Shown: piece after piece, positions 1 through 34,418 of the stretch
Numbering within the stretch: the first letter of the stretch is position 1
How the letters are laid out: every line of letters begins with the position of its first letter
IMG/VR virus record: IMGVR_UViG_3300013285_000041
Span: 1-34,418 of that record
DNA: 34,418 nt
Strand: one strand, 5' to 3'
Origin: a virus
The notes under the pieces: generated by a model
What the model saw: the letters and a program-made list of their open reading frames with translations, nothing else
Database searches by the model: none
What the model was told of the DNA's origin: nothing
Position numbers and translations under genes: made by a program

Positions 1-269
1 CTTGGTCCTGCATCGGTGTCAGAGAAATAAAGACTTGGTGCACCTTCGCTGTTTCGTTCAACCACAATGTCAGTCATTAGACAGATTGAATACCCAGCGG
101 TTAAAGAATCTAAAAATGGTACGCAGTGTTTTGCTGATTTTGTGTTGCTGTCTCCGGGTATTAAAACGTTCTTTGGTATTTTTTTATACCACTCAGGAAC
201 AACGGTTCTTGTTGGCACAACCTCTTCCTTATAATCCATAAGGCTATCCCATTTAAAAATCTGTCTCAC
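1..269 (-). CDS. Conserved phage protein of unknown function (C-terminally partial)
   Basis: This leftward reading frame stays open from position 269 to the window edge, so its C-terminus lies outside. Reverse-strand translation begins VRQIFKWDSLMDYKEE and continues with VVPEWYKKIPKNV, then CVPFLDSLTAGYSIC and a following acidic stretch. The order W(Y/F)K-IPK, a Cys-Pro-Phe segment, and D-LT-GY resembles a conserved protein of unknown role that I know from many marine and freshwater myoviruses; I recall no assigned function. The GTG start at 269 is chosen because GAAAGG lies a few bases upstream and the frame closes just before it. An ATG eleven codons further in is an alternative start. It is the last visible gene of the leftward transcript, after a 50-codon gene and two tRNAs. 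Confidence 0.7.
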   Translation of the reverse strand, partial: MRQIFKWDSLMDYKEEVVPTRTVVPEWYKKIPKNVLIPGDSNTKSAKHCVPFLDSLTAGYSICLMTDIVVERNSEGAPSLYFSDTDAGP

Positions 270-288
270 AAAAACCTTTCTTTTTCAT

Positions 289-441
289 CTAACCTCTAAT
301 GTCGGTAATAATAATTAAAGCCTCATAGTAAGCCTGAGCAAAACCTTTGTCATAGGCTTCATCTCTTTGTTGAGAAAGCCTCATGTGATGTTCTGCTTGA
401 GACCTTATCTTGTAATAGGCCTCATCTAATTTTTTTCCCAT
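289..441 (-). CDS. Small hypothetical protein (50 aa)
   Basis: A 50-residue, charged, Tyr- and Gln-rich protein beginning MGKKLDEAYYKIRSQ and ending in a short hydrophobic stretch, ALIIITDIRG. The start at 441 is preceded on the reverse strand by GGAAGG about six bases upstream. A longer in-frame start would run into the tRNA-Gln gene, so it is rejected. No motif is recognised; the sequence is probably mostly helical. It lies between tRNA-Gln and the partial conserved gene on the leftward transcript, with short gaps on both sides. Function unknown. Confidence 0.6.
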   Translation of the reverse strand: MGKKLDEAYYKIRSQAEHHMRLSQQRDEAYDKGFAQAYYEALIIITDIRG

Positions 442-462
442 TGTATTCCTTCCTTTATAACG

Positions 463-534
463 TTCCGAGACTACGGTTCGAACGTAGAATGACAGATTCA
501 AAGTCTGTAGTGTTGCCGGTTACACCATCTCGGA
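463..534 (-). tRNA. tRNA-Gln (anticodon TTG)
   Basis: On the reverse strand the sequence folds as a cloverleaf. The acceptor stem is TCCGAGA with TCTCGGA. The anticodon stem is ACAGA/TCTGT around the loop CTTTGAA, giving anticodon TTG. The T-arm is CTACG-TTCGAAC-CGTAG. The D-arm region is TGGTGTAACCGGCA. The discriminator base is A at 463. No CCA is encoded at the 3' end, so the host enzyme would have to add it. It sits directly beside tRNA-Asn. Confidence 0.9.
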
Positions 535-561
535 TTGTTTTTTCTTGTCTTTATATGACAT

Positions 562-637
562 TGGCTCCGGGGGCACGACTTGAACGTGCGACATACCGAT
601 TAACAGTCGGTTGTTCTGCCAACTGAACTACCCCGGA
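562..637 (-). tRNA. tRNA-Asn (anticodon GTT), CCA encoded
   Basis: Reverse-strand cloverleaf. The acceptor is TCCGGGG with CCCCGGA, followed by discriminator G and an encoded CCA ending at 562. The anticodon arm is CCGA-CTGTTAA-TCGG, so the anticodon is GTT (Asn). The T-arm is GCACG-TTCAAGT-CGTGC, and the D-arm begins TAGTTCAGTTGGCAGA. It differs from its neighbour tRNA-Gln in encoding CCA. Confidence 0.93.
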
Positions 638-644
638 TTGCGAA

Positions 645-905
645 TTAACGCAAACGCTTCTTTGGTTCCGCGGTCTTTTTAACAGCCGTTTTTGCTTTTG
701 CTGGCGCAGGTGTGGGTTCTGGAATTAGTGCAGACAACTTTGTGTTAAGGTCATCAAGCGTTGAAATAATCTCGTCTACCTGCTTTTCCGCATTAGAAAT
801 GTATTTCTCTGCCTTTGCAACATACTTTTTAATCATTACAAGTCCACCGCCAGCAGTACCGGCCCAAGCAGTAGCAATTGAAACAATTGATGATGTATTT
901 GACAT
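645..905 (-). CDS. Small protein with hydrophobic N-terminus and basic Ala/Pro/Lys tail (86 aa)
   Basis: First gene of the leftward transcript. The N-terminus MSNTSSIVSIATAWAGTAGG is weakly hydrophobic, a single short apolar segment running to about residue 25. A helical, charged region (about 26-60) follows that could form a coiled coil. The tail, about 61-86, is rich in Ala, Pro and Lys and ends PKKRLR. AGGAG stands about eight bases before the ATG, and a TTGACT-17-TACATT promoter lies just upstream. The organisation, a short apolar stretch plus coil plus basic tail, would also fit a membrane-associated phage protein, but I recognise no family and claim no function. Confidence 0.7.
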   Translation of the reverse strand: MSNTSSIVSIATAWAGTAGGGLVMIKKYVAKAEKYISNAEKQVDEIISTLDDLNTKLSALIPEPTPAPAKAKTAVKKTAEPKKRLR

Positions 906-942
906 TTTTGTCTCCTATAAATTTGTTTGAGTAAACGGACTA

Positions 943-971
943 AATGTATCACAAAATAGTTAATTAGTCAA
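943..971 (-). promoter_or_regulatory. Sigma-70-like promoter for the leftward genes
   Basis: On the reverse strand TTGACT (966-971) is separated by 17 bases from TACATT (943-948). It points at the 86-residue gene, whose ATG is at 905, leaving a short leader that contains AGGAG. It is back to back with the rightward promoter at 983-1010. Confidence 0.6.
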
Positions 972-982
972 GGTTTAAATGG

Positions 983-1010
983 TTGATTTTTTAAAACTTT
1001 AGGGTATTAT
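983..1010 (+). promoter_or_regulatory. Rightward promoter, possibly giving a leaderless transcript
   Basis: TTGATT (983-988), a 16-base spacer and TATTAT (1005-1010). The expected transcription start falls at or near the ATG at 1017, so the first mRNA may have almost no 5' leader. Leaderless mRNAs are common in Actinobacteria; here this is inferred from spacing only. Confidence 0.45.
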
Positions 1011-1016
1011 CGGGTT

Positions 1017-1160
1017 ATGAAGTTTACAGAAGTTGTTAAAGAAGAATATGAGCACAACGTTGTAGCAATGCTTCACGACGGCGCAGACCATAATTTTTGC
1101 AACCTTTGTCAAAAACCAATTACTCTGAGGAACGGGAACTGGACACACGATGGTCAGTGA
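1017..1160 (+). CDS. Small CxxC-containing protein (47 aa)
   Basis: A 47-residue ORF, MKFTEVVKEEYEHNVV..., with Cys28-x2-Cys31 (FCNLCQKP) and a later NWTHDGQ, so it may bind zinc as a half-finger. It is the first rightward gene after the divergent promoter pair. Its stop overlaps the next gene by 11 bases (ATG at 1150), which supports translation as an operon. No clear ribosome binding site precedes the ATG, consistent with leaderless initiation. Function unknown. Confidence 0.55.
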   Translation: MKFTEVVKEEYEHNVVAMLHDGADHNFCNLCQKPITLRNGNWTHDGQ

Positions 1161-1356
1161 AAACGAAATTGAACGCGTTCGCTCAATTCTAAGTTGCGCA
1201 GACGTTATATACGGCCTTGAGGGCCTTAACCCCCTCATGGAAGACATGCTTGACCAAATCTCCATAGACATTGAATGGCTTGTACACCGTCTTGATGTTG
1301 CTTGGGCAACCGTTGCCTCATACCAAGAAGAACTTCGACTCATCTACGGCGACTGA
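1150..1356 (+). CDS. Small hypothetical acidic protein (68 aa)
   Basis: A 68-residue, mostly helical, acidic protein (MVSENEIERVRSILSC ... YQEELRLIYGD). It overlaps the preceding CxxC gene and ends 36 bases before the next. Heptad-like spacing of Leu, Ile and Trp suggests a small helical bundle or coiled coil. There are no recognisable motifs. It is accepted because of the overlapping arrangement and absence of a better frame. Confidence 0.55.
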   Translation: MVSENEIERVRSILSCADVIYGLEGLNPLMEDMLDQISIDIEWLVHRLDVAWATVASYQEELRLIYGD

Positions 1357-1357
1357 T

Positions 1358-1384
1358 TTGATTTTTTGTTTGTGGTAGTATAGA
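1358..1384 (+). promoter_or_regulatory. Possible promoter before the 123-residue gene
   Basis: TTGATT (1358-1363) and TATAGA (1379-1384) are 15 bases apart, embedded in GTAGTATAG. The same GTAGTATA core occurs at the better promoters near 16621 and 23684. The ATG of the next gene (1393) lies only eight bases beyond, so a start here would again be nearly leaderless. Confidence 0.35.
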
Positions 1385-1392
1385 AAGAAGAT

Positions 1393-1764
1393 ATGCAAAC
1401 AGAGACCAAAAAGAGATACGTTGCCATTGCTCACATTAACGAGCCTGAATTAACTTACGAAAACGTTGAAGTTCCTAATATTGTGCCGCTTTACGTCAAT
1501 TTTGACACTAACGAACATGCCGGTTCTGCCGTGTTAAAGGTAAAGGGTGAGCGCATATATGCGGTCATGGAGATGAACGTTGATTACCCAGAATTTAGCC
1601 GAACCCCTGCTATTGTTCTTAGGGTTGAAGGTGCTGAAAAGGTTATAAACAAAGGCATTTGCTACCTTCGTGGTGGTTTTGTCGCCTGTGCTTCTATTGT
1701 AAAAAATGAAATTTGGCAAGAGGTTTACGGCTCAGATAGCGAGATGGTGCATGAATTGGATTGA
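1393..1764 (+). CDS. Hypothetical protein (123 aa)
   Basis: A 123-residue protein starting MQTETKKRYVAIAHINEPEL. Alternating hydrophobic residues (for example YVAIAHI, IVPLYVNF, RIYAVMEMNV) suggest a beta-rich fold. There are no signal peptide, membrane segment or metal motifs. An AGAAAGAAG stretch just upstream could act as a weak ribosome binding site. Its 3' end overlaps the following membrane-protein gene by 14 bases. I do not recognise a family. Confidence 0.65.
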   Translation: MQTETKKRYVAIAHINEPELTYENVEVPNIVPLYVNFDTNEHAGSAVLKVKGERIYAVMEMNVDYPEFSRTPAIVLRVEGAEKVINKGICYLRGGFVACASIVKNEIWQEVYGSDSEMVHELD

Positions 1765-1972
1765 CATACTTTTAATTGCTTACTTTTTACCAGCAATAGG
1801 TTTTTTTGTTCGATACGTTCAAATTACTATTCGTGCTCGTAAAAAATGGCAAGGCGAGGAAATAGAGTTAGTGGTTTCTGATTTTATTAGTCGCATGGTT
1901 GGTGACGCCCTTCTTTGGCCTTGGTATGTTATTTGGTACGGAATTAAACAATTTGCAGAGGAACTTAAATAA
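1751..1972 (+). CDS. Small membrane protein (73 aa)
   Basis: Begins MNWIDILLIAYFLPAIGFF, a clear transmembrane helix (about residues 3-22). A basic loop (RARKK, about 28-32) follows, and then a second aromatic-rich apolar segment, about 49-65. The ATG at 1751 is chosen over a start further upstream because it places the hydrophobic segment at the N-terminus and overlaps the previous stop, as is common here. The stop shares its last base with the next ATG (TAATG). Role unknown; probably inserted in the host membrane. Confidence 0.6.
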   Translation: MNWIDILLIAYFLPAIGFFVRYVQITIRARKKWQGEEIELVVSDFISRMVGDALLWPWYVIWYGIKQFAEELK

Positions 1973-2289
1973 TGGAAACACCAAAGATAGGTCTTGAGGC
2001 TTTTAGGAATCTTCAAAGAAACTCTGCAATTGTTGCTGAGTGTGTTAAATGCGGTATTCGTTGTGAGGATGACCAGATTAGCGCTTCTGTTGAATACAAC
2101 TATGAAAACGGTTCTTTTGTTGGGTTGCGCCGAATTGTGCGTGCAACCATAAACACCGAATACAACTCAGAAAACGAAACCCTACACCGCATTTGCAACG
2201 TTTGTGGATACACTTGGACCGTTCCAGCATTGGACATAAGCGTTGACGCTATACAAAACATCTCTAGGGAAATTACCGAAGATGAGTAA
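1972..2289 (+). CDS. Zinc-ribbon-like small protein (105 aa)
   Basis: Two CxxC pairs, Cys24/Cys27 (ECVKCGIRC) and Cys75/Cys78 (RICNVCGYTW), are separated by a beta-rich stretch, as in a zinc ribbon with a long insertion. The C-terminus is acidic. The start is coupled to the preceding gene by TAATG, and the 3' end overlaps the resolvase gene by eight bases. Zinc binding is inferred from the motifs. DNA or RNA binding would be typical of such ribbons but is not shown. Confidence 0.65.
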   Translation: METPKIGLEAFRNLQRNSAIVAECVKCGIRCEDDQISASVEYNYENGSFVGLRRIVRATINTEYNSENETLHRICNVCGYTWTVPALDISVDAIQNISREITEDE

Positions 2290-2620
2290 ATCCCGTCAAA
2301 AGGGCACAAGTTTTGAAACAGCCATTGTTACTTTTTTAAAGGAGAATGGTTTTGAAAAAGCCGAGCGTTGGGGAACCAGTGAAATGAACCTTGGAGACAT
2401 TCGTAATGTACCAATGGTTCTTGAGGCTAAAAATCACAAAGCAATGGCTCTTTCTGAATGGACTGACCAGGCCGCAATTTCGGGCAAAAAGGCAAGCAAA
2501 CTATGGGCGGTAGTTCATAAGCGCGCTCGCAAGGGAACTAATCAAGCCTACGTTACTATGTCACTTGAGCAATTTGTTGTTCTACTAAAACATTACGAGA
2601 AATCCTTATCAAATACTTGA
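2282..2620 (+). CDS. Holliday-junction-resolvase-like PD-(D/E)XK nuclease (112 aa)
   Basis: Begins MSKSRQKGTSFETAIVTFLK and carries the pattern of a small restriction-endonuclease-fold enzyme: Glu12 in the first helix, Asp39 in LGDIRNVP, and Glu48-x-Lys50 in VLEAKNHK, followed by a helix with SEWTDQA. Actinobacteriophages encode similar small proteins annotated as Holliday junction resolvases, in which the D...ExK residues bind metal. In packaging such enzymes would remove branched DNA before the terminase acts, which fits its place ahead of the terminase gene. The start at 2282 is chosen because an upstream in-frame start would lie deep inside the preceding gene. Confidence 0.8.
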   Translation: MSKSRQKGTSFETAIVTFLKENGFEKAERWGTSEMNLGDIRNVPMVLEAKNHKAMALSEWTDQAAISGKKASKLWAVVHKRARKGTNQAYVTMSLEQFVVLLKHYEKSLSNT

Positions 2621-2645
2621 CAATATAAAATTGTTGTGTCAGAAT
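2617..2645 (+). promoter_or_regulatory. Sigma-70-like promoter before the 192-residue gene
   Basis: TTGACA (2617-2622) is followed after 17 bases by CAGAAT (2640-2645). The -35 box overlaps the stop codon of the resolvase gene. A leader of about 50 bases follows, containing a tandem 11-base repeat and a GGAGG ribosome binding site. Confidence 0.5.
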
Positions 2646-2656
2646 AGTTGTTGAGT

Positions 2657-2681
2657 GGGCGTCCTTTGTAGGGCGTCCTTT
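2657..2681 (+). repeat. Tandem 11-base direct repeat in a 5' leader
   Basis: GGGCGTCCTTT occurs at 2657-2667 and again at 2671-2681, a period of 14 bases. It sits between the promoter at 2617 and the GTG start at 2702. The copies are direct, not inverted, so this is not a terminator hairpin. It could be an operator-like double site. Confidence 0.6.
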
Positions 2682-2701
2682 AACTTTTATTGGAGGAATT
2701 T

Positions 2702-3280
2702 GTGGCGAAAAGTTTGAACCGACGTTCTCAGCAACGACTGAAGCGGATGGTGGAAAGCCTTGAAAACATTAACAAGTTCGCCAATAAGTTAAGAATTGAA
2801 GACCTTGAAGAACTTGTCCGTCGCGACGCTATTCCCGTTGATTCCCTTGCCTCTGGCAGTTCCGGGGTTGCCATAGCCAGAAGCGGCGGAAAGCCAAGTT
2901 CCTCATCAGTGGAGCGTGCTGTCATTGCCAAGATGGAAGGCAAAAGACCACACGACCCTGTTCGCGAAGAAGTAAAAGCCATTGAACGCAAGATTATTCA
3001 ATCTGAAGAAAACATGCGTCAAATTCTTGAAAGCATTAATTTCCTTAAAGAGGGTGTTGAAAAAAAACGCAATCGCGTAACCTCAGAACCTTGTGAAATC
3101 TGCATGGTTTTGCCAGCAGTAAAAACCGCAATGTGTGGTGTTTGCTACGAGGAGTGGGTTACCGCTGGAGCGCCAGACCGCTTTAGATGGAAGGCTTTTA
3201 AAAGAGAATTGACTTCTTCGGATGGACGACCACTGGTAACAGAACAACCACCCGCCCGCCGTCAAGTATCAAATCCTTGA
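2702..3280 (+). CDS. Zinc-finger-containing phage protein, unknown function (192 aa)
   Basis: A GTG start at 2702 with GGAGG (2692-2696) at good spacing. A TTG at 2690 lies upstream of this ribosome binding site and is rejected as start. The N-terminal 120 residues are charged and helical, with a coiled-coil-like run at about 90-122. Near the C-terminus a four-cysteine cluster, C131-x2-C134 and C145-x2-C148 (PCEICMVLP, CGVCYEEW), is followed by AGAPDRFRWKAFKREL, typical of a treble-clef or zinc-ribbon module. Actinobacteriophages have proteins with a similar helical part plus CxxC...C-x-x-C-Y-x-x-W tail near the packaging genes, without known function. A small-terminase or DNA-binding role is possible but unsupported. 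Confidence 0.7.
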   Translation: MAKSLNRRSQQRLKRMVESLENINKFANKLRIEDLEELVRRDAIPVDSLASGSSGVAIARSGGKPSSSSVERAVIAKMEGKRPHDPVREEVKAIERKIIQSEENMRQILESINFLKEGVEKKRNRVTSEPCEICMVLPAVKTAMCGVCYEEWVTAGAPDRFRWKAFKRELTSSDGRPLVTEQPPARRQVSNP

Positions 3281-3304
3281 CATTTAAAGAAACCGTGTTA
3301 TCCT
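3277..3304 (+). promoter_or_regulatory. Possible promoter overlapping the end of the 192-residue gene
   Basis: TTGACA (3277-3282) followed after 16 bases by TATCCT (3299-3304). If this hexamer is the -10 box, transcription would begin near 3311, after the ATG at 3305. That would favour the internal ATG at 3329 for the next gene when it is made from this transcript. Confidence 0.4.
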
Positions 3305-3505
3305 ATGGATAAGAATCGCCACAGTTGCATGCCCAATACGGAATGTAATTGTATACCCAGTGATGAAGAATTATACCACCTGGGTTTTGAACCCTGGCAA
3401 GTATCTATTGTTAGAAAATTGCCGGTAGACCTTCAATGGGAAGCCCACGACGAATTCATCCGCAGGCTTATGTCTGATGATGATGTAGACAACTTAAAAT
3501 TTTAA
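3305..3505 (+). CDS. Small hypothetical protein (66 aa or 58 aa)
   Basis: MDKNRHSCMPNTECNCIPSD followed by an acidic helical region with HLGFEPWQVSIVRKLP and a very acidic end (SDDDVDNLKF). Three cysteines in the first 17 residues could bind metal. Neither ATG 3305 nor ATG 3329 has a convincing ribosome binding site. The first would be used by read-through transcripts, the second by transcripts from the putative promoter at 3277. No family recognised. Confidence 0.55.
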   Translation: MDKNRHSCMPNTECNCIPSDEELYHLGFEPWQVSIVRKLPVDLQWEAHDEFIRRLMSDDDVDNLKF

Positions 3506-3514
3506 GGAACCGTG

Positions 3515-3799
3515 ATGCAACCCGAAGACAATTTTGACAGAAATTTAGAAGACATATTTGAAACCCTTGGCAACTTAGTTGGCGAAGGTGAGATTGAAGC
3601 ACGTCGAATCCTTGGCGATGAACAGTACGAAAAGACTGTTTCTCTAATGGAAAAAAACAACGCTATCCTTTTAAAAAAAGAAGAAACCCAAGTTAGGTAC
3701 TTAGAAGTACTAATTTCTCTTCAAGCCTGCCTAGCGTTTTCTATACTATTTGCTTGCACTATGGGACTATCCTGGTCGCTCTTTTACTGGTTTAGTTAA
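3515..3799 (+). CDS. Small protein with C-terminal membrane segment (94 aa)
   Basis: An acidic helical N-terminal part (MQPEDNFDRNLEDIFETLGN) is followed by an apolar C-terminal segment (about residues 63-92, ISLQACLAFSILFACTMGLS), so it looks tail-anchored. AAGGA lies upstream and could serve either the GTG at 3512 or the ATG at 3515; the two starts differ by one codon. The stop overlaps the terminase start (TAATG at 3797), which couples their translation. Function unknown. Confidence 0.6.
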   Translation: MQPEDNFDRNLEDIFETLGNLVGEGEIEARRILGDEQYEKTVSLMEKNNAILLKKEETQVRYLEVLISLQACLAFSILFACTMGLSWSLFYWFS

Positions 3800-5322
3800 T
3801 GTCTAATTTTGGTAAGTTTATTTCAAATTCCGTGGTACCACCACAGGTTGACGTATTCCAACTACTTAACTACGAACCACACGAAAGACAGAAAGTCTTT
3901 CACGCAGCATCCGCAGAACGCATTGATGCGATTCTCTATGGTGGCGCTGCTGGTGGTGGAAAAACAGCGGCGTTCTTAATGGACGCGCTTTACAATGCCG
4001 CAAACTACCCTGGTATGCGTATCGGTTGTTTTCGTCGCTCATACCCTGAGTTAGAAGAATCCTTCTTATCTCAGTTGGCAAAATGGAACTATGCCCGTGA
4101 ACTTGGCGCAAAGTGGAACAATACCAACAAAATGTTGAAGTTTCCTAACGGTTCTATTATTAACTTTACATACGCTGAAAATCTTGTTGACGCATCCCGT
4201 ATTCTCGGTGGTGAGTATCAGGCTTTTTACATTGACGAAGCATCTCTTATGGTGCCCGCAGTTGTACAGCACATTGAAGAACGTCTTCGTTCGGGTAACA
4301 AACTTGTTCCCGTTATTGGATTGCGCTTGGCCTCCAACCCTGGAGGACCTGGCCATAAATATCTCAAAGACCGCTTCATTAATCCCACTCAGCGTGGGAA
4401 GAAGCGTCACCGGGAGTTAATTGAAGGAACAAACCTGTCACGTCAGGTTGCCTACATTCCAGCCAAGGCAACCGACAACCCTTATATTAATGAAGGGTAT
4501 GACGCAGTTCTTAACTCCATTCCCGACCCACAGCGTCGAGCAGCAATGCGTGACGGCGACTGGGATGCAATGGTCGGGCAATTCTTTGAACAATGGCAGT
4601 ATTCAAAACACGTTGTTCATTCATTTGAAATACCCAATTCTTGGCAACGTTATGCAGGGATAGACTGGGGATACGCAGAGCCTTTTGCCTGCGTTTGGAT
4701 GGCAGTTGATAACGATAACCGCGTATACGTTTATCGTGAAATTCAAGCAACACAACTTGATGGTGGAGACCAAGCAAACTTAATTCTTGCCGCAGAAAAA
4801 GCACACGGTGACGGCGACATTATCCGAGTTGCTGACCCCTCTATGTGGGGTAGGCGAGGAACGGCAATGTCAATTGCTGACCTTTATGGATTAGAGGGTT
4901 GTGGAATCTCACCAGCCCAAAACGACCGAATTCAAGGATGGGCAAGAGTCCATCAATTCTTGAATGATGGGCCTGCGTGTGAACAACACAGGGCGCAAGG
5001 AAAAAAAATGTGCCCAATGCTTCATGTTTTTGAAGACAAGTGCCCATTGTTTATTGAACAAATTCCCGCGCTACCACGAGACCCAAACAAAATTGACGAC
5101 GCGGTAACTCGCAACGTTGATGACCACATTGCTGATGCCCTTCGCTATGCTTGCATGGCAATTGGAACATACGCACGACCAATTATTTACGACGAACAAC
5201 CAAGTTTTAGAACTGGAGTTCCAGACACAATGGTTATCGTTCAAGAAGACGATGCCGCTCAGCAACAACAACCAAATTTTGGTGGTATGTTTGTTGGAGA
5301 TTTAGGGCTTAGTCCCTTTTAA
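3799..5322 (+). CDS. terL: Terminase large subunit (507 aa)
   Basis: The DNA-packaging motor ATPase and headful/cos nuclease. The N-terminal ATPase has Walker A GGAAGGGKT (48-56), Walker B FYIDEAS with Asp146-Glu147, and the coupling motif ASNPGG (179-184). The C-terminal RNase-H-like nuclease shows GIDWGYAEPFACVW with Asp289, a middle acidic residue in VADPSMW (Asp346), and the last acidic motif DDHIADALRY (441-450). Length is normal for the family. It is coupled by TAATG to the upstream gene and followed 13 bases later by the portal gene, the usual order. It should act at the portal vertex of the prohead. Confidence 0.95.
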   Translation: MSNFGKFISNSVVPPQVDVFQLLNYEPHERQKVFHAASAERIDAILYGGAAGGGKTAAFLMDALYNAANYPGMRIGCFRRSYPELEESFLSQLAKWNYARELGAKWNNTNKMLKFPNGSIINFTYAENLVDASRILGGEYQAFYIDEASLMVPAVVQHIEERLRSGNKLVPVIGLRLASNPGGPGHKYLKDRFINPTQRGKKRHRELIEGTNLSRQVAYIPAKATDNPYINEGYDAVLNSIPDPQRRAAMRDGDWDAMVGQFFEQWQYSKHVVHSFEIPNSWQRYAGIDWGYAEPFACVWMAVDNDNRVYVYREIQATQLDGGDQANLILAAEKAHGDGDIIRVADPSMWGRRGTAMSIADLYGLEGCGISPAQNDRIQGWARVHQFLNDGPACEQHRAQGKKMCPMLHVFEDKCPLFIEQIPALPRDPNKIDDAVTRNVDDHIADALRYACMAIGTYARPIIYDEQPSFRTGVPDTMVIVQEDDAAQQQQPNFGGMFVGDLGLSPF

Positions 5323-5335
5323 AGAAAGATAACCA

Positions 5336-6877
5336 ATGGCTATTACATCTTTTAGAAGGGGACTTGAAGAGGCAGGTGTATTCAACGACGAAATCGTTGA
5401 GGCCCGCCCAAAGAGTGGACCACGACGCTCTGGTTATGCAACCGGTGTTCCTATTGGTGGTTCTACTGAAGTAAACCCTGGAGAAAATGTAACGGCTGGA
5501 ACGCTTGACCGAGCAACGTTTATGCAACAATTGTTGCAAGCGTACTTGGCATGCCCATGGTCATCTGCTGCAATTGACACAATTGCCCGCACCGCAACCG
5601 CTGGTGGACTTGACGTTGTTTATGAAAGTAGCGCTTATGGAAATCCAGAAATACCAGAAGCGCCAGAAGAAGTAAGAAAAATTCAACAACTTTTAAAATA
5701 CGTAAACCCTAGCGAAGACATTCGTCAGTTAATGCGTAAGGTTGTTACTGACCTTCTTATTTTTGGTGACGCTTTTGTTGAGGTTGTTTGGACAATGGGA
5801 GAGCCAGTTGCTCTTTACCCTCTTGACCCAACAACAATGGCTGTAATGGCTGACGAACACGGTGTTATTAAGGGTTACTATCAAAAGACCCCTACAAACC
5901 GTGAGGCTCGCTTTAAGCCAAACGAAGTAATTCACATTAAGTTTGACTCACCAGGAGATACCCTTTATGGTGTATCTCCAACGCAGAAGAATATTCTGCC
6001 TATCACCTCTTGGCTGTTTACTGCTGCTTTGGTTAAGGAAACCATGAAGCGCGGTGACCCGCTACGCGCCCACGTTGACTGGCCGCTTGCTCTTCCGGAA
6101 TCGGAAATGAAGCGCCTTCAACAACAGTATGCTATTCGCAACCTTGGCGCACGAAACATTGGTAACCTCTTTGAAACCAAAGGTGGTGCCATCGTGCGTG
6201 AAATGGGTACAAACCAGATTTCAAACTGGTTAAACACTCTTCAACAACGTCGCGACGAAATCTTGTCTGGGTATGGTGTACCACCTTCAAAGGTTGGTGT
6301 CATTGAAGCCGGAAACCTTGGAGGAGGGACCGGCACCCAGCAGGACAAAACTTTCCGCGTTAACACCGTTGGACCAATTCAAGAACTTATTCTTGAAAAG
6401 TTTTCATTTGCTTTAATGTATCAAGCCTACGGAATCACGGACTGGGGCATTAAGTTCGGCGTGGTTGACTGGCGAGATGACGAAGTTATTGAAATGATTC
6501 GCGACCAACGAATTCGCAATGGTACATGGACCGTTAACCGTGCCCGTGCAGACATTGGTGAACCACCTATTCCTGGTGGAGATGACCCAATTCTTGTTGA
6601 CCGTCAGAACATGGTTCTATGGGCAGACCTCGCTAACCTTTCTAAGGCAAACCTTCAGGTTGTTCAGATGCAAGGTCAGACAATGAACGCCCCAGTTGCT
6701 CCAACCACTAATCCTGGTTCAAAGGTAAGTGGAACAACAACAACGTCACCAAAAGACAAGGCAAACAAAAAGTCAACTGGCGTAAAAAAGCCTGGTCAAT
6801 CACCAGGAAAGATAGACGCCTCAGTTGCACCCAAAGGAACCGAATCTGTATCGGAGTCTTTAGAAGATGAGCAGTAA
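5336..6877 (+). CDS. Portal protein (513 aa)
   Basis: Located directly after the large terminase and with the length and features of a portal. There is an N-terminal extension, then AYLACPWSSAAIDTIARTA, a DLLIFGDAFVEVVW segment, GVIKGYYQ, EVIHIKFDSPGDTLYGVSPT, and the downstream helix containing RRDEILSGYGVPPSKVGVIE, all typical of the portal core (clip, wing, crown order). The C-terminal 90 residues are Thr, Lys and Pro rich and probably disordered. Dodecamers of such proteins form the DNA channel and the head-tail joint. The 3' end overlaps the following small gene by 11 bases. Confidence 0.92.
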   Translation: MAITSFRRGLEEAGVFNDEIVEARPKSGPRRSGYATGVPIGGSTEVNPGENVTAGTLDRATFMQQLLQAYLACPWSSAAIDTIARTATAGGLDVVYESSAYGNPEIPEAPEEVRKIQQLLKYVNPSEDIRQLMRKVVTDLLIFGDAFVEVVWTMGEPVALYPLDPTTMAVMADEHGVIKGYYQKTPTNREARFKPNEVIHIKFDSPGDTLYGVSPTQKNILPITSWLFTAALVKETMKRGDPLRAHVDWPLALPESEMKRLQQQYAIRNLGARNIGNLFETKGGAIVREMGTNQISNWLNTLQQRRDEILSGYGVPPSKVGVIEAGNLGGGTGTQQDKTFRVNTVGPIQELILEKFSFALMYQAYGITDWGIKFGVVDWRDDEVIEMIRDQRIRNGTWTVNRARADIGEPPIPGGDDPILVDRQNMVLWADLANLSKANLQVVQMQGQTMNAPVAPTTNPGSKVSGTTTTSPKDKANKKSTGVKKPGQSPGKIDASVAPKGTESVSESLEDEQ

Positions 6878-7025
6878 CGAACCAAACGCTTACATTGAGG
6901 GTGGGATTGCTGACGCAGACACCTTTCCGCAAGCAGACCAAACAAAGCCTATTTTTAAACATATTCCTTACAAGGGAATGACTGCTCAAAAAGCGGCTGT
7001 TCTAGTTAGTAAAGAAGTTGGCTAA
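6867..7025 (+). CDS. Small hypothetical protein (52 aa)
   Basis: A 52-codon frame, MSSNEPNAYIEGGIADADTF ... AVLVSKEVG, starts inside the last codons of the portal gene and ends with TAATG shared with the next gene, so both junctions are overlapping. The sequence is acidic at the start and turns basic and helical (KHIPYKGMTAQKAAVLV). It is too short for confident family assignment, but its exact fit between two genes supports it as real. Confidence 0.6.
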   Translation: MSSNEPNAYIEGGIADADTFPQADQTKPIFKHIPYKGMTAQKAAVLVSKEVG

Positions 7026-7507
7026 TGGCTAACTATTTGGGTCGTGCTGGTGCTTATGCGCTGCACAAAAAATACCCAACTGGTTCTCAAACAGCGGCAC
7101 AGTTGGCAGCAGAACGAGCAAACCTTCAAAGGGCTCGTTTAGCAAGAGGCCAAAGTCGCCACACAAAATCAGCAACATACCATGGTCTTCGTATTTCTTC
7201 AATGAAAAGCCGTGGTACATCTGGTGTAATCAAAATGTATAACATGCGTGATATTGCGCTTTTAAAACACCGCACTCTTGGTGTTCGTTACATGAGTTAC
7301 AAAAAGATAGCAAGACAAAAGAAACCATCCATTACTGGTAGGTTTCACAAATTTCGCTCAGAAGTTAGTCCGGGTAGATACTACGGAAGAACTTCTTGGG
7401 GTGCTGCTAGAAGACACGGATTTAAAAAACGTCTTTACAAGCGCGCTCACCGTTTTAAAGGTATCAAAAGATGGAAACATCATGGTAACCGCTACACCCC
7501 TAGGTAA
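7025..7507 (+). CDS. Very basic small head-region protein (160 aa)
   Basis: A strongly basic protein, rich in Arg, Lys, His and Tyr along its whole length, for example RLYKRAHRFKGIKRWKHHGN near the end. Acidic residues are very few. It lies between portal and protease genes, coupled by TAATG. Such a charge points to nucleic acid binding; a minor capsid or packaged DNA-binding protein is a reasonable guess. I recognise no catalytic motif. The start MANYLGRAGAYALHKKYP is fixed by the overlap. Confidence 0.7.
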   Translation: MANYLGRAGAYALHKKYPTGSQTAAQLAAERANLQRARLARGQSRHTKSATYHGLRISSMKSRGTSGVIKMYNMRDIALLKHRTLGVRYMSYKKIARQKKPSITGRFHKFRSEVSPGRYYGRTSWGAARRHGFKKRLYKRAHRFKGIKRWKHHGNRYTPR

Positions 7508-7516
7508 AATCAAACT

Positions 7517-10084
7517 ATGACAGACAGTTTTTCACCACCACAACAAGTTAGAGCAAATGCCGCACGTTCATTAGAACTGCGCAGAAAGCACAATCGCGGC
7601 ATGACCGCTGTTGGTGTTGCTAGGGCGCGAGACCTTTCTAATGGTAAGAACATATCTGCCGATACTATTAAAAGAATGCACTCATATTTTGCTCGTCACG
7701 AAGTTGACAAAAAGGGCAAAGATTGGGCAAACCAATCAAATCCATCCGCGGGCTATATTGCATGGCTTGGATGGGGCGGAGATGCTGGGCGTTCTTGGGT
7801 TAATGGAATTATTAAAAAACTAGACGCAAAAGAATCTCAGGAGACAACAATGGCCTCAACTAAGGCTGCCACTATTCGTGGTATTTTTTTAAAGCCAGGT
7901 CTATCCAAGAATCGTCGCCTTTACACTCGCGGCAACATTGGAAAAGCCGTAGAGCGCATGAGAGAGCAAATCTCTTCTGGCGAAGGGATGCCTCTTAACA
8001 TGGCTACTAGCCATGCAGCGGCTTTTCAAGACGACGCAACCTCAACAGTTGGTCGCATTACAGACGTACGACTTCTTCCAGATGGCTCTGCTCAATTTGA
8101 AGCAGAAATTGCAAACACCGCCCACGGCCGTGATGTTGCAAATCTTGCCGCTGGAAAATTTATTAAGGGCGTTTCTATTCGTGGCGAATGGCGTGGCAAT
8201 CCAGAAACGGTTGTTCACACTGATGGTCAAGAGGCAACAACCGCTGACGACCTTGCTATTCACGGCATTGACTTCACTAACAGCCCAGGCGTTGAAGGTG
8301 CGGAAATTCAATACGCTGCCCTTGCAGAGTCACACAACAAATTAGCAATTTTTGAATCAGTTGAAACCGTAGAGGTTGTTTCACGTGATGAAGAAATGGT
8401 TGCCTACGAAGCCGCTGACGTAATTCGTGACGCCGTAGAAACAGCCGTTGAAGATGCAGTTAATTCAATTTTTGAAAAAGATGCATCTAAGCCTTTTGGA
8501 AACGTAACCTACGCTGACCCTGGTTACCAAAAGGACAAGAAAAAGCGCTATCCAATTGAAACTGCTTCACACGTTCGCGCTGCTTGGTCGTACATTAATC
8601 AAGAAAAAAACGCTAATCTTTACACCGCTGCTCAACTTGCCCGAGTTAAGTCTCGTATTAAGTCAGCAGCAAAAAAGTTTGGCATTAACATCGTTGGAGA
8701 AGCAGAAATTCTTTCTGCTGACATTCAAGAAGTTCTTGAGGCATACGCTTCAATTGCTTTAAATAATGATGATTCAAACATTAGTATTACTGGTTATGCA
8801 ACGGACCCCCACCAGTTGAGGGTTGTTGCTAATCGAATCGCATTTGGTGCCATTGCCGCTATGCACGCAATTGACCCAGATGATGATGGAGACATTTACC
8901 TATCTAAGCCAGATTGGTCACAAGTAGATGCAACTGGCGATGCTGGTGGCATGGGACCAGAGGAAGAAATTATTATGAACGACAACAACATGGAATGCGA
9001 ACACTGTGGAGCCCCTGGTTGCCCAGCAGACGCAGAATTTTGCCCTAGTTGTGGAGAAGCAGTTTCACAACCATCAATGATGACAAAAGAATGCGAATCT
9101 TGTGGCACCGAGTGTCACGAAGATTCAATTCACTGTCACATGTGTGGAGCGCCTCTTCCAACTTCGATGACGGCAAATGCACTTGGCTGTGGTAATTGTG
9201 GAGAAAAAACCCCACAAGACGCCATGTACTGCCCAAGTTGCGGTGACCCCGTACCACAAGCAGAAGCAGACAAGACGGATTACACAAAGATTATTCCTAA
9301 GCGCAAAGGCGAACCGGAAAACAAGAGTCTTTACGCAACCGTTATTGCTGCTGCTAAGAAAAAATTCGATGTATACCCCTCCGCTGTTGCTAACGCTTGG
9401 GTTTCCCAAGAGTACAAGAAACGCGGTGGAAAGTACACGACAAAATCGGCAGAGTCAAGCGACAATGCCCCAACTCAAGAAATGGAGACAGTAGTGTCCA
9501 ACGAAAACACAACTGACGTAACTCCGGCTGAAGAGGCAACGCTTGAAACCGCTGCTATCCGTACGCTAAGTGACGCAGACCTTAAGGTTCTTGCTGAGAT
9601 GATTCTATCTGCGCAAAAGCCTGTTGAAAACACAACCGAGGAAGTTGCTCTTGAAGTTGTAGCCGAAGAAGAGGAAGTGGTTGCTGACGAAGCACCTGCC
9701 GCCGAAGAAGAAGCCGCAGCGGAAGAAGTTGCAACCGAAGAATCTATCCAATCACAGGAGAACACAGTGAAAGAAACAACCTTTACCTTTGAGCAGGTAC
9801 AAGCAATGGTTTCAGAAGCAGCCGCTAAGGCCGCAACTGAAGCAGTAGCCGAAGCCAAGAAAAATGCAGTTGAGAACTACCGTAGCGGAAACTCTGTTTA
9901 CCGTAAGGGACTCACCAGCACCTCAACAGGAAACGACGCCTCTGACTTGTCAGAGTCGGAGGAACTGGACCCACGTCAGTTGGCAGAGATGAACTCTTCT
10001 GCCTTCCGCAAGGTCCAGAATGAAGCATGGGGTTCTACTCCATTCTTCGCAGCAAAGTTTGCTCAAGCCGACCGCGGCTTCTAA
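7517..10084 (+). CDS. Composite capsid maturation protease / zinc-ribbon / scaffold protein (855 aa)
   Basis: Modules in order: (a) residues 1-110, a phage head-associated domain with RKHNRGMTAVGVARARDLSN and SAGYIAWLGWGGDAGRSWV; (b) about 112-270, a prohead protease of the gp21/U9-like kind, with likely catalytic His166 in MATSHAAAF and Ser220 in IKGVSIRGEW; (c) about 325-390, a small domain with TYADPGYQKDKKKRYPIET; (d) 492-581, three zinc-ribbon-like units with six CxxC pairs; (e) about 590-640, a YPSAVANAWVSQEYKKRGG domain; (f) 655-750, an acidic Glu/Ala-rich linker; (g) 751-855, a helical scaffold-like part ending WGSTPFFAAKFAQADRGF. The protease should cleave scaffold and capsid N-termini in the prohead. 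It is much longer than a normal prohead protease. Internal start signals at 7850, 9494 and 9767 suggest several products. Confidence 0.88.
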   Translation: MTDSFSPPQQVRANAARSLELRRKHNRGMTAVGVARARDLSNGKNISADTIKRMHSYFARHEVDKKGKDWANQSNPSAGYIAWLGWGGDAGRSWVNGIIKKLDAKESQETTMASTKAATIRGIFLKPGLSKNRRLYTRGNIGKAVERMREQISSGEGMPLNMATSHAAAFQDDATSTVGRITDVRLLPDGSAQFEAEIANTAHGRDVANLAAGKFIKGVSIRGEWRGNPETVVHTDGQEATTADDLAIHGIDFTNSPGVEGAEIQYAALAESHNKLAIFESVETVEVVSRDEEMVAYEAADVIRDAVETAVEDAVNSIFEKDASKPFGNVTYADPGYQKDKKKRYPIETASHVRAAWSYINQEKNANLYTAAQLARVKSRIKSAAKKFGINIVGEAEILSADIQEVLEAYASIALNNDDSNISITGYATDPHQLRVVANRIAFGAIAAMHAIDPDDDGDIYLSKPDWSQVDATGDAGGMGPEEEIIMNDNNMECEHCGAPGCPADAEFCPSCGEAVSQPSMMTKECESCGTECHEDSIHCHMCGAPLPTSMTANALGCGNCGEKTPQDAMYCPSCGDPVPQAEADKTDYTKIIPKRKGEPENKSLYATVIAAAKKKFDVYPSAVANAWVSQEYKKRGGKYTTKSAESSDNAPTQEMETVVSNENTTDVTPAEEATLETAAIRTLSDADLKVLAEMILSAQKPVENTTEEVALEVVAEEEEVVADEAPAAEEEAAAEEVATEESIQSQENTVKETTFTFEQVQAMVSEAAAKAATEAVAEAKKNAVENYRSGNSVYRKGLTSTSTGNDASDLSESEELDPRQLAEMNSSAFRKVQNEAWGSTPFFAAKFAQADRGF
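7839..7852 (+). promoter_or_regulatory. In-frame internal ribosome binding site and ATG (protease start)
   Basis: AGGAGA at 7839-7844 is followed by ATG at 7850, in frame with the 855-codon ORF (residue 112). Translation from here would give the protease without the N-terminal domain, starting MASTKAATIRGIF, exactly at the protease domain boundary. Confidence 0.6.
9484..9496 (+). promoter_or_regulatory. In-frame internal ribosome binding site and GTG
   Basis: GGAGA (9484-9488) then GTG at 9494, in frame (residue 660), giving a product beginning at SNENTTDVTPAEEAT. The arrangement repeats that at 7839 and 9756 but is weaker; an ATG at 9482 overlaps it. Confidence 0.4.
9756..9769 (+). promoter_or_regulatory. 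In-frame internal ribosome binding site and GTG (nested scaffold start)
   Basis: AGGAG (9756-9760) and GTG at 9767, in frame at residue 751. It would make a separate 105-residue helical protein (KETTFTFEQVQAMVSEAAAK...) from the end of the protease ORF. Nested scaffolds of this type are known, such as lambda Nu3 inside gene C. Confidence 0.55.
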
Positions 10085-10133
10085 GCAATTAATAAATTAA
10101 CCCCTATCCAAAAATATATAAGGAGAATTAGCC

Positions 10134-11666
10134 ATGGCTAACGATTTGGAAGAGGCCTTAACTGCTGCTGGTGCTGCTGCACTAGTTCAGAAGCAGATTG
10201 ACCCAGTATTGCTTGAGTACCAGCGTCGCTACGCGCCGCTTGTTCGTGCACTACCTACAGTCAAGTGGGGCTCAACAGTTTACTACTTCAACAAGCGTAC
10301 AACGCTTCCTCAGGGCGGATTCGTCACTGATGGCGGTGCACGTCCCGTTTCAACATCTAACTACGCACAAGAGAATTTCCAAATTCGCTTGCTACAAAGT
10401 GTTGGTGCTGTAACTGGTTACTCACAGGCTGTCACAGCCGACCTCATTGGCGACCTTCGTGCTCGCGAAATTGAGGGTGCTGCACGTGGCCTTTACTGGG
10501 ACATTGAGAACTCGCTAATTTGGGGTGCAGAAGCACCTACAATTAACGGTCCTTACCCACAATTTGATGGACTTGACGTAATTTGCTCGTCATTCACATC
10601 AGCAAACACAGGCGGACCTTCTACCGGTATCGGTGGCGGTGCAATTGACAACTACGGTGGTGCTTCAACATGGGGCGCTCCAGGATTCAACCCTTGGGTT
10701 GATGGTGTTGACCAAAACGCAATTGACTTTGCTGGAAACTCACTAACACTTGGTGGACTTGACCTGCTTATTGACCTCGTTGAATCTAACGTTGCAGAGC
10801 CAGTTGAGAACTCAGAGTGGATGTTCCTCATGTCACCTAACGCAAATAGCCGTCTTTCACAGTTGCTTGTTAACCAACAACGCTTCATTGACCAGACTGA
10901 AATTGCAGCAGGTTTGATTGTACCTACATACCGTGGCGTGCCAATTGTCAAGACTTCATTCTTGTCACCACGCACAAACGCTATGTCAACCGTGACCGGC
11001 GCTGCTTCGGGAACAGGAACCCTTACAGGTTCTTACACCTACGCAGTTGCTCCTGTAATTGCTCGCTATGGAGAAATCCAGGCTGCAAAGACAGCAACAC
11101 TTTCACCTTCAGGAACCGCTTGCACACTTACGTTCAGCACACCTGTTGGACCAGAAGGTGCACAGCCAACTCACTACAAGGTATACCGTGCTTCGGTTTC
11201 ATCACCTGCAAATACAGCATTTAACCTCCTAGGTATCGTAGATGCTAACTTCCTTGACAACACTGGTTCTGCTTACGCAACTACCAAGATTGTTGACAAC
11301 GGAACTACGCTCGTTGCTTACAACGGTTCAAATGTACAAGGTTCACCAACCGCTACTTACTCGTACGGAAACGCAAACCTACACCCGCTAACCTCACAAG
11401 GTGAGCAAAGCATCTTCCTAATGTCTCGTGACCCTAACTACATTGTACGTCCACACGTACGTGAAATGCAGCCGGTTAACGTTTACCCAACTACTGCATC
11501 GCCTGACAGCCTGCCATTCGCATTCGTTGCGGATACTACGCTTGCTGTTCGTGCGCCTAAGTACATTGGTCGTCTTGCTAACGTTGCAAGTGCATTGGAC
11601 TCTAAGGCTGGTAACGGTGTTCTACCGACTACTACGTCTTACACTCCTAACTTCATCGTTGACTAA
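10134..11666 (+). CDS. Major capsid protein, HK97-like, with Ig/FN3-like insertion (510 aa)
   Basis: The N-terminal arm (MANDLEEALTAAGAAALVQK), the RYAPLVRALPTVKWGSTVYYF segment, AREIEGAARGLYWDIENSLIWG, and the C-terminal strand region around VNVYPTTASPDSLPFAFVAD match the order in HK97-fold capsid proteins. Position directly after protease/scaffold supports this. Residues about 285-385 read as an inserted beta-sandwich: GSYTYAVAPVIARYGEIQAA, then THYKVYRASVSSPAN and FNLLGIVDANFLDNTGSA, the usual signs of an FN3-like unit, probably displayed on the capsid surface. A strong AAGGAG ribosome binding site precedes the ATG, and a hairpin follows the stop, consistent with high expression. Confidence 0.92.
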   Translation: MANDLEEALTAAGAAALVQKQIDPVLLEYQRRYAPLVRALPTVKWGSTVYYFNKRTTLPQGGFVTDGGARPVSTSNYAQENFQIRLLQSVGAVTGYSQAVTADLIGDLRAREIEGAARGLYWDIENSLIWGAEAPTINGPYPQFDGLDVICSSFTSANTGGPSTGIGGGAIDNYGGASTWGAPGFNPWVDGVDQNAIDFAGNSLTLGGLDLLIDLVESNVAEPVENSEWMFLMSPNANSRLSQLLVNQQRFIDQTEIAAGLIVPTYRGVPIVKTSFLSPRTNAMSTVTGAASGTGTLTGSYTYAVAPVIARYGEIQAAKTATLSPSGTACTLTFSTPVGPEGAQPTHYKVYRASVSSPANTAFNLLGIVDANFLDNTGSAYATTKIVDNGTTLVAYNGSNVQGSPTATYSYGNANLHPLTSQGEQSIFLMSRDPNYIVRPHVREMQPVNVYPTTASPDSLPFAFVADTTLAVRAPKYIGRLANVASALDSKAGNGVLPTTTSYTPNFIVD

Positions 11667-11686
11667 TTAGGAAAACTAATTTCAGT

Positions 11687-11725
11687 GTGGCGGGTAGGTT
11701 CCCTCGTTCCTCCCCTACCCGCCGC
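11687..11725 (+). terminator. Strong hairpin after the capsid gene
   Basis: GGCGGGTAGG (11689-11698) pairs perfectly with CCTACCCGCC (11714-11723), a 10-bp GC-rich stem around a 15-base loop, extendable by two more pairs (one a T-G wobble). The downstream stretch is only weakly T-rich. It may therefore be a partial terminator or an mRNA-stabilising hairpin that separates capsid mRNA from connector genes. Confidence 0.6.
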
Positions 11726-11754
11726 GCTGGATTTACTCTTTGAAAGGCTTTACC

Positions 11755-12066
11755 ATGGTATTACTAGCAGCAAATGAACCAGGCGGCACAGAAGGTTTCT
11801 CTTGGGAGAAGGCCGGAGATGCCGGAGCCATTGAGGTTCCACCACGCTTGGCCCACGCACTTCTTTCAATTCCTGGAGAACTTTTCTATATTGTTCAAAA
11901 AGAAGTAAAAAAAGTAGAGGAAGAAATCAAGAAAGTAGAAGCAGAAGTTGAAAAAGTTATTCCAAAGAAAGCAGCCGCAAAGGCAGCCAAAGAGGAAACT
12001 ACTGCAACCGATGTTTCAGAGGCTCTTGATGCAGCATCACCAACTAAGCGTCGCACAAAGGAATAG
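11755..12066 (+). CDS. Small head-associated protein with Lys/Glu/Ala tail (103 aa)
   Basis: The start at ATG 11755 has GAAAGG seven bases upstream; a TTG at 11740 lies before that site and is rejected. The N-terminal half, up to about residue 50, is compact (GFSWEKAGDAGAIEVPPRLA, then HALLSIPGELFYIV). A highly charged coil with EVKKVEEEIKKVEAEVEK and an Ala/Lys tail follow. Small proteins with a similar W-x-x-x-G-x-x-x-x-V-P pattern stand right after the capsid gene in many actinobacteriophages, without known role. A decoration or connector role is possible. Confidence 0.7.
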   Translation: MVLLAANEPGGTEGFSWEKAGDAGAIEVPPRLAHALLSIPGELFYIVQKEVKKVEEEIKKVEAEVEKVIPKKAAAKAAKEETTATDVSEALDAASPTKRRTKE

Positions 12067-12071
12067 TTAAC

Positions 12072-12758
12072 ATGGCGAAGAACGGGTCACAATATAACGA
12101 CCCCGTTGCACTTGCCAGTGTTGCCGACCTTTCAAAACGCTACCCTGAGTTAGTAGTTGACATTGAACCAACAACCCTTTCGGACTTGTTGGTTGAAGCA
12201 ACCGCTCACTTAGAGGACCGTACAGGTCGTCGTCTGGCTCCGTTTACGGGCCACATCTTTGAAGAACGCCTGTTTGGTATTGACCCCGTTGAATACGGGA
12301 ATAATGCAGACATGCCTATGGACATTTATGGTTCACTTGGTATGTCACAAGCCATTGCGCTCGGTGCTTCAACACTGGTGCGTCACTTTTGGCTTGACCA
12401 ATTCGCTCCGGTTTACCCGGAATTATGGACGTACAACATACAGTCCATAACCCTATATCGCACTTACGGGGACTTTCAGCCAATTGACTTTGCTCATGGT
12501 GGTATCCGAGGCCCAGCGGTAACAGATGGTCACGTTTGGATTCGCCTTGGTACTTTTGCCCCAGAGGGCTCACGTATCAAAGTTGTTTATGATGGTGGGT
12601 ACACAGTAGGTGTTCCACCTTCACTTCGTCGCGCCTGCTTATTCCAAGCAGCCAAGTTTATTATTCTTGAGTTTGAACCTCAGACTCGTCGAGAAATGAA
12701 CCTAGACCAAATTGACCAACAAATAGATAACATAATTGCTCCGTGGATTCGTGGCTAA
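12072..12758 (+). CDS. Head-tail adaptor (gp6-like connector, 228 aa)
   Basis: Residue pattern of a helical head-tail connector. A short N-terminal region has VADLSKRYPEL, a helix has LLVEATAHLEDRTGRR, a middle beta insertion includes IQSITLYRTYGDFQPIDF and HVWIRLGTFAPEGSRIKVVY with GGYTVGVPPSLRRACLFQAA, and a final helix follows. The phrase YDGGYTV-x-VPPSLRRA is common in gp6/gp15-like adaptors that bind under the portal. AAAGGA precedes the ATG. It is followed by TAATG into the tail completion gene. Confidence 0.8.
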   Translation: MAKNGSQYNDPVALASVADLSKRYPELVVDIEPTTLSDLLVEATAHLEDRTGRRLAPFTGHIFEERLFGIDPVEYGNNADMPMDIYGSLGMSQAIALGASTLVRHFWLDQFAPVYPELWTYNIQSITLYRTYGDFQPIDFAHGGIRGPAVTDGHVWIRLGTFAPEGSRIKVVYDGGYTVGVPPSLRRACLFQAAKFIILEFEPQTRREMNLDQIDQQIDNIIAPWIRG

Positions 12759-13609
12759 TGGCTACTCCACGCGTAGGAATTAAAAAGGCGCTTTCTTCCG
12801 CCGACGCAATGATTTATCGTTTAGAACTGATAAGCGCGCGTCTACAAGACCCTAAACCAGCACTTGCTAAAGTTGCTGAAGAGTTTGCTTTAATGGAAAA
12901 GCAACGTTTTATGAATCGTGGTCGTGCTCCAGAATTTGGTATTAACCAAGAATGGAAAGCGCTTCAACCATATACAATACAACGTAGAGCGCGTGAGGGT
13001 GGAAACCCTATGGACCAACCTCTACTTAATAGAGGTTTTCTTGCCAGGGCAGCATCAACTCCTTCGGTTAATTACTTTGGTACAAAAAGTCTTTCAATAT
13101 ATATTGACGTTTCTAAAGCAGACGCAAAATATAACCCTAAACACAAAAATTATGGTGTTTATCACCAAAATGGTGACGGCAGGGGTGGAATGGGAAATCC
13201 TCCACCTAAGCGAGAATTTGTAACCATTACTCCAACATTTGTTGAAATAGCAGCAAAGATTCTTCAATTTTATGTAATGGAAGGCAAGGGAAGCAAAGCC
13301 CAAGAAAAGAATCTTAAGATTCCTTCTAACAGTTCTGTTAAATCAAAAACTGAAGTGCAGGCTCGTTCCCATGAACTTAGAGTTCAACGCAATACTAAGG
13401 CGGCTGAAAAACGCTCTGGTTCTATGGCCACAAACATTAAAAACGAAAAAAACAAAATTAATCAACAACAAAAAGAAATTGCTATTGCAAAGCAAGCGCC
13501 AAAAACAATTGTTACCAAAACTATTGAAAATACCAGAAGTTATGGTGCAAAAGGTTTTTCATCGTTTGCAGAACAACGTGCATACAATGAGTCAAGAGGA
13601 CGCGGCTAA
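12758..13609 (+). CDS. Tail completion / virion morphogenesis protein (gpG- or HK97 gp10-like, 283 aa)
   Basis: ATG 12758 overlaps the stop of the adaptor (TAATG); a longer in-frame start further upstream would run deeper into the adaptor gene. The core, about 1-170, matches the phage Mu gpG style: a helix followed by EWKALQPYTIQRRAREGG, PLLNRGFLARAAS, a GTKSLSIYI strand, YGVYHQNGDG, and the PPPKREFV end motif. This family closes the neck or tail. The last 110 residues form an unusual Lys/Gln/Ser-rich extension (for example NQQQKEIAIAKQAPKTIV), probably disordered, absent from the usual family length. Coupled by TAATG to the next gene. Confidence 0.75.
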   Translation: MATPRVGIKKALSSADAMIYRLELISARLQDPKPALAKVAEEFALMEKQRFMNRGRAPEFGINQEWKALQPYTIQRRAREGGNPMDQPLLNRGFLARAASTPSVNYFGTKSLSIYIDVSKADAKYNPKHKNYGVYHQNGDGRGGMGNPPPKREFVTITPTFVEIAAKILQFYVMEGKGSKAQEKNLKIPSNSSVKSKTEVQARSHELRVQRNTKAAEKRSGSMATNIKNEKNKINQQQKEIAIAKQAPKTIVTKTIENTRSYGAKGFSSFAEQRAYNESRGRG

Positions 13610-14277
13610 TGGCACAACGTGATTGGTGGACAGATTGGAATCTTTCTTACACCACTGACCCCTATGGTCCCATTTACGGTGGAAACTCCGTACAAGAAGC
13701 GGCATACAATACTCTTGAAAAATGGCTTCCTTCTTACATTGCTGAATTTAATAGAAAACTTGGCAGTGCGGTTTTAGTTGCGCCTTTTGAATACAGGCAC
13801 CGTCCTGAATTTAGAACGCTTCCCCGCAACGCAACTGCCGCAATACTTTTAAGCGTGCCTTCAACGGCAAGTACACCAGAAGTGTACCAATCAAACATTC
13901 GTGTCAATTGGAACCTTGAGGCAATGGTTTTTGTCTACGGTACTAAAGATTGGCAGGAGACAGAAGCACTTACCCAAGCCTACGCGGCCTGTGTTCGTGC
14001 CTGTATTATCCAAAATCGCGGTCTTGGTGGTTTCGCTGAAACGACACTCTGGGAGGGCGAAGAATACTTGGAAGGCGAACACAGTAGCGGTCGTACGACC
14101 GGCATTGCTCACGTTCGCTTTGTTGTTGTAGTTGGAAACGCCATGAATCTGTATGGTGGAGTTCCTAAACCGGAGTTTGCTCCGCCCGGTGCAATTACGT
14201 ACCCATCAACCGAGCCAGCAACACCCACACAGGTTGTTGAAATCGCCAACATTGAAGTTAAAAAGGAACAAGTATGA
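13609..14277 (+). CDS. Probable tail terminator / neck protein (222 aa)
   Basis: A mixed alpha-beta protein of 222 residues, MAQRDWWTDWNLSYTTDPYG. It has a central AVLVAPFEYRHRPEF, a strand RVNWNLEAMVFVYGTKDWQE, a helix TQAYAACVRACIIQNRGLG and a final strand GIAHVRFVVVVGNAMNLYGG. The layout, the domain order and the position between tail-completion and sheath genes fit a tail terminator, but the family assignment is by context. A Pro/Thr-rich tail follows. It overlaps the next ATG by four bases. Confidence 0.6.
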   Translation: MAQRDWWTDWNLSYTTDPYGPIYGGNSVQEAAYNTLEKWLPSYIAEFNRKLGSAVLVAPFEYRHRPEFRTLPRNATAAILLSVPSTASTPEVYQSNIRVNWNLEAMVFVYGTKDWQETEALTQAYAACVRACIIQNRGLGGFAETTLWEGEEYLEGEHSSGRTTGIAHVRFVVVVGNAMNLYGGVPKPEFAPPGAITYPSTEPATPTQVVEIANIEVKKEQV

Positions 14278-14525
14278 GCAAAAAAAATGTTTTAGTACAA
14301 TCGAGCCACGTTATTTTTGATGACGCGGGTCACCCAATGTCGCAAGGAGAGCAATACTCCGTAAACGACAGCCTATTAATTGAGAGGCTTATCTCAGAAA
14401 ACCTTTTAACCGTTATTTCTGAAATTCGTGAAAACGAGCCAAGAGAAGAAGTTAAAAAAAATGTAGTAACCAAGAACTCAAAGACTCAGGAAACTGAACT
14501 TTCTAATCTCACAGGAGAACTCTAA
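14274..14525 (+). CDS. Small hypothetical protein before the sheath gene (83 aa)
   Basis: Starts MSKKNVLVQSSHVIFDDAGH with AAGGA upstream, and the N-terminal 50 residues form a likely beta hairpin plus helix (LLIERLISENLLTVISEI). The end is charged and Thr/Ser rich. The stop overlaps the sheath ATG (TAATG). AGGAG for the sheath lies inside its last codons, so the two are likely translationally coupled. Function not recognised. Confidence 0.6.
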   Translation: MSKKNVLVQSSHVIFDDAGHPMSQGEQYSVNDSLLIERLISENLLTVISEIRENEPREEVKKNVVTKNSKTQETELSNLTGEL

Positions 14526-16069
14526 TGGCTAATCAAGCCCCAGGCGTAGTAATTAATACTACTGCCGCAGCCTCTTCTTCTGCTAACAACTCACCAACAG
14601 GCACATGGTTTGCCTTGGGTGTTGCAGCAGGACCAGCAGGCGTAGCGGTGCCAATTAATTCAATTGCCGACTTTAACACTTATTTTGGAAGCGTTGTAAA
14701 TGGTCAGGTAACTGGTCGCTACACACTAACAAACGTAGACAGCACACTTCTTTACGATGCACTTGATGTGTTTTTCCGTGAAGGTGGAGTCAGCGCTTTT
14801 GTTTCACGCGTTCAACCAACATCAACTGGTGTTGTTGCAACCTCAGCCTCAACTGGCGGAAAGATTCTTCTTACCGCAAGAGGCAAGGGAACTTGGGCTA
14901 ACTCAAGCAACTCAAACACTAACGGACTAATCCTTACTATCACCGGTGCAACCGTTGGTGGGGGAACACTCTACACTGCTGTAATTACATACAACGGATA
15001 CATTATTGCTACCACTGGTGGACTTGCAACGGACACTGACGTAATCAACTGGGTTAACTCACTTCCCGCCCACTACTCAATGTGTGTTGCTTCATCAATT
15101 GCCGGAACAACCGTACTTCCAGTCTCAGGTTCAAGCGTTTCAATTTACATGACTAATGGAACTGACGTTGCTGTTGCAGACGCAGACACAGATGCAGCGC
15201 TTGCCGTTCTTACAGACCTTTATGGTCCTGGTCAGGTTTCCTACCCAGGAAACACAAGCAGCACTGTTTATGGAAAACTTGCTAACCACGCACTTGCAAA
15301 TAACCGTGTTGCAGTTCTTGACGCTCCAAACTCAGCAACCGCAGCAACTCTAACCGCTGCAGCAGCGGGAGTTCAGGCAGCATCACTTGACGCCTCATAC
15401 GCTTCAATGTTCGCCCCTTGGCTCGTTGTTCCAGGATTGGTTAACACCAACCCTGCACAAGGCTCGGGAATTGCATTTAACCGCATCGTAGCCCCTTCTG
15501 CTCTTGCAGCAGCAAAGATGGCTAAGAACGACCTTGCAAATGACGCAAACATTCCTGCCGCTGGCCTTGCTCGCGGTGCCTCTGTTTACGCAATTAACGT
15601 AACACAGTCATACGGTGCAACAGACCGCGGAACACTAAACTCTGCTGGCGTAAACGTTATTCGTAACGTACCAAACGTCAACACACTTGCAATCTACGGA
15701 TTCCGTTCATGTGCATTTGACGCTAACTGGGTATACCTCAACAACGTTCGTTTCCGCATGCAACTCACTTACGACTTTGACCGTATTGCAGAAGGATTCC
15801 AATTTCAGGAAATTGATGGACGCGGACAAATCTTTGGTGCATTTGCCGGAGCGTTGGCTGGTGTCTGTGCTAACTACTGGGTTCGCAAGAGCCTTTACGG
15901 AGTTAACGCAAGCGATGCTTACTCTATCAACACTGGACCGCAGGTAAACAATCCTGCAACAATTGCAGCGGGTCAAATTAATGCCTCTGTTAACCTAAAG
16001 ATGTCGCCATTTGGTGAATTTGTAACTATTAACGTTACAAAGTACGCCTCTAACGCGCCACTACCTTAA
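14525..16069 (+). CDS. Tail sheath protein (514 aa)
   Basis: Contractile-tail sheath. It begins MANQAPGVVINTTAAASSS, then GTWFALGVAAGPAGVAVPIN with the FNTYFGSV start-domain motif. An inserted beta domain follows (GKILLTARGKGTWANSSNSN and further). The C-terminal core has GVNVIRNVPNVNTLAIYGFR, ANWVYLNNVRFRMQL and EGFQFQEIDGRGQIFGAFAG, the hallmark order of phage_sheath family C-termini, followed by a last strand. AGGAG lies close upstream. Sheath subunits surround the tube and contract at infection; this gene is the direct proof of myovirus morphology. Confidence 0.93.
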   Translation: MANQAPGVVINTTAAASSSANNSPTGTWFALGVAAGPAGVAVPINSIADFNTYFGSVVNGQVTGRYTLTNVDSTLLYDALDVFFREGGVSAFVSRVQPTSTGVVATSASTGGKILLTARGKGTWANSSNSNTNGLILTITGATVGGGTLYTAVITYNGYIIATTGGLATDTDVINWVNSLPAHYSMCVASSIAGTTVLPVSGSSVSIYMTNGTDVAVADADTDAALAVLTDLYGPGQVSYPGNTSSTVYGKLANHALANNRVAVLDAPNSATAATLTAAAAGVQAASLDASYASMFAPWLVVPGLVNTNPAQGSGIAFNRIVAPSALAAAKMAKNDLANDANIPAAGLARGASVYAINVTQSYGATDRGTLNSAGVNVIRNVPNVNTLAIYGFRSCAFDANWVYLNNVRFRMQLTYDFDRIAEGFQFQEIDGRGQIFGAFAGALAGVCANYWVRKSLYGVNASDAYSINTGPQVNNPATIAAGQINASVNLKMSPFGEFVTINVTKYASNAPLP

Positions 16070-16097
16070 TAAAATAGAAATCTAGGAGAAATTTAAA

Positions 16098-16586
16098 ATG
16101 GCTGAAAGCAACAAACACTATTACGGTTCAGAACAACAGTGGAGAGTAGAACTTTCTTTTCTAAACACGGTTGGACCACTAACACCATCAACCTCGTCAG
16201 TTTTATTTGACAAGTTTGCTGGTGGAGACCCAACCGCGCCTGCTAATAAGCACCGTCCCGGCGGAATGAGCACAGAGGTTACATACCTTTCGCTTCCATC
16301 CTATTCGGACGTTACTTTGACCAAGGCATACAACACCCAGGTTGACCACGACCTTGTCGGTCTTCTTCACAACGCTGTTGGAAAAATCATGTGCAAGGTT
16401 GTTATGAACGCACTTGACGACGATGGCAAAATTTTTGGTGCAACTCGTACCTACACCGGACGCCTTGTAGGCGTAAAAGACGGTGGAACCGACTCAATGA
16501 GCGGTGCTACCCGTATGTGGGAAGTTGACATTTCTGTAGAAACTGTCAGTGACTCAGGTACAACCGGTTCAGCAGGAATTTACTAA
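16098..16586 (+). CDS. Tail tube protein (162 aa)
   Basis: Directly follows the sheath gene, as in most contractile-tailed phages. It starts MAESNKHYYGSEQQWRVEL and has a compact beta-sandwich with a long loop (KFAGGDPTAPANKHRPGGMS), SLPSYSDVTLTKAYNTQVDH, a helix with DLVGLLHNAVGKIM, strands to MWEVDISVETVSD, and a Gly/Ser end. The DVTLTKAYN..D pattern is common in gp19/XkdM-like tubes. A strong AGGAG precedes the start. The tube channel guides DNA and the tape measure. Confidence 0.87.
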   Translation: MAESNKHYYGSEQQWRVELSFLNTVGPLTPSTSSVLFDKFAGGDPTAPANKHRPGGMSTEVTYLSLPSYSDVTLTKAYNTQVDHDLVGLLHNAVGKIMCKVVMNALDDDGKIFGATRTYTGRLVGVKDGGTDSMSGATRMWEVDISVETVSDSGTTGSAGIY

Positions 16587-16590
16587 TCCT

Positions 16591-16613
16591 TTAAATCCTT
16601 TACAAGGGTTTAA
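16591..16613 (+). other. Stem-loop between tube and chaperone genes
   Basis: TTAAATCCTT and AAGGGTTTAA pair over ten positions with one T-G wobble around a TAC loop, right after the tube stop. It overlaps the -35 box of the promoter at 16599 and has no long T tract, so it may be a weak transcription attenuator or mRNA end. Confidence 0.4.
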
Positions 16614-16626
16614 AAAGTAGTATACT
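16599..16626 (+). promoter_or_regulatory. Promoter for the tail assembly chaperone gene
   Basis: TTTACA (16599-16604), 16-base spacer, TATACT (16621-16626) inside GTAGTATACT. It is followed by a short leader with AGGAGG before the ATG at 16653. The GTAGTATA core recurs at 1375 and 23683. Confidence 0.6.
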
Positions 16627-16652
16627 AATAACAAACACCATAGGAGGAAACA

Positions 16653-17198
16653 ATGGTTGATTTCAAAATTGACGGGAATGATAACGCTTCAGTTGATGAG
16701 GGGGCGAGTGTCGCTGAGACTCCAATGGAGATTCAGAATGACACCCCTCTCATCGGACTGAGAAAACGCCGTGAGCAGATTGTTAACGAACTGTACACGG
16801 ACATTCAGGTACCCCGATGGGACGAACCTGAAATATTTATTCGATTTAAGCCAGTATCGGCTACAAAGTTGAATGCCACAATTGAGCGTAGACGCAAGCA
16901 AAAGAGCGATGACTGGTCATTTTTGGCCAACGCTGAAATGCTTGTTGATTCGTGCGTAGGAATCTACGCCGTTCTTAATAACGACCACGACAACAAATTA
17001 TCGCTTCGCCCTAATGACTCAAAGGGTTCTTGGACAAAGTTTGACCCAGACCTCGCATCAGCATTGGGAATTGAAGCAGTTCGCGCCGTAGATGTTTGCA
17101 CTGCCCTATTCTTAACAGAAGGTGACTTGATTGACACCGCTAACAAACTGTTTAAGTGGAGCAACATTGCCAACTCTGAGGCAGACGAAAGTTTTTAG
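16653..17198 (+). CDS. Tail assembly chaperone, short form (181 aa)
   Basis: Located between tube and tape measure, where phages encode a tail assembly chaperone. It starts MVDFKIDGNDNASVDEGASV (an acidic N-terminus) and has WDEPEIFIRFKPVSATKLNA and a helical end with DVCTALFLTEGDLIDTANKL, resembling the G-like part of G/G-T proteins. It ends at TAG 17196-17198 in a run of five T. A -1 frameshift there extends it (see 17195-17422). The chaperones coat the tape measure during tail assembly and are not found in the virion. Confidence 0.8.
   Translation: MVDFKIDGNDNASVDEGASVAETPMEIQNDTPLIGLRKRREQIVNELYTDIQVPRWDEPEIFIRFKPVSATKLNATIERRRKQKSDDWSFLANAEMLVDSCVGIYAVLNNDHDNKLSLRPNDSKGSWTKFDPDLASALGIEAVRAVDVCTALFLTEGDLIDTANKLFKWSNIANSEADESF
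17190..17198 (+). other. Probable -1 ribosomal frameshift site
   Basis: The zero frame reads AGT TTT TAG at 17190-17198. Slipping back one base at TTT continues as TTA GAA GCC without stop for 75 codons. The slow stop codon after a T run favours slippage. Downstream, CCCC (17216-17219) can pair with GGGG (17231-17234) as a possible stimulating hairpin. The heptamer is not the textbook X-XXY-YYZ. Confidence 0.65.
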
Positions 17199-17422
17199 AA
17201 GCCCTGCGTAAAGACCCCCACATTGAAACAGGGGCCTATGCAATAAATCTTGGCATGGACCCATTAAGGGTCTTAGACCAGGGCGATGAAGATTACATAA
17301 TAAGCATTGCGTTGATGGAAAAAGCACTCCAACTTGGCAGCGACGAAAAAGTCGAAGAGGTCAAAGCCCTCGCTGAGTTGATTGGCTTTGAAATCGCCAA
17401 AACTATTACCAAAATCTTCTAA
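17195..17422 (+). CDS. Tail assembly chaperone, frameshift extension (75 codons; fusion about 256 aa)
   Basis: Read in the -1 frame from 17195: LEALRKDPHIETGAYAINLG, then LRVLDQGDEDYIISIALMEKA and a helical end to IAKTITKIF, stop at 17420-17422. The sequence is compact and coding-like, without an own ribosome binding site or sensible start before the ATG at 17254. It is therefore best read as the extension made by frameshifting from the upstream ORF, as in lambda G-T and many other tail phages. A terminator follows after about 40 bases. Confidence 0.75.
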   Translation, partial: LEALRKDPHIETGAYAINLGMDPLRVLDQGDEDYIISIALMEKALQLGSDEKVEEVKALAELIGFEIAKTITKIF

Positions 17423-17462
17423 CCACCGAATTCCGCCAAAAATCTAACCAGGCGGCAGATTC

Positions 17463-17493
17463 AGCCGCTACCTAAACGGGTAGCGGCTTTTTC
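17463..17493 (+). terminator. Rho-independent terminator between chaperone and tape measure
   Basis: AGCCGCTACC (17463-17472) and GGTAGCGGCT (17479-17488) form a perfect 10-bp stem with a 6-base loop, directly followed by TTTTTCT. It ends the transcript of the tube/chaperone region and would limit read-through into the tape measure gene, which starts only 18 bases later. Confidence 0.88.
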
Positions 17494-17510
17494 TATTAAA
17501 GGCACCCCTT

Positions 17511-20500
17511 ATGGCATCAGCACACGACGTTGTACTTGGATTACAGGCAGTTGGCGGTAGGGCCGCAGCAGGGGAGACAACCGTCTTTTCCGATGCCGTT
17601 AAAGGACTTGTTGAAACCATTATTGGTTTAAGCGATGCTGAAATTCGTGAAATTGAAACAAACAAAGCCTTAATAGATTCGTTTAAAAAAGTAATTGTTG
17701 CAACCGCTGAATTAAACAACGAAGACAGAGCACTGATGAAAAGTGTTGGTCTTGTTATTGATGAAAACGGAAGGTTAGTTCTTTCAAACAAAGAAGTAGC
17801 CGCATCTGCCAGGGAAGCATCTGCTGCTGAAAAGCAGTTAGCAATTGCCGCAGAGGTTGCTGGCATAAAGGTTAAGTTAGGTCAAGAATCTTTTGGTGGT
17901 TTGTATAAAAATCTTAACCGCATGTCCAACATGGGTACACCGGCCATTCTCAAGGCTGCTACCTGGAGTGCTTTTGCTGTTGGTGGAATTGCTTATGAAG
18001 CAATTAAAACTTACACATCTTTCAATAAACAAATTACGCTTTCCATTACTCAGGCTGGACGCCCACTTGCTGACTACGGCAAAATGCAAACCGCTGCAAT
18101 TGAGACCTCAAAGTTAACTGGTACAAGCCTTAACGACGTTGCAAACATTATGTACCGTGTTTCATCAGCAACCGCTGGTATGCGTGGTGGTATGGGTGCA
18201 ACAATGCCAATTCTTGCATCAATGACAAAGCAAGTTGCACAACTTGCCATGGTTGGTGGCGTTGGAGGTGGTGCACCACTAGAGCAAATGGCTCGTGTAA
18301 TGGGTGCTCTTGCAAACACTGATTTGCCGGGATTGGGAAAAAATCCAGAAAAGATTTCTGCGTTTGTTAATGCAATGACCGGTGCTGGTGACGTTAGAAT
18401 GACTGACGTTATTTCATCGCTTGGTCGAGGTGTTCTTTCAACCGCTGCCGCTAAAGGCGTTAGTGCTTCAAGCGTTGGTGCTTACATTGACCTTTTGACT
18501 TCACAAGGTACGCCTGGTTCAACAGCCGGTACCTATGTAAAAACAGCCTTAAGTATGTTGACCGGACCTGGTGCTCAGGCCGCTAAATCTCTTGCCATGA
18601 TTGGTATTAAACCAGGTGACCTTAACGTAATGTTAAAAAAGGGTGGCATTGGAACTGTTGCTGAATACTTGCGTGAAGCAACAATGAAATTTGACCCAAG
18701 TGCTTTTAACAGCAAATACAAGGGAATGACTGGTGTGGCGGGTGCAACAGCACTTCTCGAAAACTGGGGTGTTGGAAACATTCCTAAAACCGTGGTTGCG
18801 GCATGGACAAAGGGAACCCTTCAAAACATGTCTGCGGCAGAACTTGGTACCACGTCCTACGGACCAAACGGTCAGGCCATAAATGGTGCGGACTTTCTTA
18901 ACACACTTCAAAACCTTATTATTACAAAGGCTTTTGGTGGTTCACGAAGTGCCGCATCAATCTTCTCTTTGATTAACGACCCTTCAAAAGTTCAAGGTAT
19001 TCAATCAAACATTGAACGAAGAATGACTCCAGCGGAACTTCAAAAGTCCATTGCTCTTACCGAAAAAACCCCAGCGGTGCAATTTGCAAGAATGAAAGCA
19101 TCCATTATGGCTGACTTTCTTACCATTGGTAAAATCATTACTCCAGTTGCAATAAATGTTGGAAAAGCATTTACCGGCCTTATTGATGTAATTACAAAAT
19201 TTAAACCCGTTCTTTCTTCTCTTGTGGCATTGGCTGGAATTCTTATTGCCAAAGGACTTACTCGTAAAATAGGAGAAATTGGAAAAGGAATTCTTGAAAC
19301 GCGCGGTGAAACTCTTCTAAGAAGAGAAGAGCGTTGGTCAAAACGTTTTGGCGGTCGCTATGCAGAAACAATTGGTGGCGCTGGAAAAAATGTAAAACTT
19401 AAAGGATTAGCCGCCGCAAAAAGATACGAATCTGATGCAAAAATTGGTGACCTTGCTTCAAAATATCTTCCCGAAGAAATGAGACAACAAGTTGTAGCCA
19501 CACAACAAAATGTAACTGCTCTTGAACAAAACACAGCCGCACTAACAGCCGCACTAAGAGGCGAAGCCATTGCACAAGGTGGTTCTCGTGGTGGTAGCGC
19601 CACCGGTGCTTCTAGCGCCAGCGGAAAATCTATTAGGGCTCAAAAAACATACCTTAAAGAACAAGAAAAAAATCTTAACAAAATGCGCGAAAGCGCAATG
19701 CAAGAATACAAGTCCGTCTATCTTTCAAAAAATTTAAGCGGCGTTGGAATTCCGGGACTTTCAGGTCGTGATGAAGGAATTCTTAGTCACGTTCGTGCAA
19801 AAACTAAATATTTTCCAACCGGAGAAATGACAGACAAGGAAGTTTACAAATATCTTCGTTTAAAGGAATACAACCCAACTAGAAAAATGGCCGCCGAAGC
19901 CAGGGCTAATGTTCAACAACACCTGGATATGATTCGTTACGCAGAAAATACTACCGCTGCGCCAAAAGTAAGCCTTCTTGAATCTCTTAAATATCGTTTA
20001 AAGGGTGGTGTTGCACCAGCCATTGAAACGGGACTTGCAAAAGAAACGGGAACAATTGGTGGAGGTCTTCTTTCCATAATGGGTTCTAAAGTTGCTGGAA
20101 TGGGCATAGGGAGCATGCTTGGAAGCGGAGTTGGAATGCTTACCGGACCAATGGGAATGATGCTTATGTCAGCATTTGCACCAATGCTTATGCCTGTTAT
20201 TGGAAAAGCAGTAAGCGGAATTGGTCACTTCTTTGGCGGTATTTTTGGCGGCGGTGGTTCAAATGGAAAAACGGTAACTGTTCCACCAATTAATACGGGC
20301 GGATTTGGAGACGCGGGAACTATTGACTCACAAATCACGGTAGACCAAACTGACCTTAATCTTCTTAACGATAAAATTGCAAAAGGAACTGCAACCAACG
20401 CAGACTTTCAAAGGGCTGCCTATCTTTCCGACCAAATAAAAGGTCTTAAAGCACAACAGACAATTTACAAAGGCGGCGGCACTAAACTAAGTTCTGCAAT

Positions 20501-21332
20501 TAAAAGAACCGCATTTGCAAAAAAGAACGAAATTTCGGCATTGTCAAAATTCTCTGATAATGGACAAGCATTTGATTATAACGGAAACCTCATTAAAGGC
20601 GCCAACTCTGGAGCACTAAAACTTCTTAGTAGCGGTAGCACGGGCTCAAAAAAAGATTTCCTAAAACTTACTAGCGGAATGAGCAAAGATGCTCAAGAAA
20701 AACTTTGGAAAATTGAGCAACAATATAGAGGCGGCAACATAACTGAGGCCGCTCGTGCTGCAACGTCTTTTATTAAAGGTCAAAAAAGCGCTGATGTTGC
20801 TTTTCAGATGGCTAATCCACTCGCTGCGATGACGGCTGACAAAAACCTCTTTAACAGAATTAACGTTGACAAAGCAAGACAATCTCAAAAAAACCTTGTA
20901 GAAAGGGCTGATTTCTTACTTGGTAAAGATTACACAAAGAATCTTACCAATGGACAAGCATCTGCTCGTTATGCAACTTTCTTTAAGGCTGGAACAGCCG
21001 CTAAGGCTGCTCAAACTGCCGACCAGGCAATGGCAAACAATCAAGGCCTTGATGCTTCTATGCGTGCTAAGTGGCAAAAATTGGCTAATGAAGAAAAAGC
21101 AAAAGTTGCAGCGTTTGACAAAGCAGCAGAAAACGTTAAAAAAACAAACAAACTTACTGAGGCTGACACCAACAACCTTAAACAGGCAATTGTTCAAGGC
21201 ATGACAAATGCCAACAAGGCTTCTGGTCTTACACAAGGCGGACTTACTGATGCCTTTACTAAAGCACTTGGTGGTAAGGGAATTGCCGGTTTGATGGCCT
21301 CAATCGAAAAAGATATTCATGCAAGGTTGTAA
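17511..21332 (+). CDS. Tail tape measure protein (1273 aa)
   Basis: The longest gene, right after the chaperones. It begins MASAHDVVLGLQAVGGRAAA, continues with long helical stretches, and has apolar segments at about 148-170 (AATWSAFAVGGIAYEAIKTY), about 565-585 (PVLSSLVALAGILIAKGL) and a long one at about 858-910 (GIGSMLGSGVGMLTGPMGMM, then HFFGGIFGGGG). Such segments are thought to enter the host membrane. The C-terminal 350 residues are charged and helical. Tape measures set tail length in proportion to their own length; by the usual 1.5 angstrom per residue this would give roughly 190 nm, an estimate only. AAAGG precedes the ATG. A lysozyme or peptidase domain was looked for and not recognised. 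Confidence 0.88.
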   Translation: MASAHDVVLGLQAVGGRAAAGETTVFSDAVKGLVETIIGLSDAEIREIETNKALIDSFKKVIVATAELNNEDRALMKSVGLVIDENGRLVLSNKEVAASAREASAAEKQLAIAAEVAGIKVKLGQESFGGLYKNLNRMSNMGTPAILKAATWSAFAVGGIAYEAIKTYTSFNKQITLSITQAGRPLADYGKMQTAAIETSKLTGTSLNDVANIMYRVSSATAGMRGGMGATMPILASMTKQVAQLAMVGGVGGGAPLEQMARVMGALANTDLPGLGKNPEKISAFVNAMTGAGDVRMTDVISSLGRGVLSTAAAKGVSASSVGAYIDLLTSQGTPGSTAGTYVKTALSMLTGPGAQAAKSLAMIGIKPGDLNVMLKKGGIGTVAEYLREATMKFDPSAFNSKYKGMTGVAGATALLENWGVGNIPKTVVAAWTKGTLQNMSAAELGTTSYGPNGQAINGADFLNTLQNLIITKAFGGSRSAASIFSLINDPSKVQGIQSNIERRMTPAELQKSIALTEKTPAVQFARMKASIMADFLTIGKIITPVAINVGKAFTGLIDVITKFKPVLSSLVALAGILIAKGLTRKIGEIGKGILETRGETLLRREERWSKRFGGRYAETIGGAGKNVKLKGLAAAKRYESDAKIGDLASKYLPEEMRQQVVATQQNVTALEQNTAALTAALRGEAIAQGGSRGGSATGASSASGKSIRAQKTYLKEQEKNLNKMRESAMQEYKSVYLSKNLSGVGIPGLSGRDEGILSHVRAKTKYFPTGEMTDKEVYKYLRLKEYNPTRKMAAEARANVQQHLDMIRYAENTTAAPKVSLLESLKYRLKGGVAPAIETGLAKETGTIGGGLLSIMGSKVAGMGIGSMLGSGVGMLTGPMGMMLMSAFAPMLMPVIGKAVSGIGHFFGGIFGGGGSNGKTVTVPPINTGGFGDAGTIDSQITVDQTDLNLLNDKIAKGTATNADFQRAAYLSDQIKGLKAQQTIYKGGGTKLSSAIKRTAFAKKNEISALSKFSDNGQAFDYNGNLIKGANSGALKLLSSGSTGSKKDFLKLTSGMSKDAQEKLWKIEQQYRGGNITEAARAATSFIKGQKSADVAFQMANPLAAMTADKNLFNRINVDKARQSQKNLVERADFLLGKDYTKNLTNGQASARYATFFKAGTAAKAAQTADQAMANNQGLDASMRAKWQKLANEEKAKVAAFDKAAENVKKTNKLTEADTNNLKQAIVQGMTNANKASGLTQGGLTDAFTKALGGKGIAGLMASIEKDIHARL

Positions 21333-21336
21333 GTAA

Positions 21337-22050
21337 ATGGCAACAATACCTTTAGTAACTTTTACACCCATTTCAACTGGCTACAGTCCAATTGTCATGT
21401 CACTTATTGACCACGCTACTTACGAAACACTTGGTGGTTCTGGTGGCTGGCAAGTTGTTGACCGACCAAAAGCAATTGCCGCTACTCAGTGGTATGACCG
21501 CGCGCCGTTTCAACTTCAAATGACTTGCATTTTGGACAACGGCGTAACAAAAGGCACTGGTCAATCAGGAACCTCCGTCGAAGGAGATTGCTCTACTTTG
21601 GAAACATGGCTTGATGCCATTTCAGGAACTGTAGAACCACCAGTTTTTCAAATAGATGGGCCATTTCCGTCAAATGCAAAAAACAAAAAATGGGTTCTTT
21701 TTTCAATTTCTTTTTCAGATGCAATTCGTAATCAAGACGGAAACAGAATTCAACAACATTTAAAAATTACCATTTACGAATACAACCCACCAGTTTCCAC
21801 CCCCTCACCAGCGGCAACGCAAAATTCTGGAGCCGTTAATGCGCTTGCAACAACTGGAAGAACTCAATACACAATTAAAAAAAATGACACTGCTGCAAAA
21901 ATAGCGGCAAATTTGGGTTTAACCGGAACTGCTGCAAAAACATTTATAACAAACCTCACGGGAATTAACGAAAAAACCTTTAAAACCATAGGCGACCCTA
22001 AATCTTGGGCAAATTTGGTTGGAAAAACTATCACCTTGCCAGGGCGCTAA
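21337..22050 (+). CDS. LysM-containing tail/baseplate protein (237 aa)
   Basis: The N-terminal 150 residues are a beta-rich domain with YDRAPFQLQMTCILDNG and KWVLFSISFSDAIRNQDGNR, of the kind found in gp53/XkdP-like tail proteins. After a Pro/Ser/Ala linker, residues 176-236 form a LysM-like unit: TQYTIKKNDTAAKIAANLGL, then INEKTFKTI and NLVGKTITLPGR. In tails such LysM units bind peptidoglycan or tie the baseplate hub to the tube. It directly follows the tape measure (four bases) and overlaps the hub gene by TAATG. Confidence 0.78.
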   Translation: MATIPLVTFTPISTGYSPIVMSLIDHATYETLGGSGGWQVVDRPKAIAATQWYDRAPFQLQMTCILDNGVTKGTGQSGTSVEGDCSTLETWLDAISGTVEPPVFQIDGPFPSNAKNKKWVLFSISFSDAIRNQDGNRIQQHLKITIYEYNPPVSTPSPAATQNSGAVNALATTGRTQYTIKKNDTAAKIAANLGLTGTAAKTFITNLTGINEKTFKTIGDPKSWANLVGKTITLPGR

Positions 22051-23207
22051 TGGGAAAAACATTACCAGCAACAGGAAAGTCCGCGGTAAGTACAACATCT
22101 GGCGGAATCATAAAAGTACCCGCTGCAACGACCGCAACAACACCTACTGTAACTCCGGGATTTACTTCGGCATCTCTTAAAAGTCTTAATGTTGTAGATT
22201 TAAAAACTGGAAAACTAACCCCAATTGAGTTTAATTATCAAGATTCAATTATTGATATAATTTTACAAAAAAACATGCTTGGAACGTCAACGCTAACAAT
22301 GCAAATGACTGACCCAAAAAGACTTCTTGTTAATAACCTTATTAAACAAGGCGCTACCATTCAGATTGATGGAATTGGTAATTACGTTCTTGTTCAATTT
22401 GTAAAAGCGTCCGACCAGATTCAATTAATTTTTGAATCAGAAACGGTTTATCGCCTTCGCAATCAACGCGGAAACGGAACGGTTACCAACAGAGTTGGAA
22501 CTGACGTAACCCAGGCAATGCAAGCCCTTGCCCTTGCCCTTAATCCATTGCCTCCTAAAAAAGGAAAAAAAGCAACGGTAAACCCTTTTCCAACAATTAA
22601 ATTTGTTGGGGCGGACTACAAGACAATTTGGAGTCAACTTACAACTGGCCTTACTGGACCCGCTTCAAAAATTCAAAACGTTGCCCTTGGTCGTGGAACA
22701 ACATCAGACCCCTACGAAGACACTTGGACTGCAATGAGTCGCATTGCTTCAAGCGTTGGATGGCGCCTTTGGGAAGATAACAACGTAATTTACTTTGGTC
22801 CTGACGAATGGCTTTTAGGTAAAATTAAAAACACCAAAGGTAAACTTATACCTGCACCTATTAACGCTTCAAAAAATCCAGCAACAACTGGGGTTAATAT
22901 GCAAATTTTAAAAGAGTTTGACAAATCAACTGGTGTTCAATTAATTGACTTTGACTGGGACGTTGGAAAGCCTTTTGGTCAAGCAACCGTTACTTGCATG
23001 ATGAATAATTTTACTTTTCAAGTTGGCGAAGTTGTTAAGTTGGAAAATCTTGGACCAGCAAACGGATACTGGCTTATTTCTGCCATGCAAAGAGACATGT
23101 TTAATCCACAGGCGTCACTTACGCTTCAGGTTCCAATGCCGTTCGGTACATACGTAGAGCCAAGTTCTAAGCCTCTACAACCATTCCCACTAACATTGGC
23201 TAAATAA
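22050..23207 (+). CDS. Baseplate hub protein (gpD/XkdQ/gp27-like, 385 aa)
   Basis: The start at ATG 22050 overlaps the preceding stop (TAATG); an upstream in-frame ATG at 22005 lies inside the LysM gene and lacks support. The protein has the alternating beta domains of hub proteins: DSIIDIILQKNMLGTSTLTM, GATIQIDGIGNYVLVQFVKA, a middle helix VTQAMQALALALNPLPP, MSRIASSVGWRLWEDNNVIY with YFGPDEWL, and a C-terminal GEVVKLENLGPANGYWLISA. Hubs close the tube end and hold the spike. Coupled by TAATG to the spike-like gene, consistent with one complex. Confidence 0.8.
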   Translation: MGKTLPATGKSAVSTTSGGIIKVPAATTATTPTVTPGFTSASLKSLNVVDLKTGKLTPIEFNYQDSIIDIILQKNMLGTSTLTMQMTDPKRLLVNNLIKQGATIQIDGIGNYVLVQFVKASDQIQLIFESETVYRLRNQRGNGTVTNRVGTDVTQAMQALALALNPLPPKKGKKATVNPFPTIKFVGADYKTIWSQLTTGLTGPASKIQNVALGRGTTSDPYEDTWTAMSRIASSVGWRLWEDNNVIYFGPDEWLLGKIKNTKGKLIPAPINASKNPATTGVNMQILKEFDKSTGVQLIDFDWDVGKPFGQATVTCMMNNFTFQVGEVVKLENLGPANGYWLISAMQRDMFNPQASLTLQVPMPFGTYVEPSSKPLQPFPLTLAK

Positions 23208-23656
23208 TGAGAACAAACGACACAAACACTTTAATGCAAAGTAGGTTAAAGAAGACTGCAAACATTCTTTCAACTGGTGTTCAGTTTACTGGCCTTTACT
23301 ATGGAAATGTAATCCAAACAGATGCAACAGCACCCGGGCCAATAACCGCTGGAAACATGACTATAACCATTCCCGCACTGAGTGGAACAGAGGTTTGGGG
23401 ACCTATTCCTTACCCAGGTTCAATTCCACCTCCGGCCGGAACTACCTGTGTTATAAGTTTTGCAAATAACAATCAACCAATTGCTATTTCTTTTTACGGG
23501 TTTACACCTGGACTACTTCGTTATGGCTTTGGAGCGCCAAGCAGTTCGCTAGGCAACATTGGTGACAACTACATTGACGTAGCCAATCACACAATTTATG
23601 GCCCAAAAGTCCAGGCTGGCTGGGGCGGCGGAACAAACTTTAACATAGGCCTTTAA
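23207..23656 (+). CDS. OB-fold baseplate spike-like protein (149 aa)
   Basis: A small beta protein right after the hub gene. An N-terminal helix, TLMQSRLKKTANILSTGVQF, leads into a beta barrel with FTGLYYGNVIQTDATAPGPI, PALSGTEVWGPIPYPGSIPP and AGTTCVISFANNNQPIAISF, like the OB domain of gpV or gp5. The end, NIGDNYIDVANHTIYGPKVQ followed by AGWGGG, resembles the repeat G-D-x-Y-I-D-x-x-x-x-x-I-Y-G-P-K seen in fibre proteins, an unusual cap for a spike. No lysozyme domain and no long beta-helix are present. Confidence 0.7.
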   Translation: MRTNDTNTLMQSRLKKTANILSTGVQFTGLYYGNVIQTDATAPGPITAGNMTITIPALSGTEVWGPIPYPGSIPPPAGTTCVISFANNNQPIAISFYGFTPGLLRYGFGAPSSSLGNIGDNYIDVANHTIYGPKVQAGWGGGTNFNIGL

Positions 23657-23660
23657 ATAC

Positions 23661-23689
23661 TTGAAATTTCACAAACCATGGTGTAGTAT
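23661..23689 (+). promoter_or_regulatory. Promoter for the glycosyltransferase-methyltransferase gene
   Basis: TTGAAA (23661-23666), 17-base spacer, TAGTAT (23684-23689), the best-spaced promoter in the window. A leader of about 45 bases follows, in which GGCG and CGCC can form a small four-pair hairpin. It lies in the only sizeable gap between tail genes. Confidence 0.65.
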
Positions 23690-23741
23690 ATCTTTAGGAT
23701 AGGGCGGATTTTATTCGCCTACGAGAGAAACTAAGTACGCC

Positions 23742-24977
23742 ATGATTTCTGTTTTTACACCCAGTCACGACCCAAAGTACTTAGATGAGGCTTACGAAAG
23801 TCTAAAAAAACAAACACTTTCCGACTGGGAGTGGGTTGTTGTTCTTAACGGAAAAGCAAAGTGGTCCTGTGACGACAAGCGCGTTCACATCAGTTACGCC
23901 AAGCCACAACTAAATGGTAGCGTCGGCGCCTTAAAGCGCGAGGCCGTCTCCCGTTGTACAGGGGATATTTTAGTTGAATTTGACCATGATGACATTCTTA
24001 TGCCTACGTGCCTTGAAAAAGTAGAAAAAGCATTTAAGGATAACCCAAAAGTTGTATTTGTTTATTCTGATTTTGCTCAGATTAATGCTGACTCTACTCC
24101 AAATTTTCAAATGTTTGGTCCTGACTTTGGTTGGGAATATCACCAGGAAGACGGATACAACGTTTGCCACGGTATGGAGCCAAGCCCGCACAACGTTTCT
24201 TACATTTGGTACGCACCAAATCACGTTCGTTCTTTTCGCGCCAGCGCCTATGAATCCTCTGGTGGCTACGCTGAAGAATTAAAAGTTTTGGACGACCAAG
24301 ACATTATGTACAAGATGTATCTTCAAGGTGAGTTTTTTCACATTAAAGAAAATCTTTACCTACAGCGTGTTCACCCAGAAAACACACAAGCAAGGTCGGA
24401 CATTAACCCGTTTATACAAACGGAGACAGTTCGCATGAATGCGCAAACCATTCAACCAATGCTTCTTAAATGGTGTGAGCGCAATAACCTTATGGCACTA
24501 GACCTAGGTGCTGCTCACAACCCAACACCAGGGTACACCACACTTGACATGCACGAACCAGCAGACCTTGTTGGTGACGTGTTTGAAATTCTTGAAAGTC
24601 TTGATGACAATACGGTTGGCGTTATTCGCGCCGTTGACTTTTTAGAACACATCCCAGACAAGATTCGTCTTTGGAATGAGATGTACCGAGTTCTTGCTCA
24701 CGGCGGAATGATTTTAAGTCTTACGCCAAGCACAGATGGTCGCGGTGCCTATCAAGACCCGACTCACAACAGTTTTTATAATCAAAACAGTTTTTGGTAT
24801 TTTGCTGATATTAACTATCGGAATTTTGTCCCTGAATTAAAAATGGACTTTCAGGTAAGCGTTCTTTCAACATACTTTCCGAGCGACTGGCACAAAAAAC
24901 ACGACATTCCCTACGTTAACGCCAACCTTATTTGCATTAAGGATGGCGGGCGCCAAGGGGGCCTACTAGGAGTTTAA
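23742..24977 (+). CDS. Bifunctional glycosyltransferase (GT-A) / SAM methyltransferase (411 aa)
   Basis: Residues 1-225 form a GT2-type glycosyltransferase: ISVFTPSHDPKYLDEAYESL (nucleotide-sugar-binding strand and helix), the metal-binding acidic motif FDHDD (80-84), and a WYAPNHVRSFRASAY segment with downstream ELKVLDDQDIMYKM. Residues about 250-400 form a class I methyltransferase: ALDLGAAHNPTPGYTTLDMH (glycine-rich SAM loop) and AVDFLEHIPDKIRLWNEMYR with a following GG and LTPS, as in type 11 methyltransferases. It should transfer a sugar and methylate a glycan or the modified target. Position in the baseplate operon with an own promoter suggests modification of virion or host surface sugars; the substrate is unknown. 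It is likely cytoplasmic, with no signal peptide. Confidence 0.88.
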   Translation: MISVFTPSHDPKYLDEAYESLKKQTLSDWEWVVVLNGKAKWSCDDKRVHISYAKPQLNGSVGALKREAVSRCTGDILVEFDHDDILMPTCLEKVEKAFKDNPKVVFVYSDFAQINADSTPNFQMFGPDFGWEYHQEDGYNVCHGMEPSPHNVSYIWYAPNHVRSFRASAYESSGGYAEELKVLDDQDIMYKMYLQGEFFHIKENLYLQRVHPENTQARSDINPFIQTETVRMNAQTIQPMLLKWCERNNLMALDLGAAHNPTPGYTTLDMHEPADLVGDVFEILESLDDNTVGVIRAVDFLEHIPDKIRLWNEMYRVLAHGGMILSLTPSTDGRGAYQDPTHNSFYNQNSFWYFADINYRNFVPELKMDFQVSVLSTYFPSDWHKKHDIPYVNANLICIKDGGRQGGLLGV

Positions 24978-25631
24978 ATGGCTGAACCAATTACAGGTTT
25001 AACAGCGACATGGGTAAAGAATCAGGGAATCCAACTTAATTGGACTGCCGCAATAGACGTAACAACAAGTTCAATTTATGAAGTTTACGTTCTTACCAAT
25101 GCAAACCAATATGTTCCAACTTGGTCATTGTCAACAACTCTTAAAGCAAACGTATTTCGCAGTTACAAACAAACTTCGTACAGTCTTTCTAATCCAGTAA
25201 CTTTGTACTTGTTTCCATTTCCCACAAATGTTGAAAATTCATATACATTTAGAATTACACACACTGACTACTTAAAAGCAGAAAGCACGGCAGCAACAAT
25301 TTCTGTTTTTCAAAACCAGGTTATGTCAAAAAATGGACCAATTCACTTTGCCAATATGACGGGCATTGACCCATATGGACAATTCTTGGTAAATCTTCAA
25401 GATTCCTACGAAGAAATTGCAGAAAGCGTTTCCATGATTCTTGGCACAACCACTGGTGAGCGAAGCGTTGTTCCAACTTTTGGAATTGACGACCTTCCCC
25501 TTACCGAAATAAGCGCCTACGAAATTCAAAGCGCAATAACAAAATGGGAACCACGCGCACAAGCGGAAGTTTCTATAAAATACGACAATAACAATAACGC
25601 TTCTATAAGCGTAAAACTTGCTAACAATTAA
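24978..25631 (+). CDS. Baseplate wedge protein gp25-like with N-terminal FN3-like domain (217 aa)
   Basis: The N-terminal 110 residues look like an FN3-like beta-sandwich (GLTATWVKNQGIQLNWTAAI, then YEVYVLTN and YTFRITHTDYLKAES). The C-terminal 100 residues carry gp25/GPW features: YGQFLVNLQDSYEEIAESVS, MILGTTTGERSVVPTFGIDD and the AITKWEPRAQAEV strand with conserved WEPRA. gp25 proteins are in the core of the baseplate wedge where sheath assembly starts. AGGAG lies five bases before the ATG, and the previous stop ends directly before it. The domain fusion is unusual; a stand-alone gp25 is about 110 residues. Confidence 0.85.
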   Translation: MAEPITGLTATWVKNQGIQLNWTAAIDVTTSSIYEVYVLTNANQYVPTWSLSTTLKANVFRSYKQTSYSLSNPVTLYLFPFPTNVENSYTFRITHTDYLKAESTAATISVFQNQVMSKNGPIHFANMTGIDPYGQFLVNLQDSYEEIAESVSMILGTTTGERSVVPTFGIDDLPLTEISAYEIQSAITKWEPRAQAEVSIKYDNNNNASISVKLANN

Positions 25632-25642
25632 GGAGGTTTAAG

Positions 25643-28306
25643 ATGACAGATTATATTGACATTCCAGTGGTCGCTGATACTGATGTTTTAATCCAACAAG
25701 CACTGACCTCCATTGCGGCAAACATTCCGGGTTGGGTACCTCGTGAAGGAAACCTTGAAGTCTTGCTAGTTGAGCAATTTGCTCAGATGGCAGCAGAGGC
25801 CGCTACGGTCGCTTCTGGCGTACCCTCCTCTATCTTTAAGTACTTTGGTGGCCTTATTGGTATTGCCCCAAATACAGGAACACAGGCAGAAATCTACACT
25901 CAGTGGACATTGGTCAACAATGCGCCTACTGGTGGATATATCATTCCCGCTGGAACTTATGCCGGATTCTTTTATTTGGGCGCCGCTTACCTGTTTCAAA
26001 CAGAAACAGACAGTACATTTGCCTCTGGCACAAACATTCTTACAATAAAAATGCAAGCGGTTACCGTTGGTTCTGCGTACAACATTCAAAATGTTGCAGG
26101 AATTAACCCGCTTTCTACGTACCTTCAGTTGCAATATTCTGACCCAAACGTATCTAGCATTATTGTTTCAGCAACAACCGCCAATGATTCAACACTTGCT
26201 TTTGGAACAGACGCAGAAACAGATAAAGCATTTCTTAGTCGTTTGACTGGCGAACTACAACTACTTGCGCCACGTCCTATTACCCCAAGCGACTACGCCC
26301 TCTTTGCTCAAAATCTTGCTGGCATTTACCGTGCGCAAGTCTTTGATGGTTTTAACCCACTAACAAACCGCCTGTCTACCGCTGACGCAAACTTTCTTAC
26401 TGCCAGCACATCTGGCTCAACTCCGCTTAATTGGTCAACTTTTGGCAATGGAACCATTGCACTTCCAACAATCTCAACGCCGGGAACAGCGCCACAAAAC
26501 TACCTACAACTTACATCATCTTCAAGCGCAACATTAAATGGCGCTCTTTTTAATTCAACAACCCTTGCAGGAGCAACTTCTTTAACGGTTACCGTTGGAA
26601 CTGGTTCAATTAGCACATCTGTAAGTTCTGTAAACCCCGCAATCATTCTTGTTAATGATGCAATTAACGGCAATGAAACAATTGTTGTAACAGCAGCGGC
26701 TTCTAAGTCCGGTAGCGGTGGAACTGCAACACAAGTTTTAACCGTTGCATCCCCAGGATTTAAATACGCACACGGAACCTCGGCAACAGCAACGCTTCTA
26801 CAAGGTGCTGTTGTTCCAAACGTAACCAATCTTTCCGCTAACACAAACTGGTATCAATCAGCCGCCGTTGTTCAAGCAGGTTCTGCAACAACAGCAACAA
26901 CCAGGGCTTATGTGGTCTCGGTTGCAACATACATTGACGGTTCGGTTTACGTTCACTCGTCTAATCATAAATTTGATGATTCTTTGTACTGCTACACATC
27001 TGGACCAAAAACCCTTGTGTGCAAAATACCTTCTGTTAACGTAAATTCTGTTAATTTTCTTACGCAAGACGCTAACGTTACGGAAATTTATCAAAACCTC
27101 AAACCGTATGTAACCTCAATTCAAACATACATTGCTTTTGCAACAACAGAAACGTCAAAGACTTACAAGATTTTTTACAACTCTTTAAATCAAGTTCAAC
27201 TAGACCTTACGGGTGCGGAAAATCCAACCATAACAACAAGTAAGTACAATTTTATACCAGACGCAACATTTAGTAATTACCTTTACACAAATGGTTCTGG
27301 TGCGTCCTGGACCAATCCCGCAGGAACAACGGTTCTTCCAAATTATGGTGTTCAATATTTGGGAACCAGTTCTGCTCTTGGAAGTAGCCTAACAGTTGCT
27401 TCTCAAATATTTAATCTTTCTTACGTAACAACAGACGTTCCTAGCGCAACTTCTCGCACCTATACGTTCTTTGCCAACATTGACGCTAGTTACGCCGGTC
27501 TAACCTACAACGACGTTATTGTTAAGGTTGTTGATGCTTCAAACACCAGCACGGTTTTGGCAACGTTAAGCCCAACTTCAGCAATATCTGGAAAGTTTTT
27601 GACAACATTTACGTTGTCCGCTCCAAAAGATGTTCAAGTTCAAATTGTTTTTGCCTCTGGTCTTAACGTTCCTCTCGGTTCAAGCGCCATTGTTTCTAAC
27701 GTTGGAATCATTCCTGGTTCTTACACGGTATACACAGTTCCAACATACGGACAATTTAACTACTTTTGGACTCCAGGTGGTCTTTACGACCCCAACACGT
27801 TTAACTACCCGCGCAACGTAACGCTTGCGCCAGTTAATGTTAACGGACTTGCTGTTGCGCCAACTGTTGCCTACCAACTTATTGACTACCTCGCCTCTCG
27901 TCGCGAAATCAATTTTACTGTTCAATCAATTAACCCAAGTTACGTTCCAATTGACATTCAATACTCTGTTTTTGTTGCGCCAACATACACATCTGCTGCG
28001 GTTCAAACTTCAGTAAGCAACGCAGTTAGAACTTACCTAAGCCCTGCAAATTGGGGTGGTGGTTCAAACACTCCCGCGTTCTGGGATGGCGCATCAACAA
28101 CAGTTCGTGTAATGGACATTGCAGCAATTATAGGAAGCGTTCCCGGTGTGTACAGCGTTGTTTCGGTCTTAGCAAAAACCTCTTACGGTGGCTCATACTC
28201 AACTAACGACATTGCTCTTAACGGCATTGCACCGCTTCCAATTGCCAATACAATTACTGGAACTATTTTTACCAACAGTAATAATGCTTATAGTGGACTT
28301 GGCTGA
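25643..28306 (+). CDS. Baseplate wedge protein gp47/J-like (gp6 family) with large insertion (887 aa)
   Basis: N-terminal 1-240: TDYIDIPVVADTDVLIQQAL, the PREGNLEVLLVEQFAQMAAE helix, GAAYLFQTETDSTFASG, VGSAYNIQN and ETDKAFLSRLTGELQLLAPR, all baseplate J-like. C-terminal from about 700: PVNVNGLAVAPTVAYQLIDY, INPSYVPIDIQYSVFVAP and a final VPGVYSVVSV. Between them about 450 residues of Ser/Thr/Asn-rich beta sequence are inserted, including a jelly-roll-like stretch at about 605-690 (SRTYTFFANIDASYAGLTYN, then LTTFTLSAPKDVQVQIVFAS). A perfect AAGGAGGT site precedes the ATG. Wedge proteins bridge the hub and the sheath; the insertion probably faces outwards. Confidence 0.87.
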   Translation: MTDYIDIPVVADTDVLIQQALTSIAANIPGWVPREGNLEVLLVEQFAQMAAEAATVASGVPSSIFKYFGGLIGIAPNTGTQAEIYTQWTLVNNAPTGGYIIPAGTYAGFFYLGAAYLFQTETDSTFASGTNILTIKMQAVTVGSAYNIQNVAGINPLSTYLQLQYSDPNVSSIIVSATTANDSTLAFGTDAETDKAFLSRLTGELQLLAPRPITPSDYALFAQNLAGIYRAQVFDGFNPLTNRLSTADANFLTASTSGSTPLNWSTFGNGTIALPTISTPGTAPQNYLQLTSSSSATLNGALFNSTTLAGATSLTVTVGTGSISTSVSSVNPAIILVNDAINGNETIVVTAAASKSGSGGTATQVLTVASPGFKYAHGTSATATLLQGAVVPNVTNLSANTNWYQSAAVVQAGSATTATTRAYVVSVATYIDGSVYVHSSNHKFDDSLYCYTSGPKTLVCKIPSVNVNSVNFLTQDANVTEIYQNLKPYVTSIQTYIAFATTETSKTYKIFYNSLNQVQLDLTGAENPTITTSKYNFIPDATFSNYLYTNGSGASWTNPAGTTVLPNYGVQYLGTSSALGSSLTVASQIFNLSYVTTDVPSATSRTYTFFANIDASYAGLTYNDVIVKVVDASNTSTVLATLSPTSAISGKFLTTFTLSAPKDVQVQIVFASGLNVPLGSSAIVSNVGIIPGSYTVYTVPTYGQFNYFWTPGGLYDPNTFNYPRNVTLAPVNVNGLAVAPTVAYQLIDYLASRREINFTVQSINPSYVPIDIQYSVFVAPTYTSAAVQTSVSNAVRTYLSPANWGGGSNTPAFWDGASTTVRVMDIAAIIGSVPGVYSVVSVLAKTSYGGSYSTNDIALNGIAPLPIANTITGTIFTNSNNAYSGLG

Positions 28307-29364
28307 TGACCACAACGCTTCCAGATAGTTATTCAACAAATCGTGTTTACAACACTGTTCCAGAATTTATTAGAAACGAAGATGCCAAAAATGGCTACAC
28401 GCTTTGGTGGTATTTGTACGGCTCTTGCAAGGCCATTGACCGCATAGACGTTCTTACTCGTTTTAATGTTGGCCCAGGTATTAACGTTGAGCCAGACATT
28501 TATGAATATTCAACAGTTACCATTACTGACTGCAAACTTAATTTTGCAATTAGTCCAAGTGATACAACCATTACTCTCTTTGGCACTGACGCTACTTGGA
28601 ATAAAATTGACCCATCTGCGTCTTTTTCTATTCACATTGTAGATAAACTGAACAACGTAGTTGAAAGGGTTCTTATCCCCGCCGGACACTACGACTGGAC
28701 CGCACCATTTGTTACCATTACAGGCGTTACTCGCGGTTATGGTGGAACAACGCCCTCATACTTTGAAGCCAGTACTGGTGCTGACGGAAGTCTTTATATA
28801 GAAGATTATCCAGACGCCCCAGGTTGGTCGCAGGTTGTTGACATTAACCGATGCCCAGAATACGCATTGCCTTGGCTTGCTCAATTTGTTGGGGCTGCCG
28901 TACCAGTTGAAAATAATTTAAATCGTCAACAAATTGTTCAACAAATTCAACAACGTGCGGGTTTTAACCGTGCTACACCAGCAGCGATTGTTGCTGAATT
29001 AGTAGCAATTACCAATAAACAATTATCACCAATCATTGCTCCGCTTTCTCAACAACAGGTTATTGTCATGGAAAACACTCAATTTCAATCTGTTGACAAT
29101 AAAAATTACTACACGTACAATCAATACGCTTTAACGCTTTTAGTTCCAACACGAGTTTTTTCTTCATATACCTACCAGTCTCTTCAGGCTGCTTCGGGTG
29201 GTACGGGTGCAACATATACCAATACCAACAATTTTATTACCAGTATTGGTGGTCTCTACTTTAGTCTTTCTGGAAGCACGACACCAAGCAGTTCATCGCC
29301 GTATGTAAATTTCGTTTATCGCTACCGACCCGCCGGATTACAAATTTTTGTAGGTGGATACTAA
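28306..29364 (+). CDS. Tail protein I-like baseplate protein (352 aa)
   Basis: Starts by overlap with the J-like gene (TGATG). N-terminal: NGYTLWWYLYGSCKAIDRID. A middle beta insertion, about 70-160, includes LNFAISPSDTTITLFGTDAT. A core at about 185-255 shows the gpI signature: INRCPEYALPWLAQFVGAAV, LNRQQIVQQIQQRAGF and RATPAAIVAELVAITN. The C-terminal 100 residues are beta-rich and hold SYTYQSLQAASGGTGATY. gpI-like proteins complete the wedge and anchor tail fibres, which fits the fibre genes downstream. Confidence 0.8.
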   Translation: MTTTLPDSYSTNRVYNTVPEFIRNEDAKNGYTLWWYLYGSCKAIDRIDVLTRFNVGPGINVEPDIYEYSTVTITDCKLNFAISPSDTTITLFGTDATWNKIDPSASFSIHIVDKLNNVVERVLIPAGHYDWTAPFVTITGVTRGYGGTTPSYFEASTGADGSLYIEDYPDAPGWSQVVDINRCPEYALPWLAQFVGAAVPVENNLNRQQIVQQIQQRAGFNRATPAAIVAELVAITNKQLSPIIAPLSQQQVIVMENTQFQSVDNKNYYTYNQYALTLLVPTRVFSSYTYQSLQAASGGTGATYTNTNNFITSIGGLYFSLSGSTTPSSSSPYVNFVYRYRPAGLQIFVGGY

Positions 29365-29423
29365 TGATAAAAACTTGTATTCGCAATCATGATTATGAAA
29401 TAACTCAAATAGGAGGCTACTAA
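29364..29423 (+). CDS. Possible 19-codon micro-ORF bridging gpI-like and fibre genes
   Basis: ATG ATA AAA ACT ... TAC TAA encodes MIKTCIRNHDYEITQIGGY. Its ATG overlaps the upstream stop (TAATG), and its stop overlaps the fibre ATG (TAATG), so it fits the gap exactly. AGGTGG lies before it. Its last codons include the AGGAGG that serves the fibre gene. It may be a translated leader that couples translation, or simply a spacer. Confidence 0.4.
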   Translation: MIKTCIRNHDYEITQIGGY

Positions 29424-30586
29424 TGGCCAGTGGTTTAACAAGCAGGGCACACGTCCCCTATCCTCTAAGCAGCGACTCTGCTGTTATTGCTTCTGACATT
29501 CAGGGCGTGGCGCAGTTTATTGACAACAACGTACCTACGTACGTTCAATCAGCGACTCAACCAGCAACGCCCGTAAACGGTAATGGTGAATTTTGGTGGT
29601 GTACAGATAACACCGTTGCAAACTATGGTATTAATTACTGGAATGGTTCTGTTTGGATTAACATTACAAGTCAAATGTTTGTGGTTGGTTCAACAACACC
29701 TTCGCCCGCATTTTCTGGACTTGTTTGGTACGATACGTCAACGGTTAACGGGAACCTTAAATACTGGAATGGTTCTACTTGGGTTAACATTATTCCATCA
29801 ACCACAACCAATGGTCAAGTTCTTACATCAAGTTCTGGCGGACTTGTTTGGCAAACTCCAACGGCGGTTGGAAATGCTGGTGGTGACCTTACGGGAACAT
29901 ATCCTAGCCCAACTTTAGTTGCAACGGGAACTGCTGGAACATACGGCTCAGCAACCGCCGTTCCAACAATTACTACAGACTCAAAAGGACGTGTTACGTC
30001 AGTAACAACAAACGCGCCGATTGATGCAACCAAGTTTCCTCTTTCTGCTTACACAGCAGCCGGAGACATTATTTACGGAACAGGCGTTTCAACCAATACA
30101 CGCCTTGCCCTTGGAACCGCTGGTCAATATCTTATTGTTAACCCAGGCGCCAGCGCCCCACAATGGTCAACGTTTGCACTACCAGCACAATCAGTTTTGA
30201 TTTCTCCATTTGAACAAGCAAACATTGTAAGTTCTGCTGCAAACGGAAGCCTTGCATTGTATGTAAATACATCAACTTTTTACTACTACAACACTGCGGC
30301 TACAGCAAATTTTACTCTTAATATTACTGGCGGGGTATCAACAACTCTTAACTCACTTATTTCTGTTGGTCAATCGGTAACCGTTACCATGATGAATACA
30401 AATGGCTTAACGCCTTACTATTTAACTCAATTAAAGATTGACGGAACCAATGTAACACCACAGTGGCAGGGTGCTTTTGCTCCCGGCGCTGGAAATGCTT
30501 CATCAACGGATACATACTCATTTATGATTCTCAAGACGGCTGCAAACACTTATAAAGTTTTGGCTTCCTTGACACAATTTGCTTAA
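29423..30586 (+). CDS. Tail fibre-like protein (387 aa)
   Basis: The N-terminal LTSRAHVPYPLSSDSAVIAS region resembles fibre attachment parts. Two copies of a short repeat follow: GEFWWCTDN...YWNGSVWINI (about 54-82) and GLVWYDTS...LKYWNGSTWVNI (about 98-125). Next come TTTNGQVLTSSSGGLVWQT and GGDLTGTYPSPTLVATGTAG with TTDSKGRVTSVTT, a well-known phage fibre repeat. The C-terminal 150 residues are a Ser/Thr/Asn-rich beta domain (YVNTSTFYYYNTAATANFTL, then TYKVLASLTQFA). Probably trimeric and involved in host contact. A strong AGGAGG precedes the start. Confidence 0.8.
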   Translation: MASGLTSRAHVPYPLSSDSAVIASDIQGVAQFIDNNVPTYVQSATQPATPVNGNGEFWWCTDNTVANYGINYWNGSVWINITSQMFVVGSTTPSPAFSGLVWYDTSTVNGNLKYWNGSTWVNIIPSTTTNGQVLTSSSGGLVWQTPTAVGNAGGDLTGTYPSPTLVATGTAGTYGSATAVPTITTDSKGRVTSVTTNAPIDATKFPLSAYTAAGDIIYGTGVSTNTRLALGTAGQYLIVNPGASAPQWSTFALPAQSVLISPFEQANIVSSAANGSLALYVNTSTFYYYNTAATANFTLNITGGVSTTLNSLISVGQSVTVTMMNTNGLTPYYLTQLKIDGTNVTPQWQGAFAPGAGNASSTDTYSFMILKTAANTYKVLASLTQFA

Positions 30587-30594
30587 GGTAAAAA

Positions 30595-31911
30595 ATGCCT
30601 ATAACCTCAGGTTTCAACGGGGCTTCAACCCGCGCAGAAGGATTTATTTCATCATTCATAGCAAAAGTCTATGACGGTTTTGCGCGCGTCACAACCGGCT
30701 CTCTTGGAAAAGCAACCCTTGGACAGGTTTGGGTTCAAAACAATGGTGTTTGGACTTCTAACAATGGTGTCGCGGTAACTTTGACAGCAGCGTCTAATTA
30801 CCCATACGCAACTGTTCCTTTTAAAACAAATGGAACAATTTCTGCGCAATCTGTAAGTCAAGGAGCCGGTGTTGTTTTCTGGCAGTCTGGTGCAAACGAT
30901 TGGTGGGCTGCAACAACAAGCGGAACCTCTGGAACTTATATTTCTAGTTACACTTGTAATGCAAATGCTTGTTGCACAGGTTCAAATAATTGTGTTTCAA
31001 ACGCTTGTTGTACTGGCTCTAACAATTGCACATACAGCGCAACTTGCGGAGCCGGTTATTATTCTGGTGCTCCCAATTCATGTTGCAGCGGTTCAAATAC
31101 TTGTTCTGAAAGTTTTACTTGCGGAGCGGCAAACAATTGCGTAGAAAGTTATATTTGTGGCTCGTATTACGCAGGTGTTATTAGTTATTGTTGCACTGGA
31201 GCAAACAATTGCACTTATTCTGCGACATGTGGTGAAAAAACAACATACGCCTACGCCAATCCTTGTCCTGCATATGGTGGAAAAACATTTGCTTGTCCGT
31301 TTTATTACGCTGGTGCTCCAAACAGTTGTTGCACCGGTAGTAATTTTTGTACTTACTCTAACTTTTGTGGTAGAGTAAGTACTTTTGGTTACAACGCTTG
31401 TTGCACAGGTTCAAATTACGCAGGTGCATATAATTCTTGTTGCACAGGTTCAAACTATTGCACATACAGCGCAACTTGCGGAGCCGGTTATTATTCTGGT
31501 GCCCCAAACAGTTGTTGCACAGGTTCCAACAACTGCGCAAGTAGCAGTTGTTGTACTGGTTCTAACAACTGCGCTTCAAACGCTTGTTGTACTCAAACAG
31601 CAAACTACAGCACCTCATGGAATTGGTTTCTTAACATTATTAAGTCTGTTTCCGGAACGGTCAGCAATGTTGCCAATAGCGTTCTTGCAACATCATACTC
31701 AAACACAAATGGAATTAGTGGAATAAAAGTTACTACAAGTAGTACAAGCGTATCTGCTCAAGGCTACAGCGACACCGGATTAACAACAACTGTTGGCTCG
31801 CCAGTAACAGCAACCGCACCATCACAACCAACTGGAAAGGGCGTAGGAATAATTGTTACGCCTGGTGGAACAAATCAAGGAAACTCAGTCGGACCATTTA
31901 CGGCCCAATAA
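30595..31911 (+). CDS. Cysteine-rich repeat adhesin inside a concanavalin/LamG-like domain (438 aa)
   Basis: Residues 1-118: a beta domain with YDGFARVTTGSLGKATLGQV, AGVVFWQSGANDWWAAT, like the D-x-F-x-R...LG...G-x-x-W start and GVVFW-x5-W strand of secreted concanavalin/LamG-like domains. Residues 121-332: about 210 residues with 38 cysteines, ten Cys-Cys pairs and nine copies of CC(T/S)G(S/A)N, mixed with CTYSATCGAGYYSGAPNSCC units. Residues 333-438 return to beta sequence (WNWFLNIIKSVSGTVSNVAN ... TTVGSPVTATAPSQ) that would complete the sandwich. The Cys-rich block thus appears to be a giant loop in the carbohydrate-binding domain. It lies last in the fibre genes. The N-terminal parallels and length do not match any family I know in full; receptor binding is likely. 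Confidence 0.8.
   Translation: MPITSGFNGASTRAEGFISSFIAKVYDGFARVTTGSLGKATLGQVWVQNNGVWTSNNGVAVTLTAASNYPYATVPFKTNGTISAQSVSQGAGVVFWQSGANDWWAATTSGTSGTYISSYTCNANACCTGSNNCVSNACCTGSNNCTYSATCGAGYYSGAPNSCCSGSNTCSESFTCGAANNCVESYICGSYYAGVISYCCTGANNCTYSATCGEKTTYAYANPCPAYGGKTFACPFYYAGAPNSCCTGSNFCTYSNFCGRVSTFGYNACCTGSNYAGAYNSCCTGSNYCTYSATCGAGYYSGAPNSCCTGSNNCASSSCCTGSNNCASNACCTQTANYSTSWNWFLNIIKSVSGTVSNVANSVLATSYSNTNGISGIKVTTSSTSVSAQGYSDTGLTTTVGSPVTATAPSQPTGKGVGIIVTPGGTNQGNSVGPFTAQ
31025..31070 (+). repeat. 46-base direct repeat, copy 1
   Basis: Identical over 46 bases to 31457-31502. The sequence begins ATTGCACATACAGCGCAAC and ends ATTCTGGTGC and encodes CTYSATCGAGYYSG. It marks an exact copying event within the cysteine-rich block. 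Confidence 0.9.
31457..31502 (+). repeat. 46-base direct repeat, copy 2
   Basis: Exact second copy of 31025-31070, 432 bases downstream, in the same reading frame. Copies diverge immediately outside, as expected from recent recombination or gene conversion. Confidence 0.9.
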
Positions 31912-31925
31912 AATAAAGGATATAT

Positions 31926-32411
31926 ATGACAGACGTAAGACAAAACATAGTTGCATGGGCTAAGTGGGCTGCGGCTAACCACGCTAAGTTTAATTACACA
32001 GAAGGCCCTCAACGCATGAGTGGAATTAACAAACCGGGCGTTTTACCGGTTTATGCTGATTGTTCAGCCTTTGTTACCCTTTGCTACAACTGGGCTGGCG
32101 CACCAGACCCTAATGGCACGAGTTACAACCACACTGGTTACACCGGAACACTTTTAGCGCATGGTAAGAAAATTGCTTTGAAAGACGTACAACCTGGCGA
32201 CGTTATTGTTTACGGTGGCGGCACTGGAGAACACACAGCACTAATCGTTGGCGTTGACGGTAGCAACAACCCTCTTACAATCTCTCACGGACAACAGGGC
32301 GACCCTTCGTACTGCCACGTCAGCCAAGATGGTCGCTTACCTCAGACTTACCTTCGCTTCAATACCAACGCCATTGCTGATAGCAACATACACACACCTC
32401 CGAAGGCATAA
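31926..32411 (+). CDS. NlpC/P60-like endolysin / peptidase (161 aa)
   Basis: A cell-wall peptidase. Cys46 stands in YADCSAFVTLCYNWAG (the nucleophile motif D-C-S-x-F-V), His103 in GEHTALIVG, and His121 in ISHGQQGDPSY, the order of NlpC/P60 catalytic residues. It starts MTDVRQNIVAWAKWAAANHA with AAAGGA upstream. There is no signal peptide or cell-wall-binding domain, so export should depend on a holin. Position after the fibre genes and before three membrane proteins fits a lysis cassette. Confidence 0.85.
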   Translation: MTDVRQNIVAWAKWAAANHAKFNYTEGPQRMSGINKPGVLPVYADCSAFVTLCYNWAGAPDPNGTSYNHTGYTGTLLAHGKKIALKDVQPGDVIVYGGGTGEHTALIVGVDGSNNPLTISHGQQGDPSYCHVSQDGRLPQTYLRFNTNAIADSNIHTPPKA

Positions 32412-32415
32412 TGCC

Positions 32416-32760
32416 ATGATTGCAGCAAGTTTTTTAGACGGAACCAATTTTTGGTTCAACTACATTGCAGCCATTGGCTTTGCTTCAGCAACTATTTGGG
32501 GAGCCATCACTTTTGTTCACCGCAGGTGGATTAGGCAGGTTACTGAAATTGTTGGCAAAGAACTAGACGCTGAACTTACTAACAAAATAGCAGAAGAGGT
32601 AAAAGAAATTCACTACGAAACTCAATCAAACGGCGGCGGGAGCATGAAAGATTCCCTTATGCGAATTGAGCGCAGTCAAGAAGAACTGCAACGTTACATA
32701 CAAAAAGTTGACAAGGCGTTAGAACGCCACTTGGGCTATCACGAAGGGGCCGATGAATAA
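32416..32760 (+). CDS. Small membrane protein with coiled coil (114 aa)
   Basis: Starts at ATG 32416 (MIAASFLDGTNFWFNYIAAI). An upstream ORF start would lie inside the endolysin gene in another frame. One transmembrane helix (about 14-35, NYIAAIGFASATIWGAITF) is followed by a charged helical cytoplasmic part with SLMRIERSQEELQRYIQKVD. This is a common layout for phage lysis-cassette accessory membrane proteins; a holin or regulator role is a guess from neighbourhood. Two bases separate it from the next gene. Confidence 0.65.
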   Translation: MIAASFLDGTNFWFNYIAAIGFASATIWGAITFVHRRWIRQVTEIVGKELDAELTNKIAEEVKEIHYETQSNGGGSMKDSLMRIERSQEELQRYIQKVDKALERHLGYHEGADE

Positions 32761-32762
32761 GA

Positions 32763-33122
32763 ATGACAAAACACTGGGAGTTTCATCCGTCCGTGCGAAC
32801 GGGCAAGGACAGAACCCTGGGGGAAAGAGCCGCAGACAGAATGCGGATGGGGATGGGAACATGGACGTTTCTAATAACGTTCTTAATCGCAATGGGATTT
32901 TGGACTACAACAGGCGGATTGGGCTTTGACCCAGCACCCTTCTTTAGACTAAATCTAATTCTTTCAATGCTTGCGGGATTACAAGGTTCAGTCCTTTTAG
33001 TTGCCGCAAAGCGTGCCGACAAAATATCGGCAGAACTACAAGAGTATCACCTTCAAGTAAGTCAAAACATGGCTCAAATGATGGAAGACCACCGTCAAAT
33101 GTTATTGGAGATTTCTAAGTGA
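32763..33122 (+). CDS. DUF1003-like membrane protein, holin candidate (119 aa)
   Basis: Two transmembrane helices, about 33-50 (WTFLITFLIAMGFWT) and about 63-82. The loop and second helix are DPAPFFRLNLILSMLAGLQG, the hallmark DUF1003 motif (D-P-x-P-F...LNLILS-x-LA-x-xQ). A charged helical C-terminus follows. DUF1003 proteins occur in bacteria and in lysis cassettes of actinobacteriophages, where they are candidate holins; the function is not proven. Its last bases overlap the next GTG start. Confidence 0.75.
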   Translation: MTKHWEFHPSVRTGKDRTLGERAADRMRMGMGTWTFLITFLIAMGFWTTTGGLGFDPAPFFRLNLILSMLAGLQGSVLLVAAKRADKISAELQEYHLQVSQNMAQMMEDHRQMLLEISK

Positions 33123-33469
33123 TAGGCATTGCTTTACTTGCAGGTATCTGCATGGTTATTCAGGACTCGCTTGCAGTCATTAAATATCAAGCAGCGGCTC
33201 GAAATCGCGGTGCAATTGTTGCGGGCGCAGATGTAATCATTTGGGTTTTTTCAATTACCTGCACAACTATTGCTGCTTTTGCACTTCACGGACACAGTAT
33301 GTCAGCCAAAGTTGCTGTTGTTGTCTGTGTCTCAATTGCAAATGTTGTTGGAAACCTGCTTGGAACTTACCTTGGAAAAAGGTTTGTTAAAGATATAGAA
33401 GAAGACGCTCAAGACGCTCGCTTAAAGGCTCTTGAAGACCGTGTAATCGCTTTAGAAACTAAAGGATAA
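33119..33469 (+). CDS. Three-helix membrane protein (116 aa)
   Basis: A GTG start at 33119 overlaps the stop of the DUF1003-like gene. Hydrophobic helices lie at about 2-20, 33-55 and 63-87 (ICMVIQDSLAVIKYQ, VIIWVFSITCTTIAAF, VAVVVCVSIANVVGNLLGTY), and the charged C-terminus (DAQDARLKALEDRVIALET) looks like a coiled coil. Holins often have three helices and a charged tail, so this is a second holin candidate. I do not recognise a specific family. Confidence 0.7.
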   Translation: MIGIALLAGICMVIQDSLAVIKYQAAARNRGAIVAGADVIIWVFSITCTTIAAFALHGHSMSAKVAVVVCVSIANVVGNLLGTYLGKRFVKDIEEDAQDARLKALEDRVIALETKG

Positions 33470-33472
33470 TTA

Positions 33473-34207
33473 ATGGCCGAACGCATTGCAGGACTTAGGG
33501 GCAAGGCCCCCGCAGAACACTTAGCAATGGGAACTCTTGAACATTACATCAAGGGAACATTGTATACACCGCCACGTTCACTCGACTATTCAAACAAAGT
33601 CAAGAACTACCCAATGGCACTTAACGACACCTATGGTGATTGCACCATTGCTGGTGTTATTCACATGCTTCAACTTGTTTACGCCGAAATTGGCGAAGAA
33701 TTTGCCTATCCAGGCGATGAAGAAGTAAAAGAAACATATTTTAAGTTATCCAACAATAGAGATAGCGGTCTTGTGGAGCGCATGGTTCTTGACACATGGA
33801 TGAAAGAAGGGTTGTTTGGCAACAAAATTTCTGCCTACGCCCCGGTAAACATTAAAAACCGTAATGAAATAATGGCGGCTATTTATTTGTTTGGCTCAGT
33901 GTACCTTGGTGTAGAAATGCCACCTAACGCTGAACAACAATTTCAAGACCACGAACCGTGGCACATTAATAATTTTCCAGAACAAGCCGTAGGCGGTCAC
34001 TGTGTTGTTGCAACTGGCTACAACCGTTTTGGAATTGACATTATTACATGGGGCGCTACGGAATCTATGACGTGGGGTTGGTGGGAAGAATACGGCTCAG
34101 AGGCTTGGGTTGTTATTCCAGAAATTTTTGTTGAAGCAGACCACGGCCCAGTATGGAACATTGACATTCTTACACTACAACAGGATTTAAATAACCTTGA
34201 CAACTGA
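33473..34207 (+). CDS. Papain-like cysteine protease homologue (244 aa)
   Basis: Pattern of the papain/C1-C39 type: Cys57 in NDTYGDCTIAGVIHMLQ, His176 in AVGGHCVVATGYNRFG, followed by a strand with ITWGATESMTWGWWEEYGSE. The G-D-C and G-G-H motifs are clear. The asparagine after His is less so, so activity is unproven. AAAGGA precedes the ATG. It may cut host or virion proteins, or act as a second wall peptidase, since it lies right after the holin candidates. It overlaps the next gene by 11 bases. There is no signal peptide. Confidence 0.75.
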   Translation: MAERIAGLRGKAPAEHLAMGTLEHYIKGTLYTPPRSLDYSNKVKNYPMALNDTYGDCTIAGVIHMLQLVYAEIGEEFAYPGDEEVKETYFKLSNNRDSGLVERMVLDTWMKEGLFGNKISAYAPVNIKNRNEIMAAIYLFGSVYLGVEMPPNAEQQFQDHEPWHINNFPEQAVGGHCVVATGYNRFGIDIITWGATESMTWGWWEEYGSEAWVVIPEIFVEADHGPVWNIDILTLQQDLNNLDN

Positions 34208-34418
34208 TATTCAATTACCGCAACACGGAGATGCCGTATTTGCGCACACAAATAATGCGTATGGCTGGGTAATTCGCCTAGGTCAAGCAATTCGTTGGTG
34301 GAAATACCGTTCATGGAACCACATGGCTTACGTTGATTCTGTTGACAAAGATGGTCAAATATGGGTTCTTCAAATGGCTCGACACTGTGAGCGCGTAAAA
34401 ATTGAAGATGTTGCCCCA
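34197..34418 (+). CDS. Permuted NlpC/P60-like peptidase or amidase candidate (partial)
   Basis: Open to the window end; only 74 codons are visible. It reads TDIQLPQHGDAVFAHTNNAY, GWVIRLGQAIRWWKYRSWNH, MAYVDSVDKDGQIWVLQMAR and on. The pattern GDAVF...W...NH-x-A-Y-V resembles permuted NlpC/P60 (YiiX-like) hydrolases, in which His sits near the N-terminus and Cys later. The TTG at 34197 is chosen because a stop closes the frame nine bases before and no ATG or GTG is nearer. It overlaps the previous gene by 11 bases. The catalytic Cys lies beyond the edge, so the assignment is tentative. Confidence 0.5.
   Translation, partial: MTTDIQLPQHGDAVFAHTNNAYGWVIRLGQAIRWWKYRSWNHMAYVDSVDKDGQIWVLQMARHCERVKIEDVAP

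Follow-up and report, generated by a model that had tools for sequence, protein, structure and literature searches.

The cysteine-rich block of P0001, a 438-residue putative virion protein, is self-complementary: the order of cysteine types along its first half is the mirror complement of the order along its second half. The protein was encountered in a 34.4-kb virus record (the window, i.e., the whole stretch of DNA analysed). It is interpreted here, with a probability of roughly two in three (0.68), as a tail-module lectin-like adhesin bearing a two-arm, disulfide-zippered stalk that is laid down in this mirror code.

Reading frame and genomic context

The ORF of P0001 is uninterrupted from ATG to stop. 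Homologues with 69% and 51% identity conserve the reading frame, and the codon differences from the nearest homologue are mostly synonymous, both at the start of the block (16 synonymous, 2 non-synonymous) and in its last two units (14 synonymous, 3 non-synonymous); the ORF is therefore very probably translated, and the concern that the frame might be untranslated found no support. All 38 cysteines of the protein are located within residues 121-332 (positions 30955-31590), which contain ten CC pairs and, nine times, the motif CC[TS]G[SA]N; this direct count agrees with the original prediction. The block contains 18% cysteine, compared to a mean of 0.6% in the remaining genes listed for the window (binomial P ~1e-42), and the autocorrelation of its cysteines peaks at 6, 12-13, 18 and 24-25 residues. 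No obvious signal peptide was seen when the N-terminus was read by eye. P0001 has no match in Pfam at E<=1, its best match in PHROGs has an E of 0.16, and none of these sequence families names the protein as receptor-binding. The 31 relatives gave no convincing match to Pfam and PHROG models.

Genes for terminase, portal, major head and tail tube are located upstream of the block ORF, which closes the tail/baseplate gene cluster: the gp25, baseplate J and fibre-like genes lie upstream and a putative endolysin gene lies downstream (Table 1). The gp25 and baseplate J genes suggest a contractile tail. An ORF with family 2 glycosyltransferase and methyltransferase domains is found amid the baseplate genes (23742-24977). 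Another ORF (33473-34207) matches phrog_19005 (unknown function, E 2e-21), and is conserved downstream of the endolysin in the related phage contig L001. Collagen-like GxQG repeat proteins are encoded close to the adhesin gene of the related phage contigs L002 (approximately 836-2906) and L001 (from 8105).

Table 1. Features of the P0001 gene and its neighbours, in positions of the window
Feature	Positions	Strand	Basis
438-aa putative virion protein (P0001), lectin-like sandwich with inserted Cys block	30595..31911	+	ORF, homologues, predicted fold
Predicted N-terminal sandwich half, residues 21-120; its final strand, 102-123, enters the block	30655..30954	+	AF2 pLDDT 90-98 mostly
Predicted C-terminal sandwich half, residues 333-438, from inside strand 332-352 onwards	31591..31908	+	AF2 pLDDT 87-97
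Left arm (FFABAABA), residues 121-212	30955..31230	+	Module string, pairing
Tip, residues 213-244, with left-over Cys pair 224/234	31231..31326	+	Cys positions, pairing
Right arm, residues 245-332, complement of the left arm when reversed (FFBABBAB)	31327..31590	+	Module string, pairing
First half-module CNANACC (C121, C126, C127), predicted partners C331, C326, C332	30955..30975	+	Pairing rule
Last half-module CASNACC (C326, C331, C332), partner of first	31570..31590	+	Pairing rule
gp25-like baseplate wedge protein	24978..25631	+	Pfam PF04965 E 2e-8; PHROGs
Baseplate J-like protein	25643..28306	+	Pfam PF04865 E 7e-14
Preceding gene, fibre-like protein of unknown function	29423..30586	+	phrog_5906 match
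Following gene, NlpC/P60-type putative endolysin	31926..32411	+	Pfam PF00877 E 3.5e-5

Flanking domain and insertion site

With an alignment of 31 homologues, AF2 modelled both flanks as one domain (pLDDT ~87-98 over most of residues 21-125 and 330-438) and placed the block between strands 102-123 and 332-352. Mean pLDDT was 34.6 when only six sequences were used. The 25 further homologues repaired the flanks, not the block, for which pLDDT is about 23-50 for most residues and no fold was obtained. The nearest solved fold to the flank domain according to VIA-align is CBM66 (4b1m; Z 17.0, 152 residues, rmsd 2.5 A), followed by the mycobacteriophage Douge central fibre (Z 15.7) and then by many lectins. 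Foldseek against the PDB by itself gave no significant match, and when the PDB was searched with a profile of the 31-sequence alignment, only chance-level matches came up. The HMM comparison that had been proposed for the LamG/concanavalin families turned out negative, as no lectin/LamG Pfam family was hit at E<=0.1 by any of the 31 members. The claim that the flanks are the two halves of one concanavalin/LamG-like sandwich is supported by the single predicted domain and by its structural alignment, which makes the sandwich CBM66-like. Searching BFVD with Foldseek identified six significant relatives, all of them uncharacterised proteins of uncultured Caudovirales phages (A0A6J7WYT9, A0A6J5KM36 and others; E 2e-20 to 4e-11, 17-26% identity), which probably belong to the same domain family. 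In fold, the flanks resemble Bacillus subtilis CBM66 and the Douge gp20 C-terminal domain, at only 10-12% identity. We know of no cysteine stalk in either protein.

The family was collected by scanning for the NDWWA/NNWWA motif that precedes the block. In the insert-free homologues L071 and L107 the same site holds a 13-residue loop; L016, L101 and L141 carry Cys-free, Tyr/Thr-rich inserts there, and L144, L078, L147, L067, L068, L127, L072 and L113 carry Cys-rich inserts of many kinds. Because the type of insert varies at one and the same place, the block is an insertion at a fixed, fast-changing site between two strands of the sandwich. This reading is supported, and the insertion of the block into the fold had been anticipated in the original prediction; both the 13-residue loop of the insert-free homologues and the bounding strands of the AF2 model speak for it. 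The inner units and the tip are the most divergent parts among the homologues, as one would expect if a variable contact region stood on a fixed base. The Cys-free relatives L016, L101, L105, L111, L141 and L077 have long inserts of alternating Tyr, Thr and Ser (YTYAYTY...), as expected of a long disulfide-free beta ribbon.

The number of cysteines per insert is even in 22 of 23 clusters (range 4 to 54; the exception, L084, has 5), with P 3e-6 if the clusters are independent. Clusters were defined as below about 80% similarity, and the 54 cysteines of L013 are a separate count, as the automatic search missed the end of its insert. The inserts of L078 (20 Cys) and L083 (18 Cys), not among the clusters listed, are also even. 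Such even counts point to disulfides.

Mirror complementarity of the cysteine order

A half-module was defined as C(a)-x4-C(b)C(c). Type F (CxxxxCC) has a, b and c; type A is without b (Cx5C, as in CTYSATC); type B is without a, leaving the CC pair of b and c, which follows YYSGAPNS or NYAGAYNS; type O has a single Cys. The definition was derived from the same sequences to which it was applied; L399 alone came later than the mirror idea. Module strings were read by a parser with fixed spacings and without a tunable threshold. It replaced an earlier unit parser based on a spacing threshold, with which L015 fails below 9, L014 fails at 6 and 11, and P0001 drops to 7/8 above 9. The resulting strings are FFABAABA-OO-BABBABFF for P0001, FFAAFFABFAA-BBFABFFBBFF for L013, FFOBABA-BABAOFF for L014, FBBBABA-BABAAAF for both L015 and L399, and FFABABABAOOABABFF for L012.

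Mirror positions are complementary (F opposite F, A opposite B, O opposite O) at 9/9 in P0001, 11/11 in L013, 7/7 in L014, 7/7 in L015 and 6/8 in L012. When these five homologues (without L399) are pooled, 40 of 42 positions are complementary, compared to about 13 by permutation (means per homologue 1.8-3.9; P, in the above order, 6e-5, 3e-5, 5e-4, 5e-3 and 6e-3); the combined Fisher P of ~3e-12 is too optimistic since the proteins are related. L399 scores 7/7 and was found after the mirror idea, but is an orthologue-like relative of L015: the two blocks share 30/30 cysteines and 89/143 other residues. Both misses in the strict fit of L012 vanish if CAIYEYLPC is read, as we read it, as b and c seven residues apart. 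A plain mirror and a register shifted by one fit far more poorly than the complementary mirror. Unit lengths follow the same register, a shift by one unit being worse in all five homologues; in L014 the summed length difference of mirrored units is 2, where 19.4 is expected (P 1e-4).

That the mirror is partly a by-product of similar end repeats and a small unit alphabet, in a block that is a flexible low-complexity spacer, appears improbable. Several homologues do share FF ends, the unit types number only three or four, and the AF2 model shows no order in the block; against this, permutations that preserve the unit types still yield the P values given above for P0001 and L013, positions with A or B are complementary in 26 of 28 cases, and shifted registers fail. 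DNA inversion cannot produce an amino-acid mirror in which roles are exchanged, and we therefore read the mirror as indicating that the two arms pair physically.

The pairing rule a-b', b-a', c-c' leaves zero cysteines over and predicts 19 bonds in P0001, 27 in L013 and 15 each in L014, L015 and L399; in P0001 the two cysteines remaining in the tip, 224 and 234, would pair with each other. Pairing c with c' in direct register, between units of equal number in the two arms, was rejected, as it leaves one Cys unpaired per end and fits the unit lengths less well. A simple palindrome test on inter-Cys gaps detects no signal in the CCTG class (P 0.14-0.84), to which it is blind because the partners swap roles; of the other insert types, L144 is matched by 0/300 shuffles and L127 has P 0.007. 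Cys-rich inserts with other motifs at the same site of L144 (7643-8848), L147 (5161-6093), L067 (minus strand), L078 and L068 look self-complementary. The arms of the L147 insert contain CACGNGVPDTMNCCC in one and CACGNGVADSMSCCC in the other, and CNNG..PTY is present in both arms of the L144 insert. Contig IMGVR_UViG_3300002301_000018 carries L014 and L015 as two diverged copies ~14 kb apart; their module strings differ (FFOBABA and FBBBABA, respectively), and each is self-complementary.

The mirror complementarity, which the original prediction does not mention, favours disulfides over metal. A metallothionein-like metal-binding or free-thiol region would account for the many CC pairs and the 18% cysteine, and a reducing cytoplasm would leave the thiols free, but the even counts in 22/23 clusters and the paired loss of partners are what disulfides, not metal clusters, lead one to expect. 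No His or acidic pattern was noticed when the block was read by eye, and this explanation is considered very improbable.

The block could also be a single-chain disulfide beta-solenoid of the Tenebrio molitor antifreeze type (1EZG), built of 12-residue coils with a Cx5C disulfide of its own in each. The block shares the 12-residue period and the Cx5C spacing with that protein, and a string stitched from units of the window and of L013 matches TmAFP (1ezg, E 0.006). This match has a 40-bit composition bias and a query of our own composition, and is not used as homology; phmmer with the natural block gave no match. In TmAFP the bonds lie within a coil and there is no mirror pattern; such bonds would tie no half-module to a distant one, yet in the block A stands opposite B in mirror order. 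Units without the later Cys (CCTGSNYAGAYNS) would leave an unpaired Cys in a solenoid. In the block, units often lack one Cys and their mirror units show a corresponding lack, and many units have an extra Cys. A Cys pair in every coil, independent of distant coils, is thus not what the block displays. Finally, approximately 16 coils would, by our estimate, part the ends by tens of angstroms, while the block is bounded by strands 102-123 and 332-352, at whose ends the first and last half-modules sit. A solenoid is accordingly rated as unlikely, at about one chance in ten.

Proposed stalk, function and comparison with known systems

In the proposed structure, a short strand-to-strand loop of the sandwich would be replaced by a stalk made of a single polypeptide that runs out and back. 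Each arm would be a row of half-modules, linked in most cases by five residues such as TGSNN, and the arms would run antiparallel, with every half-module opposite its mirror partner and mostly two or three disulfides per module zipping them together. Bond c-c' would be invariant; a-b' and b-a' would be optional, and the joint retention or loss of their partners would place F opposite F and A opposite B. For P0001 the predicted bonds are 121-331, 126-326, 127-332, 133-319, 138-314, 139-320, 145-307, 151-308, 163-289, 164-295, 170-282, 176-283, 182-269, 188-270, 199-252, 200-258, 206-245 and 212-246, with 224-234 in the tip. It seems fairly probable that the code specifies two-fold-symmetric, three-bond [CxxxxCC]2 modules in a covalent double-stranded rod of 15-27 disulfides, whose length and module order shift by paired (compensatory) changes of the arms, much as in an RNA hairpin, here in a virus adhesin. 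Phage proteins are synthesised in a reducing cytoplasm, which counts against a disulfide stalk; the bonds might form after lysis or on the virion. The rigid, protease-resistant rod would then display its variable tip to glycans of the host surface. The sequences and the predicted model show an insertion in one fold, mirror complementarity and even Cys counts; disulfide bonds, rod shape, timing of oxidation and service as a glycan-binding adhesin are what we infer.

The protein is probably a host-glycan adhesin, by analogy with the Douge central fibre gp20 of the phage baseplate, whose domains bind host glycans (PMC13033339). Less likely is a paired stalk with a structural role, as spacer, fibre or particle stabiliser, rather than one in receptor binding. 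In favour of such a role, disulfides stabilise the tail of phage Milano (PMC10811340), a precedent for disulfides in virions. An adhesin is nevertheless suggested by the lectin-like fold near CBM66 and the Douge fibre, by its location where the baseplate/tail genes end, ahead of the putative endolysin, and by the fast change of inserts at a fixed site.

The original prediction would fail if the block were an ordinary independent domain, and no such case was found elsewhere among the matches listed. Searches of cultured phage genomes with tblastn gave no match. Among the matches listed for two-unit DNA patterns in bacterial genomes, the Cys-rich ORFs that were read are low-complexity or other-frame readings; in viral contigs the pattern added, among the matches listed, no new member. 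No description of the design was found in the open-licence literature on cystine ladders, cysteine-rich phage fibres and concanavalin.

The strands of the theta-defensin ladder are antiparallel, as proposed for the arms of the stalk. In that cystine ladder, disulfides tie two strands together (PMC13408038). The ultralong CDR H3 of bovine antibodies is a very long, diverse insert in a beta-sandwich loop, with a beta-strand stalk and a disulfide-rich knob (PMC8602281, PMC5994613). Its likeness to the block, a long and diverse insert at one loop of the beta-sandwich of a binding domain, is without homology; the cysteines are in the knob and the insert reaches up to about 70 residues, whereas here they are in both arms and the inserts have about 170-265 residues. 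Theta-defensins are small cyclic peptides with three bonds, but without CC, three-bond modules or a variable code. To our knowledge, a variable complementary code exists in neither, and the structural principle is new in kind, carried by a lectin-like phage domain of a known kind.

If the proposed structure is correct, a complementary pairing code would be spelled by amino-acid sequence alone, with compensatory changes across distances of up to about 265 residues, and phages would build very stable stalks of variable length upon a tail lectin. The block would be a disulfide scaffold of a new sort that follows one simple rule (F-F, A-B), and the formation of disulfides in virions would become testable. 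As AF2 fails there, the block is also a test case for structure predictors. The proposal would, moreover, account for an uncharacterised family of environmental phage proteins that is named by neither Pfam nor PHROGs.
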